A stretch of DNA of 53,071 bases from an uncultured Clostridia bacterium (GTDB taxonomy: Bacteria; Bacillota; Clostridia; Monoglobales; Monoglobaceae). The notes beneath the pieces are model-generated. The model was not told the origin of the DNA. It made no database searches and saw only the letters and a list, made by a program, of their open reading frames with translations. Shown piece by piece: positions 1 through 53,071 of this stretch. The DNA lies in assembly GCA_947625905.1 (NCBI GenBank), contig CANQQJ010000025.1:1-53071 (forward strand). Direction: 5' to 3'. Both the position numbers and the translations under genes were made by a program. Numbering within the stretch: the first letter of the stretch is position 1; each line of letters opens with the position of its first letter.

Positions 1-264
1 CTCTGCGCGCCCTGCTTCGCGGCTATCGGCGCGATAAAGCGCGAGATGAACAGCGCCAAGTGGACATGGTTCGCGATAGGCTATCAGACGGTGTTCGCAT
101 ATCTGGTCTCGCTGGTTATCTATCAGATCGGCTCGCTGTTTACGGGCGGCGGCTTCGGGATCGGAACGATCGCGGCGGTCCTGGTTATAATTCTGGGCCT
201 CTGGCTGCTGTTTAGGCCGCAAAAAAAGCTCGGCAATTTAAAGCCCGCGAAGTCAAACGCGTAA
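1..264 (+). CDS. feoB: FeoB ferrous iron transporter, C-terminal end (partial)
   Basis: The frame is open from base 1 and stops at 262-264, so only the last 87 codons of a much longer gene are present. The residues PCFAAIGAIKREM followed by two hydrophobic segments (WTWFAIGYQTVFAYLVSLVIY and FGIGTIAAVLVIILGLWLLF) match the C-terminal membrane end of FeoB, the GTPase-coupled Fe2+ importer of the inner membrane. The next gene, 16 bp downstream, is the small Cys-rich protein that usually accompanies FeoB, which supports the call. The G domain and gate domains lie outside the window. Confidence 0.85.
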   Translation, partial: LCAPCFAAIGAIKREMNSAKWTWFAIGYQTVFAYLVSLVIYQIGSLFTGGGFGIGTIAAVLVIILGLWLLFRPQKKLGNLKPAKSNA

Positions 265-280
265 AGATAGGAGTGATTAT

Positions 281-436
281 ATGATCGCGACAATAATAAT
301 TTCCGTGCTGCTTATAGCGGTTGTCGCTCTGATAATCGCAAAACTGATAAAAGACAAAAAGGCCGGCAAAGGCGGCTGCGGCTGCGGCTGCGAAAACTGC
401 GCCATGAGCAAGACTTGTAAATCAAGCAAACAATAA
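281..436 (+). CDS. FeoB-associated Cys-rich membrane protein
   Basis: A 51-residue protein too short for many ORF callers. It begins with one membrane helix (MIATIIISVLLIAVVALIIA), then a Lys-rich turn and a Gly/Cys cluster, GGCGCGCENCAMSKTC, with five Cys. This is the layout of the FeoB-associated Cys-rich family found directly after feoB in Firmicutes. The start is set by AGGAG at 269-273. Its role is unproven; binding or passing Fe2+ at the cytoplasmic face is the usual inference. Confidence 0.85.
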   Translation: MIATIIISVLLIAVVALIIAKLIKDKKAGKGGCGCGCENCAMSKTCKSSKQ

Positions 437-450
437 AACTGGCAAACCGC

Positions 451-510
451 GAAGGCTCCCCTTCATTTAGGAGGGGGAGCTGTCAGGCGGAGCCTGACTG
501 AGGGGGAGGC
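451..510 (+). repeat. Small intergenic repeat element
   Basis: GC-rich stretch with two short inverted repeats: GGCTCCCC near 454 against GGGGGAGC near 473, and TCAGGC/GCCTGA at 483-497. This kind of AGGGGGAGC...TGACTGAGGGGGAG sequence is, from memory, common between genes in Clostridia. It carries no ORF. A partial reverse-oriented relative (GCTCTCCCCCTTAAAAGGAG) is at about 1205-1224. Confidence 0.5.
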
Positions 511-516
511 CTACTC

Positions 517-545
517 ACTATTCGCTAATCACTAATCACTATGTT
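517..545 (+). repeat. 29-bp direct repeat, copy A
   Basis: Starts ACTATTCGCTAATCACTAAT and ends ATCACTATGTT. It is identical, base for base, to 1302-1330. Copy A abuts the ribosome binding site of the DUF2325 gene. The internal TAATCACTAATCACTA is itself a short tandem. Confidence 0.8.
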
Positions 546-561
546 GGAAGGAGCAAAAATA

Positions 562-879
562 ATGAGCATTGTGATCGTCGGCGGGCATGACAGAATGCAC
601 TGCCGATACAAAGAGATCTGCAAAAAATACGGCTGCAAATGCAAGGTGTTCACCCAATGTCCCGGTGATTTTAAAAACAAAATCGGCTCCCCTAATATTA
701 TGATTTTGTTCACCGGGACAGTAGCTCATAAAATGGTCACCGTGGCGGAGGCCAAAGCCAAGCAGACCGGCGCGGACATACTTCTCTGCCACTCGTCAAG
801 CGCATTCGCGCTGAACGATGCGCTTAGCTCGTATTTTTCAGAAAAAAGCACAAACTCCGGAAAGACCGGAGTTTTTTAA
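562..879 (+). CDS. DUF2325 domain-containing protein
   Basis: A 105-residue protein. It opens with MSIVIVGGHDRMHCRY, and later has the TGTVAHKMVTVAEAKAKQ segment; both fit the DUF2325 family, small Rossmann-like proteins of unknown function. The ATG at 562 is chosen over the in-frame ATG at 541 because GGAAGGAG at 545-552 sits 9 bp before it and the earlier ATG lies in a repeat. The last residues (NSGKTGVF) are encoded by the intrinsic terminator hairpin, and the stop codon is formed at the end of its T-tract, so either the natural C-terminus overlaps the terminator or the original stop was lost. Function unknown. Confidence 0.75.
   Translation: MSIVIVGGHDRMHCRYKEICKKYGCKCKVFTQCPGDFKNKIGSPNIMILFTGTVAHKMVTVAEAKAKQTGADILLCHSSSAFALNDALSSYFSEKSTNSGKTGVF
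853..877 (+). terminator. Intrinsic terminator inside the DUF2325 C-terminus
   Basis: Stem AACTCCGG (853-860) and CCGGAGTT (866-873) with loop AAAGA, followed by six T (872-877). It lies within the coding frame of the gene it would terminate. Confidence 0.8.
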
Positions 880-940
880 AGGATCCAAGTTAGCGATTGC
901 TAACTTGAAAGCATTCGGGTGTCTCTTTTGGCTTGATATC

Positions 941-975
941 AATACCGTTTTCAAAATCGAAAGCGGTATTTTTTT
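941..975 (+). terminator. Second intrinsic terminator
   Basis: Stem AATACCGTTTTC (941-952) pairs with GAAAGCGGTATT (959-970) with one T-G pair, then seven T. A further perfect hairpin, CAAGTTAGC-GATT-GCTAACTTG, lies just before it at 886-907. Confidence 0.75.
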
Positions 976-1119
976 AATTGCTCTTTTTAAAACAATATAA
1001 TAAAATATATTTGCCGCGTATTTTTTGTGCAAACTTTAAAAAGCGGGAACTTTGGGCAAAGTTTTGTCGTCTTATTATAATTATATAAAAGCACAACGCG
1101 GAAAATCGAGATTAACATA

Positions 1120-1330
1120 GGTACTAGCGATTAGTGACTAGGAACTAGGGCGGAAACTATTGAATATCCTCACAAGATATTCCTAGTACCTATTTCCTAG
1201 TCTCTACGTTGGCAGCTCTCCCCCTTAAAAGGAGGCGAGCCAAGACCTCGACCAAAGTGCGCCAAATCCGTAGTGGCGGATAATATCCGTCCGCCCTATT
1301 TACTATTCGCTAATCACTAATCACTATGTT
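1120..1330 (+). repeat. Repeat-rich gene-free spacer including 29-bp copy B
   Basis: The 594 bp between 880 and 1473 hold no credible gene. After the terminator at 941-975 come degenerate CTAG/TAGT-rich tracts (1120-1150 and 1184-1204), a reverse relative of the 451-510 element (1205-1224), a GGCGGATAATATCCGTCCGCC hairpin (about 1275-1295) and copy B of the 29-bp repeat (1302-1330). The three tracts end in similar words (CTATGTTGG, CTACGTTGG, CTATGTTCGG), so they look like one family of repeat. Confidence 0.6.
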
Positions 1331-1473
1331 CGGACGGGCGCTTTGATTTTATTTAAAAATCCAAATGTTTCAGATGGCGGGGTCGAGAATTTTGTTAATA
1401 ATTCCCTTTGAAATTTTTGAAAAATGCGGCTAAAATAATAGCTGTTGATTTTTTAGAAAGACGAGGTATATTC

Positions 1474-2076
1474 ATGCCGAATAATCAGTTTCAAAGAATG
1501 GTGTTCGCGTTTTTGACCGTTATCGTGACGGTCCACGCCTATGTGTTTTACAGTCTGTACGTTATAAACGGAGGAACCTTTATGTCGCTCACCGGAGAGA
1601 CGAGCGTCCTCGGGGCGATCCGATCCATGGGCGGCGTCAGCGTGTTCGGTTTCCCGATGCCGATATGGGCAGTCGTTGCCATTGAGTTTGTTTTGGCCTA
1701 TTCGCTTGAGGTGCTCATGGGAAGTCCCTGCTCATTTAAGCTTGCAGCAAAGGTGTTCGATCCGCGCAAGACTCATCCCGCGCTTTTTGAGACTGCGATA
1801 ATCTGCGCGACTGTCGGACTTATGTGCCCGGCGATGAGCTTTATTGCCGCGTGGCTTTATTATCCGTACCACGAGGGATTTAATTTTTTCACATTGCTCG
1901 CGAATTGGCTGAAGCTCGTGTGCTTTAACTTCCCGTTCGCTTTTTTCTCGCAGCTGTTCTTTATCCAGCCGCTTATCAGGACCGTGTTCGGCTTTTTGTT
2001 CCGCCGTGACATTGCCCAAAGAGAAAACGCCGCGGCAAAGCCCGAGCGTAATGCGAAATCCGCTCTCGCGGCCTGA
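1474..2076 (+). CDS. Four-helix membrane protein, DUF2798-like
   Basis: A 200-residue integral membrane protein with four hydrophobic segments, at about residues 8-30, 60-80, 105-128 and 143-168. The N-terminus MPNNQFQRMVFAFLTVIVTV resembles the DUF2798 family, here as two repeats of a two-helix unit; the family match is from memory and moderate. The ATG at 1474 is preferred to an in-frame codon at 1408 because AGACGAGG lies about 7 bp before it. It is monocistronic, with its own terminator at 2097-2128. Function unknown. Confidence 0.65.
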   Translation: MPNNQFQRMVFAFLTVIVTVHAYVFYSLYVINGGTFMSLTGETSVLGAIRSMGGVSVFGFPMPIWAVVAIEFVLAYSLEVLMGSPCSFKLAAKVFDPRKTHPALFETAIICATVGLMCPAMSFIAAWLYYPYHEGFNFFTLLANWLKLVCFNFPFAFFSQLFFIQPLIRTVFGFLFRRDIAQRENAAAKPERNAKSALAA

Positions 2077-2096
2077 GAAAACGCCGTGTAAATACC

Positions 2097-2128
2097 GCCC
2101 TCGCAGGTCGAGGGCTTTTGGTTTTTTT
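2097..2128 (+). terminator. Intrinsic terminator
   Basis: Stem GCCCTCG (2097-2103), loop CAGGT, CGAGGGC (2109-2115), then TTTTGGTTTTTTT. Confidence 0.8.
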
Positions 2129-2282
2129 GCCGAAAATCAAATTTGTGCAAACTGCATAAAAATATTTATAATTATTGGTTATTATTCGGTTGCCTTTTGG
2201 AGCCGTATGATGTAAAATTAAATAGTTAAGGTATAATTTCAATACGGTTATATTAATAATTTTACATATCGGAGGTAAATCT

Positions 2283-4346
2283 ATGAAAGTTTACGAAACT
2301 TCAAAAATCAAAAACTTCTGTCTGCTGGGTCACGGCAACTCCGGCAAGACAAGTCTGGCGGAGGCCATGCTCTACACCGCCGGAAACATCGACAGAATGG
2401 GCAAAACTCAGGACGGTACGGCCGTTATGGACTTTGACCCCGAGGAGATCAAGCGCAAGTTTTCGATCTCCGCGGCGCTGGCGTCCTGCGAGTGGAACGG
2501 CAACAAGCTGAATATTCTCGACACGCCCGGATATTTTGACTTTGTGGGCGAGGTTCAGCAGGTCCTGCGCATCACCGACGCGGCGATCATCGTGATCTCC
2601 GGCGAGGCCGGCCTTTCGGTAGGCGCCGAGAAGGCTTGGAAATACTGCGAGGATTACGGCATTCCCAAGATGATATTCATAAACAAGGTCGACGACGACC
2701 GCGTTGATTATCAAAAGGTCCTGCAGCAGCTCAAGGATAAGTACGGCAAGAAGATAGCGCCCTTCCAGCTCCCCATCAAGGATGGCGACAAGATCACGGG
2801 CTTTGTTAACGTGGTTGAGCAGGAGGCCAGGATCTTTGACGGAAACCGCACGATCACGGGCGAGATGCCCGCGGGCATAGAGGACGAGCTCGAGGAAAAC
2901 CGCGAGATGATCAAAGAGGCGGTCGCAGAGCAGTCGGAAGAGCTTATGGAAAAATATTTCGAGGGCGAGGAGTTCACTCTGCCCGAGATGTACGCCGCGC
3001 TGCGCACAGGCGTGGCCGAGGGCGACATAGTTCCGGTCCTCTGCGGAAGCGCGACCAAGAACCTGGGAATCCCCTCGCTGCTTAACGCAATCAACGCTTA
3101 CTTCCCGGCTCCCAACGACAAGGCCGAGAACATCAGCGCCAAAGGCCCCGGCGACAAGGTTATCGAGCTTAAGGTCGATTCGGGCGATACGCTGAGCGCG
3201 CTGGTATTCAAGACGGTCGCCGACCCGTATGTGGGCAAGCTTTCATACTTCAAGGTATTCTCCGGCGTTATGACGCCCGACACCACGGTTTATAACTTAA
3301 ACCGCGACTGCAACGAGAAGATAGGCAAGATATACACCATGCAGGGCAAAAAGCAGACCGAGATAGCTCAGCTCAACGCGGGCGATATCGGAACGGTCAC
3401 CAAGCTTTCAAAGACCAAGACCGGCGACACGCTGAGCCGCGTTGGCAATCCCTGCATGCTGGACGGAATCAAATTCTCAAAGCCCAACATGGAGCTGGCG
3501 GTCGTATCCCAGAAGAAGGGCGACGAGGACAAGATCGCTCAGGGCCTCATCAAGCTGATGGACGAGGATCAGACCTTCGCGTTTGAGACCAACAAAGAGA
3601 CGCGCCAGCAGCTGCTCAAGGGTCTCGGCGACCAGCATATCGACGTTATCGTTTCAAAGCTCAAGAACAAGTTCGGCGTTGACATTTCGTTTGAGACGCC
3701 AAAGGTTCCCTACCGCGAGACGATCCGCAAGAAGGTAAAGGTAGAAGGCAAGCACAAGAAGCAGTCGGGCGGACACGGTCAGTATGGCCACGTTTGGATC
3801 GAGTTTGAGCCCTCCACGGAGGAAGGCTTGACGTTCGAGGAGAAGATCTTCGGCGGCAGCGTTCCCAAGGGCTATTTCCCGGCGGTCGAAAAGGGCCTGC
3901 AGGACGCGATGAAGCACGGAATTCTGGCGGGTTATCCCATGGTCGGCCTCAAGGCCACGCTGGTAGACGGCTCGTACCACGAGGTAGATTCGTCCGAAAT
4001 GGCGTTCAAGACGGCGGCTTCGCTGGCCTATAAGGCGGGTATGCCCCAGGCTTCGCCCGCGATACTTGAGCCTATCGGACATTTGAAGGTTTACGCGCCC
4101 GACAGCTACACCGGCGACATCATCGGTGATATCAACAAGCGCCGCGGCCAGATGCTGGGCATGGAGCCCATCGGCGGAGGCATGACGATGATAGAAGGCG
4201 AGATCCCCATGGCCGAGATGCACACCTACGCGTCCGACCTGCGCTCGATGACTCAGGCCAGAGGCGACTTCGAGTTCGAGTTCGAGCGTTATCAGGAGGC
4301 TCCTCAGAACGTAGTCGAGAAGATCATAGCCGATTCGGGCAAATAA
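2283..4346 (+). CDS. Elongation factor G-like GTPase (EF-G paralog)
   Basis: A 687-residue translational GTPase with EF-G domain order: G domain (about 1-265), domain II (about 300-380), then domains III-V. Visible motifs are P-loop GHGNSGKTS (residues 17-25), DTPGYFDF (G3) and NKVD (G4). In canonical EF-G the P-loop reads GHIDAGKTT, and this GHGNSGKT version marks the EF-G-like paralog group of Clostridia, so the main fusA is probably elsewhere. GGAGGT at 2271-2276 sets the start. A TATAAT at 2231-2236 may be its -10. It stands alone between two terminators. Whether it translocates, recycles ribosomes or relieves stalls is not shown by sequence. Confidence 0.88.
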   Translation: MKVYETSKIKNFCLLGHGNSGKTSLAEAMLYTAGNIDRMGKTQDGTAVMDFDPEEIKRKFSISAALASCEWNGNKLNILDTPGYFDFVGEVQQVLRITDAAIIVISGEAGLSVGAEKAWKYCEDYGIPKMIFINKVDDDRVDYQKVLQQLKDKYGKKIAPFQLPIKDGDKITGFVNVVEQEARIFDGNRTITGEMPAGIEDELEENREMIKEAVAEQSEELMEKYFEGEEFTLPEMYAALRTGVAEGDIVPVLCGSATKNLGIPSLLNAINAYFPAPNDKAENISAKGPGDKVIELKVDSGDTLSALVFKTVADPYVGKLSYFKVFSGVMTPDTTVYNLNRDCNEKIGKIYTMQGKKQTEIAQLNAGDIGTVTKLSKTKTGDTLSRVGNPCMLDGIKFSKPNMELAVVSQKKGDEDKIAQGLIKLMDEDQTFAFETNKETRQQLLKGLGDQHIDVIVSKLKNKFGVDISFETPKVPYRETIRKKVKVEGKHKKQSGGHGQYGHVWIEFEPSTEEGLTFEEKIFGGSVPKGYFPAVEKGLQDAMKHGILAGYPMVGLKATLVDGSYHEVDSSEMAFKTAASLAYKAGMPQASPAILEPIGHLKVYAPDSYTGDIIGDINKRRGQMLGMEPIGGGMTMIEGEIPMAEMHTYASDLRSMTQARGDFEFEFERYQEAPQNVVEKIIADSGK

Positions 4347-4359
4347 TTTAAAAATCAAA

Positions 4360-4384
4360 AGAGCCGCGCCGCGGCTCTTTTTTT
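4360..4384 (+). terminator. Intrinsic terminator after EF-G-like gene
   Basis: Stem AGAGCCGC (4360-4367), loop GCC, GCGGCTCT (4371-4378), then T7. Confidence 0.9.
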
Positions 4385-4403
4385 GCGTGAAAACTCATTA
4401 AAT

Positions 4404-5837
4404 TTATATCTTTTTTAGCTCGAACCAAAAGGTGCTTCCGCGGTTTTCTTCGCTTTCAACTCCGAAACGCGCGCCGTGGGCGGTCAGTATCTCTTTCACT
4501 ATCGAGAGACCCAGCCCGTTTGAGCCGCGCTCTTTTGACGTGAAGTATCTGTCCCAAATATGCGGAAGGTCGTCGGGACTTATGCCGCCGCCGTTGTCTC
4601 GTATCTCGGCCCGTGCGGACTCTCCGCTGTCCTTGACCGAGACATAAACGCGCCTGTCGCCGCCCGCGTGGGCGGCCGCGTTTGAGATCAGGTTATACAG
4701 CACCTGCTCTATCCTGCGCTTGTCCGCCGAAACGTATTTTTGCGGCTCGATCTCGGTGATTATTTCGGTGCCTTCCGTTTCGCACACCGCCGCGAATTGT
4801 TCCGCCGTGCTTTGGGCGAGCGCGCTCAGGTCAAAACGCTCAAATTCATAGGCCGCCGCGCCCGACTGCAGCTTCGAATAGTCGAGTATATCGTTTACCA
4901 AAAGCGTCAGTCTGTCAGATTCGCGGATTATGACCTCCGCGTCTTTGGCCGACTCTTCCGAGCCGTCGAGGTCGCGTATCAGCTCCGCGTAGCCTTTGAT
5001 CATGGTGAGGGGCGTGCGCAGATCGTGGGACACGTTCGCCATTAGCTCGCGGCGCAGCTTGTCGGTCTCGGCGATCCTGCCCGCGGCGTACTCGAGAGAA
5101 TCGGCGAGCTCGTCGGTCTCGGCGCAAAAGCCTCTGCTGAATTTCACGTCAAAATCACCGCTCGCCATTTTGAGCGACTGCCGCGACAGTTCCGAAAACG
5201 GCTTTGAAAATCTTTTTGATATCCAGATCGCGATAGCGAGGCCGATAAGGAGCGCCAGGATCGTGACGGCGCACAGCTGGAGCCTGAGTATCGACACCGC
5301 GGAGCCGACCGCGCCCAAAACGGTATTTATGTACAGGATATTTCCGTCATCGAGCCGCCGTCCGTATACAAGCGTGCCGTCTCCGTCTTCGCGGTCGATA
5401 GTGTAGCACACGCTGTCGTTTGAGCCCAGCTTTTCCAGAAAATCGTCGTAGTGCTCGGGCAGGCGGCGGTATGTCTGCTCCTGCCAGTTTTGCGCCTCAC
5501 CCGCCTTGTACGGGTTTTTGCCGCCGCCGTGGCCGCGCGCGTCGTCACCGTACGACGGGCTGTACTCGTCGGCGCTGTGCAGGATATTGCCCTCGCTGTC
5601 GGTCAAAAGTATCAGTATCGAGTTTTGAGCTGCCAGCGTGTCTATCGCGTTTTCCGCGCTGTCTCCGGCCTCGCTGATCTTTTCGGCGATATTGCTTATC
5701 CTGTGCTTTTGCATGCCGGTGTAAAAGCTCTGCAAAAAGACGGTTTGCAGCAGCCACAGAACCGCCAGTATGACCGCCGCGAAAGCGGTGAAATATATCC
5801 ACAGCTTAAATCCGATAGATTTAGTTTTCGGTTTCAA
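4404..5837 (-). CDS. Membrane sensor histidine kinase
   Basis: About 477 residues. Two membrane helices (LWIYFTAFAAVILAVLWLL and LCAVTILALLIGLAIAIWIS) flank an extracytoplasmic sensor of about 150 residues, followed by HAMP, HisKA with the phospho-accepting His in NVSHDLRTPLTMIKGY, and an HATPase with NLISNAAAHA, DNGGGI and GLGLSIVKEI. The open frame extends to a TTG at 5867, but a TTG at 5837 is 12 bp after GAGGGG and leaves only a 17-bp overlap with the regulator gene, so 5837 is preferred. It phosphorylates the regulator encoded just upstream; the sensed signal is unknown. Confidence 0.9.
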   Translation of the reverse strand: MKPKTKSIGFKLWIYFTAFAAVILAVLWLLQTVFLQSFYTGMQKHRISNIAEKISEAGDSAENAIDTLAAQNSILILLTDSEGNILHSADEYSPSYGDDARGHGGGKNPYKAGEAQNWQEQTYRRLPEHYDDFLEKLGSNDSVCYTIDREDGDGTLVYGRRLDDGNILYINTVLGAVGSAVSILRLQLCAVTILALLIGLAIAIWISKRFSKPFSELSRQSLKMASGDFDVKFSRGFCAETDELADSLEYAAGRIAETDKLRRELMANVSHDLRTPLTMIKGYAELIRDLDGSEESAKDAEVIIRESDRLTLLVNDILDYSKLQSGAAAYEFERFDLSALAQSTAEQFAAVCETEGTEIITEIEPQKYVSADKRRIEQVLYNLISNAAAHAGGDRRVYVSVKDSGESARAEIRDNGGGISPDDLPHIWDRYFTSKERGSNGLGLSIVKEILTAHGARFGVESEENRGSTFWFELKKI

Positions 5838-6489
5838 ATTTATATCCCACCCCTCGAACCGTGACAATGTAGTTTCTGCAATCTCCCAAACGCGCGCGCA
5901 GCTGTTTTATCTGCCAGTCGACCGTGCGGTCGGCGGAAAAATAATCGCAGCCCCAAACGGCGTTCATGATCTGCTCGCGCGTCAAAACGATGCCTTTGTT
6001 TTCTATGAGATAAAGCAGCAGGTCGTATTCCTTTGCGGTGAGCTCGGTTTTCTCATCCGATATATAAACGAGCCTGCCCAAGGTGTCGATCCTGAGGTCT
6101 CCGATTTTGATGCCGCCGTTATCCTTTGCACCGCGCCGCCCGATCACCACTTTGACGCGAGCCATCAGCTCGCGCGGCGAAAACGGCTTTACCACATAAT
6201 CGTCTGCCCCCGTCTCAAAGCCGAAAAGCTTGTCGTATTCCTCGCCGCGGGCGGAAAGCATAATAACCGGAACGTCTTTTTCCGCCCGTATTTCCTTGCA
6301 GGCCGAAAATCCGTCAAGCTCGGGCATCATCGCGTCCATTATCACAACGTCAAAATCATCCTCGCGGCACATCGAGACCGCCTCGATGCCGTTCGCGGCC
6401 TCGCGCGTCTCATAGCCCTCGCGCTCGGCGTACCTGCGCACGAGAGAGCGTATATCGGGTTCGTCGTCAACGATCAATATTTTAGCCAT
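5821..6489 (-). CDS. OmpR/PhoB-type response regulator
   Basis: 222 residues: a receiver domain with acidic pair DDE near the N-terminus, phospho-acceptor Asp in VVIMDAMMPELDG, and Lys in YVVKPFSPREL, then a winged-helix DNA-binding domain (ELTAKEYDLLLYLIENKG ... VRGVGYKF). The ATG at 6489 is 8 bp after AAGGAG; the GTG two codons earlier is less well placed. It forms an operon with the kinase, which it overlaps. A likely target is the secreted repeat-protein gene upstream, whose promoter carries paired TTGTGTGA sites. Confidence 0.93.
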   Translation of the reverse strand: MAKILIVDDEPDIRSLVRRYAEREGYETREAANGIEAVSMCREDDFDVVIMDAMMPELDGFSACKEIRAEKDVPVIMLSARGEEYDKLFGFETGADDYVVKPFSPRELMARVKVVIGRRGAKDNGGIKIGDLRIDTLGRLVYISDEKTELTAKEYDLLLYLIENKGIVLTREQIMNAVWGCDYFSADRTVDWQIKQLRARLGDCRNYIVTVRGVGYKFETEN

Positions 6490-6526
6490 TGTCACTTCTC
6501 CTTTTTAAGTGATTTTATTATAAACA

Positions 6527-6555
6527 ATTATATCACAGAGCCGAAAGTTTTTCAA
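6527..6555 (-). promoter_or_regulatory. Promoter of the two-component operon
   Basis: On the minus strand, -35 TTGAAA (6555-6550), 17-bp spacer and -10 TATAAT (6532-6527). A second TATAAT lies 11 bp downstream. Confidence 0.75.
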
Positions 6556-6563
6556 TCGGAAAA

Positions 6564-6586
6564 GAGGCGCGGGCTTGCCGCGCCTC
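6564..6586 (-). terminator. Terminator of the secreted repeat-protein gene
   Basis: Stem GAGGCGCGG (6564-6572) and CCGCGCCTC (6578-6586) with a 5-nt loop. On the minus strand it is followed by TTTTCC. It separates the repeat-protein gene from the two-component operon and overlaps nothing coding. Confidence 0.75.
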
Positions 6587-6600
6587 CGTTTTGTTGAATT

Positions 6601-7179
6601 TTATTCCTCGGGAATGTAGTTTTTTATTGTCTCTGCCTGTTCTTCGGTTATGATACCCGCCTCAACAAGCTCGTCAAGACCGTCTTTGCGCTGCGCTTTT
6701 CTCTCCTCAAACGCAGCCTCGCGTTCCTCGGGAGTCATGTTTGCCGCACTCTCGTGCAGCGCGCTTATATCCTCGTGCTTCTTTGAGGCGTATTCGGCTA
6801 TGGCGTCGGCGGTCGCTTGATCGATTATGCCGGCCTCAACAAGCGCCTCGCTGTCGATGTGGCGGCTGTCCGCGCCTCCGCGGCGGGCCTTACCCTGTCT
6901 GTAGCCGTAATCCGCGTCGGCCGAGTTTTCGTCATAAACAAACGTCTGCTCGCCGCCTGTGCCGTAGTGGTTCGCCTTACCCTGTCTGTAGCCGTAGTCC
7001 GCGTCGGCCGAGTTTTCGTCATAAACAAACGTCTGCTCGCCGCCCGTGCCGTAAATGTTTGCCTTTCCCTGTCTGTAGCCGTAATCCTCCGTGCTCTCCG
7101 CGGCGAAGGCCGTGCCCATAGACGCTGTCAGAGCTATGGCCGACAGGATCGCGCATAATTTTTTGGTTTTGCTGTTCAT
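6601..7179 (-). CDS. Secreted protein with 29-residue tandem repeats
   Basis: 192 residues with a signal peptide (MNSKTKKLCAILSAIALTAS...AFA), then two full and one partial copy of a 29-residue repeat (DYGYRQGKAN..YGTGGEQTF ... ENSADA), encoded by 87-bp DNA repeats. The C-terminal third is helical with two LVEAGII-D/T-x-x-x-A motifs (LVEAGIIDQATADAI and LVEAGIITEEQAETI), which resemble helical motifs of DUF2680-type secreted proteins. The start follows AAAGGAG. It lies upstream of the kinase/regulator pair in the same direction but has its own terminator. No function can be assigned; a target or accessory protein of that pair is an inference. Confidence 0.7.
   Translation of the reverse strand: MNSKTKKLCAILSAIALTASMGTAFAAESTEDYGYRQGKANIYGTGGEQTFVYDENSADADYGYRQGKANHYGTGGEQTFVYDENSADADYGYRQGKARRGGADSRHIDSEALVEAGIIDQATADAIAEYASKKHEDISALHESAANMTPEEREAAFEERKAQRKDGLDELVEAGIITEEQAETIKNYIPEE
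6901..7074 (-). repeat. Two in-frame 87-bp tandem repeats
   Basis: Units begin at 6901 and 6988, with a partial third from 7075; spacing is 87 bp in each case. The copies differ at only a few bases, so the expansion is recent or kept uniform by recombination. Confidence 0.9.
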
Positions 7180-7228
7180 ATAATGCAGCTCCTTTCCGTA
7201 ATTTTGTAATATTTTTGATTACGGTTTA

Positions 7229-7272
7229 ATAATACCGCCGCATTGTGTGAAGAATATGTTTGCTTTGTGTGA
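7229..7272 (-). promoter_or_regulatory. Promoter region with paired TTGTGTGA sites
   Basis: The minus-strand -10 TATTAT is at 7234-7229. Identical 8-bp direct repeats TTGTGTGA (plus-strand reading) lie at 7243-7250 and 7265-7272, 22 bp apart, so on the same face of the helix, spanning the -35 region. This is the spacing expected for an OmpR-type regulator. An inverted repeat CCGTAAT/ATTACGG (about 7198-7224) lies between -10 and the start codon. Confidence 0.5.
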
Positions 7273-7304
7273 TTTTTGTGGAATTTAAAAGCCGGCCGCA
7301 ATGT

Positions 7305-7823
7305 TTACAGCAGCCTGCTTATTATTTTTTCGCCTTTTTTGAGGGTGATCTGCACGCAGGCTCCGGTGAACGCGCCTGTGATTATTCCCGCTATTATAAG
7401 ATACGGCAGGTACCAGAAGATGCCCGGCGTCAAAGTGATAATGACGGCAACGCAGATCTGCGCCGCGTTGTGGATAATTGCGCCGATCACGCTTATCGCC
7501 CAGAGGTTCTTTTTAAGAGGCGTTTTTATGAGCAGGCTCTCCGCCGCGAGGCAGAGCAGGCCGCCCGTCATGCTGTACGCCAAGGTCATGACTTGGCCCG
7601 AGAACACGCTGCCCAAAAACACGCGGACGGTCAGGATAATAAACGCGTCCCTCGGTCCGAGCGCCGCCAGCGCGAACAGTGTCACTATATTCGCGAGGCC
7701 GAGCTTTATGCCGGGAATCGCGGTCAGCGGCGGTATTTGCGCTTCGAGCACAAATATCGTCAGCGCGATCGCGGTCAAAACGCCCATCAGCGTTATTCGT
7801 CTTATACCGAATTTTTTGTCCAC
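7305..7823 (-). CDS. Gx transporter family protein (heptaprenyl diphosphate synthase component I-like)
   Basis: 172 residues, five or six hydrophobic segments. The sequence LEAQIPPLTAIPGIKLGLAN and the following LGPRDAF segment are typical of the Gx transporter/Hpre_diP_synt_I family of small S-component-like membrane proteins. Starts at GTG 7823 after GGGAGGT. It is 5 bp after the NusG-II gene, a pairing seen widely in Clostridia, often near Rnf or FMN-binding genes. The older name, a component of heptaprenyl diphosphate synthase, is not well supported; small-molecule uptake is more likely. Confidence 0.8.
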   Translation of the reverse strand: MDKKFGIRRITLMGVLTAIALTIFVLEAQIPPLTAIPGIKLGLANIVTLFALAALGPRDAFIILTVRVFLGSVFSGQVMTLAYSMTGGLLCLAAESLLIKTPLKKNLWAISVIGAIIHNAAQICVAVIITLTPGIFWYLPYLIIAGIITGAFTGACVQITLKKGEKIISRLL

Positions 7824-7828
7824 TTTGC

Positions 7829-8206
7829 TTACCTCCCGGTCACCGCGTCGATCTCTCCGCCCTCGCCCGAAACTATCCTGACGGTCAGCTTGTGCGGCAG
7901 GCAGACTATGGGATATGCGCTTCCCGTTATCCTGCCCTGCTTTACGCAGACCTTGTCGTGGCAGTCGGCCTCGGTCACCGAGACGGCGCCGCGCTCGATA
8001 TGCACGATGTTGTATCCGTTTTCGCTCTCTATCCTGAGGTCATAGGGCTCGCCAGCGGCGCTCAGGTCTATAGTCCGCTCCACTTCTCCGTTCAGCAGTA
8101 TTTCGGCGGTTTTTGCCTCGTTTTTCCCGCCGCCGCGAAGCAGGATGACCGCCGCGCACAGCGCGAGCGCGGCCGCGAAAATTATGATCAGTACTTTATT
8201 TTTCAT
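7829..8206 (-). CDS. NusG domain II-containing membrane-anchored protein
   Basis: 125 residues. One N-terminal membrane helix (VLIIIFAAALALCAAVILL) is followed by a small beta domain with the family signature CHDKVCV-x-x-G-x-I ... PIVCLPHKLTVRI; three Cys are present. These proteins share the fold of the insertion domain of some NusG proteins but are extracytoplasmic and have no known transcription role. Cotranscribed with the Gx transporter gene from a strong promoter at 8235-8264. Confidence 0.85.
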   Translation of the reverse strand: MKNKVLIIIFAAALALCAAVILLRGGGKNEAKTAEILLNGEVERTIDLSAAGEPYDLRIESENGYNIVHIERGAVSVTEADCHDKVCVKQGRITGSAYPIVCLPHKLTVRIVSGEGGEIDAVTGR

Positions 8207-8234
8207 CGGTGTTCCGCACCTTTCTAACCCTTAA

Positions 8235-8264
8235 ATTATAACATTTAAGAGCCGATATTGTCAA
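8235..8264 (-). promoter_or_regulatory. Promoter for NusG-II/Gx transporter pair
   Basis: Minus strand: -35 TTGACA (8264-8259), 18-bp spacer, -10 TATAAT (8240-8235). Confidence 0.85.
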
Positions 8265-8377
8265 TTTATTTTGCCGTATTTTACTGTTTTTTTGCGCCAT
8301 TGAAAATTTTTGGTTGTTTTGTCAACTTTTTTGTGAGCGTGGGTTAATCTTTTGTAATATTTGTGTTAAATTTTTGC

Positions 8378-8406
8378 TTGTTTAATATCTTCTTAAATGG
8401 TATACT
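8378..8406 (+). promoter_or_regulatory. Promoter for pncB-prs-miaB operon
   Basis: -35 TTGTTT (8378-8383), 17-bp spacer, -10 TATACT (8401-8406). The 244-bp divergent spacer (8207-8450) otherwise shows only AT-rich sequence. Confidence 0.7.
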
Positions 8407-8450
8407 TATAGCGTAAGAATATGCCGACTTAGGCTATGAGGTGAATTTCA

Positions 8451-9881
8451 ATGAATTATACAATGCTTACGGATTTTTATGAGATCACTATGGCGAACGG
8501 CTATCTGGAGTGCGGAATGGGTGATCGCATCGCCTATTTTGACATGTTTTTCCGTCAGGCTCCCGACGGAGCGGGATTCGCGATAATGGCCGGCGTGGAG
8601 CAGCTGATCAAGTATTTGTCCGAGCTTAAGTTTACCGATGACGATATAGAGTATCTCCGCGGAAAAAATATGTTCTGCGAGGAGTTTTTAAATTATCTCA
8701 GAGATTTTGAATTCAAATGCGACGTGTGGGCTATTCCCGAAGGCACGCCGATTTTCCCGGGTGAGCCCCTTGTGACCGTCCGCGGCCCGATCATTCAGGC
8801 TCAGTTTGTCGAGACCATGGTCCTTCTCACCGTTAATCATCAGAGTTTGATCGCCACCAAGAGCAACCGTATTGTCCGCGCGGCAAACGGTATTCCCGTT
8901 ATGGAATTCGGCTCGAGGCGCGCTCAGGGTTACGACGGAGCGATCTACGGCTCAAGAGCCGCCTACATCGGAGGCGTGGCCGGCACGGCCTGCACGATAA
9001 GCGAGCGCATGTTCGATATACCCGCGCTCGGCACGATGGCTCACAGCTGGGTCCAGAGCTTCGACAGCGAGTATGAGGCTTTCCTCGCATACGCTAAGTG
9101 CTATCCCGAAAACTGCACGCTGCTGGTCGACACCTATAATGTGTTAAAAAGCGGCATACCCAACGCCATCCGCGTGTTTAACGAGGTGCTTAAACCTATG
9201 GGCATCAAAAAGTGCGGCATCAGGATAGACAGCGGCGACATAACCTATCTGTCAAAAAAAGCCAGAAAGATGCTTGATGACGCCGGATGGTATGATGCCG
9301 CGGTGTGCGCGTCAAACTCCCTTGACGAGTACATAATCCGCGATATTCTCAGGCAGGGGGCCAAGATAGACTCGTTCGGCGTGGGCGAAAGGCTCATAAC
9401 GTCAAAGTCCGAGCCTGTGTTCGGCGGAGTGTACAAGCTGGTCGCGATAGAGAAGGACGGAGAGATCGTTCCGCGCATCAAGATAAGCGAGAACGTGCAG
9501 AAGATCACAAATCCGTATTTCAAAAAGGTCGTCCGCCTGTATTCAAACGAGACGGGTATGGCGATAGCCGACGTGCTGACGGCGTATGACGAGAAGATCG
9601 ACGAAAGCGAGCCCTATGAAATATTCGATCCCCAGAACACCTGGAAGCGCAAGACGGTTGCCGATTTCAAGGCCGTTGAGCTGCAGGTCCCGATATTCAG
9701 GGGCGGCAAATTGGTGTACGAGTCGCCGACTCTCGGCGAGATAAAAGATTACGCCGAAAAGGAGCTCGGCCTTATATGGGACGAGGTAAAAAGGTTCAAC
9801 AATCCCCACACCTATTATGTAGATCTTTCGCAAAAGCTGTGGGATATAAGATATGATCTGCTTAAAAGCTATAACGCGTAA
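8451..9881 (+). CDS. pncB: Nicotinate phosphoribosyltransferase
   Basis: 476 residues, full length for the family. It joins nicotinate and PRPP to give nicotinate mononucleotide in NAD salvage. Visible family motifs are MLTDFYEITMANGYL at the N-terminus, EFGSRRAQGYDGAI (about 152-165), the GTMAHSWVQSF segment with the conserved His (about 193), and LVDTYNVLKSG/GIRIDSGDI. The start follows GAGGTG. The next gene makes PRPP, its cosubstrate, so the pair forms a coherent metabolic module. Confidence 0.95.
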   Translation: MNYTMLTDFYEITMANGYLECGMGDRIAYFDMFFRQAPDGAGFAIMAGVEQLIKYLSELKFTDDDIEYLRGKNMFCEEFLNYLRDFEFKCDVWAIPEGTPIFPGEPLVTVRGPIIQAQFVETMVLLTVNHQSLIATKSNRIVRAANGIPVMEFGSRRAQGYDGAIYGSRAAYIGGVAGTACTISERMFDIPALGTMAHSWVQSFDSEYEAFLAYAKCYPENCTLLVDTYNVLKSGIPNAIRVFNEVLKPMGIKKCGIRIDSGDITYLSKKARKMLDDAGWYDAAVCASNSLDEYIIRDILRQGAKIDSFGVGERLITSKSEPVFGGVYKLVAIEKDGEIVPRIKISENVQKITNPYFKKVVRLYSNETGMAIADVLTAYDEKIDESEPYEIFDPQNTWKRKTVADFKAVELQVPIFRGGKLVYESPTLGEIKDYAEKELGLIWDEVKRFNNPHTYYVDLSQKLWDIRYDLLKSYNA

Positions 9882-9919
9882 CCAATTAATTTATCTTACA
9901 TAAAAGAAAGGATATTATA

Positions 9920-11062
9920 ATGCAAGAGAATCCATTGCAAGCTTATAACCTGGACAGACTGGGAATCATCGGTATGAAAGGCTGCGAGGAGCTGGCCGAA
10001 AAGGTGGACAGGCACCTTATAAACTTCTGCGCCAAAAGCGGCATAGAGACGGGCTCGTTTTTGATCCCCGCCGCATGCTCGCGTTTCGGCACGGGCGAGG
10101 CAAAAGCCGTTATTTCCCACTCGGTAAGAACTTACGATATCTACATTATATGCGATCCGTACAACTACGGCGTGACCTACAAGATGTACGGCGCCGACCA
10201 CCCCATGAGCCCCGACGACCACTATCAGGACTTAAAGAGGATAATCTCGGCTCTGGGCGGCAAGGCGAAGCGCATAACGGTTATCATGCCGATGATGTAC
10301 GAGGGCAGACAGCACAGAAGGATAGCCCGCGAGTCTCTGGACGCGGCGATGATGCTTCAGGAGCTGACGAACATGGGAGTTGACAATTTTATCACGTTCG
10401 ACGCCCACGACTCGAGGGTCCAGAACGCGATACCGCTCAAGAGCTTCGAGAATGTCCGCCCCACGTATCAGATGATAAAGGCGTGCCTCAGGTACAACTC
10501 CGATATTATTTTAAAGCCCGACGAAACGCTTATCGTGTCGCCCGACGAGGGAGCGATGGGCAGATGTATGTACTATTCGTCGGTGCTGAGCATGGACCTT
10601 GTTATGTTCTACAAGCGCCGCGACTACTCGAGAGTGGTAAACGGCAAGAACCCGATCGTGGCTCATCAGTTCCTGGGAAAAGACATAAACGACAAAAACG
10701 TTATCGTGGTCGACGATATGATCGCTTCGGGCGAGTCGCTGCTGGACGTTGCCAAGGAGCTCAAAAAGCGCCACGCGAAACGGGTCATCGTGTTTTCGTC
10801 CTTCGGCCTTTTCACCGAGGGAGTTGAGAAGTTCAACAAGGCGTACGCCGAGGGCCTGATCGACGCGGTGTTTACCACCAACACGGTCTACAGGCGCCCC
10901 GAGCTCAAGGAATGCGAGTGGTACCACGAGGTCGATATGTCGAAATTTATCGGCCTTATCATCAGACAGCTTAACGGCGACTGCTCGATCAGCGAGCTGC
11001 TCACGCCGATGAAGAAGATCAACAGGATCCTGGAAAGATATAAATCCGGAGAGACGGTATAG
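9920..11062 (+). CDS. prs: Ribose-phosphate pyrophosphokinase, divergent long form
   Basis: 380 residues, longer than the usual 310-320. It transfers pyrophosphate from ATP to ribose 5-phosphate to make PRPP. The PRPP-binding loop is VIVVDDMIASGESL (about 258-271), and the MMYEGRQHRRIARES and TFDAHDSRVQN segments match the catalytic flap and the metal-binding DAH motif. The N-terminal extension and C-terminal tail place it in a divergent Clostridia subgroup. AAAGGA precedes the ATG. Just 1 bp separates it from miaB, so the two are probably translationally coupled. Confidence 0.92.
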   Translation: MQENPLQAYNLDRLGIIGMKGCEELAEKVDRHLINFCAKSGIETGSFLIPAACSRFGTGEAKAVISHSVRTYDIYIICDPYNYGVTYKMYGADHPMSPDDHYQDLKRIISALGGKAKRITVIMPMMYEGRQHRRIARESLDAAMMLQELTNMGVDNFITFDAHDSRVQNAIPLKSFENVRPTYQMIKACLRYNSDIILKPDETLIVSPDEGAMGRCMYYSSVLSMDLVMFYKRRDYSRVVNGKNPIVAHQFLGKDINDKNVIVVDDMIASGESLLDVAKELKKRHAKRVIVFSSFGLFTEGVEKFNKAYAEGLIDAVFTTNTVYRRPELKECEWYHEVDMSKFIGLIIRQLNGDCSISELLTPMKKINRILERYKSGETV

Positions 11063-11063
11063 C

Positions 11064-12503
11064 ATGAATAGTTTGAATAGTTCCGCCGCGTCGGGGGCTT
11101 CGGCTCCCGCGCGGCAGAGAGATTTTATGGCGCGGGTCCTGGAGCTTAACCGTATGAGGGAGGTTCCGCCCGCGGCGTTTGTTGAGACCTACGGGTGCCA
11201 GCAGAACGTCAGCGATTCCGAGAAGCTCTCCGGAATGCTGCGGGACATGGGCTACAGGCTTATAGGCTCCGCCGATGGCGCGGATCTTGTGATATTCAAC
11301 ACCTGCGCCGTGCGCGAGAACGCCGAGCTCAAGGTGTTCGGAAACTTAGGTGCCCTGAAGCACAACAAGCGCAGGAATCCCGATATGCTCATCGGAGTTT
11401 GCGGCTGCATGATACAGCAGAAGCATATCGCCGAGACCATCAGGAAAAAATACAAGCATGTGGACATGGTGTTCGGTACCCACGCGCTTTACAGATTTCC
11501 TCAGATACTCTGCGAGGCCCTGGAGGGCGGCAGGATAGTTGACATAGAGGGCGAGAGGGGCGAGATCGTTGAAAACGTGCCCCTTGAGCGGGACGTTCCG
11601 CCGCTTGCGAAAGTGCCGATAATGTACGGCTGCAACAACTTCTGCACATATTGCGTGGTGCCGTATGTCCGCGGCAGGGAGCGCAGCCGCTCGGCCGAGA
11701 ATATACTGGCCGAGTGCGAGAGCGTCGCGAAGCAGGGCTACCGAGAAATTATGCTGCTGGGCCAAAACGTCAATTCCTACGGTAACGACCTGGGCGGCGG
11801 TCTCACGTTCGCGGGACTGCTGCGGGAGGTCGCGAAGATCGACAGCATTGAGCGCATACGCTTTATGACCAGCCACCCCAAGGACATATCGGACGAGCTG
11901 ATAAAAACGATGGCGGAGGAACCCAAGATCTGCAAGCAGCTGCATCTGCCGATACAGTCGGGCTCCGACAGGGTGCTTAGGGCGATGAACCGAAAATACA
12001 CCCGCGCGGAGTATATGGAAAAGCTGCGCAAAATTCGCGCGGCTATGCCCGACATAGTGCTGACGACCGATATAATTTGCGGCTTTCCCGGCGAGACGAA
12101 CGAGGATTTTGCCGAGACGCTCAGCGCACTGCGCGAAGCGGAGTACGACATGATATTTTCGTTTATTTATTCAAGGCGGGTCGGCACGCCCGCGGCGGAA
12201 ATGCCCGACTGTCTGACCGACGAGGAAAAGCACAGGAATTTTGACGAGATGCTCAAGGTGCAGAACGAGATATCAAAGCAGAAGAACCTGAAATATATAA
12301 ACACCGAGCAGACCGTGCTCATTGAGGGACGGAGCAAAACCAATCCCGACACAATAACAGGCAGGACCGAGGGCGGCAAGATCGTGAATATAAGCTGCCC
12401 GAATCTCACAGACCGCGAGAAGGACGCGCTGACCGGCGAGCTTGTCGATGTCGTGATAACGGGCGCTCAGACATGGTCGCTCACCGGAGAGATAATCAAT
12501 TAA
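11064..12503 (+). CDS. miaB: tRNA-2-methylthio-N6-dimethylallyladenosine synthase MiaB
   Basis: 479 residues. A radical-SAM methylthiotransferase that adds a methylthio group to i6A37 of tRNA. The N-terminal MTTase domain carries three cluster Cys (ETYGCQQNVSDSE, NTCAVRENAE, CGCMIQQ), then the radical SAM motif CNNFCTYC (about 191-198), and a C-terminal TRAM domain (about 415-479). An N-terminal extension rich in Ser/Ala precedes the MTTase domain. miaA, which makes its substrate, is the last gene of the same operon. Confidence 0.95.
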   Translation: MNSLNSSAASGASAPARQRDFMARVLELNRMREVPPAAFVETYGCQQNVSDSEKLSGMLRDMGYRLIGSADGADLVIFNTCAVRENAELKVFGNLGALKHNKRRNPDMLIGVCGCMIQQKHIAETIRKKYKHVDMVFGTHALYRFPQILCEALEGGRIVDIEGERGEIVENVPLERDVPPLAKVPIMYGCNNFCTYCVVPYVRGRERSRSAENILAECESVAKQGYREIMLLGQNVNSYGNDLGGGLTFAGLLREVAKIDSIERIRFMTSHPKDISDELIKTMAEEPKICKQLHLPIQSGSDRVLRAMNRKYTRAEYMEKLRKIRAAMPDIVLTTDIICGFPGETNEDFAETLSALREAEYDMIFSFIYSRRVGTPAAEMPDCLTDEEKHRNFDEMLKVQNEISKQKNLKYINTEQTVLIEGRSKTNPDTITGRTEGGKIVNISCPNLTDREKDALTGELVDVVITGAQTWSLTGEIIN

Positions 12504-12516
12504 AGGAGATAAATTT

Positions 12517-12909
12517 ATGCAAAACGAGGAAATTTTCGAAAAGGCGAGAGAGCTGGGCGAGCTCATAAGAAACAGCGAGACGAAAAAACGTTCCGATGAG
12601 ACAAGCCGCGCTCTTTTGGAGGACGACGAGGCAAAGGGCCTGATCGATAACTATAACAGGATCAGAGAGGAAAAAATGGCTGAGTATTCGGACAAGACTC
12701 CCACAAAGGAGGAAGCGCAGGAGGTCAACGACTATCTCCAGCGCGAGTTTGAAAAGCTGACGGTGAATCCGATAATCAAGGAATATCTGGAGGCGGCGCG
12801 GGATTACGAGATGCTGCTGGGCCGCATGGACGGAATACTCAAGCACTTTATCGCGGGAGAGCAGGAAGGCTGCAGCGGAAGCTGCGCGACCTGCGGCGGA
12901 TGTCACTGA
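12517..12909 (+). CDS. YlbF/YmcA (RicA)-family protein with Cys-rich tail
   Basis: 130 residues, almost all helical, with the YlbF/YmcA family layout (ARELGELIRNSETKKRSDE ... NPIIKEYLEAARDYEMLLG). The C-terminus CSGSCATCGGC has four Cys. In Bacillus subtilis the relative YmcA/RicA sits next to miaB and upstream of mutS-mutL, and the RicA-RicF-RicT complex binds Fe-S clusters and promotes RNA processing by RNase Y. The matching gene order and Cys tail suggest the same role here, but which of the paired paralogs this represents cannot be decided. Start after AAAGGAG. Confidence 0.85.
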   Translation: MQNEEIFEKARELGELIRNSETKKRSDETSRALLEDDEAKGLIDNYNRIREEKMAEYSDKTPTKEEAQEVNDYLQREFEKLTVNPIIKEYLEAARDYEMLLGRMDGILKHFIAGEQEGCSGSCATCGGCH

Positions 12910-15548
12910 TGATAATAGACAAAAACAATCTGACGCCGATGATGCGTCAGTATTTTGAGGTCAAGGACAATTACCCCGACAGCATACTGATGTACCGTCT
13001 GGGGGATTTTTATGAGATGTTTTTCGAGGACGCGCTGACCGCCTCCAAGGTCCTTGATATCGCTCTGACCGGCCGCGCCTGCGGCCTTAAGGAAAAGGCC
13101 CCAATGTGCGGCGTGCCTTTCCATTCTGTGGATAGTTATATAGTAAAGCTCATCGCCGCCGGATACAACGTGGCGGTTTGCGAGCAGGCGGAGGACCCCG
13201 CCGAGGCCAAGGGCATAGTCCGCCGCGAGGTTATCCGCGTGATAACCCCGGGCACGATAATGGACACTGCCGCTCTTGACGACAAGAAAAATAACTACCT
13301 GTGCGCCTTCGCGAAAAGCGGCGGCGCTTTTGGACTTGTTTTCGCCGATATAACCACCGGCGAGACCTACGCGGGGGAATATTTCGGAGACGACGCGGAA
13401 AGCAAGACAATAGACGCGCTCACGAGGTTCAGTCCCGTTGAGTTCATAATGAATCTTGAGGCCTACGAAAACACGGGCCTTGTTGAGGACATCAAAAACA
13501 GGTTCGGCTGCTTTGTGCGCAATTATTACGATTGGGCTTTTTCCGAAGAGCAGGCCGACAAGACGGTACCCGAGCGTTTCGGAGCCGAGACCGCGGGCGA
13601 TCTGAAGCTCGGGCGAGGCATGATGTACCGCGCTATGAGCGGTGCGCTCGCGTTTTTGACAGAGACTCAGAAAACCGAGCTTAAAAACATAAAAGCTCCC
13701 GAGATAATAAGCGAGAGCCCGACCATGCTGATCGACGCCTACAGCATGCGGAACCTGGAGATCACCGAGACGATCCGAGGCGGAAGCTTTCGCGGAAGTC
13801 TGCTCAGTGTGCTGAGCCGAACCCGAACCGCCATGGGCAGCCGAATGCTGCGCAGAATGATAACCGCGCCGCTGCTCAATCGTATCGCGATAACCAACCG
13901 CCACATAGCGGTCGACGAGTTTTTCAAAAACCCGATGCTGCGGGAGGAAACATCCGAGCTGCTTAGCGGCGTTAAAGACATAGAGCGCACGATCACCAAG
14001 GTCGTGTACAAGACCGCCAACTGCCACGATCTGCTGAATCTGATGAATTCATTTGAGAACCTGCCCGCGCTTAAAAAGCTGCTTGGCGGCTGCGAGAGCA
14101 AGCTTATACGCGAGCAGCTGCGCCGTCTGGACGATCTGAGCGATCTGAGGCAGCTGATATTTGACTCTGTCGACCCCGAGGCCCCGGTCTCGCTGCGAAA
14201 CGGAAATATGATAAAAAGCGGGGCGGACGAAGAGATCGACAAGCTGCGCGACCTTAGGGACAACGGCCGCAAATGGCTGATCGACATGGTGGAGGAAGAA
14301 AAGAAAAACACGGGCATCAAAACCATGAGGCTGGGCTTTAACAAGGTCTTCGGATATTACATAGAGGTCAGCAACGCTCAGACCGAAAACGTGCCCGATT
14401 ATTTTATAAGAAAACAGACGCTGGTAAACGGCGAGAGATATATAACGCCAAAGATAAAAGAACTGGAGGAGCGGATCCTAAACGCCGACTCCAAGGTGAC
14501 AGACCTTGAGTATGAGATGTTCTGCCGAGTGCGCGACAAAGTGGGCGAGAGCTGCGAGCGCGTACGCGAGACCGCGTCGGCGGTGGCAATGATCGACGTG
14601 CTGAGCTCTCTGGCGAAGGTCGCCGAGGAGAGGAACTATGTCATGCCGGTCATGACAAACTCCGACAGGATAGTGATAAAAGACGGCCGCCACCCGGTCG
14701 TGGAGGCGCTGAACCGCTCGGCGCTGTTTATCCCGAACGACGCGGAGCTTGACAACCGAGAGAACCAGATCGCGATAATAACGGGCCCCAACATGGCGGG
14801 AAAATCCACATACATGCGGCAGATCGCCGTTATAGCTCTTATGGCGCAGATGGGAAGCTTCGTCCCCGCCGCCTCGGCGGAGATCGGGATCGTCGATCGG
14901 ATATTCACCCGCGTGGGCGCCAGCGACGATTTGAGCTCCGGCGACAGCACGTTCATGGTCGAGATGAAGGAAGTGGCGTATATTTTAAACAACGCCACCC
15001 GAAACAGCCTGATAATCCTCGACGAGATAGGCAGAGGAACCAGCACCTATGACGGGCTGAGCATTGCCTGGGCGGTCGTTGAGTATATAGCCGACGTGAA
15101 AAAATGCGGCGCGAAAACCTTGTTCGCCACCCACTACCACGAGCTGACCGAGCTTGAGGACAAAATAAAAAATGTAAAGAACTACTGCATAGCGGCGCGC
15201 AAAAGGGGCGACAACATAACGTTCCTAAGAAAAATCATAAGAGGCGGAGCCGACGAGAGCTACGGCGTTGAGGTCGCGGCGCTTGCGGGCGTCAAAAAAT
15301 CCGTGATCCGACGCGCCAAGGAGATCGCCGCCGATCTTGAGAGCCGCGATAAAAAGCAGGTCAGCACCAAGAGTATCAGAACAGCCGCCGACAAACAAAA
15401 AAAGCGGGACGAAAATCAGCTTGACTTCTTTGCTCAGGCCGAGAGCCCGGTCGTGGCGAAGCTCAAGCGGATGGACCTGAACACGATCACGCCGATCGAG
15501 GCGCTGACAAAACTATACGAGCTTAAGGCCGAGGCGCAAAACGAATAA
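12909..15548 (+). CDS. mutS: DNA mismatch repair protein MutS
   Basis: 879 residues. The N-terminal mismatch-recognition domain has the GDFYEMF motif (Phe wedge and Glu), followed by connector, lever, clamp and a C-terminal ABC ATPase with Walker A GPNMAGKST (about 625-633), Walker B LIILDEIGRGTST and the ATHYHELTEL switch. The C-terminal tail ends after a LDFFAQ segment typical of MutS. The start may be ATG 12900 or ATG 12909; 12909 is chosen because it overlaps the preceding stop (TGATG) with GGCGGA at 12895-12900. Works with MutL encoded next. Confidence 0.95.
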   Translation: MIIDKNNLTPMMRQYFEVKDNYPDSILMYRLGDFYEMFFEDALTASKVLDIALTGRACGLKEKAPMCGVPFHSVDSYIVKLIAAGYNVAVCEQAEDPAEAKGIVRREVIRVITPGTIMDTAALDDKKNNYLCAFAKSGGAFGLVFADITTGETYAGEYFGDDAESKTIDALTRFSPVEFIMNLEAYENTGLVEDIKNRFGCFVRNYYDWAFSEEQADKTVPERFGAETAGDLKLGRGMMYRAMSGALAFLTETQKTELKNIKAPEIISESPTMLIDAYSMRNLEITETIRGGSFRGSLLSVLSRTRTAMGSRMLRRMITAPLLNRIAITNRHIAVDEFFKNPMLREETSELLSGVKDIERTITKVVYKTANCHDLLNLMNSFENLPALKKLLGGCESKLIREQLRRLDDLSDLRQLIFDSVDPEAPVSLRNGNMIKSGADEEIDKLRDLRDNGRKWLIDMVEEEKKNTGIKTMRLGFNKVFGYYIEVSNAQTENVPDYFIRKQTLVNGERYITPKIKELEERILNADSKVTDLEYEMFCRVRDKVGESCERVRETASAVAMIDVLSSLAKVAEERNYVMPVMTNSDRIVIKDGRHPVVEALNRSALFIPNDAELDNRENQIAIITGPNMAGKSTYMRQIAVIALMAQMGSFVPAASAEIGIVDRIFTRVGASDDLSSGDSTFMVEMKEVAYILNNATRNSLIILDEIGRGTSTYDGLSIAWAVVEYIADVKKCGAKTLFATHYHELTELEDKIKNVKNYCIAARKRGDNITFLRKIIRGGADESYGVEVAALAGVKKSVIRRAKEIAADLESRDKKQVSTKSIRTAADKQKKRDENQLDFFAQAESPVVAKLKRMDLNTITPIEALTKLYELKAEAQNE

Positions 15549-15569
15549 AACACAAATGGGGTGAAAACC

Positions 15570-17507
15570 ATGCCGAATGAAATACGGGTGCTGCCCGAGG
15601 AGGTGGCCGACAAGATAGCCGCCGGCGAGGTGGCGGAGCGGCCGAGCGCCGTCGTCAAGGAGCTGACCGAAAACGCCATCGACGCGGGAGCGGACAAGAT
15701 AACCGTCGAGATAAAAAACGGCGGCGTCAAGCTGATACGCGTCACCGACAACGGCTGCGGAATACCGAGGGACCAGGTCAAGACCGCGTTCCTGCGCCAC
15801 GCGACCAGCAAGCTGAGAAGCGAAAGCGACCTCTACAGCATATCAACCATGGGCTTCCGCGGCGAGGCGCTGTCGAGCATTTGCGCCGTGGCGAGGGTCG
15901 AGGTTATCACCCGAACCGAGACCGAGGAGCTTGGAGCTCACTATGTCGTCGACCACGGAGAGTGCGGCGAGGCTGACGAGATCGCCTGCGGCGTCGGCAC
16001 GATAATGTCGGTCGAGGACTTGTTTTTAAATGTTCCCGCCCGCATGAAGTTCCTGAAAAAAGACAGCACCGAGGCGGGCTACGTGTCCGATCTTATGACA
16101 AGGCTGGCGCTCTCGAAGCCCCATATCGCCTTTGAGTATATCTGCGACGGCAGCACGGTGTTTGTCACAAGCGGCGACGGCGACATAAAAAACGTGATAC
16201 TCAAGGTCTACGGCCTGAAATTCGCGAAGGCGGTCATGCCCGTCGATTATACCGAGGGCGGCATCCGCGTGACGGGCGCGGCGGGGCGGCCCGAGCAGCT
16301 GTCGTTCGGCAACAGAACAAAGCAGACAATATTTGTCAACGGCAGATATATAAAGAACCATGTGATAGCCAAAATAGCCGAGGAGGCGTTTCGCAACGCC
16401 CTCATGGTCGGCAGGTTCCCGTTTTTTGTGCTGGATATAAAAATGCCGCCCGAGCTCGTTGACGTCAACGTGCACCCGGCAAAAACCGAGGTCAAGTTCG
16501 CCAATGAGAAGGAGCTTTATGACATAATTTACCACGCGATGAAAAACGCCCTCTACGGCGGCAGGCCTATCGAAAAACCGGAGCAAAACAACGCCGCGGA
16601 CAAAAACCGGGCGGTTCTGAGAGACAGCGGCGCGGGCGCGTACCCTCCGCGCGAGAGCGAGAAAATAAACAAAAAAGTCGTCCGCGACTATCTTGAATAC
16701 ACCAAGCCGAAAATAACGGGCGGGATCCGTATGCCCGAAAAAGTAATTTCCGAAGGCGGCGCAGGCGATGTTCCGCGGACGGATAATATTCCTCCGCTCG
16801 ACAAAGCGAATGATGTTTCTGTCCTCGATAAGAACGAGGATATCGGCGGCAGCTTAAGCCCCGACGCGGACGCGGATGATTTTGACGTCCAGCTGGGGCT
16901 TGACGAGCCCGAAGCCGCGGCATTTTCCGACTGCAAGATAATCGGTCAGGTGTTTAACACCTATATCATTTTGGCGTCGCGCGACAAAATGTATCTGATA
17001 GACCAGCACGCGGCGCACGAGAGGTTCGGATTTGAGGAACTTAAAGAGGCGTACCGCAAAAACGAGAGGCTGTCTCAGCTGCTGCTTACGCCGATAGCCG
17101 TCAGCCTCAGCCATGCCGAGTACGGCGCGGTCATGGAAAATCTTGAGACGTTCAAAAAGTTCGGATTTGAGATCGCGGATTTCGGCGGCGGCTCGATCGT
17201 GATCAACGAGACGCCGATAATCGCCTCCGACGAGGACATCAAGTCGCTGCTTTACGAGATATTAAACGCTGTTATGGACAATATAAAGCATCCCGTGGCG
17301 GACTTTGAGGAAAAAGCGCTTGATATGATCTCCTGCAAAAAGGCGATAAAGGGCGGCGACAGACTTTCCCTGCCCGAGATGAGCAAGGTCGTCGAGCAGG
17401 TCGAGGACCTGTACAGCCGAGGCGTAAAGACCTGTCCCCACGGACGGCCGATAGTTATAAGCCTTTCAAAAACAAAAATAGAAAAAATGTTCGGACGGAT
17501 AGTTTAA
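15570..17507 (+). CDS. mutL: DNA mismatch repair endonuclease MutL
   Basis: 645 residues. GHKL ATPase domain: ELTENAIDAGA (about 30-40), TDNGCGI and GFRGEAL. A low-complexity linker (about 335-450) leads to the C-terminal dimer domain with the endonuclease motif DQHAAHERFGFEE (about 475), plus SCKKAIKGGDRL and CPHGRPIVI. The Zn/Mn-binding motifs show this is the nicking type found in bacteria lacking MutH. ATG 15570 is chosen over the GTG at 15561, since GGGGTG is the ribosome binding site. Operon with mutS (21-bp gap) and miaA. Confidence 0.95.
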   Translation: MPNEIRVLPEEVADKIAAGEVAERPSAVVKELTENAIDAGADKITVEIKNGGVKLIRVTDNGCGIPRDQVKTAFLRHATSKLRSESDLYSISTMGFRGEALSSICAVARVEVITRTETEELGAHYVVDHGECGEADEIACGVGTIMSVEDLFLNVPARMKFLKKDSTEAGYVSDLMTRLALSKPHIAFEYICDGSTVFVTSGDGDIKNVILKVYGLKFAKAVMPVDYTEGGIRVTGAAGRPEQLSFGNRTKQTIFVNGRYIKNHVIAKIAEEAFRNALMVGRFPFFVLDIKMPPELVDVNVHPAKTEVKFANEKELYDIIYHAMKNALYGGRPIEKPEQNNAADKNRAVLRDSGAGAYPPRESEKINKKVVRDYLEYTKPKITGGIRMPEKVISEGGAGDVPRTDNIPPLDKANDVSVLDKNEDIGGSLSPDADADDFDVQLGLDEPEAAAFSDCKIIGQVFNTYIILASRDKMYLIDQHAAHERFGFEELKEAYRKNERLSQLLLTPIAVSLSHAEYGAVMENLETFKKFGFEIADFGGGSIVINETPIIASDEDIKSLLYEILNAVMDNIKHPVADFEEKALDMISCKKAIKGGDRLSLPEMSKVVEQVEDLYSRGVKTCPHGRPIVISLSKTKIEKMFGRIV

Positions 17508-17521
17508 AAGGGGGCATCGCC

Positions 17522-18394
17522 GTGAGCAAGCCGAAAATAGTCGGGGTCGTGGGCCCCACAGCCTCGGGAAAAACCGATTTTGCCGTGAGCCTCGCCCTTG
17601 AAAGAAACGGCGAGGTGGTCTCGTGCGACTCGATGCAGATATACCGCGGCATGGATATAGGCACCGCCAAGCCGACAAAAGACGAAATGCGCGGCGTGCC
17701 GCACCACATGATCGACATTTGCGATGTGAACGAGGATTTCAGCGCGGCAAAATTCGTGAAAATGGCGCGCGGGTGCATAGACGATATTTTAAGCCGCGGC
17801 AGACTGCCGATACTCTGCGGAGGAACGGGGCTTTATTTCGACAGCGTCGTCAACAATATCAGCTTTACCGAGACAAAAAGCGACCCGGAGTACAGGGACA
17901 GCCTGAAAAGATTAGCCGATGAAAAGGGCGCGGAATATATGCACGAGATGCTGCGCGGGGTCGACCCGGAGTCGGCCGAAAAGATCCATCCCAACAATGT
18001 GCGCCGCGTCATACGGGCGCTTGAGATAAGGCATTTGAGCGGAAGACCCAAGTCGGAGCTTGATATCGAGCAAAGGGGCGAGCCGCTTTATGACGCTGAG
18101 ATATATGAAATAAGCCGCCCCCGCGAGGAACTGTATGAGCGAATAAACCGAAGGGTAGACATAATGGTGAAGGCAGGGCTCGAGGACGAAGTGCGCGGTC
18201 TCTTGGAAAGCGGCGCGGATGTAAACTCAACTGCCATGCAGGCCATCGGCTATAAGGAGATGGCGGAATATATCCGAGGCGGGCTTTCTTTCGACGAGGC
18301 GGTCGAAAAAATAAAGCGTGAGACCCGAAGATACGCCAAGCGTCAGATAACATGGTTCAAACGGAACAAAAACATAATTCGGATCAATATTTAA
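17522..18394 (+). CDS. miaA: tRNA dimethylallyltransferase MiaA
   Basis: 290 residues, normal length. It transfers dimethylallyl to N6 of A37 in tRNAs reading UNN codons, making the substrate of MiaB. Visible motifs: P-loop GPTASGKT (residues 9-16), SCDSMQIYRGMDIGTAK, HHMIDICD, GGTGLYF and the C-terminal QAIGYKEM and RYAKRQITWFK. Starts at GTG 17522 after a purine-rich AAAAGGGGG. Last gene of the operon that began with pncB; a strong terminator follows. Confidence 0.95.
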   Translation: MSKPKIVGVVGPTASGKTDFAVSLALERNGEVVSCDSMQIYRGMDIGTAKPTKDEMRGVPHHMIDICDVNEDFSAAKFVKMARGCIDDILSRGRLPILCGGTGLYFDSVVNNISFTETKSDPEYRDSLKRLADEKGAEYMHEMLRGVDPESAEKIHPNNVRRVIRALEIRHLSGRPKSELDIEQRGEPLYDAEIYEISRPREELYERINRRVDIMVKAGLEDEVRGLLESGADVNSTAMQAIGYKEMAEYIRGGLSFDEAVEKIKRETRRYAKRQITWFKRNKNIIRINI

Positions 18395-18447
18395 AAAGTC
18401 TTTTTTCGGTGTGTGCCGATCGGTATCGGCGAAAAAAGACTTTTTTA
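18393..18447 (+). terminator. Strong bidirectional terminator after miaA
   Basis: A 16-bp perfect stem (18393-18408 with 18430-18445), whose interior folds into a second hairpin GCCGAT-CGGT-ATCGGC. T-tracts occur on both strands. Confidence 0.9.
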
Positions 18448-18491
18448 TTTTACAATTAAGTTACATTTATTCAACAAATCGGCGATGATTA

Positions 18492-18520
18492 TTTACATCA
18501 TTCGGTAGGCGATTTATAAT
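18492..18520 (+). promoter_or_regulatory. Promoter of the HlyD-like/sepF operon
   Basis: -35 TTTACA (18492-18497), 17-bp spacer, -10 TATAAT (18515-18520). The dyad ATGAT-TATTTAC-ATCAT overlaps the -35. The leader to the start codon is about 90 nt with no clear riboswitch fold. Confidence 0.75.
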
Positions 18521-18617
18521 ATATGAGTGATACTGGACATTTATGCACCGTATTGCGCAGAGGCGTAGCGGAATTGATCAGCGAATGCCGAAGTGTTAGT
18601 TGATTGGAGGCAGTCTT

Positions 18618-19910
18618 GTGGCTAATACTACCGACAACTCAGATAAAAGATTGCGCAACAGGCGCAAGAGAACGATAAAGAAGAGCATGTTCCTGGTGCC
18701 GAAGCTCCTCTTGGTTTTCGCGATTTTCTTTTTAATAATAACAATGATCATAAGAGCGGGCAGCGCGGTCAGCACATACACCGCTCTTAACGGAAAAATA
18801 GAGGAATATATCGTGTCCGACGGTTTCATTTTCAGGGACCAGACGCTGGTCGAGTCACCCGCGGACGGATATTTTGAATGTGTCGCCAAGGAAGGCGAGA
18901 GGATCGTGGAGGGCGCCACGCTGGCGTCCGTGTATCAAAACGCGGTCGATCCCGCGGTGATCGAGGAAATAGCCGATATTCAGAAAAAAATCAGCGCGAT
19001 AGAAAACGCGCGCGTCTCCGCGGATGTGTTTTCGGGCAGCGCGGTCAGGATCGAGGTCAGCATAGCGGAGCAGGCGCGCGAAATGTCCCGCAAAAGGAGC
19101 GGCGGAAGCTTTTCCGACATAGCGGATGAGAAGAATATTATAGACGAGTATATCGCCGCGAAACAGTCGTCCACAAGCGGCGGAAAAACCGACGAGGAGC
19201 GCCTTGGCGAGCTTCGGGCACGGCTCCGCGCGCTGGAGTCGTCGGGCGAGTACAGTGGACAATACATATATTCGCCGACTCCCGGAGTCTTTTCGTCGCA
19301 CATTGACGGATACGAGGAGGCGCTGAGCACCTCGATGCTCGACAACGCGGCGCCCGGTTACCTGAGCGGCCTCAAATCCGCCGACGTTTCGGTGAACGAA
19401 ACAGTCGCCGCGGGCGAGAATGTGTGCAAGGTCATAAATAACTATGAATGGTATTTTTCGGGAATAATATCCGAAAAAGAAGCCGCCAACTTCGAGGAAG
19501 GGCGGACGATAAAAATGCGGTTTTATGATCTGTCCGACTCGGTGATATACGGCACGGTCGACAGGATATCAAGGCCCGAGGGCGGAAAAGTCGCCGTCAC
19601 GGTCCACTCGACCAGCTACGTCGATTCGATCTACACGACCAGCAAGGTATCGGCCGAGCTGTTTGTGGAGAGCGCCGAGGGATTTAAAGTGCCCTCCGAG
19701 GCTCTGAGAGTGATCGACGGCCAGCAGGGTGTGTACGTGGTCCGTCTGGGCGTAGCCCGATTCGCGCCCGTGAATTTGATTTATAACAACAAGGAATGGG
19801 CGATAATAGAGCCCGTGCTTGATTCGGATTACGAAGTGACGCTTGAGATATACGACGAGGTAATAATAAACACCAAAGGAATAACCGACGGCGAAGTAGT
19901 GCGGCAATAA
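18618..19910 (+). CDS. HlyD-like membrane-anchored adaptor protein
   Basis: 430 residues. A Lys/Arg-rich cytoplasmic N-terminus, one membrane helix (LLLVFAIFFLIITMIIRA, about 35-52), then an extracytoplasmic region with lipoyl-like half (TLVESPADGYFECVAKEGE), a helical hairpin (about 125-205), a second lipoyl half (YSPTPGVFSSHIDG) and beta-barrel (SEKEAANFEEGRTIKMRF). This is the layout of HlyD-type adaptors. The start is GTG 18618, 8 bp after GGAGG. It precedes yggS-sepF as in many Clostridia, which points to a role near the division/envelope machinery; no transporter partner is visible. Confidence 0.75.
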   Translation: MANTTDNSDKRLRNRRKRTIKKSMFLVPKLLLVFAIFFLIITMIIRAGSAVSTYTALNGKIEEYIVSDGFIFRDQTLVESPADGYFECVAKEGERIVEGATLASVYQNAVDPAVIEEIADIQKKISAIENARVSADVFSGSAVRIEVSIAEQAREMSRKRSGGSFSDIADEKNIIDEYIAAKQSSTSGGKTDEERLGELRARLRALESSGEYSGQYIYSPTPGVFSSHIDGYEEALSTSMLDNAAPGYLSGLKSADVSVNETVAAGENVCKVINNYEWYFSGIISEKEAANFEEGRTIKMRFYDLSDSVIYGTVDRISRPEGGKVAVTVHSTSYVDSIYTTSKVSAELFVESAEGFKVPSEALRVIDGQQGVYVVRLGVARFAPVNLIYNNKEWAIIEPVLDSDYEVTLEIYDEVIINTKGITDGEVVRQ

Positions 19911-19933
19911 ACCGCGAGAGACGAGGGGTGGAA

Positions 19934-20608
19934 ATGCCGGATATAAAACAAAATTACTTGAAAATGCTTGAGAGCGTGAAAAAAGCCGCAGAGAACTGCG
20001 GCAGGGACCCCGAAAGCGTTAAGCTTATCGCTGTGTCAAAAACCAAGCCGATTGAGTACGCGCGCGATGCCGCGGAGGCCGGAGCTGCGGATTTCGGTGA
20101 AAACAGACCGCAGGAGCTTGTTTTGAAGCAGGCTGAGATGCCCGAGGTGCGCTGGCACCAGATAGGAACGCTCCAGCGCAACAAGGTCCGCCATATCGTG
20201 GGCAAATGCGCCCTTATCCACTCGGTCGACAGTTTGGCCCTGGCGCGCGAGATCGACAAGCGCGCAAAAGCCGCCGGAGTTGTGCAGAATGTGCTTATTC
20301 AGGTCAACGTTACCGGAGAGGAAACCAAGTCGGGCATAGCGCCGAGCGAGCTTGAGGGTCTGCTCGATGAGATAAAGAACATGGAAAACGTCAATCCGAC
20401 AGGCCTTATGACGATCTCGATCGCGGGCAGCTCGCCCGACGAAAACAGAGCGGTGTTCTCGGAGCTTAAAAAGCTGGCGGACAAGTTTGGCCTTAGGGAA
20501 CTGTCTATGGGAATGACCCACGACTATGTCGAGGCCATAGAGTGCGGAGCCACCATGGTCAGAGTGGGGACCGCCATATTCGGAGCCAGAGACTACGGAA
20601 CAAAATAA
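19934..20608 (+). CDS. YggS-family PLP-binding homeostasis protein
   Basis: 224 residues, a single-domain alanine-racemase-like barrel. The PLP lysine is in LIAVSKTKP, followed by the family motif FGENRPQEL and WHQIGTLQRNK; the C-terminal SMGMTHDYVEAIECGATMVR binds the PLP phosphate. These proteins buffer PLP and have no known catalytic reaction. ATG 19934 is chosen over GTG 19928 because GAGGGG at 19923-19928 serves as ribosome binding site. In the same operon position as ylmE of Bacillus, directly before sepF. Confidence 0.92.
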   Translation: MPDIKQNYLKMLESVKKAAENCGRDPESVKLIAVSKTKPIEYARDAAEAGAADFGENRPQELVLKQAEMPEVRWHQIGTLQRNKVRHIVGKCALIHSVDSLALAREIDKRAKAAGVVQNVLIQVNVTGEETKSGIAPSELEGLLDEIKNMENVNPTGLMTISIAGSSPDENRAVFSELKKLADKFGLRELSMGMTHDYVEAIECGATMVRVGTAIFGARDYGTK

Positions 20609-20670
20609 ATCAATTCGTAAATTATTAAATTTTTATATACTAAAATACTGATGTTCAGGAGGATGAAAAA

Positions 20671-21120
20671 ATGGGAAATATTATGGACAAGATATACAGC
20701 ATGATGGGCGTTGACGTCGGCGACACCTACGAGGAGGAAGAGTATTACGACGATTACCGCGCCGACTACGACGAGCCTATCCCGAACGAGAGCTATATGC
20801 CCAGCCGCAGAGCCTCGAGCCGCAGCTCGCGCGCCAGCAAATTTGAGGACGCTCCTCAGATGAAGCTGGTTATCATGCAGCCCGGGAATTTTGAGGAATC
20901 CCGCGATATAGCCAACCACCTCAAGGAGAGAAAGCCCATCGTGGTCAATCTCGAGTACGTGGACAAGAACGTGTCCCGCAGAGTCGTTGACTTTTTGAGC
21001 GGAGCGGTTTACGCTCTGGACGGCGACATCAGAAAGGTCGCGAACCATATATTCCTTATCACTCCCTGCAATGTGGGAGTCGAGGAGGACGCAGCCGACG
21101 AATACGGCTACGGCCGTTAA
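20671..21120 (+). CDS. sepF: Cell division protein SepF
   Basis: 149 residues. An N-terminal amphipathic helix (MGNIMDKIYSMMGV) likely binds membrane; an acidic/Arg-Ser linker follows, then the SepF core (MKLVIMQPGNFEESRDIANH ... IVVNLEYVDK ... RRVVDFLSGAVYALDG). It links FtsZ polymers to the membrane at the division site. AGGAGG at 20655-20660 precedes the ATG. In the conserved division cluster with ylmH and divIVA. Confidence 0.93.
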   Translation: MGNIMDKIYSMMGVDVGDTYEEEEYYDDYRADYDEPIPNESYMPSRRASSRSSRASKFEDAPQMKLVIMQPGNFEESRDIANHLKERKPIVVNLEYVDKNVSRRVVDFLSGAVYALDGDIRKVANHIFLITPCNVGVEEDAADEYGYGR

Positions 21121-21130
21121 TTGATCTGAC

Positions 21131-21883
21131 TTGCAGGACGACAGGCTTATAATAAAAAAGGCTCTTGACGCGATAAATCTCTGCGAGAGGCAGTATTCGG
21201 TCAAGTCTCTCGGGTTCCTCGACCCGAGAGAGCAGCGTCTGATCGAAAGAGAGATCAAGTTCGCGGTTCCTTCGGATATCAAGCGGGAGTTTTTCGGCGG
21301 CTACGACGAGGCGGAGCGGCGGATGCTGATTTTAAGGCCCGAGTATATCGAGGCGGACTATGACGAGATAATAACCGTTCTCGAGATAACGGGCAGGGAT
21401 ATATCCGAGCTCTCGCACCGCGACTTTCTGGGCAGCCTCATGGGACTTGGGATAAAGCGCGAGAATATCGGCGATATAGCCCCGATGACCGACAAATGCT
21501 ATGTTTTTATAAAACCCGCGATGCTGAGTTATGTCGGAGAGAATCTGACAAAGATCGGCCGTCACGGTGTGCGCCTATCGCGGCGAAATTTGTCGGAAAT
21601 CGTCGTTCCCAAAAAGCCGGTCAAGCCGATCGCGGCGACCGTTTCAAGCCTCAGGCTGGACTGCGCGGTGTCGGCCGCGGCGGGGATCGCCCGCGGCAAG
21701 GCGGCGGACATGATAAAGAGCGAAAACGTGAAGCTGAATTTCGAGACGGCAAAAAACCTGTCCGCGGCCGTGAAGGAGGGCGACATCCTCTCGATAAGAG
21801 GCTTCGGCAGATTCAGGCTTTCCGAGGTCCGCGGCACCACCAGAAAGGGCCGCGTGAGCGTTATAATCGACAAGTATATTTAG
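21131..21883 (+). CDS. ylmH: YlmH-like S4-domain RNA-binding protein
   Basis: 250 residues. N-terminal YlmH domain (ALDAINLCERQYSVKSLGFLDP) and a C-terminal S4 RNA-binding domain (LRLDCAVSAAAGIARGKAAD ... VKLNFE ... EGDILSIRGFGRFRL). In Bacillus YlmH acts in ribosome-associated quality control, holding peptidyl-tRNA on stalled 60S-like subunits for poly-Ala tailing. The start is TTG 21131, 10 bp after the sepF stop, with a weak ribosome binding site, suggesting translational coupling to sepF. Confidence 0.88.
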   Translation: MQDDRLIIKKALDAINLCERQYSVKSLGFLDPREQRLIEREIKFAVPSDIKREFFGGYDEAERRMLILRPEYIEADYDEIITVLEITGRDISELSHRDFLGSLMGLGIKRENIGDIAPMTDKCYVFIKPAMLSYVGENLTKIGRHGVRLSRRNLSEIVVPKKPVKPIAATVSSLRLDCAVSAAAGIARGKAADMIKSENVKLNFETAKNLSAAVKEGDILSIRGFGRFRLSEVRGTTRKGRVSVIIDKYI

Positions 21884-21917
21884 TATATCGGCAAAGAAAA
21901 TACAGATGGAGGATAAT

Positions 21918-22562
21918 ATGATAACACCCACAGACATAGAAAACAAAGAATTTAAAAAGGAGATGCGCGGCTACAGCATATCCGAGGTCAACAACTTTAT
22001 GAGAGAAGTCGCCCTCGACTATGACAAGATATACCGCGAGAACCTTTCGGCGATGGACAGGATAGGCATGCTCAGCGACGCCGTGAAGCAGTACAAGGCG
22101 ATGGAGGACACGCTCAAAAACGCTTTGACTGTCGCGAAGGGCGCGGGCGACGATATAAAGACAAACGCCCAGGGCCAGGCGCAGGTCATCATCCGCGACG
22201 CCGAGACCAAGGCCGCCGAGATAATCAACCGCGCCGCCAAAGAGGTAGCGGACATAAATTACAGATACGAGGAAATGAAGCGCAGCGTCGAGGTGTTCCG
22301 CGCCAAGATGGTCTCGCTGCTCAATTCTCAGCTTGAGATAATAAAGGACTACACAAAGCTCAACACGGCTGCCGATTCGGAGATACGCTCAAGCGCCGAG
22401 GCGGTCGAGATAATTAAAAACGAGATAAACGATATACCCGATATGCCCGAGGACGCGCAGCCCACGGCCAATCAGAGAGTGGTGGCCGCCCTTGAAAAGG
22501 CGACGCAGGAGCTCCCCAAGATCGAGCTTAATGACAAGGGCGAGTATGTCGCCGCTGAGTAA
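21918..22562 (+). CDS. divIVA: DivIVA-family protein
   Basis: 214 residues. N-terminal DivIVA lipid-binding motif (ITPTDIENKEFKKEMRGYS, followed by EVNNFM), then long coiled coil (about 30-165). It marks curved membrane and recruits division or growth proteins. ATG 21918 is preferred to ATG 21906 because GGAGG lies between them at 21908-21912. Fourth gene of the division cluster. Confidence 0.92.
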   Translation: MITPTDIENKEFKKEMRGYSISEVNNFMREVALDYDKIYRENLSAMDRIGMLSDAVKQYKAMEDTLKNALTVAKGAGDDIKTNAQGQAQVIIRDAETKAAEIINRAAKEVADINYRYEEMKRSVEVFRAKMVSLLNSQLEIIKDYTKLNTAADSEIRSSAEAVEIIKNEINDIPDMPEDAQPTANQRVVAALEKATQELPKIELNDKGEYVAAE

Positions 22563-22574
22563 AAGGAGCGGTCT

Positions 22575-23066
22575 ATGCTTTATATAATAATCGGGATCCT
22601 GGTTCTGATTCTTGACATAATAACAAAACATTGGGCGCTCGCGGCTCTGGCGGCGGGCGAGGGAATACCTCTGCTGCCGGGAGTGTTTCACCTGACCTAT
22701 GTCGAAAACACCGGTATCGCCTTCGGCATGATGGAGAATAAACGGATAGTGTTTATAACATTATCCGTTATTATTCTTGCGGCGCTTTTTATATATTTGC
22801 TAAAGGCGCCTCGCCGCGACGCGTGGCTCAAACTGGGCGCCGCGCTGGTGGTCTCGGGCTCGGTCGGCAATCTGATAGAGAGAGTGTCTAAGGGATATGT
22901 GGTCGATTTTTTGGATTTTCGGCTGATCAATTTCCCCGTGTTCAATGTGGCCGACATCGCGGTGTGCGTCGGAGCGGCGGCTCTGGTCATACATTTCCTG
23001 TTCGGCGGCGGCGCGGAAAAGCCGCAAAAACCCGAGAGCGAGGCGGATGCTTACAATGGAGATTAA
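22575..23066 (+). CDS. lspA: Lipoprotein signal peptidase II
   Basis: 163 residues with four membrane helices. The catalytic Asp residues are in NLIERVSKGYVVDFLDF and FNVADIAVCVG; VENTGIAFG is the conserved NTGAAFG-like motif. It removes signal peptides of prolipoproteins at the membrane, including probably the lipoprotein encoded at 42677-43477. 12 bp after divIVA with its own AAAGGAG. Confidence 0.94.
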   Translation: MLYIIIGILVLILDIITKHWALAALAAGEGIPLLPGVFHLTYVENTGIAFGMMENKRIVFITLSVIILAALFIYLLKAPRRDAWLKLGAALVVSGSVGNLIERVSKGYVVDFLDFRLINFPVFNVADIAVCVGAAALVIHFLFGGGAEKPQKPESEADAYNGD

Positions 23067-23970
23067 AACGATGACCGTGCCCGAGGGAATGAGCGGCAGA
23101 CTGGACAAGCTGGCGGCGGAGGAGCTTCGGGGCGTGACCCGCTCTTATATAAAAAAACTGATCGAAAACGGCGGCGTGACCGTGAACGGAGAACCCTCAA
23201 AGCCCAACCGAAAGCTAAGGGCGGGCGATGAGATAAAGGTCGTTCTGCCCGACCTCGAGGAGCTTGAGATCGCGCCCGAGGACATCCCGCTCGACATTGT
23301 GTACGAGGACGGCTCGATGCTGATAGTCAACAAGCCGCGGGGCATGGTCGTTCATCCCGCGCCGGGGAATTATTCGGGAACGCTGGTTAACGCGCTGATG
23401 TTTCACTGCGGAGACAGTCTGTCGGGCATAAACGGCGAAAAGCGCCCGGGGATCCTGCATCGTATCGACAAGGACACGACCGGCCTTTTGATGGTGGCGA
23501 AAAACGACAACGCGCACCAAAAGCTGTCAGAGCAGATCAAGGAGCACAGCCTTACGAGGGCTTACAAGGCGCTGGTCCGCGGCAACATAAAACAGGACAC
23601 TGGAACGATAGACGCGCCCATCGGGAGGCACCCGACCGACAGAAAGAAAATGACGATAACCGACAAAAATTCAAGAGAGGCGGTCACCCACTACAGGGTG
23701 CTTGAAAGATTTTCAAAATACACTCTCGTCGAGTGCGTTTTGGAGACGGGCAGGACGCATCAGATACGCGTGCACATGTCCAAAAACGGCCATCCAATAG
23801 TCGGCGACAAGACCTACGGAGTAAAAAAAGAGGAGTTTAACCTGAGCGGCCAGCTGCTCTGCGCCTATAAGCTGGGCTTTATTCACCCGGGCAGCGGCGA
23901 GTATATGGAATTTACCTGCGACCTGCCCGATGATTTTCAAAAAGTTATTGATATATTGAGAAAAAAGTAA
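23056..23970 (+). CDS. RluD-family 23S rRNA pseudouridine synthase
   Basis: About 304 residues. N-terminal S4 domain (GRLDKLAAEELRGVTRSYIK) and RluA-type catalytic domain with the Asp in GILHRIDKDTTGLLMVAKN, plus GRTHQIRVHM. It isomerises uridines of 23S rRNA. The start is uncertain: ATG 23056 overlaps lspA by 11 bp; ATG 23071, 9 bp after GGAG, is also good. It follows lspA as does ylyB in Bacillus. The exact target uridines cannot be told from sequence. Confidence 0.9.
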   Translation: MEIKTMTVPEGMSGRLDKLAAEELRGVTRSYIKKLIENGGVTVNGEPSKPNRKLRAGDEIKVVLPDLEELEIAPEDIPLDIVYEDGSMLIVNKPRGMVVHPAPGNYSGTLVNALMFHCGDSLSGINGEKRPGILHRIDKDTTGLLMVAKNDNAHQKLSEQIKEHSLTRAYKALVRGNIKQDTGTIDAPIGRHPTDRKKMTITDKNSREAVTHYRVLERFSKYTLVECVLETGRTHQIRVHMSKNGHPIVGDKTYGVKKEEFNLSGQLLCAYKLGFIHPGSGEYMEFTCDLPDDFQKVIDILRKK

Positions 23971-23994
23971 GACCCCGACGCGCGTCGGAGTCTT
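23969..23994. terminator. Bidirectional terminator between convergent genes
   Basis: Inverted repeat AAGACCCCGA/TCGGAGTCTT with one mismatch that becomes a G-U pair on the minus strand. T-rich tracts lie on both sides, serving the pseudouridine synthase (plus) and the pectate lyase (minus). Confidence 0.75.
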
Positions 23995-24020
23995 GCTTTT
24001 ATAATTGGGAAGAAATCATA

Positions 24021-26525
24021 TTATTTTTCAAATTTTTTACTGTACGGTTTTATGGCGTTTAGATCGTTCCATATGTAGAGCGCGTATGTTTCGCCTTCGC
24101 TCAGAGTAAAATCGGGTATGGCGTAATCTCCCGCGCCGTTTATCTCTGTGTCTTTAATTTCGCTCAGCGCGCCGTCCTTGTATTTGGCGGCTATCAGCCG
24201 CGCCACGGGAGCATCGCCGCCGATATAATCAACTTTGGCGGTCAGGCCCTCCGCGCCGGTCTCCGCGTTTGTCACCGAGTATCCCTCAGTCTCGGGGGCC
24301 GCGCGAACCGATATTCCGGCAATGTTTATGTCGCCCGTCGGACCCGCGATATAGAGAGCGGAGCCGGGATTCTTAAAGTGATAAGTGAACGAGTAGTCGC
24401 CGCCGCCGTGGTCGGGAGCGCACACCGCGTCGGGCTCTGCCGAAGGGTTCAGGTGCAGACCCAGAGTGTTGGTGCCGCCCGTATAGAAGTAAACGGTGAC
24501 CAGACACTCGCTTTCGGGAATGATGTAGAACGAGCGGCTGTCAACGCTCTTTGCCTGATATCCTCTTGTTATCGAAACGCCGTCCGCGCTGAATTTGTTG
24601 CTCTTGTAGCCGTTGCCGCTGCCCTTAAAGCAGCCCACATATCCGTCGGCGGATATGTCGCCCGCCGACATGCTCTGTCCGCCGTTCCAGTCTTTGGCAA
24701 AGCTGTCAGCGCCGACGGGTATCGGCTTAACGTCTCCTTCGGGAGGCGGCGCGGGCGCGCTTGTGGGTTTGGCTGTCGCCGCCGGATCGGGCGTTGCGGT
24801 CGGCGCGGGCTCGGGCGGGATCAGCGGAAGGCCGCCGCCCACGGAGACAATCTTCGAGGTGTAGTTTGTTATCTTGTCAAGCAGCGCTTGATTTATGCCG
24901 TGATGAGCGTCGTCGACCGCGTTGTCGAACGTCCATTCAAAGTCTCCGCCCTCAACGCGGCCCGCGTATTTCTTAACGGTCTCGACCGCCTGCTCCGCGG
25001 GTTCAGACTCATAGTCATACATAACGCTTGGATTTGTGTCAAAGTTGTTGTAAACGCCTTTGCCTCGGTCGTCGCCGACTTTTGCCTGCACGGTGCCGGG
25101 AACGATATCATCGCGGTTTTCGACTAAATAAACGTCAAACTCGCCCGTGTCTTTTTCGCTTCCGTAGGGCCACCAGTTTTGCTGAGGTGTTATAAACACA
25201 TCGCCCCACGACTTTACCATGCCGCCCAGCTGACCCGAAAGCGTGCCTTTTGCGGGATAGGTGTTTGTCGCGCTGTCATAGACGTCGCTGCCCTGAGATG
25301 CGATGATTATAGGTCTCGGCACGTTGCGGTAATAGTTGCATTCCGAGAACACCGAGGTTTTCATTGCCGCGCCTATGCCGTACATGGCGACGCCGTCGTA
25401 GTAGTTGTTGTAAACGTGGTTGTCGCCGACTACGCAGCGGGGCATGCGCGCGTCTCCGTGATCGAACCAGTTGTGGTGGTATGTGGCGTAATAGTGCGAT
25501 TTTTCGCTGTACATATTGCTGTTTTCATTCGGACCGCCCGATACAAAGTTTTTGCCCAGGTCCCACATATGGTTATATGAGACCGTCACATAGCTCGAGC
25601 CCGACTTGAACGCCACCGCGCCGTCGCCTTTTGCCTGGTCGGCGTCCTTTCCGGGCGCGTTGTATAAAAAGTCGCAATTGTGGACCCAGATGTTAAAGTT
25701 GTCGGTGTCCATTTCTATTGAGGAAGCCTCGGCGCCCTCTCCGGCGTACATAACGGCCAGGTTGCGTATCTCAACGTTGACCATGCGCTTTAAGCACATC
25801 AGCCAGCCGTAAACCGCCGCGTCGTCTCCCACGCCCTCGATCGTCAGGTTTTGGCCGACCATGGGCGTGGTTTTCTGCTCCCAGCCCTGTATCTGGACCG
25901 TGTGGCGCGTAAGTCCCGCGGGGTCCTCGACTCTGCCGATAAGCCGCACGGCCAGAGGTTTGGTGATCTTATTCTGCTGACGGTAGTGCAGTATCTCGGG
26001 CAGGCCAACTCCCTGAGAGGGGTCGCCGCCTATCGTTACAGTGTCCTTGTTGCCGTTTGTGACATAGATAACGTCGGCGTTTTCTTTTAATGTTCCGTCG
26101 TCGTTATAGGCTCCGCTCGCGGTGCCGACGGGCGAATTCTTCGAAAACGCGAATCCGCTTCTGTCATACGCCGAAACCGCGAGCGTTCCGGTCTCCGCCG
26201 CCGCGTCAGCGATCTCCGCGCCGCCCTTTACCGGGACGATCTTAAGCGTATATTCTCCGGCAGTGAGCCCGAGCGCGTCCGCGCGGAAATGATCGGGATA
26301 TTCTCGCACAAGCGGAGCGTCCAGCTTAACGTACTCGCCGCCCGATTTTTTGCTGTAAACGTTGTAGCCGTCGGCTCCGTTAAACGGCGTCCACTCGGCG
26401 TAGGCAGATTCGAGCCAGCCGTTTGAGGCCGTTATCGCGACCGTGTCCGCCGCGCCGACGATCCCGCAGGGGACCGACGCCAAGATCATGAGCATTGACA
26501 AAATCAAGCATATCTTCTTTTTCAT
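24021..26525 (-). CDS. Secreted pectate lyase, PL1 family (copy 1)
   Basis: 834 residues. Signal peptide (about 1-25), FN3-like domain (about 30-120), PL1 parallel beta-helix (about 125-560), Pro/Thr/Ala linker (about 585-610), and two C-terminal beta domains. PL1 features: NIWVHNCDF, KGDGAVAFKSG (Ca-binding Asp), VSYNH, and YHHNWFDHGDARMPR with the catalytic Arg. It cleaves polygalacturonate by beta-elimination outside the cell. The last 90 residues are related to those of the upstream copy. GGAGGT precedes the ATG. Only 19 bp separate it from copy 2, so the two form one transcript from the promoter near 29374. Confidence 0.92.
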   Translation of the reverse strand: MKKKICLILSMLMILASVPCGIVGAADTVAITASNGWLESAYAEWTPFNGADGYNVYSKKSGGEYVKLDAPLVREYPDHFRADALGLTAGEYTLKIVPVKGGAEIADAAAETGTLAVSAYDRSGFAFSKNSPVGTASGAYNDDGTLKENADVIYVTNGNKDTVTIGGDPSQGVGLPEILHYRQQNKITKPLAVRLIGRVEDPAGLTRHTVQIQGWEQKTTPMVGQNLTIEGVGDDAAVYGWLMCLKRMVNVEIRNLAVMYAGEGAEASSIEMDTDNFNIWVHNCDFLYNAPGKDADQAKGDGAVAFKSGSSYVTVSYNHMWDLGKNFVSGGPNENSNMYSEKSHYYATYHHNWFDHGDARMPRCVVGDNHVYNNYYDGVAMYGIGAAMKTSVFSECNYYRNVPRPIIIASQGSDVYDSATNTYPAKGTLSGQLGGMVKSWGDVFITPQQNWWPYGSEKDTGEFDVYLVENRDDIVPGTVQAKVGDDRGKGVYNNFDTNPSVMYDYESEPAEQAVETVKKYAGRVEGGDFEWTFDNAVDDAHHGINQALLDKITNYTSKIVSVGGGLPLIPPEPAPTATPDPAATAKPTSAPAPPPEGDVKPIPVGADSFAKDWNGGQSMSAGDISADGYVGCFKGSGNGYKSNKFSADGVSITRGYQAKSVDSRSFYIIPESECLVTVYFYTGGTNTLGLHLNPSAEPDAVCAPDHGGGDYSFTYHFKNPGSALYIAGPTGDINIAGISVRAAPETEGYSVTNAETGAEGLTAKVDYIGGDAPVARLIAAKYKDGALSEIKDTEINGAGDYAIPDFTLSEGETYALYIWNDLNAIKPYSKKFEK

Positions 26526-26544
26526 TTCAATACCTCCGTTTATA

Positions 26545-29352
26545 TTAATTATTATTTAATTCAAATTTTTCGCACAGCGGCTTTATCCCGTCGGTATCGC
26601 TCCAAATAAACAAAACGATGTTTTCGCCGTTTTCCGCCGCGAAGTTTTCGATCGTGTATTCTCCGCTTCCGTTTAATTCAACCGCGTTACCAAAGGCGGT
26701 CAGCGCGCCGTTTTTGTATTTCGCCGCAAGCAGCTTCGCCTTCGGCGCCGCACCGATACCGCTGTATTCCACGACCGCGGTCAGACCGCTGCTTGAGCCG
26801 TCGGCGGCTTTTATCGAATATCCGCCGTTTTTCGGTTCCTCGGTCGGCGCTGCGTCAAGAGTCAGCGCCATATAGTATATAAGCTGCTCGCCGCTGTTTT
26901 TGGTGATCTCGTAGCTCTCGCCGCCGTTTACGGGAAACGTCAGCGTGTTTCCGCTGCCCGTCAGAGCCTCGCCGTTGATCTTAGCCGTCGGCGTGCTCGA
27001 CGCGCCGAAAACCAGTAACATTTCGCCGTCTCCCGGTGCGGTGAAGCTTATGCGCGAGCTGCTGCCGAGCTTGAAAGCGTTAGTCAGCGTCATTCCGCCG
27101 TATTCGATCGAGCCCCTGTCCTTTGATGTTGCGCCGCTTATGGCGTAGAAATCGCTCCGCATGTCGCTTTCGGTGAAATTGTGGATATATCCGCCGCTTG
27201 GCGGAAGGTCGGAACCGCCGCCGGGTTTGGGCGTCGGATCGCCGGGTTTCGCGGTGGGCGTGGCTGTGGGAGCCAGCGTTGGAGGCGGCGTTATCATCGG
27301 GCTGTTCGGGTCGTATTCCAGAACCAGATAGAACAGATACGAGACGCTGTCGCGGGTGATGTTGTATGTCTCGCCGGGCTCGACGTTGAACCGTATGAGT
27401 CCGGTTTGCGGGTCGCCGCGGACGACCTCGTTGTTTACCTTGACGTTGACCGAGCCGCGGTACGGATTGGCGAGCAGTGTCATAATGCCCCGCCCGAGCG
27501 CCGTGAATTTTATGTAAGAGCTGCCCTCGAATTTGAGGGATTTCGTCAGATTGACCGCGTCATAACGCATTATGCCGAACAGGTCGGTTATCGAGCCCTT
27601 TATTTCAAAAACGGCGCTCGCGGTGCCTTGGGTCGTAAAATTATGCGTGATCCTGTCGTCGGACGCCTCGGGCGGCTGCTCGATGGTGAGCGACGCGTCT
27701 CCGCCGACTTTGGCGATCGGCGGGTCATAGTTTTCAACCAAATTCTGAAGCTCGGGTATCGTGTCATAATTGCTGTCCTGAACCTCGTTGTCGAAGGTGT
27801 ATTCAAAATCTCCGCCGTTCATTCGTCCCGCGTATTTTTTAACGGTCTCAACGGCGCTTTCGGCTGTCTCGGCGCTGTAGTCATACATATCTGCCGCCGT
27901 GTCAAAGTTGTCATATATCGCGCCGCCCTTTAGCGCCTTGGCGGTATCCGGGACCTTTTCGTCTCGGCTTGAGACAAGATAGCAGTCAAAGTGTCCGGCG
28001 TTGCTGACTCCCGGAGCCAAGTCGCTCGGGGTGTCGAGCTGAGTATAAAATCTCTCGTATTCTCCCATATGATTGCCGAAGGCTTTTATCATTCCGCCCG
28101 ACTGACCCGAAAGGGTCCCGTCGCCGCTGTAATTCCTTTTGCTTGGGTTATAAACGTCGCTGCCCTGGCTTGAGATTATCATGGGTCTGGCGCAGTATCT
28201 GAAATAATTGTTCTCGGCGAATATGCACGAGCCTTTGGCCGCGCCAATGCCGTATTTTGAAACGCCGTCATAATAGTTGTTGTACATATGAACGTCGCTT
28301 CCAACGCATCTGGGGTGGCGCGAATCCGAGTGGTCAAAATGGTTGTGGTGATAGGTGACGTGCGTTTTTGTCGAGTCGCCGTCGGGGCTGTCGGTGAATG
28401 TGGTCTTTCCCGAATCCCAGAAATGATTGTATGATATCGTCACATAGTCCGACTGATTTTTCATGTCAATGCTGCCGTCGCCTTTGCCCTGATCCTCGTC
28501 AGGGCCGTGAGCGCCGTAGAAGTACTCAAGGTTGTGTATCCAGATATTGTCGTTGTTTCCGTCAAGGGCCGTGGCGTCGCTGTCAGTGCCGCCACCGTAC
28601 CACATTATCGCGAAATTGCGCAGTTCGATATTTGAGGATTCCTTGAATGTTATTCCCCAGCCGTGGATAGCCGCGTCCTCGCCCACGCCTTCGATTGTCA
28701 CGTTTTTGGTATTGCGGATACCGAGCAGATATTTTTCCATGCCCTCGGGCATGTCGACCCTGCCGATAAGCCGCACGATCAGCGGCGTGGTGATCTTGTT
28801 CCGCTCGCGGAAGTCGAATATGCTCACGAGTCCGACGCCGTCTTTGGGTATTCCGTCTATCATAACGCGGTCTTTATTGCCGTTTGAGACGTAAATAATA
28901 TCCGCGCCGTCTTTGGGCGTTCCGTCAGGATTATAGCCGCCGCTCGCGTCCTTTTCGGGAGATCGGGGGCTGAAAGCGAATCCCTCTCTCGGGAAAGAAC
29001 CGACCGTGAGTATTTCGGTTTCCGCCGCGAGGCTCTCGTTCTCGGCGCCGTTCTCCGCGGGAACTATTTTTATTCGATAGCTTCCTGCCGAAAGCCCCGG
29101 CGCGTCAACGCGGCGCGTTCCGTTTTTATATTCGCGCAAAAGTTCGCGGTCGATGGGCGCGTATTCGCCGCCCTCGGGTTTGATATACGCGTTCACGGTG
29201 TCGATGCCCGCTCCGCTCCACTCGGCGTAAGCCGATTCAAACCAGCCTGAGGCTTGGGTGATCGTCACGCTCTCGGTCTCCGAAAAGACAGCTTGCGGCG
29301 CGGCAGAGACCGCCAAGATCAAACACAGCATTGCGGGTAATATTCTTTTCAT
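26545..29352 (-). CDS. Secreted pectate lyase, PL1 family (copy 2)
   Basis: 935 residues. Same plan as copy 1: signal peptide, FN3-like domain, PL1 helix with IWIHNLEYFYG, KGDGSIDMKNQ, ISYNHFWD and YHHNHFDHSDSRHPR, then a C-terminal module, a Pro/Thr linker, a second copy of that module (both start with HNFT) and the shared final domain. The paired HNFT modules are probably carbohydrate-binding. The ATG at 29352 is chosen over one at 29382 because GGGGGTG is 6 bp before it and the signal peptide then begins MKRILPAML. It likely arose with copy 1 by tandem duplication followed by divergence. Confidence 0.92.
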   Translation of the reverse strand: MKRILPAMLCLILAVSAAPQAVFSETESVTITQASGWFESAYAEWSGAGIDTVNAYIKPEGGEYAPIDRELLREYKNGTRRVDAPGLSAGSYRIKIVPAENGAENESLAAETEILTVGSFPREGFAFSPRSPEKDASGGYNPDGTPKDGADIIYVSNGNKDRVMIDGIPKDGVGLVSIFDFRERNKITTPLIVRLIGRVDMPEGMEKYLLGIRNTKNVTIEGVGEDAAIHGWGITFKESSNIELRNFAIMWYGGGTDSDATALDGNNDNIWIHNLEYFYGAHGPDEDQGKGDGSIDMKNQSDYVTISYNHFWDSGKTTFTDSPDGDSTKTHVTYHHNHFDHSDSRHPRCVGSDVHMYNNYYDGVSKYGIGAAKGSCIFAENNYFRYCARPMIISSQGSDVYNPSKRNYSGDGTLSGQSGGMIKAFGNHMGEYERFYTQLDTPSDLAPGVSNAGHFDCYLVSSRDEKVPDTAKALKGGAIYDNFDTAADMYDYSAETAESAVETVKKYAGRMNGGDFEYTFDNEVQDSNYDTIPELQNLVENYDPPIAKVGGDASLTIEQPPEASDDRITHNFTTQGTASAVFEIKGSITDLFGIMRYDAVNLTKSLKFEGSSYIKFTALGRGIMTLLANPYRGSVNVKVNNEVVRGDPQTGLIRFNVEPGETYNITRDSVSYLFYLVLEYDPNSPMITPPPTLAPTATPTAKPGDPTPKPGGGSDLPPSGGYIHNFTESDMRSDFYAISGATSKDRGSIEYGGMTLTNAFKLGSSSRISFTAPGDGEMLLVFGASSTPTAKINGEALTGSGNTLTFPVNGGESYEITKNSGEQLIYYMALTLDAAPTEEPKNGGYSIKAADGSSSGLTAVVEYSGIGAAPKAKLLAAKYKNGALTAFGNAVELNGSGEYTIENFAAENGENIVLFIWSDTDGIKPLCEKFELNNN

Positions 29353-29373
29353 AAAAACACCCCCTATGATAAT

Positions 29374-29436
29374 ATTATACAAGCATTTTAAGCCGGGGGT
29401 AAAGTAGCAGATAACAAAAATTTTTATGGTAGCAGA
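29374..29436 (-). promoter_or_regulatory. Pectate lyase promoter with paired upstream repeats
   Basis: Minus-strand -10 TATAAT at 29379-29374; the -35 region is poor, suggesting an activator. Direct repeats GTAGCAGA (plus-strand reading) lie at 29404-29411 and 29429-29436, 25 bp apart, upstream of the -35. Confidence 0.5.
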
Positions 29437-29462
29437 AAAAACCGCCTCGGGTTCGAGGCGGT
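29436..29462 (-). terminator. Terminator of the restriction/MocR operon
   Basis: Stem ACCGCCTCG (29441-29449), loop GGTT, CGAGGCGGT (29454-29462); on the minus strand followed by TTTTT. It starts 2 bp after the MocR stop codon. Confidence 0.9.
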
Positions 29463-29463
29463 G

Positions 29464-30831
29464 TTAAATCGACGACCATATATCCAGGAGTTTGTTTGCT
29501 CCGAGGACTATGTCCTCGTCCGAGAGCTCGCCGAAGCCTAAGATAAACAGCTTGTCCGAGATCATCGGGTTGGGCTTTTCGAGGGCGTTTTTGATAAACG
29601 AAAGCTTAACGCCGTTTTGGTGGGCAATGTCGATCAAAAATTCCTCGTCCGCGTCGATGCGCGGCCTGAGCAGCAGCGTCGAGCCGCACTCGGCGTTTAA
29701 GATCTCAATATTTTTGCCGAACGGATGGCGTGTTATCGCGCCGATCAGCAGGTCTCTTTTTTTCTTGTATATCCTGCGCAGGCGGTTTATGTTTGAGTAA
29801 TAGCTGCCGTCTCTTATGATCTCGGTGATAAAGGCCTGCTCCTGTTTGCCTACGCAGGAATGATAGGTGTAGAAGACCCTTTTCCATTTTGCCAGCATAA
29901 ACTCGGGCAGCACCATGTACGCGGCGCTCAGCGACGGCGAGACGGTACGTGTAAAATCCCCCGCGAAAATGACGTTTTTGTTTTCGGTCACGGAGAAAAG
30001 CGGCTCCGACGGATTTGAGTAAACATAGTCCATGTCGTAGTTATACTCGATTATATATCTCTCGTCTCCCGCCCAGTCAAGGACCGCGCGCTTTTGCTCA
30101 TAGCTCATTTTATAGTAGAGCGGATAGTGGTGAAACGGCATCAGGAAAAGAACGTCGGCGTCAAAGCTTTTGAGCGCCTCGGCGCTTATGCCGCTTTCGG
30201 GAATATTTAGATAATTTACCCTGTGCGCTCCCAGGTTCATAAACTGCGCTATTTTGTTGTAGGCGGGATTTTCGAGCCCAAAGACCGAATCGCCGCCGAT
30301 TACGCGCATAAGGCAGTCCAAAAGCCGGGTTATGTCTGTGCCTATTATTATCTGAACGGGGCTCGCCTTTATTCCCTGGGTCTTGTTCAGCATATATGAG
30401 ATCTGCTTGCGCAGGTCATAGTCTCCGTTGTAGTCGGGATATGTGAATTTGTTTTCGTCGAGCCTCGCGGTCTGTCTGTAGGCGCGACGAAAAGCCGAGG
30501 GAATACTCAGGTCCGTTCCGTTTCGGCTGAAGTTATAAACATAAGGCACATTGCTGCGCCACAGGCGGTCGGGCACATCGTCGGTCTTTTCCGCGCTCTT
30601 GACATAATAGCCCGAGCGCTCCGCCGCCGAGACGTATCCGTACTGCGCCAGCATGTTATAAGCGTTCGTTATCGTGTTGACCGACACGCTCATATCCCTT
30701 GCCATTTGCCGCTGCGACGGCAGCTTTGAGCCCGGCTCGATCTCGCCGTGATTTATCTTGTCCGCCAATTGGGTGAACGCCTGAATATAAAGCGGCTCGC
30801 CCGAGGATTTATCAAAATTAATGTAGATCAT
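29464..30831 (-). CDS. MocR/PdxR-type GntR regulator lacking the PLP lysine
   Basis: 455 residues. GntR winged helix (about 1-75: LYIQAFTQLADKINHGEIEPGSKLPSQRQ) joined to an aminotransferase fold-I domain (about 105-455). In this family the PLP Schiff-base Lys lies in a G-T-F-S-K-T-L-S-P-S-type motif; here the aligned stretch is GDFTRTVSPSL, with Arg in its place, checked in the DNA codon CGT. The usual E-D-D-Y-D is EYNYD. It may therefore bind a ligand without covalent PLP chemistry. It overlaps the helicase gene stop by 4 bp (translational coupling). Targets may be the restriction operon or the pectate lyases downstream. Confidence 0.88.
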   Translation of the reverse strand: MIYINFDKSSGEPLYIQAFTQLADKINHGEIEPGSKLPSQRQMARDMSVSVNTITNAYNMLAQYGYVSAAERSGYYVKSAEKTDDVPDRLWRSNVPYVYNFSRNGTDLSIPSAFRRAYRQTARLDENKFTYPDYNGDYDLRKQISYMLNKTQGIKASPVQIIIGTDITRLLDCLMRVIGGDSVFGLENPAYNKIAQFMNLGAHRVNYLNIPESGISAEALKSFDADVLFLMPFHHYPLYYKMSYEQKRAVLDWAGDERYIIEYNYDMDYVYSNPSEPLFSVTENKNVIFAGDFTRTVSPSLSAAYMVLPEFMLAKWKRVFYTYHSCVGKQEQAFITEIIRDGSYYSNINRLRRIYKKKRDLLIGAITRHPFGKNIEILNAECGSTLLLRPRIDADEEFLIDIAHQNGVKLSFIKNALEKPNPMISDKLFILGFGELSDEDIVLGANKLLDIWSSI

Positions 30832-33800
30832 ACGGAATCATTACTCTCTCCGAAATACCTTGCCACGAGCTGTTCCAGCGTTCCGTTTTTCGCGGCCTCC
30901 GCCGCGTCTGCCTCAACAAAATTCTTGGTTTCGTTTTTCAGTGTTTCGTCAAAGCCCAGAATGTAATTCGTGGCTATCAGATAAATGATCCTCGTGGGCG
31001 CCATGCCGTAGACCTGCTTGCGCAGAATATGGCGTATGCGCTCTTCGTCGCTCGGATAAGCGGCTTTCAGACCGGGGCTTTGATAGAGCCGCTTCACGAT
31101 TTCCGTTATATACAGTCCCGACTTCATGTAAAGGTCCGCGAAGGTGTTTGTCGGATCATCAAAACAGCCCGGGTTCTCGGCCTCCAGCTCGTCTACCATC
31201 TTTTTCACTATCCTGCGCGGCGTGAAGATCTGATTGGTTTTCTGCGGCGGGATATAGTCGAAAATATCCTCTGTGCTGCTTTCGTCGAAGTAGTCGGCCA
31301 GCTCCGCCTTTTTTCTCAGGAACTCGCGTATAGAGTCGTTGAACACCGTCTCGTCAAACAAATGCCCGTCAAAATGCGCCGTTTCGCCGGTTATGGGATC
31401 CTCATAATCGCCGCCGTCGCGCAGGAAACGGAAGTTATCCTCCGTGATGCCCGTGACCTCCAGGAACACATCGTCTTCGGTGTATTCGTCAAAATTTGCC
31501 AGCGTCAGATTCTCATCGCCGTATGCCATAATAAAGCTGGGCACGGTGCGGGAGAATCCGCGCAGGTGGTCGCGGACCGAATCTTCAACGGTCTTCTTTT
31601 CGGCCTCCGCTTTCCTGAGCTCCATCTGCCGCACGACCTCGGTCGGCTTGTCCTCGATGATCTCGCGGACCGCGTCTTGCATGGAGCTTTGGAGCTCCGA
31701 GTGCGCCGCGCTAAGTTTCGCTTTAAAGGATTCCTCCGCGGCTCTGACTTCCTCGACGGTCTCCGCCGCCTGTCTGCTTTTTTCCAGCTCCGCGGCGGCG
31801 ATGCGTTTTTGCTGAATAAAGTCGTCCTGCAAAGCGCCGAATTTATATTCTATGTCTCGGCCGACCTGACGCTCCACGCGGTTTTTGGCTGACTTTGAAA
31901 CGTCATAGCCGGCAACCGCCGGGGCAACGACCGTGTTTGTCACAACATCTTTTATCTTATCCACAAAGCTGCTCACGCTCTGCTCGATGTTGTCCGTGTC
32001 GGCCAAAGCCTGCGACAGCTCGGGAGCGACTTGCTCCGTCAAGTCCTCGTATATTTTCGGGCCGAAAAGCTCCTGCGCTTTGCCGATCACGATTTTTTCG
32101 GGCAGGTCCACGCTGCCGCTTGTGTCCACGGGCACGTTTTCGATATTTTCAAGTCCGTCTTTTTTGTTTCGGCTCTTGGGCTCCTCGTGCGCGGGGGTCA
32201 GCTTGCCGACGATGTCCCGCACGACGGCGGGCGCGCCGAACACGTTGCCTATGTTTTTAAACAAGAAGTTGGACATAAAGCCGCGGCGCACGACCTCAAC
32301 GCTCTTTAAGCGTCTCGGAACCGACAGCACCTGCGCGGCGTTCAGTTCGACCATCCTGCCCTCGTCGTCCTCGCTCAGAACCGGGAAGAAGTTGAGCAGT
32401 TTTTTGATCTTGGCGCGCCGCTCCTCGGCGGTTCCCCGGCCGTCGACCGTGTCGGGACTGAGATTGTTGGCATACTCGTCAAAGATGATAAGCGTGCGCG
32501 CGGGGTCGAAGTCAAACACATAGGCGGTTTCTTTCCGCACCGTCTCGGGCTTGCCGTCCGCGCCTGCGCGCGTGAGCATACACGGGTTCTGCGCCCGGAA
32601 GGCCGCTTGTATGTACGACGACGGGCTCTGCATGTTGCACAGCATCAAAACGCCGCTCCATTCGGGAATCGTCACACCAACCGTGAGCTGACCCACCGAA
32701 AGAGTGATGGTCTTGTCGTTTTCGGCGATCGCCCTCTTCACTCGGTCGTATGCTTTTTCGTTGGCACTGTCGTCATCGAGGCGTCCGTCGCCCGCCGCCA
32801 AAACGATCTCGTATTCCGAAAATACGGGGTCGTCCTTCAGCAGCTTTGCCAGCGCCCTGGCCGACGCAACGCGGTTTAACAGCCACAGGGTATGCGACAG
32901 CTCGCTCCGAAGCTCGGGCGTTGAAAACGGATATTTTTCCTGCGTCACGAGAGAATGCAGGAATTTTTTTATCTCTTGTTTGTGTATAAAATTGCCCGTT
33001 TCGTTGACGGCAAAAAATTCGTTCAGGTCAAAGGCAAAGTCCGCGGTGTCGTCGTCCGAAAGGTCGGCGCCCATGCGGATGCGGTCGTATATCATGTTTG
33101 AAAGGCTGTAGGTGAACATAGCCATGCCGGGCAGCTCCTCGTAGGGATTGTATTCGTCGTTTTCCCAATTCGCCTTTGCCTCCTGCTCGTCGGCATAAGT
33201 CCAGTTGAATATCTGTTCGGAGCCGAACTGCCCGTCCGCCAGCGCCTTAAACGGCGTTCCCGACAGATACAGCGTATGCTTTCGGTCAATGTTTTTAAAC
33301 GCCCGGTCGGTACGAATGGTATCCACGCCCTCGTGCGCCTCGTCAACTATGAGCAGGTCAAAGGTCAGGCCCTTGATTGTCTTGCCGTATTCATCCTTAT
33401 ATTCTTTGCACAGCCACTTAAGTTTGTCGATCTTGCCGCCGAAATACACAGAGCTTTTGAGGTTTTGCAGAGACTCAAACTCGATAAAGCCCGGAGCCTC
33501 GCCCGAGGGACCGCGGTATGTCTCCGCGTCCATAGCCTCGAGATACTCGTCTCGGGTGAGCACGCCTTTTTTGCCTTTGATTGAATCCAGCTCCGACACA
33601 AAGCACATGCCGCCGCGCCAGCCGATAAATTTGTTGAAATCATCCGCCCAGGAATTGGCGATGCTCGGTCTGTTCGTAACGACCAGAACTTTGGTAAGAT
33701 CCATTCGGCGAATAAGGTCATAGGCCGCGAGGGTCTTGCCGAAGCGGGGCTTGGCGTTCCAGAGAAACTCGGCGCCGCCGCCCTCGAAATAAGCTTTTGT

Positions 33801-34217
33801 CATATCAACGGCGTCCTGCTGCTCGCGGCGGAGCTTATAGTCAAAACGCTCGCCGCCGTCATAGACCGACTTCCTGTCCGCAAAGTCGTTGAAGCAGTCG
33901 CGGGCGGCCTTTGAGGCGATACGGAACCATTCGGTCCCCTGCTCGCGCTCGACCCGTCGCTCCACGGAAAGATACTTGTGGAAATCGCGGTCGGTGAACC
34001 ACTCGCCCGAATCATCGTTGAACTGCGCGGGAGCTTGCCACTCCAGGTTGGCGCGCACAGCCGCGGTATGGGTCTGCTGAGCGATGCGCTCTCTCGGCGT
34101 CTGTTTCTCGGTGTAGCCGATCTTGACCCAGCCGTCGTGATAGGGTATGCCCGGCGTGGTATAGCAGTAGATCATCGGCCGAACCTGAAGAAAGGGTTTG
34201 ATACGCATATTGTTCAT
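30828..34217 (-). CDS. Restriction subunit: GIY-YIG nuclease/DEAD helicase with methylase-like tail
   Basis: 1129 residues. N-terminal GIY-YIG/T5orf172-like nuclease (IYCYTTPGIPYHDGWVKIGY, about 16-35, with EWF further on), then SF2 helicase: NAKPRFGKTLAAYD (Walker A, about 153-166), VVTNRPSIANSW, LLIVDEAHEG (Walker B, about 288), YLSGTPF and the C-terminal helicase lobe with SVGQLTVGVTIP and QAAFRAQNP. A coiled coil follows (about 770-870). The last 130 residues look like a DNA methylase start (QIFTPRRIVKKMVDELE) but motif I reads ADLYMKSGLYI, unlike DPACGSG. It probably translocates on and cuts unmodified DNA, with specificity and methylation from the next subunit, whose stop is 1 bp upstream. 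Confidence 0.82.
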   Translation of the reverse strand: MNNMRIKPFLQVRPMIYCYTTPGIPYHDGWVKIGYTEKQTPRERIAQQTHTAAVRANLEWQAPAQFNDDSGEWFTDRDFHKYLSVERRVEREQGTEWFRIASKAARDCFNDFADRKSVYDGGERFDYKLRREQQDAVDMTKAYFEGGGAEFLWNAKPRFGKTLAAYDLIRRMDLTKVLVVTNRPSIANSWADDFNKFIGWRGGMCFVSELDSIKGKKGVLTRDEYLEAMDAETYRGPSGEAPGFIEFESLQNLKSSVYFGGKIDKLKWLCKEYKDEYGKTIKGLTFDLLIVDEAHEGVDTIRTDRAFKNIDRKHTLYLSGTPFKALADGQFGSEQIFNWTYADEQEAKANWENDEYNPYEELPGMAMFTYSLSNMIYDRIRMGADLSDDDTADFAFDLNEFFAVNETGNFIHKQEIKKFLHSLVTQEKYPFSTPELRSELSHTLWLLNRVASARALAKLLKDDPVFSEYEIVLAAGDGRLDDDSANEKAYDRVKRAIAENDKTITLSVGQLTVGVTIPEWSGVLMLCNMQSPSSYIQAAFRAQNPCMLTRAGADGKPETVRKETAYVFDFDPARTLIIFDEYANNLSPDTVDGRGTAEERRAKIKKLLNFFPVLSEDDEGRMVELNAAQVLSVPRRLKSVEVVRRGFMSNFLFKNIGNVFGAPAVVRDIVGKLTPAHEEPKSRNKKDGLENIENVPVDTSGSVDLPEKIVIGKAQELFGPKIYEDLTEQVAPELSQALADTDNIEQSVSSFVDKIKDVVTNTVVAPAVAGYDVSKSAKNRVERQVGRDIEYKFGALQDDFIQQKRIAAAELEKSRQAAETVEEVRAAEESFKAKLSAAHSELQSSMQDAVREIIEDKPTEVVRQMELRKAEAEKKTVEDSVRDHLRGFSRTVPSFIMAYGDENLTLANFDEYTEDDVFLEVTGITEDNFRFLRDGGDYEDPITGETAHFDGHLFDETVFNDSIREFLRKKAELADYFDESSTEDIFDYIPPQKTNQIFTPRRIVKKMVDELEAENPGCFDDPTNTFADLYMKSGLYITEIVKRLYQSPGLKAAYPSDEERIRHILRKQVYGMAPTRIIYLIATNYILGFDETLKNETKNFVEADAAEAAKNGTLEQLVARYFGESNDSV

Positions 34218-34218
34218 A

Positions 34219-36150
34219 TCAGCTCATCTCCTTTACATGGGTCTCGATGAACTCGATCTCGGCGTCGTCAAGTCCGTATTTTGCGTAGAGCTGTCGGTCG
34301 ATCTCCTGAATGGACTTCGACCAGTCAATATCCGAATCGGAAGTAAAATCCTGCAGGGGAATTGACTTCCACACCGATTTAGGATTATGTTGAGTGGCTT
34401 TATTTACACCCAACATTGCACGCAGGAACTTTGTCTTTAGATATTTTATTAAATTACTTGTTTCTTTTTCTGTATCAAAACAGCCAATACTTATGAAAGT
34501 ATCTGTAGCGCCCTGGTATGGACACATTATAGATGGGGAACTCAATATTTCACCAAAACGACCGGTGCCGTTTGCTTCTGCAATCATTGCATTGTACTTG
34601 TCGATATATTCGTTCTCTATAACATATTCGGATTTAATATATTTTCTTTCACGTTTATTATTTATACGCCCGATAATGCATATTTGGCTAATGCCCTTTG
34701 AAAAGGGTTCATCGTGAAATACTTCGCTCATTTTTTCAAAAATATTTGATACTATCATGTTACCAGTTCCACTGCCAACATTGTCAGCAGCATATGGATA
34801 ATCAGAATAAAATTTTTTTGAAAAACGGTACATTCCGCGAGGTGAAACTATTGAATCTAAAAAACTCAAACTTTTTGTTTTCACTTTTTGAACAATTCCG
34901 TTCAGCTCAATATATGGTGTGAAAGTTCCAATCGCACCAAAAATTTCTTTTTTATCGTGTAGTGTTATAGCAACTCCGCCTTTTATGTCTGTGTTTGGAA
35001 ATATTTTGCTTGCGTCCGGTTCATAAAAAAGCACCTTTAAATGTTCATCGTTCAACATTTTTCTGTTCCATGCTTTTGGAGTTTGTCCAGCATTAAAAAG
35101 AAACCTTGCAGGATGTATCAACTCTACTACATCCGAAATGGTATAAGCTTCGTCCATGAATTTATCATAAATCGGATTTGGCCTATCGCCCTTATTTTGA
35201 ACATCCTCCTGATAGGGCGGGTTTCCTATAATAAAATCAAATTTCATGCCGGTTTTTACCTCCTTTAATTTTCTGTATTCAAGGCTTCTCTTCGCGCGCC
35301 AGTCGTATATTCGGCAGGGCGGGGGCCCGCTGTCCTCCGGCTCGGCGCCGCTCAGCAGATCAAACATGGAGATCTGGTCCAATATTTTCGGCGGCTCGCA
35401 ATGGGGGATCATGCCCGAGAGGCCGTCCATCTGCCATATGTTCCAAGCGGCGATCCCGATTATATGTCTGTATTCGTCAACCCGCGGCCCGCGGCCGAGC
35501 TTTGCGCGCATACTGTCCTCAAAAGTCAGCAGCATATTAAGCCTTGCCAGCAGGACGTTGTCGCCCTGAAACTCGTATCCGTATGTGGACTCAAGAGCCC
35601 GATACGCCCATTTCAGCCACTCGCCGTCGGGCGCGTTTTCGGACACAACTCTCAGCTTTCGGTCCAGTATGCCGACCCTTGAGGGCAGCGGCACGGCCTC
35701 TCCGGTCGAAACGTCGTAGCGGCTCACCAGATATGGCGCCTCGCCGCAGGTGATCTCCAGACGGCGTGAATCCACGTACTTCCGCCAGTCTCTGTCTTCG
35801 GGGAATCTGACGCGCTCTTCGTCAAACGCGCCCTCCCGCCCGAACCATTCGGCCTCCATAAAGTCGTTCATTTTTTTAACGACCCACAGCGGCGTGAACA
35901 CTTCGGCATGGGCTTTTGTGCGCTCCGCCCGGGCGTCGGCGGCCTTTTCCGCGCGGCTCATAAGCCGAAAGGGCCCGCGGACAAGCAGCTCGGCCGTGAT
36001 CTCCTTATCGCGCTGATAATCGTCGCCGAGCCCGTCGTAGACATCCGTGGCCCATATAATATTGCGTTTTGAGGTCTTGTCCGCAAGCAGCGGCTCAAGC
36101 AGCTTCATGTCATAAAGTCTGTCTGTTTCGTTTTGCGCCGTGACACACAC
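34219..36150 (-). CDS. Eco57I-like DNA adenine methyltransferase/specificity subunit
   Basis: About 643 residues. AEVFTPLWVVKKMNDFMEAE, a motif I variant LEITCGEAPYLVSRYD, and motif IV NPPYQ (about 304-308) identify a gamma-class N6-adenine methylase of the Eco57I type. The region after NPPY, about residues 310-590, should contain the target-recognition domain. The DNA there (about 34370-35240) is strikingly AT-rich beside its GC-rich flanks. The frame can start at GTG 36159 or GTG 36150; 36150 is 9 bp after AGGAGG and is preferred. Pairs with the helicase/nuclease subunit, forming a complete restriction-modification system. Confidence 0.85.
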   Translation of the reverse strand: MCVTAQNETDRLYDMKLLEPLLADKTSKRNIIWATDVYDGLGDDYQRDKEITAELLVRGPFRLMSRAEKAADARAERTKAHAEVFTPLWVVKKMNDFMEAEWFGREGAFDEERVRFPEDRDWRKYVDSRRLEITCGEAPYLVSRYDVSTGEAVPLPSRVGILDRKLRVVSENAPDGEWLKWAYRALESTYGYEFQGDNVLLARLNMLLTFEDSMRAKLGRGPRVDEYRHIIGIAAWNIWQMDGLSGMIPHCEPPKILDQISMFDLLSGAEPEDSGPPPCRIYDWRAKRSLEYRKLKEVKTGMKFDFIIGNPPYQEDVQNKGDRPNPIYDKFMDEAYTISDVVELIHPARFLFNAGQTPKAWNRKMLNDEHLKVLFYEPDASKIFPNTDIKGGVAITLHDKKEIFGAIGTFTPYIELNGIVQKVKTKSLSFLDSIVSPRGMYRFSKKFYSDYPYAADNVGSGTGNMIVSNIFEKMSEVFHDEPFSKGISQICIIGRINNKRERKYIKSEYVIENEYIDKYNAMIAEANGTGRFGEILSSPSIMCPYQGATDTFISIGCFDTEKETSNLIKYLKTKFLRAMLGVNKATQHNPKSVWKSIPLQDFTSDSDIDWSKSIQEIDRQLYAKYGLDDAEIEFIETHVKEMS

Positions 36151-36187
36151 GCCGTGCACCCTCCTTTTTGACGAATCTCCCTAATGC

Positions 36188-36940
36188 TCAGATATCCGTC
36201 TGATTCTTGATCAGCTCCATCGCCTCGCCCATTACTTCGCCTATGGGCTCGCGGATAACTATGTCGGCGCGGGAGTCGGCCGGGGTGGCGCTCTTGTTTA
36301 TGAGTATAAGAGTGTGGCCCGAAAAATCGTGTATAAGCCCCGCCGCGGGGTACACGTTAAGCGACGTGCCGCCGATTATCAAGGTGTCGGCCTTGCGGAT
36401 GGCGCGCACAGAGCCGTCTATGACCTTTCCGTCAAGCCCCTCCTCGTACAGCACAACGTCGGGTTTTATTATCGCTCCGCATTTTTCGCACTTGGGTATG
36501 ACCTCTTTTGAATGCACGATCGCGTCAAGACCGTAAAACGTTCCGCATTTTGTGCAGTAATTGCGGTGTATGCTGCCATGGAGCTCGAACACGTTTTTGC
36601 TGCCCGCCGCCTGGTGCAGGCCGTCGATGTTCTGCGTTATGACCGCCTTGAGCTTGCCCATATTCTCAAGCTCCGCCAGCGCGATATGCGCTTTGTTGGG
36701 CTTCGCGTCCTCGTATATCATTTTTTCTTTGTAAAACTCATAAAATATCTCGGGGCTGTACACAAAGAAAGTGTGGCTCACGATCTGCTCCGGCGGATAG
36801 CGGTATTTCTGGTTGTAAATTCCGCCGCTGCTGCGGAAATCCGGGATCCCGCTCTCGGTGGAAACGCCCGCGCCGCCGAAAAACACCATGTTATTTGACT
36901 TTTTTATTGCCTCGGCAAGAAGTTTAGCGCTTTCGCTCAT
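36188..36940 (-). CDS. cobB: NAD-dependent protein deacylase, sirtuin (Sir2/CobB)
   Basis: 250 residues, full-length sirtuin. GGAGVSTESGIPDFRSS binds NAD; TQNIDGLHQAAG and the catalytic His in FELHGSIHRNYC are present; four Zn Cys occur as CTKC and CEKC. It removes acyl groups from lysine using NAD. It is the first gene of a likely operon with the methylase (37 bp upstream of it) and restriction subunit. Sirtuins of this class are usually housekeeping deacylases, so its position before restriction genes could be chance or functional. Confidence 0.93.
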   Translation of the reverse strand: MSESAKLLAEAIKKSNNMVFFGGAGVSTESGIPDFRSSGGIYNQKYRYPPEQIVSHTFFVYSPEIFYEFYKEKMIYEDAKPNKAHIALAELENMGKLKAVITQNIDGLHQAAGSKNVFELHGSIHRNYCTKCGTFYGLDAIVHSKEVIPKCEKCGAIIKPDVVLYEEGLDGKVIDGSVRAIRKADTLIIGGTSLNVYPAAGLIHDFSGHTLILINKSATPADSRADIVIREPIGEVMGEAMELIKNQTDI

Positions 36941-36970
36941 AAAGACATCTCCTTTTAATTTAAAGAAAGA

Positions 36971-36999
36971 GGGGCAATACCCCCAGGCGGCATTGCCCC
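36971..36999 (-). promoter_or_regulatory. Leader hairpin of the sirtuin operon
   Basis: GGGGCAAT/ATTGCCCC stem around a 13-nt loop, followed on the minus strand by TCTTTCTTT just before the ribosome binding site. It resembles a weak terminator, so it may act as an attenuator or a transcript stabiliser. Confidence 0.5.
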
Positions 37000-37039
37000 A
37001 ATCCGAAGAAAATTTTAATATTTAAGGTTTCATTAAAAT

Positions 37040-37099
37040 TTAATGCCAATTTTATTAAATTGACATTAATATAATACACCAAAAACGGCGATCAGTCAA
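37040..37099 (-). promoter_or_regulatory. Sirtuin/restriction operon promoter with palindromic operator
   Basis: Minus strand: -35 TTGACT (37099-37094), 17-bp spacer, -10 TATTAT (37076-37071). Immediately downstream, 37040-37069 is a 30-bp inverted repeat (TTAATGCCAATTT/AAATTGACATTAA, 12 of 13 matching) covering the expected start of transcription. A smaller palindrome CATTAAA-A-TTTAATG follows at 37031-37045. This is the position for a repressor. Confidence 0.7.
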
Positions 37100-37219
37100 T
37101 ACCCTTTGTGAGTTTATTGAAAATTTGTAATTTTTTTACAATATATGTGCCCGATAAAGCCGCGTCGGCAACGATTTTTTGGGTATTTTTCAAAATTTGA
37201 AAAAATTTTGAAAAATTGC

Positions 37220-37276
37220 TTGACAAATGGTTACTACAAGTGTAAGATGGTAATGAGAGGTTTACACTCGTAATTA
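37220..37276 (+). promoter_or_regulatory. blaI promoter with BlaI-type operators
   Basis: -35 TTGACA (37220-37225), 17-bp spacer, -10 TAAGAT (37243-37248). TTACTACAAGTGTAA (37231-37245) overlaps the -10, and TTACACTCGTAA (37262-37273) lies just downstream; both have TTAC...GTAA arms like BlaI/MecI operators. Autorepression by BlaI is expected. Confidence 0.75.
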
Positions 37277-37327
37277 GGCAAATGCAGGATAAGAATTTAT
37301 AATAATATTAAAGAGAGGAGAGTAATC

Positions 37328-37696
37328 ATGTCAAAATTACCGCAAATTTCTCCGGCCGAGCTTGAGGTCATGAATGTGCTGTGGAAGCACGGCAGTCTTA
37401 TGGGAACCGAGATCGTTAATATAGTCTCGGAGACCAACGACTGGAACGACAAAACGATCAGAACGTTTATTAACCGTCTGGTCGCCAAAAAGGCTTTGTC
37501 CATCGAGAAGATCAACGGACGCGCTTTCCGTTATTCGGCGGCGATCGACGAGGAAGAGTACAAGTCAAATGCCGCCAAGAACTTTATCAACAAGATGTAT
37601 GACGGTTCGCTCAATATGATGCTGACCGGATTTATCAAAGATAATGATCTTGACAAGGAAGAGATCGACGAGCTCAAAAAAATTCTTGAGGGATGA
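37328..37696 (+). CDS. blaI: BlaI/MecI-family transcriptional repressor
   Basis: 122 residues. Winged helix with ISPAELEVMNVLWKHGS and KTIRTFINRLVAKKALSIE, then a helical dimer region (SAAIDEEEYKSNAAKNFINK). BlaI repressors bind as dimers and are inactivated when a cognate M56 membrane peptidase signals. The M56 gene follows directly. The promoter carries two likely operators. AGAGGAG precedes the ATG. Confidence 0.93.
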   Translation: MSKLPQISPAELEVMNVLWKHGSLMGTEIVNIVSETNDWNDKTIRTFINRLVAKKALSIEKINGRAFRYSAAIDEEEYKSNAAKNFINKMYDGSLNMMLTGFIKDNDLDKEEIDELKKILEG

Positions 37697-37734
37697 TCCC
37701 GCCCGGTGAATGATATGATTATAAAATAACTTTT

Positions 37735-39369
37735 TTGCTGTGTCTCAGCGCGGCTCTGTACGGCACTATAATGGGCGTCATAGTTTGGGCGGCGGACAAG
37801 CTTTTAAAAAAACAGCTGCCCGCCTCGGTGATGTTTATGTTCCGGGTTATAGTGACCGTTAGGTTTTTGTTGCCTTTCGCGCCCGAAAGCCGATTCAGCT
37901 TGTTTAATCTGCTGCCCCGCGGCGCGGAGACGGCGAATTTGGAAACGGGAAGCCGCGTTCTTGAGAGCGCCGGAGTATCCGCTGCCTCGCCGGGAGGCGT
38001 GTCCGCCGTGTCGATCTGCGCCGTTTTGTGGCTGATCGTGAGCGCGGCGGTTTTTTTATGGCTCGCGGTGCCTCAGACGATCACGCATATACAAATGAGC
38101 CGACGCGCCTTGGGCGCCGACGCTCGAATATCCGAAATACTGGACGAATGTTTAAGGCGGCTCCGCGTAAGCCGCCGCGTTTCGTATGTGTTCCAGACGC
38201 GTTTTAAAACGCCGGCGCTGATCGGGTTTATAAGGCCAAAGATCCTGCTGACCGAGGAGGTCCGCTCCTTCCCCGACGATGAAGTAAAATACATATTGAT
38301 GCACGAGCTGTGCCACATGAAGCGCCGCGATATTCTCTATAAATATCTGGTGATCATTGTGCGCAGCCTTCATTGGTTCAATCCGTTTGTATGGTATTTT
38401 ACGGCCTGCGCCATGCGCGACGCGGAGCTTGCCACCGACGAGATGGTCATGATGCGCATAGGCGCGGGCGAGAACAAGAATTACGCCAGAGCGCTCATAA
38501 ACGCTTCGGCGCGGCTTTCGGTCCGCGGGTTCGGCGCCGTTATCGGCATGGCCGACAAAAAGAGCAATCTGCGCCGAAGGATAATAAAGATTTCAAAATT
38601 CAAACGGCCCTGCGCCGCGCTGCGGATAATCGGCGTTACGGCTGTTCTTGTGCTGGGCTTCACGGGGCTAACCAACGCCAAGCTCCCCGAGGCGCTCCGC
38701 CCCGAGCCGCTGTTCGGCGGGATTGCCAAGGACTTTTCGCCCGATGTGCGTGAATTTTCTCCCGAGGCTCCGCCGTATAACGACGGCGAGCCGCGGCGTG
38801 ATGAGGAGCGACGCACTTTCATGGACGAAGAAGCGGGCTCGCCGCGCGCGGACAAACAAACGATTTCCGCGCCCGAGGCGGGACAAGGCGCCCGAGCCGA
38901 CTCGCGAGCGGCCGAGAGCTCCGAGCGTACATGGGAAACGGCTCCGCGGACCGAGGACGGTTCCCGAACCGAGGACGGAGCCTCGGAGACAAGAGTCGAA
39001 ACCGACGGCGCGGCGCGGATGCGTGACGACGCGGGCTCGGTGTTTGTCTCAAGGAACGATCTGCTGCCGGGAACCACGATAGACGATGTGGCGGGCGAAA
39101 ACCCGAGCGCCAAACGGCGGACCATAACCGCGGGAGACAACGTTATCAGCGTCAAAAGCGGCGCCGACGGGACCGTTAATTTCTATATAGACAGCCGCAC
39201 TTCGGATATGATAGGAGCCCGCATAATATCCGGCTCGGGCGAGCCGCTCAACAGGATATACTTTACGCCCAGAGCCTACAATTCGTACACGATAAAGGGT
39301 CTCAGTCCGGGCGGAAGCTATACTCTCGAAATACACGCGTCCGCAAGGGCCGAGCTCTTATGTTACTGA
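37735..39369 (+). CDS. BlaR1-like M56 membrane metallopeptidase, start apparently frameshifted
   Basis: About 544 residues from a TTG at 37735. Membrane helices lie at the N-terminus and about 95-115, with the Zn site HELCH (about 190) and a Glu in RDAELATDEMV, then a helix near 290. The rest is extracytoplasmic: an acidic, Arg/Glu/Ser-rich stretch (about 335-445) and a C-terminal beta segment. No penicillin-binding sensor is present. The TTG has no ribosome binding site. A better start is ATG 37715, which reads M-I-I-K then stops; a -1 slip at AAAA (37723-37726) would join it to the frame as MIIKITFLLCLSAALYGT, a natural first helix. It is therefore a frameshifted, recoded or miscalled gene. 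Confidence 0.8.
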   Translation: MLCLSAALYGTIMGVIVWAADKLLKKQLPASVMFMFRVIVTVRFLLPFAPESRFSLFNLLPRGAETANLETGSRVLESAGVSAASPGGVSAVSICAVLWLIVSAAVFLWLAVPQTITHIQMSRRALGADARISEILDECLRRLRVSRRVSYVFQTRFKTPALIGFIRPKILLTEEVRSFPDDEVKYILMHELCHMKRRDILYKYLVIIVRSLHWFNPFVWYFTACAMRDAELATDEMVMMRIGAGENKNYARALINASARLSVRGFGAVIGMADKKSNLRRRIIKISKFKRPCAALRIIGVTAVLVLGFTGLTNAKLPEALRPEPLFGGIAKDFSPDVREFSPEAPPYNDGEPRRDEERRTFMDEEAGSPRADKQTISAPEAGQGARADSRAAESSERTWETAPRTEDGSRTEDGASETRVETDGAARMRDDAGSVFVSRNDLLPGTTIDDVAGENPSAKRRTITAGDNVISVKSGADGTVNFYIDSRTSDMIGARIISGSGEPLNRIYFTPRAYNSYTIKGLSPGGSYTLEIHASARAELLCY

Positions 39370-39384
39370 GGGGGGTGAGCCGAT

Positions 39385-41379
39385 ATGAAACGCAAAAGAC
39401 TTGTCGCCGCGGCCGCGGCGCTGGCGCTGGCGGCGGCCGCCGCTGTTCCGGCGTTCGCGGGCTCCGAGGCCGACAGATATATAGAGTGCAGCTTGAGCCG
39501 GGGCGGAAGCGTCAATCTTGTCAACGCCGAGCGCTATATTGCCGAAAAGGCCGCGGAACCGATATTCACGCAAGGCGATGACGGAAAATACGGCCTCAAA
39601 ATAGGCGATCGCGTTATATGCGAAAACGAGTGGGACGACATTCAGCTCAACACTTCTGTCGGCAGGCTGCTCGCCTCGCTGGGGAGCGAGAATCCCAAGC
39701 AGAGCGGCGCGGCATCGCTTCAGGGGGATTTTGAGTCCGACCCCGAGACCGTTTCGGTCAAAAGAGACGGCATGTGGGGCGCCGTCAGCAAATCCGGCGG
39801 CGAACTTTTGATCGCGCCTCGGTACAACGAGGTATGCGAGGTCAACGGAATAATCCGCATTATGGATTTCGGCGGCAAATACGGTTACGCCGCCAAGGAC
39901 GGACAAGTTATTATCGAGCCGAAATACGACTATGTTTCGGCCTTTTCGCGTTCCCGCCTGGCGGATTTCGACAGCGATTATTCCTGTGGCACGACCGTGG
40001 TCGGCAGAGACTACGGCTACACGGTGCTCGACCTCGAAAGCGGCAGGGAGATCATTCCGCTTACGACCGACACGATAAAAATACTCAGCAACGACTATTT
40101 CACGGTCACAGACGAGGACGAGTTTGTATCCAAACTGTACGACAGCAATGGCGGTCTCCTGCTTGAGCTTAGCGGCTGCGCGGGAATAGAAATGGTGCGG
40201 GACGATAGATTTCTCGCGGCGATGTTGACTTTTTCGGAAAACGAGAACGGAGACAGGACCATAGACGGCGAGAGCGATATGCTGATAGACTCGGCGGGCC
40301 GTGTGCTGCTGGACGGAAGCGGCTATTATTCGCTCAGCTATGTTGGCGGCGGAAGCGCCCGACCCGCGCCTATATCGGCCGACGGCGCGGCGAGCGGCCC
40401 CGTGTTCTTTGCCTGCGCCAGAGGAAGCGAGATGACCGAGACGCCCGACGGCGCGGCTTTGTGCGGTTTTGACCTGTTCGACGCGGACGGGAATTTTTTG
40501 ACCCGCGTCAATGTCGGCGACATGAGCGTAAACTGCGGCACGATACGGGTCTGCGGCGACGGCGGATGGGGCCTGATCGGGATCGACGGGCGAGAGATCC
40601 TGCCCTGCGAGTATGACGAGATAAATTTCCCGTTTGTATTGAAGGACGGAAAAATCGGCGTGGCGGACAACGCCGGAAATATTTTGATCGAGCCGGCATG
40701 GGAGAGCGGCAGTCTGTCGGGCTGCCGAGTGATCGAGCTCTCGGACAGAGTGTTTTTCACGTTCCGCGCGGAGGACGGCGGAATGTACCTTGCCGACGCG
40801 CGGGGCCGGGTCATAGCGGGACCGTATACCGATATAAGCTCAAAAGACGGACGGCTGCTGGTCAGCCTGCCTGTTTCGGGCTATAAGGTGCTGGCCGATG
40901 TGGCGGAAGAGCCGGTGCCCGTGCCCGTGGTAAATATGGCCGACGAGGCGTTTTCCGAAACGGCGGAATACCTGAAAGAGCTTGATATTATCGAAGATTC
41001 GGATATGGAAACGATCACAAAAGGCGAGTTCCTGAAAATGCTCGGCAAGGCCGCGGGCCAAGGCGATATTGCGGCGGCCGACGCGTCGGGTTTGGACGAG
41101 CCCTTGACCGAGGGCGAAGCGCTGAGCATGGTCGCGGATTATATAAGAAACGGCAAGTCGATCGCGGGCTCGGACAAGCAAATACAAAAAAATGAGATAG
41201 AGCCTTATGTTTCGTGCTTTATGCCGACTGATCTCGCGGCCGACCCCGACAGAGCCGCCGACCCCGGGCACGCGCTGGGACTGATCCAGGCGTACGAGCT
41301 TTCGATGGGCAGCGTGAGAGATGAAAAGATCGACCCCGAAAACCCGATCGAAAGCATAATAGCGTATTATTTTTTCTAA
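39385..41379 (+). CDS. Secreted WG-repeat protein
   Basis: 664 residues with a signal peptide (MKRKRLVAAAAALALAAAAA, cleaved near AFA). Several WG-type repeats are visible: GKYGLKIGDRVI, MWGAVSKSGGELLIAPRYNE, KYGYAAKDGQVIIEPKYDY, GWGLIGIDGREILPCEYDE, GKIGVADNAGNILIEP. The C-terminal 130 residues (YLKELDIIEDSD ... GEFLKMLGKAAG) resemble a degenerate S-layer homology or helical domain. GGGGGTGA sets the start, 15 bp after the M56 stop, so it belongs to the blaI operon. Binding function and partner unknown. Confidence 0.85.
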   Translation: MKRKRLVAAAAALALAAAAAVPAFAGSEADRYIECSLSRGGSVNLVNAERYIAEKAAEPIFTQGDDGKYGLKIGDRVICENEWDDIQLNTSVGRLLASLGSENPKQSGAASLQGDFESDPETVSVKRDGMWGAVSKSGGELLIAPRYNEVCEVNGIIRIMDFGGKYGYAAKDGQVIIEPKYDYVSAFSRSRLADFDSDYSCGTTVVGRDYGYTVLDLESGREIIPLTTDTIKILSNDYFTVTDEDEFVSKLYDSNGGLLLELSGCAGIEMVRDDRFLAAMLTFSENENGDRTIDGESDMLIDSAGRVLLDGSGYYSLSYVGGGSARPAPISADGAASGPVFFACARGSEMTETPDGAALCGFDLFDADGNFLTRVNVGDMSVNCGTIRVCGDGGWGLIGIDGREILPCEYDEINFPFVLKDGKIGVADNAGNILIEPAWESGSLSGCRVIELSDRVFFTFRAEDGGMYLADARGRVIAGPYTDISSKDGRLLVSLPVSGYKVLADVAEEPVPVPVVNMADEAFSETAEYLKELDIIEDSDMETITKGEFLKMLGKAAGQGDIAAADASGLDEPLTEGEALSMVADYIRNGKSIAGSDKQIQKNEIEPYVSCFMPTDLAADPDRAADPGHALGLIQAYELSMGSVRDEKIDPENPIESIIAYYFF

Positions 41380-41393
41380 CGCAGGGAATAGAA

Positions 41394-41506
41394 CACCTCA
41401 TCAGCCGCCTTTGGCGACAGCTTCACCTCAAGGGGAAGCCTACTTTGCCTTCCCCTTGAGGGGAAGGTGGGTTTTTGCCCGAATGGGCAAAAAGTCGGAT
41501 GAGGTG
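41394..41506. repeat. 113-bp palindromic repeat element (MITE-like)
   Basis: Ends are inverted: CACCTCATC (41394-41402) and GATGAGGTG (41498-41506). Inside are two more hairpins, CCTCAAGGGGAAG/CTTCCCCTTGAGG (about 41426-41463) and TTTTTGCCC-GAAT-GGGCAAAAA (about 41472-41493). Similar CCTCATC...AAGGGGAAG elements are common in Clostridia genomes as far as I recall. It fills most of the 220-bp gap between the WG gene and galE, and may act as a terminator. Confidence 0.75.
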
Positions 41507-41532
41507 GGAAAGTAGCCCGCTCATTTTTTGTA

Positions 41533-41561
41533 TTGACATGTTCCTTGTTTTGGGGTATCAT
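41533..41561 (+). promoter_or_regulatory. galE promoter
   Basis: -35 TTGACA (41533-41538), 17-bp spacer, -10 TATCAT (41556-41561). Confidence 0.8.
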
Positions 41562-41608
41562 GGTTATATCTAAAACGCAAAGGCATATTATATGAAAGGA
41601 TGACAAAA

Positions 41609-42622
41609 ATGAATATACTTTTAACCGGAGGCGCGGGATATATCGGCTCGCACACCGCGATTGAGCTGCTTGATATGGGCCACAGCGTGGTGATAGCCGA
41701 CAACTTTTCAAATTCCAAGCCCGAGGCCTTGAACCGAATCAGAGAGATCACCGGGAAGGACTTCGTGTTTTGCGAGGCCGACGTCTGCGACGGCGAGGCT
41801 GTGGATAAGCTGTTTTCGGAAAACAAGATCGACTGCGTTATCCATTTCGCGGGTCTCAAGGCTGTGGGCGAGAGCTGCAGGATACCGCTCGGGTATTACA
41901 GAAACAACATCGACTCGACCCTGACATTGCTCGAGGCCATGGAAAAGCACGGAGTTAACAACTTCGTTTTCAGCTCGTCCGCCACGGTGTACGGCGATTC
42001 CGACAAGATGCCGCTGACCGAGGATATGCCGACTCTCACCAGCGGCAGCCCCTACGGCAGGACCAAGCTGATGATAGAGCAGATACTGACCGACGCCTGC
42101 GCGGCGAATCCCGAGCTGAGCGTTGTGCTGCTGAGATATTTCAATCCCATCGGCGCCCACAAGAGCGGCAGAATAGGCGAGGACCCGGGCGGCATACCAA
42201 ACAATCTGATGCCATATATCTCTCAAGTGGCGGTAGGCAAGCTGCCCAAGCTGGGTATTTTCGGCGATGATTATCCGACGCCCGACGGCACCTGCATCCG
42301 CGATTATATTCATGTGGTCGACCTCGCCAAGGGCCATGCCAAGGCAATAGACTACGCGGCGGCGCACAAGGGCGCCGAGGCGTTCAATCTGGGCACCGGC
42401 GTGGGCTACAGCGTGCTTGATATAGTAAAGAGCTTTATAAAAGTCAACGGCATCGACTTAAAATACGAGATACAGCCGCGGCGCCCCGGCGACATTCCCG
42501 AGTGCTACTCCGACCCGTCAAAGGCGGAGCGCTGCCTGGGCTGGAAGGCCGAGCTCACCATAGAGGACATGTGCCGCGATACCTGGAACTGGCAGAAAAA
42601 CAACCCTAACGGCCTGAATTAA
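41609..42622 (+). CDS. galE: UDP-glucose 4-epimerase
   Basis: 337 residues, full length. NAD-binding GGAGYIGSH (residues 7-15), catalytic YGRTK with Ser in FSSSATVYGD, and NPIGAHKSGRIGEDP are typical of GalE. It interconverts UDP-glucose and UDP-galactose for the Leloir pathway and for polysaccharide precursors. ATG 41609 is chosen over 41600 as GAAAGGA precedes it. It stands alone with its own promoter and terminator. Confidence 0.95.
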   Translation: MNILLTGGAGYIGSHTAIELLDMGHSVVIADNFSNSKPEALNRIREITGKDFVFCEADVCDGEAVDKLFSENKIDCVIHFAGLKAVGESCRIPLGYYRNNIDSTLTLLEAMEKHGVNNFVFSSSATVYGDSDKMPLTEDMPTLTSGSPYGRTKLMIEQILTDACAANPELSVVLLRYFNPIGAHKSGRIGEDPGGIPNNLMPYISQVAVGKLPKLGIFGDDYPTPDGTCIRDYIHVVDLAKGHAKAIDYAAAHKGAEAFNLGTGVGYSVLDIVKSFIKVNGIDLKYEIQPRRPGDIPECYSDPSKAERCLGWKAELTIEDMCRDTWNWQKNNPNGLN

Positions 42623-42630
42623 GAAAAAAC

Positions 42631-42656
42631 AAAGGCTCCCTATCCCGGGAGCCTTT
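42631..42656. terminator. Terminator shared by galE and the lipoprotein gene
   Basis: Perfect stem AAAGGCTCCC (42631-42640)/GGGAGCCTTT (42647-42656), loop TATCCC. The stronger T-tract (GTTTTTTC) is on the minus strand. Confidence 0.85.
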
Positions 42657-42676
42657 TGATATGTCGTTTGCCGCTC

Positions 42677-43477
42677 TCAATCGCTAAGCGCGATGAACAC
42701 GTCGGCGCGGTCGAAATCCTCGTAGCAAACGGAAGGAAGAGTAACGTTTTCGCCCGCTTTCAGGTTCGGCAGGTCGCTTGAGTCAAAGCCGACCATGCTG
42801 TTGCTGTCAAAAAATATCACCAGATATTTAAGGTCGTCGGCGTCGTCGGCGCCGTTGTTGGTAACGGTCAGATTAACTCCGCCCTGAGCTCTGGAGGCTC
42901 TCGCCCCTATATCGCTTATATGAGTGCCCCGCAGGGAGCTTTCTTTATAATTAACGGTGCGGACGATCGTCTCGGTGTCCTCGTCCAGCTCAAATCCGAT
43001 ATAGCTGCGCTGCCCGCTTTCCAGATTTTTGAGGGTCTTGCTCTCGTTTCCGAGGGTTTTATTGTTTGAGTTTTTGCATTCGATGGAAATATCCGCGTCA
43101 ACGTCATAGTCCGAATCGTTGTCAAACACGAAAAACGCGAATTTATTTCCGTCGTCGTCCAGATAATCATACTCGTTGACGTCAATATCCTCGCCCACGG
43201 TGTCGGAGTCGAATTTCTGTTTGCTCTTGCTGTCCTCGTCCGAGTTTTTGTCGTCGCGCTTGGACGAATCTGTGGGCTTGGGCGTGGATTTTGAGGAGTC
43301 GTTTGATTTTGACGCCGAATAGGGAGCATCCGCGCCGTACATTTCCTCAAGAGCCGCGACCCGCTCTTTCAGACTGTTGAATTCCGATTTCGAAACGCCG
43401 CATCCGCTGAGCGCCGCCGCCGTCACGGCTGCCGCCATAACAAGAGCGGCGGTTTTGAAAATACATTTTAATTTCAT
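42677..43477 (-). CDS. Lipoprotein with Ser/Lys linker, FxLYD-like
   Basis: 266 residues. Lipoprotein signal with lipobox LSGC (Cys at about 26), a short helix (SEFNSLKERVAALEEMYG), a long Ser/Lys/Asp low-complexity linker (about 50-95) and a beta-rich region with two similar halves: FVFDNDSDYDVDADISIECK and LTVTNNGADDADDLKYLVIF, each followed by a LxxGQ/GE turn. These halves resemble FxLYD domains; the match is moderate. It is likely anchored to the outer face of the membrane. 19 bp after the nitroreductase gene on the same strand, so possibly cotranscribed. Function unknown. Confidence 0.75.
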   Translation of the reverse strand: MKLKCIFKTAALVMAAAVTAAALSGCGVSKSEFNSLKERVAALEEMYGADAPYSASKSNDSSKSTPKPTDSSKRDDKNSDEDSKSKQKFDSDTVGEDIDVNEYDYLDDDGNKFAFFVFDNDSDYDVDADISIECKNSNNKTLGNESKTLKNLESGQRSYIGFELDEDTETIVRTVNYKESSLRGTHISDIGARASRAQGGVNLTVTNNGADDADDLKYLVIFFDSNSMVGFDSSDLPNLKAGENVTLPSVCYEDFDRADVFIALSD

Positions 43478-43496
43478 ACGTAACCTCCGAAGGGTC

Positions 43497-44018
43497 TCAG
43501 TCCCAAATTATATAATTTTCCTTGCGCGGCTTCGGCTCTGGATAGTCGCAGTCGCGATAACCCAAGACGCAGTTGCCGACGCCGACAAAGTTTTCGTCAA
43601 GGCCCCATTTTTTGAGCATTTCAATGCCTTCGGGAGTCTTGAACGTCTCGGTGGCACGGTTTATCCAGCACGAGCCAATGCCCAGCGAGTGCGCGGCGAG
43701 CATCAGATTGCCCATAACCAGGCTTCCGTCCTGCATCGCGTTGTTTCCCGAAAGACGCGTGTCCGACAGAACCACGATCACGGTTTTGGCGCCGTAGAAC
43801 GGGTGTTCGTTCGCTGTAAAGCCCGCGTTGATCTTTTCCATTTTGTCGATCATATCGGGGTCGGTCACAACCACCATGACGGGCGCCTGTCTGCCCATTG
43901 CGGTCGGCGCGTAGGTCCCTGCCTCAAGGATCGCGTCAAGTTTGTCCTTCTCGATCGGGTCGGGCTTAAACTTGCGAATACTGCGGCGGGATATGATTGT
44001 TTTAATGGTTTCGTTCAC
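43497..44018 (-). CDS. Nitroreductase-family flavoprotein
   Basis: 173 residues. N-terminal RRSIRKFKPDPI and AGTYAPTAMGRQ are FMN-binding motifs; LMLAAHSLGIGSCWINR and NCVLGYRD are also typical. It reduces an unidentified substrate using NAD(P)H. GTG 44018 is preferred to GTG 44027 because GGAG lies 8 bp before it. The substrate cannot be deduced. Confidence 0.9.
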   Translation of the reverse strand: MNETIKTIISRRSIRKFKPDPIEKDKLDAILEAGTYAPTAMGRQAPVMVVVTDPDMIDKMEKINAGFTANEHPFYGAKTVIVVLSDTRLSGNNAMQDGSLVMGNLMLAAHSLGIGSCWINRATETFKTPEGIEMLKKWGLDENFVGVGNCVLGYRDCDYPEPKPRKENYIIWD

Positions 44019-44093
44019 ATTTATCACTCCGTTTCAGAATATATATAATAATTATAACATAATTCGATAAATATTTCAATGGTTTTATGCAAG

Positions 44094-44116
44094 AAAAAAG
44101 AGCAGCGTGGCTGCTC
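44094..44116 (-). terminator. Terminator downstream of rpsT
   Basis: Stem GAGCAGC (44100-44106), loop GTG, GCTGCTC (44110-44116); on the minus strand followed by TTTTTT. It lies about 100 bp after the rpsT stop. The stretch between, 44117-44218, has further hairpins: GACTTCA/TGAAGTC and CGCGGCG/CCGCCGCG. Confidence 0.85.
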
Positions 44117-44218
44117 CGTGTTTGTAGAGTTTTTGACTTCAAGTGTCAGATGCCGCGCTCTGCGCGCGGACGTGAAGTCGAATTATTCGCGGCGTTTGCC
44201 CCGCCGCGGGGGTCTGAG

Positions 44219-44479
44219 CTACGAGAGCTTGTTCATCATGTTTGCGTACTGGCTCTTTCTGCGGGCGGCGGTGTTCTTGTGCAGAATACCCTTTGCCACG
44301 GCCTGGTCAGTCTTTTTAACAACCGCTTTATAAGCTTCGGAGGCAGCGTCCTTGCCCTGCTTCAAAGAATCCTCAAACTTTTTAACAGCGGTCTTGAGCT
44401 GAGACTTGTTCATTTTATTTCTGAGAGTCTTTGTTGCGATAACCTTAACTCTTTTTTTAGCTGATTTAATGTTAGGCAT
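44219..44479 (-). CDS. rpsT: 30S ribosomal protein S20
   Basis: 86 residues, Lys-rich and helical: MPNIKSAKKRVKVIATKTLR at the start and GILHKNTAARRKSQYANMM near the end match S20. It binds 16S rRNA in early 30S assembly. ATG 44479 is chosen because GGAGGTG lies 7 bp before it; the longer frame to 44497 has no support. Monocistronic. Confidence 0.97.
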   Translation of the reverse strand: MPNIKSAKKRVKVIATKTLRNKMNKSQLKTAVKKFEDSLKQGKDAASEAYKAVVKKTDQAVAKGILHKNTAARRKSQYANMMNKLS

Positions 44480-44529
44480 TTTTTCACCTCCAGACAAATT
44501 TCAATTTGATTTTTACATCAGTAACTAGT

Positions 44530-44558
44530 ATTATACCACTATATTTTAAAGATTGCAA
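44530..44558 (-). promoter_or_regulatory. rpsT promoter
   Basis: Minus strand: -35 TTGCAA (44558-44553), 17-bp spacer, -10 TATAAT (44535-44530). Confidence 0.85.
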
Positions 44559-44677
44559 GAGTTTTTTTAAAAAATTTTGCAATATTTTTCCGTCCCGAAA
44601 TCCCCGCTTTGCAGTATAATGTATAAAAACCGCGCCCGCGGGCTCTTAAAAATTTACGCCCGAGGCGAAAAAACCAT

Positions 44678-44706
44678 TTGACATAATAAGGATAATGTCA
44701 TATAAT
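44678..44706 (+). promoter_or_regulatory. Consensus promoter of the asd-dap operon with spacer palindrome
   Basis: -35 TTGACA (44678-44683), 17-bp spacer, -10 TATAAT (44701-44706), a full consensus match. A 22-bp imperfect palindrome, TGACATAAT...ATAATGTCA (44679-44700), fills the spacer exactly, as for a repressor site. Confidence 0.85.
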
Positions 44707-44741
44707 TATATATACGAATGATTCAAGGAGGAATGTAAGTT

Positions 44742-45842
44742 TTGAAACAGTTTAACGTTGGAATTATCGGAGCCACGGGAATGGTGGGGCAGCGGTTCAT
44801 CACCCTGCTTTATGACCATCCGTGGTTTAATATAAAGCTGCTGGCCGCCTCCCCGAGAAGCGCCGGCAAAAAATATGTCGAGGCGGTCGGAAAACGCTGG
44901 TCAATGCCGGTCGAGATCCCCGAGTCGGTGCGCGATATGGTCGTGTACGACGCGGCGGCGGACGTTGAAAAGATAGCGAAGCAGGTTGACTTCGTGTTCT
45001 GCGCGGTCGATATGAAAAAGGACGAGATCAAGGCGCTTGAGGAAAAATACGCCAAGGCCGAGTGTCCGGTCGTATCCAACAATTCGGCCCATCGCCACAC
45101 TCCCGACGTGCCGATGATAATTCCGGAGATCAATCCGCAGCACCTTGAGATCATAGAGGCGCAGAAAAAGCGTCTGGGTACTAAGCGCGGCTTTATCGCG
45201 GTCAAGTCCAACTGCTCGCTGCAGTCGTATCTGCCCGCTCTGGCGGTCATAGATCAAAAGTACCCGATCGACAAGGCGCTCGTCACCACCTATCAGGCGA
45301 TATCGGGCGCGGGCAAGACGTTTGAGAGCTGGCCCGAGATGGTTGACAATCTGATCCCCTATATCGGCGGAGAGGAAATGAAGTCGGAGGTCGAGCCCAA
45401 TAAGATACTGGGCGAGATCAAGGGCGGCGAGATCGTGCCTTCCGATAAGCTGAGCATCGAGTGCCAGACCTACAGAGTTCCGGTTTCGGACGGTCACACG
45501 GCGGCGATATTCTTCAGCTTCAAAGACAGCGCAAACAAGCCCTCGGTCGAGGAGATCGAGAACATGTGGAGAGAGTTTGAGGGCGAGCCGCAGAAGCTTA
45601 AACTGCCCCACGCTCCCAAGCATTTCATATATGTGTACACGGAAAAGGATAATCCCGATATGCCCCGGATCAAAGAGGCGCGCGAGATAGACGGCGGAAT
45701 GGCCGTATCCTGCGGCAGGCTGAGAGAGTCGGCGCAGTACGACTACAAGATGGTCTCGATGAGCCACAACACTCTGCGCGGCGCGGCCGGCGGAGCGGTG
45801 CTCATGGCGGAGCTGCTTGCGGCAAAGGGCTATTTGGATTGA
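44742..45842 (+). CDS. asd: Aspartate-semialdehyde dehydrogenase (archaeal/yeast-type)
   Basis: 366 residues. NADP-binding GATGMVGQRF (residues 10-19), catalytic Cys in KSNCSLQSY (about 154-162), and RVPVSDGHTA with HNTLRGAAGG. This length and the HRHTPDVPMIIPEIN segment fit the archaeal/fungal-type enzyme rather than the Escherichia coli type. It reduces aspartyl phosphate to the semialdehyde that feeds lysine, threonine and methionine. Starts at TTG 44742 with AAGGAGG 10 bp before. First gene of the operon asd-dapA-dapB-ACT. Confidence 0.95.
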   Translation: MKQFNVGIIGATGMVGQRFITLLYDHPWFNIKLLAASPRSAGKKYVEAVGKRWSMPVEIPESVRDMVVYDAAADVEKIAKQVDFVFCAVDMKKDEIKALEEKYAKAECPVVSNNSAHRHTPDVPMIIPEINPQHLEIIEAQKKRLGTKRGFIAVKSNCSLQSYLPALAVIDQKYPIDKALVTTYQAISGAGKTFESWPEMVDNLIPYIGGEEMKSEVEPNKILGEIKGGEIVPSDKLSIECQTYRVPVSDGHTAAIFFSFKDSANKPSVEEIENMWREFEGEPQKLKLPHAPKHFIYVYTEKDNPDMPRIKEAREIDGGMAVSCGRLRESAQYDYKMVSMSHNTLRGAAGGAVLMAELLAAKGYLD

Positions 45843-45890
45843 TATATTTTTGACTGATATATTATAATATTTAAGAAAGGATTTTCGGAT

Positions 45891-46781
45891 ATGAAAGAGC
45901 CTATTTTCACCGGCAGCGGCGTGGCGATCATCACGCCGTTCACCGAAAACGGAGTTAATTACGACAAGATGGGCGAACTGATAGAGATGCACATCGCTCT
46001 CGGGACCGACGCGATCATCGTGTGCGGCACCACGGGCGAGTCGGCCACCATGCCCGACGATGAGCACGAAGAGGTCATTCGCTACACGGTCGAGAAGGCC
46101 GCGGGCAGGATAGCGGTCGTCGCCGGCACCGGCAGCAACGATACGGCTCACGCTGTCGAGCTGAGCAAGTACGCCGAGAGCGTAGGCGCCGACGGACTTC
46201 TTGTGGTCACTCCGTATTATAACAAGACGACCCAGAAGGGACTTTACGCTCACACAAAGCTTATCGCCGAAAGCGTCAAGATCCCGATCATACTTTACAA
46301 CATTCCGAGCAGGACGGGCGGCCTCGGTTTCAAGATCGAGACGCTCAAAAAGCTGGCGCAGCTTCCCAACGTCAACGCCATCAAGGAAGCAACCGGCGAC
46401 CTGGCGTTTGTGGCCGAGGTGGCGGCCGAGACAGACCTCAACATCTACGCGGGCAACGACGATATAATCGTTCCGGTCATGTCGCTCGGCGGCAAGGGCG
46501 TTATCTCGGTCCTCGCCAACATCCTGCCCAAGGAGACCCACGACATATGCGCCCTGTTCGAGAACGGCGAGCTCGAAAGATCCAGAGAGCTGTTCTTAAA
46601 GCATCTTGATTTGATACATAAGCTGTTTATCGAGGTCAATCCCATTCCGATAAAGACCGCCATGAATATGCTCGGCTACGGCGCCGGTCCTCTCAGGATG
46701 CCCCTTTGCGACATGGAGGACGGCAGCAAGGCTGTTCTCAAGGCGGCGCTTGAAAATATGGGCGTCGGCTGCAAATTATAG
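45891..46781 (+). CDS. dapA: 4-hydroxy-tetrahydrodipicolinate synthase
   Basis: 296 residues. GTTGESATM (about 44-52), catalytic Tyr in VVTPYYNKTTQKGL, Arg in YNIPSRTG, and the Schiff-base Lys in NVNAIKEATGDL (about 165). It condenses pyruvate with aspartate semialdehyde, the first committed step of lysine/diaminopimelate synthesis. GAAAGGA precedes the ATG. Confidence 0.96.
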   Translation: MKEPIFTGSGVAIITPFTENGVNYDKMGELIEMHIALGTDAIIVCGTTGESATMPDDEHEEVIRYTVEKAAGRIAVVAGTGSNDTAHAVELSKYAESVGADGLLVVTPYYNKTTQKGLYAHTKLIAESVKIPIILYNIPSRTGGLGFKIETLKKLAQLPNVNAIKEATGDLAFVAEVAAETDLNIYAGNDDIIVPVMSLGGKGVISVLANILPKETHDICALFENGELERSRELFLKHLDLIHKLFIEVNPIPIKTAMNMLGYGAGPLRMPLCDMEDGSKAVLKAALENMGVGCKL

Positions 46782-46798
46782 TTTTCGGGGTGATACAA

Positions 46799-47557
46799 AT
46801 GACAAAAATTTTATTAAGCGGATCCGGCGGCCATATGGGCAAAGCCGTGGCGAGAGTCTGCGAAAAGACCTCGGGCGTTGAGATCGTTGCAGGATGCGAC
46901 ATACACGCCGACGGCAGCGAAAATTTTCCTGTTTACGCGAAGCCCGGCGAGGTCAAAGAGGAGTTCGACGTTATTATTGACTTTTCCCACCCGTCGGCCT
47001 TTGACGGGATAATCGACTGCGCGGCGGGCACGAATACTCCCGCGGTCATCTGCACCACCGGACTCAGCGACGGACAGAAGGCAAAAATGACCGAGGCGGC
47101 AAAGTCCGCGCCGATATTCTTTTCGGCGAACATGTCTATCGGCATCAATCTTTTGATAGACTTGGCTTGCAAGGCGGCGCGGCTGCTTGAAAACAATTTC
47201 GATATCGAGATAATAGAAAAGCACCACAACCAAAAGCTGGACGCGCCCAGCGGCACGGCGCTGGCCATATCCGACGCCATATCCGACGCGGTGAGCTTTA
47301 GCCCCGAGTATGTCTACGACCGCCACTCGGTGCGCCAAAAGAGAGGCAAGACCGAGATCGGCCTCCACGCGGTGCGCGGCGGAACGATCGTCGGCGAGCA
47401 CGACGTGATCTTCGCGGGCACCGACGAGGTGATAGAGCTCAAACATTCGGCCGCCTCAAAAGAGGTGTTCGCCGTGGGAGCCGTCAAGGCCGCGGCGTTC
47501 ATGAAGGGCAAGCCGGCCGGCATGTACAGCATGAAGGATCTGATCGAAAACTCTTAA
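46799..47557 (+). CDS. dapB: 4-hydroxy-tetrahydrodipicolinate reductase
   Basis: 252 residues. NAD(P)-binding GSGGHMGKAV (about 7-16), CTTGLSDGQK, and the substrate-binding EKHHNQKLDAPSGTA with catalytic His/Lys; GRTEIG-like GKTEIGLHAVRGG is also present. It follows DapA in the pathway. The ATG at 46799 is chosen over GTG 46790 because GGGGTGA is the ribosome binding site. Confidence 0.96.
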   Translation: MTKILLSGSGGHMGKAVARVCEKTSGVEIVAGCDIHADGSENFPVYAKPGEVKEEFDVIIDFSHPSAFDGIIDCAAGTNTPAVICTTGLSDGQKAKMTEAAKSAPIFFSANMSIGINLLIDLACKAARLLENNFDIEIIEKHHNQKLDAPSGTALAISDAISDAVSFSPEYVYDRHSVRQKRGKTEIGLHAVRGGTIVGEHDVIFAGTDEVIELKHSAASKEVFAVGAVKAAAFMKGKPAGMYSMKDLIENS

Positions 47558-47578
47558 TCTGAGCAGGAGGATATATTT

Positions 47579-48034
47579 ATGATAAAAACCATCACCGATA
47601 TAAAATTTTTCTCGGGAATCGCTATCGTGACGCTCAACAACGTTCCCAACGACCCGGGCAGCGTTGCGCGCATTTTGGAGATAATCGCGGAAAACGGCAT
47701 CAGTATCGACATGATAAGCCAGACCGCGCCCTATAAGGACAGCATAAACCTGTCGTTCACTTTGTCGGAGGACGACCTGGCGGCTGTGATCGGTCTCACG
47801 GGCAAGTTCAAGTCGCTGTCGCCCAAGGTCTCGGCCGATATAAACGGCAACAACACCAAGATATTGCTCAGCGGCGAGGGAATGCGCAGCGAGGCGGGCG
47901 TGGCGGCGCAGCTGTTCGCGCTTTTGGCGGCGGAGGATATAAGGGTCAAGCTGATAACCACGGCCGAAACCGAGATATCATGCCTGATAGATATCAAAGA
48001 CGTCGAGACCGCCAAAAAGATTTTGGAAAAATAG
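47579..48034 (+). CDS. Free-standing tandem ACT-domain protein
   Basis: 151 residues: two ACT domains resembling the regulatory half of aspartate kinase. The first begins GIAIVTLNNVPNDPGSVARI with SIDMISQ; the second has KILLSGEGMRSEAGVAAQLF and TTAETEISCLID. There is no kinase domain. Last gene of the asd-dapA-dapB operon, 21 bp after dapB. The context suggests it senses lysine or another aspartate-family amino acid and controls an enzyme of the pathway, perhaps an aspartate kinase lacking its own ACT domains; the partner is not in the window. Confidence 0.85.
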   Translation: MIKTITDIKFFSGIAIVTLNNVPNDPGSVARILEIIAENGISIDMISQTAPYKDSINLSFTLSEDDLAAVIGLTGKFKSLSPKVSADINGNNTKILLSGEGMRSEAGVAAQLFALLAAEDIRVKLITTAETEISCLIDIKDVETAKKILEK

Positions 48035-48051
48035 TTTTTTAAACACAAAAG

Positions 48052-48080
48052 GCATACCGTTTTTTCGGTATGCTTTTTTT
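48052..48080 (+). terminator. Terminator of the dap operon
   Basis: Stem GCATACCG (48052-48059), T-rich loop, CGGTATGC (48066-48073), then T7. Confidence 0.9.
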
Positions 48081-48156
48081 GCGGTTTGAATTTTAAAAAC
48101 CAAACCATTCTTATAAAAAATAAATCAAAAACAGTGGATTTTTTTCGGCGGTTGTG

Positions 48157-48162
48157 GTACAA
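48157..48162 (+). promoter_or_regulatory. Probable extended -10 of the phosphatase/GTPase pair
   Basis: TACAAT preceded by TGG (extended -10) in GGTTGTGGTACAATTAAA, about 35 bp before the start codon. The -35 is weak. Confidence 0.45.
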
Positions 48163-48199
48163 TTAAAAAACAATGCGGATCAACGGAGGTTTATTATAG

Positions 48200-48676
48200 A
48201 TGACACGAGTACTGTTTATATGCCACGGCAATATTTGTCGGTCGCCGATGGCTGAGTTTTTGTTCAAGGATATGGTGAAAAAGGCGGGGCTTCGGGATGA
48301 TTTTCTGATCGAGTCGGCGGCCACCAGTTATGAGGAGATCGGCAACCCCGTGCACCCGGGCACCAAGCGCAAGCTGGCGGAGCGGGGCATCTCTGCCAAG
48401 GGCAAGCGGGCGCGGAAGCTGCTTAAATCCGACTATGACAAATACGATCTGTTCATCGGGATGGACAGCGCCAACATACGCAATATCAACAGGATATTCG
48501 GCGGCGACCCGGAGAGCAAGGTCAAAAAGATGCTCGAGTTCGCCGGGAGCTATGACGATGTGGCGGACCCGTGGTACACGGGAAATTTCGAGGTCACGTA
48601 CGACGACATAATGAGAGGCCTTAGCGGCCTTTTTAAGGAGCTTACAGGGAAAGAATATCGGGCGCGGCAGAGGTGA
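48200..48676 (+). CDS. Low-molecular-weight protein tyrosine phosphatase
   Basis: 158 residues, a complete member of the family. The catalytic loop C-x5-R-S is CHGNICRS (residues 9-16), and the general acid Asp is in VADPWYTGNF. It removes phosphate from protein Tyr, or in some Gram-positive relatives from Arg. Its ORF ends 5 bp before the TetM-like gene, so the two are probably coupled. The substrate is not known; no kinase partner is in view. Confidence 0.93.
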   Translation: MTRVLFICHGNICRSPMAEFLFKDMVKKAGLRDDFLIESAATSYEEIGNPVHPGTKRKLAERGISAKGKRARKLLKSDYDKYDLFIGMDSANIRNINRIFGGDPESKVKKMLEFAGSYDDVADPWYTGNFEVTYDDIMRGLSGLFKELTGKEYRARQR

Positions 48677-48681
48677 TAGTT

Positions 48682-51324
48682 TTGAAAAAAATCGTTTTCG
48701 GAATACTGGCTCACGTGGACTCGGGCAAAACGACTTTGTCCGAGGCTTTACTGTACCTAAGCGGTGAGATACGCCGGCGCGGCAGGGTCGACCACGGCGA
48801 CGCCTTTCTTGACACCAACGCCATCGAGCGCGACCGCGGCATCACCATATTTTCAAAGCAGGCGCAGCTTATGCGCGGCGATACGCGATTCACGCTGGTC
48901 GACACGCCGGGGCACGTGGACTTCTCGATGGAGACCGAGCGCGCTCTGTCGGTCCTGGACTGCGCGGTGCTTGTTATAAGCGGGACCGACGGGGTCCAGA
49001 GCCACACCGAGACACTGTGGCGGCTGCTTGAGCGGTACGATATCCCGACATTTATTTTTGTGAACAAAATGGATTTAAACGGATTGGGGCGCGAGAAGCT
49101 GAGCGCGGAGCTCAAAAAGCGTCTGAGCGACGGCTGCCTCGATTTTTCGGAGATCGGCGCGCCCGAGTTCTCGGAGAGCGCCGCGATGTGCGATGAGGAG
49201 ATATTGAACGCCTATCTTGAGGGCGGGGAAATAAGCGCCGATATGCTGCGCCGCGCCATAAAAAAGCGCGAGATATTTCCGACTTTTTTCGGTTCCGCGC
49301 TGAGATGCGAGGGCGTCGAGGAGCTGCTTGACGCCCTTGCGGAGTATTCGGTCATGCCGAAATACAAAAAGGAGTTCGGCGCGAGAGTGTATAAAATCTC
49401 CGAGGATGAGCGCGGGACCCGCCTGACCCATATGAAAATAACCGGAGGGACCCTCAAGGTCAAGGACGTGATAGGCGGCGAGGACCGCGACGGCTCCGAG
49501 TGGAGCGAAAAGATAGACCAAATCAGGATATACTCGGGCGAAAAATTCACGACGGCCGACACCGCCGAGGCGGGGACCGTCTGCGCGGTCCAGGGTCTGA
49601 CCCGATCCTATCCCGGCCAGGGTCTGGGCGCCGAGCATAACTCAAAGGCCGCGCTGCTCAGCCCGGTGCTGGCGTACACGGCGCGGCTGCCCGAGGGCAC
49701 CGACATCCACGCGGCCCTTCGGAACCTGCGGATACTTGAGGAAGAGGAGCCCCAGCTCGGTATAATCTGGAACGAGCAGCTGCGCGAGATACAGATCCGG
49801 CTGATGGGCGAGATCCAGACCGAGGTGCTGAGCCGCGTTATCCGCGAGCGGTTCAATATGGACGTGGAGTTTGTGCGCGGCAGCATAGCCTACAAGGAGA
49901 CGATCAAAAACATCGTCGAGGGCGTCGGCCACTACGAGCCGCTGAGGCATTACGCCGAAGTGCATCTGATACTTGAGCCCGGCAAGCCGGGCAGCGGACT
50001 GCGCTTCGCCTCAAAATGCGGCGAGGACAAGCTGGACAGGAACTGGCAGCGGCTGATATTGACGCACCTAAAAGAAAAGACGCATTTGGGCGTGCTGACG
50101 GGCTCGCCGATAACCGATATGAAAATAACGCTGGCGTCGGGCCGCGCCCACAAAAAGCACACCGAGGGCGGCGACTTCAGACAGGCGACCTACAGGGCGG
50201 TGCGCCAGGGGCTCAGACAGGCGGAGAGCGTGCTGCTCGAACCGTGGTACGAGCTGCGCATCGAGGTGCCGACCGACTGCGTGGGCAGGGCGATGAACGA
50301 CGTTATCACGGCGGGCGGACGGATAAACCCGCCCGAGACCGACGGCGAAAACTCGATAATAACCGGCTCGGCGCCGGTCAGAGGCATGGTCGATTACGCC
50401 GCCGAGCTGGCGGCGTACAGCGGAGGAAGGGGCAGGTTTTCCTGCATACCCGGCGGATATTTCCCCTGCGCCGACGCGGAAAGCGTTATCGAGGAAATAG
50501 GCTACGACTGCGACGCCGACACCGAAAACACGGCCGACTCGGTTTTCTGCTCCCACGGCGCGGGATATCCGGTTCGGTGGGACGAGGTGCCCGAGCATAT
50601 GCATCTTGAGAGCGAGCTCAAGAGAGCCGAGGAGCCGCGGGCGGCAGAGGGCCGCGCGCGGGTGAGAGAGTTTGTGGACAGTATTGCCGCCGATAAGGAG
50701 CTGATGCGGATATTCGAGCGGACATACGGCCCGATCAGACGGGAGATCGCAGGCGACGAGCCCGCGCGGCGCTCAAGCGCGGTCATGCCTTCCGCGCGGC
50801 CGAAGAGCGGGAGCCGCGCGTCGGCCGCCGCTAAGAGAAGGCAAAACGGAGACGACTATCTTCTGGTCGACGGCTACAATATAATTTTCGCGTGGGACGA
50901 GCTCAAAAAATTCGCCGACGACAACATGGAGACGGCGCGCATGAAGCTTGCGGATATTTTGTGCAATTACCGCGGCTTCAAAAAGTGCGAGGTTATTCTG
51001 GTTTACGACGCGTATAAAGTGAAGAACAATCCCGGCGAGGTCGAGCGCTACCACAATATCGACATTGTGTACACAAAGGAGCGGGAGACCGCCGATATGT
51101 ATATCGAAAAGACCTCCCACAGGCTGAGCAAAAACAACCGCGTCCGCGTGGCCACGTCGGACGGGCTTGAACAGCTGATAATCCTGGGCGGCGGCGCGCT
51201 GCGGATCTCGGCATCTGACCTGAGAGCCGAGATCAAAGAGGCCGAAAGCGAGATAAAAGATTATATGAAGTCGCTCGGCCTTGGCGGGTCCCTTGAAAAG
51301 CGCATAGAATTTGAAACAGAATAA
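48682..51324 (+). CDS. TetM-like ribosomal GTPase fused to a Rae1/YacP-type NYN ribonuclease domain
   Basis: About 880 residues. The first 660 or so follow the TetM/EF-G plan: P-loop AHVDSGKTT (residues 8-16), RGITI (G2), DTPGH (G3), NKMD (G4), then domains II-V, with DSVFCSHGAGYPVRWDEVPE near the end. An Arg/Ser/Ala linker (about 675-722) leads to a C-terminal NYN/PIN-like domain (about 723-870): LLVDGYNIIFAWDELKKF, VILVYDAYKV, YTKERETADMYIEK and VATSDGLEQ, keeping the acidic residues of the YacP/Rae1 family. Rae1 of Bacillus cuts mRNA in the ribosomal A site. TTG 48682 is preferred over GTG 48673 as AGAGGTGA precedes it. True tetracycline resistance is unlikely. Confidence 0.85.
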   Translation: MKKIVFGILAHVDSGKTTLSEALLYLSGEIRRRGRVDHGDAFLDTNAIERDRGITIFSKQAQLMRGDTRFTLVDTPGHVDFSMETERALSVLDCAVLVISGTDGVQSHTETLWRLLERYDIPTFIFVNKMDLNGLGREKLSAELKKRLSDGCLDFSEIGAPEFSESAAMCDEEILNAYLEGGEISADMLRRAIKKREIFPTFFGSALRCEGVEELLDALAEYSVMPKYKKEFGARVYKISEDERGTRLTHMKITGGTLKVKDVIGGEDRDGSEWSEKIDQIRIYSGEKFTTADTAEAGTVCAVQGLTRSYPGQGLGAEHNSKAALLSPVLAYTARLPEGTDIHAALRNLRILEEEEPQLGIIWNEQLREIQIRLMGEIQTEVLSRVIRERFNMDVEFVRGSIAYKETIKNIVEGVGHYEPLRHYAEVHLILEPGKPGSGLRFASKCGEDKLDRNWQRLILTHLKEKTHLGVLTGSPITDMKITLASGRAHKKHTEGGDFRQATYRAVRQGLRQAESVLLEPWYELRIEVPTDCVGRAMNDVITAGGRINPPETDGENSIITGSAPVRGMVDYAAELAAYSGGRGRFSCIPGGYFPCADAESVIEEIGYDCDADTENTADSVFCSHGAGYPVRWDEVPEHMHLESELKRAEEPRAAEGRARVREFVDSIAADKELMRIFERTYGPIRREIAGDEPARRSSAVMPSARPKSGSRASAAAKRRQNGDDYLLVDGYNIIFAWDELKKFADDNMETARMKLADILCNYRGFKKCEVILVYDAYKVKNNPGEVERYHNIDIVYTKERETADMYIEKTSHRLSKNNRVRVATSDGLEQLIILGGGALRISASDLRAEIKEAESEIKDYMKSLGLGGSLEKRIEFETE

Positions 51325-51459
51325 GCGGAGCCCTTCGCCCCAATGTCATTAAGTTAAGAAATCGAGCAAAGAACCAGGTTCAGAAAGAGGACTTGGTTCT
51401 TTTTTTGAAAATTTTTAAAATTTTTTCAAAAAACACTTGACAAATCAGAAAAGTTGTGC

Positions 51460-51495
51460 GGCATCTTTCGCTAATCATGATTAGCGAAAGATGCC
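51460..51495 (+). repeat. 36-bp perfect palindrome upstream of the transposase
   Basis: GGCATCTTTCGCTAATCA (51460-51477) followed immediately by its reverse complement (51478-51495), no loop. It lies in the transposase leader. Confidence 0.9.
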
Positions 51496-51543
51496 CTTGT
51501 AATTAGAAATATATTCCAATTCTAACTACAGGAGGTACAATTT

Positions 51544-52835
51544 ATGTCTAGATTTTCAAGAAAGGTTAAAAACAAATTGCTCCGTATAATTTCTGATATG
51601 GATAAAACTCCATGGATGTTTGCTAAAAATCCTAAAGCGGATTTCTCCAGAAAGAGTCCTCTATCTCTTAAAACTATGCTCAATTTCTTAATATCTATGG
51701 AAGGACAGCCTATTCATCAGGAACTGTATGAGTTTTTTAAGTTTGAAACTGATACTCCGTCAGCCTCTGCCTTTGTTCAGCGCAGAAGCAAAATTGATAT
51801 ATCCGCTTTTAAGTATCTGTTTCGTAAATTTAACGCATCTTTTAAATCGTCTCGTATGATGAACGGATACAAATTACTCGCCGTAGATGGTTCCGATTTA
51901 CATACCCCGACTAACTCCTCTGATTCGGCTTCGTATTTTAAATTATCTGATACTTCCAAAGGATATAATCTGTTTCATTTAAATGTTTTGTATAATCTTT
52001 TAGATAAAAGATATGAAGATGTAATTTTACAGCCACGCCGTAAATTTAATGAACACAGCGCCTTATGCGATATGGTGGATAAATCCAATATTGGAAGCAA
52101 AGTAATAATATTGGCTGACAGAGGATATGAAGGATACAATACGATTGCTCATATAGAGCAAAAAGGATGGAATTATCTGATTCGTATAAAAGATAAAACC
52201 GGAATAGCCGCGCAGCTAACGCTTCCACAAAGTGATGAATTTGATATAAACATTGATCTGACTCTTTCAAGAAGACAACTCAAAGAGATGAAATCACAGC
52301 CCGACAAATACCGATTGATAATGTCAAATATGATTTTTGATTACCTTCCCAAAGGAAGCAAGGAAACATATCAAATGAAATTCAGAATTATCAGAGTAAA
52401 AATATCGGACAATGTGACTGAGACATTGGTTACAAATTTGCCGAGAGAAACATTTTCGCCGGTTGCTATAAAAAGATTGTATAATATGCGTTGGGGAATT
52501 GAGACATCTTTTAGAGAACTCAAATATAATGTCGGGTTGGTAAATTTTCACAGCAAAAAGGCGGATTTCATTATTCAAGAAGTATATGCACGCCTGATAA
52601 TGTATAACCTCTCAATGATAATAACCAGAAACGTATGCATACAACAAGATGGTCGAGCATATAAATATATGCTATGGCAATCTTCATATGCAAATACTTC
52701 ATGAAGAATAAAGAAAATCCGCCTAATGCTGAAGCGCTGATAGCGAAAAACATACTTCCTATCCGCCCGAATCGTAAGTATAACAAAAATATTCGCTACA
52801 AAACATCAGTGAGCTTCATATATAGAGTAGCATAA
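51544..52835 (+). pseudogene. IS4-family transposase, frameshifted near the C-terminus
   Basis: The first frame runs 386 codons to a stop at 52702-52704. DDE-type signatures are present: LLAVDGSDLHTP, ILADRGYEGYN, and the IS4 motif Y-x2-R-x3-E-x6-K as YNMRWGIETSFRELK. A shift of frame near 52660-52675 lets the normal C-terminus continue: AMAIFICKYFMKNKENPPNA ... LPIRPNRKYNKN ... VSFIYRVA, ending at 52833-52835. The intact protein would be about 430 residues. AGGAGGT precedes the ATG. It is probably inactive unless recoded or the shift is a sequencing error. Confidence 0.85.
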
Positions 52836-52995
52836 ATATATGAAAAAGTCTATATTTCGCAGAAAAAATTTTCTGCTTATTTGCCATGCAATATATAGAA
52901 AAATGACTTCAGGGAGAGTGAATTTGCAGTTTTCACTCTCCCTGTATAGTACTTAATCTTTATTTGTCTTTCTTAACTTAATGACATTGCCCTTC

Positions 52996-53071
52996 TGATA
53001 TGCACCCCAAAAGTTAGACACTTTTGGAGGTGCATATTTTATGAGCAAAAAAGGGAAAAAACAAAAAAAGT
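52996..53071 (+). mobile_element. Left end of an IS3-family element (truncated by the window)
   Basis: Starts TGATATGCACCCCAAAAGTT, a typical IS3/IS150-type left end, with an internal near-complement ACTTTTGGAGGTGCA at 53016-53030 that could fold into a hairpin. GGAGGTG leads to an ATG at 53041. Confidence 0.8.
53041..53071 (+). CDS. IS3-family OrfA, N-terminus only (partial)
   Basis: Ten codons are visible, MSKKGKKQKK, after a GGAGGTG ribosome binding site. A basic start like this is common for the helix-turn-helix OrfA of IS3-family elements. The rest lies outside the window. Confidence 0.6.
   Translation, partial: MSKKGKKQKK

Follow-up and report, generated by a model that had tools for sequence, protein, structure and literature searches.

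Introduction

Few cellular enzymes have been described that cut mRNA in the ribosomal A site, where domain IV of EF-G-type GTPases is placed as well. One of them is the ribonuclease Rae1, or YacP, which in Bacillus subtilis is a separate protein.

The arrangement considered here, a GTPase of this general type joined in one chain to a nuclease of the NYN type, was noted in ten Clostridiales "Tet" proteins (species) in Atkinson 2015 (PMC4342817), where RNase-based drug resistance was guessed in the passage concerned. Our literature search for the fusion returned only that paper, the Rae1 papers Leroy 2017, Condon 2018, Deves 2023 and Gilet 2025 lying outside its scope. The first-pass annotation of our locus, which knew of no described function for such a fusion, is to be amended on this point, since the architecture was already in print.

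This paper describes a further such gene, found in a window of 53,071 nucleotides (the whole stretch of DNA that was analysed) from an uncultured Clostridia bacterium, along with its relatives in a class sample of 392 genomes.

Gene and Domain Architecture

One stop-free frame runs from a GTG at 48673 to the stop at 51324, with 883 amino acids counted from that GTG, and all residue numbers follow this count. The TTG at 48682, chosen as the start in the first-pass annotation, is the better choice, because the in-frame GTG sits within the Shine-Dalgarno-like GAGGTG stretch and the ATG starts of homologues from the same genus align with the TTG. The gene comes after a lysine-pathway cluster and then a phosphatase gene, the stop codon of which (TGA, 48674-48676) overlaps the Shine-Dalgarno-like stretch of the fusion gene. 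The neighbourhood survey covered up to four frames per side within flanks of up to 6 kb (of 80 named loci, three had no frame and two no centre), and no gene family was found to recur beside the fusion: the largest shared neighbour family occurs at 8 of 76 loci, in mixed positions, and the phosphatase at 2 of 76. The window itself holds no tRNA and no Rfam family at the gathering threshold.

The GTPase–Rae1 fusion in one frame is real: an EF-G-shaped GTPase is followed by a linker and then by a NYN_YacP domain (Table 1). The G motifs and the EF-G-like domains that had been read ahead of the nuclease from the letters are borne out by Pfam matches and alignment: G1 (AHVDSGKT), G2 (RGIT), G3 (DTPGH, histidine included), G4 (NKMD) and G5 (GSAL) are all intact, so that the protein has both the motif set and the domains (G, II, III, IV and V) of an EF-G-fold translational GTPase. 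When the predicted fold was used in a structure search, the list of matches was filled by EF-G-type chains. The extension behind domain V, with its DSVFCSHGAG motif, is common to the fusion and to NYN-less sister GTPases. In the linker, the predicted structure has pLDDT below 50 at residues 653-672 and 688-724, on both sides of a helix at 674-687, and the motif of this helix, DxELxxI[FY]xxTYG, occurs in relaxed form in 78 of 87 unique fused rows and in 0 of 23 NYN-less rows.

Table 1. Positions of the fusion gene, its parts and the gene upstream of it (positions in the window; residues in the 883-residue count)
Feature	Position	Strand	Basis
Low-molecular-weight protein tyrosine phosphatase gene, directly upstream of the fusion	48200..48676	+	Pfam LMWPc 1.6e-34
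GAGGTG Shine-Dalgarno-like stretch (48670-48675) and TTG start (48682-48684)	48670..48684	+	sequence; homologous ATG starts in register
GTPase–NYN fusion, complete gene	48682..51324	+	open frame; 880 aa from TTG, 883 aa from GTG 48673
G domain, residues 7-225	48691..49347	+	Pfam GTP_EFTU, E 1.2e-51
EF-G domains II and III, residues 235-400	49375..49872	+	weak Pfam EF-G_D2 and EFG_III matches (below cut-offs); predicted fold
EF-G domain IV, residues 403-518	49879..50226	+	Pfam EFG_IV 2.4e-19
Domain IV tip loop HKKHTEGGDF, residues 493-502	50149-50178	+	group comparison; TetM counterpart YSPVSTPADF
EF-G domain V (520-600) and extension (601-650)	50230..50622	+	Pfam EFG_C 7.3e-17 (520-600); alignment
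Linker, residues 651-728	50623..50856	+	predicted structure; motif counts
NYN_YacP (Rae1) ribonuclease domain, residues 730-866	50860..51270	+	Pfam 1.9e-49; YacP structure 5mq9 2.2e-23; conservation

The Nuclease Domain and Its Lost Tail

The Rae1-type identity first proposed for the NYN domain stands, both by its Pfam NYN_YacP match (168.3 bits against a cut-off of 24.6) and by its match to the solved YacP structures 5mq8 and 5mq9 at 2.2e-23, and the four motifs named at that stage (VDGYN, VYDAY, ERETAD and TSDGLEQ) are all present. Residues D733, N736, D779, D808, E812 and D830 are those which we take to be the catalytic residues of Rae1/YacP. A loss of acidic residues in homologues was looked for, and the core proved to be kept in 99-100% of 82 fused rows: the first five residues are found in every one of these rows and in all of 30 separate YacPs, while D830 occurs in 99% of the former and 100% of the latter. 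The nuclease core is, to judge from these alignments, under strong constraint. Between the window protein and its relatives L010 and L011, the NYN domain is 95 and 94% identical (dN/dS ∼0.05) and domain IV 91% (∼0.09), and the G domain, at 77% (∼0.15), is less kept than either; at greater distance (the pairs with L012-L014), NYN is less well conserved than domain IV.

What the fused form has lost is a C-terminal basic tail, LEKxR[KR], present in 28 of the 30 separate YacPs, half of which come from one GTDB family, and in 0 of 87 fused proteins; a relaxed pattern gives 29 of 30 and 4 of 87. The R166P change in B. subtilis Rae1 behaves as loss of function in the account given in PMC6613710, and R166 falls in this tail. 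The tail loss could reflect altered specificity instead of a new docking partner.

Distribution and Apparent Displacement of Free Rae1

How often GTPase and nuclease are fused, a survey suggested with the first annotation, can now be given for the class sample: about 132 of 392 genomes, i.e., about a third. The GTPase was found at E ≤ 1e-140 in 156 of the 392, of which 132 are fused (by elimination) and 24 carry a short NYN-less form; among the 150 GTPase rows listed, 126 have a frame of at least 780 aa. NYN_YacP itself is present in 250 of the 392 genomes, in 249 above the cut-off, and as a rule there is one per genome, either fused or free. The fusion is the sole NYN_YacP in its own genome, and only one of the ∼132 fused genomes (G334) has both a fused and a separate yacP above the Pfam cut-off, the second NYN hits in three others (G168, G226 and G260) reaching ∼21 bits, which is below it.

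The separate yacP lies between rlmB and sigH, with sigH adjoining in 26 of 27 loci and rlmB in 22 of 27, and the fusion gene of the window sits elsewhere. Of 48 genomes in which sigH was sought, 34 entered the search for remnants at this place; 14 lacked either an rlmB match or a good sigH. Among the fused genomes, 26 retain the rlmB-sigH synteny but have no intact yacP, and between the two genes they show either nothing or gene debris: yacP remnants beating 200 of 200 shuffles were found in 10 of the 26, five of them at E ≤ 2e-4, and in 16 of the 26 no remnant above all shuffles was found in the gap. In the genome of the window, no rlmB lies within 1.5 kb upstream of sigH. From the near-exclusion of free yacP, together with the empty or debris-holding slot, the fusion therefore seems to have taken the place of free Rae1. 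A NYN tree was built from all 29 separate rows and 43 of the 82 fused ones. Within its fused clade lies one separate NYN, L060 of genome G261, whose gene is near neither rlmB nor sigH; it may be a donor or a split-off.

The NYN-less sister GTPases occur in genomes with a NYN_YacP elsewhere in 17 of 24 cases and in genomes without any in 7 of 24, and for this latter reason the GTPase must also have a task independent of the nuclease. Outside the fused genomes, a separate NYN accompanies the NYN-less GTPase in these 17 of 24 genomes and is found in 101 of 236 others, a weak link (Fisher p 0.01, kinship-uncorrected) that stays much the same when four probably cut fusions are removed (97 of 232, p 0.009, also kinship-uncorrected).

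A phage origin of the fusion was considered and rejected, as none of 29 viral-contig relatives has a NYN motif. The closest two, at 51%, are frames of 726 aa that begin a contig and lack NYN, and most of the others match at 26-30%, like Tet or EF-G proteins; three are cut. These same 29 relatives bear on the idea of a ribosome-triggered growth-arrest or anti-phage effector with the NYN domain as its toxin, an idea that starts from the thought that a protein of a ribosome-binding kind, once equipped with a nuclease, could stop translation. We regard it as very improbable, since the fusion is widespread and mostly single copy, has no recurrent partner gene, and has displaced a known cellular RNase, as far as the slot data go.

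The GTPase Half and the Tet and EF-G Families

The best NCBIfam model for the fusion is tet_protect (NF012153), with 405.5 bits where the cut-off is 775, and the EF-G equivalog TIGR00484 gives 299.5 bits where 659.4 would be required; the genome has two separate EF-G-type proteins elsewhere. Two quick trees were made, the first with every second fused row (40 of 79; L150, L003 and L105 were left out for want of a frame) and the second, larger one with 48 fused rows, from which ten named rows were dropped (seven fused and three Tet-like) and in which L312 had no frame. In both, the GTPase of the fusion forms a clade apart from Tet(M)/Tet(S), beside it (SH-aLRT 100), and the fused GTPases form one group (SH-aLRT 99 and 96). 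TetM Pro509 is placed in the tetracycline site in the relevant part of PMC8161019; at its position, the window protein has a lysine, as do 99% of 79 fused rows and 94% of 18 NYN-less rows. The label "TetM-like" given earlier to this GTPase holds loosely, but fails in the narrower sense, given the separate clade, the score below the cut-off and the lysine in place of the TetM proline.

The same data weigh on the resistance reading of Atkinson 2015 (PMC4342817), in which, from the part of the paper dealing with these proteins, a Tet-type ribosomal protection protein would bring an RNase to the rRNA or mRNA of drug-bound ribosomes. The EF-G/Tet domain plan and the tet_protect match, even if below its cut-off, fit this reading, as does the RefSeq name of an Agathobacter rectalis gene holding a NYN match, TetM/W/O/S-family protein. 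Nevertheless, we hold it to be improbable: besides the lysine and the tree position, no neighbour recurs beside the fusion, about a third of the class sample has it, seemingly in place of a resident cellular gene, and the genus member G009 has two Tet(M)/Tet(S)-clade genes in addition to its fusion.

Both halves are kept in 48 of 49 rows of the fused clade in the larger tree, within which a plasmid copy from Ligilactobacillus salivarius is nested without a NYN domain. The fusion, as read from these sequences, is inherited as one unit, intact. This retention, the conserved linker helix and the tail that free YacPs have and the fused form has not all speak against an EF-G-like GTPase and a Rae1 that do separate jobs on one chain, sharing a gene for co-expression with no mechanical coupling. 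Such an arrangement would agree with the plasmid copy, with the sisters that do without NYN, some of them in genomes lacking any NYN_YacP, and with the length and mostly low pLDDT of the linker; we judge it rather unlikely, while giving it more weight than the resistance reading.

Proposed Function

The reading we favor, and consider probable, is that the fusion is the Rae1 of this organism, an endonuclease that its GTPase half delivers to stalled ribosomes to cut mRNA in the A site. A ribosome-directed device for cutting mRNA, as the first-pass annotation had put forward, is also the most economical function that we would predict. We infer that the fusion does the work of Rae1 and that the GTPase and linker helix now do the ribosome docking that free Rae1 does alone.

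In this scheme, a ribosome whose A site is idle would be bound by the GTPase at the factor site, and domain IV would enter the decoding region. GTP hydrolysis would let the GTPase withdraw, this role of GTP being a guess, and the NYN domain, on its tether of ∼75 residues, would cut the A-site mRNA of the stalled or slow ribosome. The cut would leave a non-stop complex for tmRNA, which is present in the genome, and for mRNA decay, with the order of steps likewise a guess. Against the scheme, delivery by a fused GTPase is unneeded in principle, because B. subtilis has Rae1 as a separate protein, and the A site, in which Rae1 as well as domain IV is placed, could not hold the two at once.

A bolder version, which we put forward only tentatively, is that of a GTP-gated mRNA nuclease, in which the EF-G-family GTPase would be a dedicated Rae1 loader, the moment of the NYN cut would be set by its binding and hydrolysis of GTP on a ribosome whose A site is idle, and clearing of the A site would be coupled to cleavage, with free Rae1 replaced in about half of the class genomes that bear a NYN_YacP.

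A natural fusion that seemingly replaced free Rae1, and beside which traces of the former gene can still be seen in some genomes, points to an EF-G-like GTPase as the candidate partner and makes the recruitment of Rae1 to stuck ribosomes directly testable. In addition, a tetracycline-resistance label on such a gene, carried by at least one RefSeq record, could inflate resistance-gene counts in gut bacteria.

Comparison with Known Systems

With Rae1/YacP of B. subtilis, the fusion shares the NYN_YacP domain, conserved acidic residues included, and it differs by a complete EF-G-shaped GTPase in front, by the absence of the LEKxR[KR] tail, and by its location outside the rlmB-sigH locus. The NYN-less clostridial sister GTPases (∼655 aa) are 43-50% identical to it and share its tip loop and extension, whereas they lack both the linker motif and the NYN domain. 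Tet(M), Tet(O) and Tet(S) have PVSTPA in the tip loop where the fusion has KHTEGG, and the fusion, outside the Tet(M)/Tet(S) clade, differs from them further by the extra DSVFCSHGAG extension and the NYN domain. The Tet-NYN proteins of Atkinson 2015 (PMC4342817) have the same architecture, treated there, in the section concerned, in a short remark with the resistance guess; new with respect to that paper are the counts, the single origin in the trees, the near-exclusion and remnants of free yacP, the loss of the tail, and the absence of the TetM proline.

Distribution of the fusion

The first-pass annotation had described a GTPase joined to a Rae1-type NYN domain in one chain, and this fusion was confirmed. 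The architecture is already known from ten Clostridiales "Tet" proteins (Atkinson 2015, PMC4342817); the literature searched, which lay outside the main Rae1 papers, held no mention of it beyond that report. What is new is the apparent role of the fusion as a substitute for Rae1, one that has lost its tail and carries a candidate delivery module.

How often the two domains are fused was surveyed in 392 genomes of the class, 354 of them with at least 90% completeness and at most 5% contamination. NYN_YacP is present in 250 (above the cut-off in 249) and the GTPase, at E ≤ 1e-140, in 156. A short NYN-less GTPase accounts for 24 of these 156, and the remaining 132, all NYN-positive, were assigned as fused by elimination; they include three genomes without a listed frame (G251, G380, G386) and leave out four (G169, G207, G238, G346) whose partial matches fall below the GTPase limit, yet whose frames suggest fusion. 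Among the 150 GTPase rows listed, 126 have frames of at least 780 aa, 21 have frames of 640–720 aa (20 NYN-less, plus G345, whose NYN lies in an adjoining frame on its contig), and the remaining three fall below that length: G011 is split, G274 is cut, and the row from G112 is a second piece. The NYN matches, among the 150 listed, lie in frames of at least 700 aa (79), at most 220 aa (65), or between (6), and about a hundred more exist. The phylum sample has the GTPase in 32 of 398 genomes when the limit is E ≤ 1e-100, and in 25 of the 32 the frame is at least 780 aa long.

Coordinates of the features discussed, each on its own sequence
Feature	Sequence	Coordinates	Strand	Remarks
Second EF-G-type protein (L003)	Window	~2199-5555		706-aa frame, strong EFG_IV match
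Lysine-pathway cluster	Window	44742-48034		asd, dapA, dapB, 151-aa protein of ACT domains only; just upstream of phosphatase and fusion
GTPase–NYN fusion	Window	48682-51324	+
DDE_Tnp_1 transposase gene	Window	51544-52704	+	Follows fusion
Split fusion	L154 (G011, same genus)	1630-4259	-	Split near domain V into overlapping 584- and 345-aa frames
NYN-less plasmid copy	L240 (Ligilactobacillus salivarius, 360-kb plasmid)	2501-4420		Adjoins ISL3 transposase gene; annotated tetracycline resistance protein

Probable loss of the separate yacP gene

The single NYN_YacP of the window genome is that of the fusion itself. Two NYN matches occur in only 4 of the 392 class genomes, the second being of about 21 bits and below the curated cut-off in three; among the four, only G334 combines the fusion with a separate copy. 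Such rare co-occurrence of the two forms suggests, from gene content, that fusion and free Rae1 share one function, with counts that ignore kinship and many genomes lying in dozens to hundreds of contigs. Weak NYN-like matches (19.8–21.5 bits, profile 3–49, frames of 159–173 aa) were seen as second hits in G168, G226, G260, G364, G101 and G072; they recur in genus g43, where they are probably another small NYN family.

The usual site of the separate gene is mrnC-rlmB-yacP-sigH, also seen as rlmB-yacP-sigH (gene names read from translations), and its flanks include sigH in 26 and rlmB in 22 of 27 loci. Remnants were sought at this site in 48 genomes searched for sigH, of which 34 were taken in and 30 have rlmB and sigH together. 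Four of the 30 keep an intact yacP between them, namely the unfused G057, G215 and G101, and G334; none of the other 26 does, all being fused genomes (for G207, whose fusion is interrupted by contig ends, this status is inferred). In 10 of these 26, the YacP match of the gap beats all 200 of its own dinucleotide shuffles, where about 0.13 cases are expected, and in the other 16 it fails to exceed them all. Five remnants are strong (G072, 1e-16; G146, 5e-10; G394, 2e-7; G124, 4e-5; G207, 2e-4) and five weaker (G206, G185, G349, G120 and G188; E 7e-4 to 0.02); stops and frame changes are seen in the translated gaps. In genus g43, G101 keeps yacP as a free gene and lacks any GTPase match at 1e-60, and G072 carries the fusion with a remnant; in g179, G334 has both copies and G394 a remnant. 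From these mixed states within genera, the free gene was therefore probably lost more than once.

Nuclease domain, tail and linker

The acidic residues had been noted as kept, which agrees with a conservation alignment where the nuclease core is conserved in the fused homologues. The C-terminal tail LEKxR[KR] is found in 28 of 30 free YacPs of the class (15 of the 30 come from one family, f41), versus none of 87 unique fused proteins; a relaxed pattern gives 29/30 versus 4/87, the match in L113 looking like a true leftover. A solved YacP reads FEKLRRG here, with R165-R166, and R166P is among the suppressor changes in Rae1 taken by the authors of PMC6613710 as loss of function. The fused proteins carry a linker helix motif, DxELxxI[FY]xxTYG (strict, 61/73; relaxed, 78/87; 0/23 in NYN-less rows), followed by a Lys-, Arg- and Pro-rich stretch.

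Compared with L010 and L011, the window protein is 95 and 94% identical in the NYN domain (dN/dS ~0.05), 94 and 90% in the 601–650 extension, and 91% in domain IV (dN/dS ~0.09); the G domain is less kept (77%, dN/dS ~0.15). In three more distant pairs, where synonymous sites are near saturation, NYN identity exceeds that of the G domain but is below that of domain IV.

GTPase half

Since the GTPase motifs, including the DTPGH histidine, are conserved in the group alignment, this half should hydrolyse GTP. The domain IV tip reads HxKHTEGGDF, or a near variant, in most fused and NYN-less rows, whereas Tet(M) and Tet(S) have YSPVSTPADF. TetM Pro509 sits in the tetracycline site (PMC8161019), and the residue at its position is Lys in 99% of the 79 fused rows and in 94% of the 18 NYN-less ones; the corresponding proline is residue 512 of 642 in the tet(M) comparison sequence, which we read as the canonical Pro509 given a three-residue offset. 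Besides L003, another EF-G-type protein lies on contig C34.

Origin

In each of two quick trees built on the GTPase part (with 69 and 79 rows, and SH-aLRT support only) the fused rows fall in one group (99 and 96), which also contains the NYN-less L. salivarius copy, whose state is read as secondary loss. The NYN-less sisters form a neighbouring group (80 and 86), and both groups are jointly separate from Tet(M), Tet(S) and kin (100). A tree of NYN domains brings the fused ones together (97), with one separate NYN among them, that from G261 (L060), a possible donor or split-off. Taken from these trees, a putative single fusion event, then descent with a few losses, explains them best.

L060 lies away from rlmB and sigH and retains a tail-like C-terminus; its genome also encodes a NYN-less GTPase. 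The split in G011 is either a true break or an assembly error. On the viral contigs L280 and L281, a NYN-less relative (726-aa frame beginning at the first base, extra inserts, 51% identity in the best segment) is probably the host flank of a provirus.

Proposed function

Read most simply, the fusion would do Rae1's work, with docking taken over by the GTPase and linker helix. Because domain IV and the Rae1 domain are each assigned to the A site, they would need to take turns there, and tmRNA, present in the window genome, could clear the cleavage products. That nuclease action might be coupled to GTP hydrolysis is a guess; 7 of the 24 NYN-less sisters occur in genomes without any NYN_YacP, which counts against such coupling and suggests that the GTPase has its own duty apart from NYN.

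Comparison with Tet proteins and Rae1

RefSeq names the protein of Monoglobus pectinilyticus 'translation factor GTPase family protein' and that of Agathobacter rectalis a TetM/W/O/S family resistance protein. Three defining Tet features were tested in the fused proteins and none was found, so that the data oppose classing them as Tet proteins; the interpretation first proposed, a device of TetM-like GTPase and Rae1, is thus partly supported, in its Rae1 domain and core. With Rae1/YacP the fusion shares the domain and core and is without the C-terminal tail and usual locus, and for this reason we call it a fused Rae1-type nuclease with a probable Rae1-like action, rather than a standard Rae1 member.
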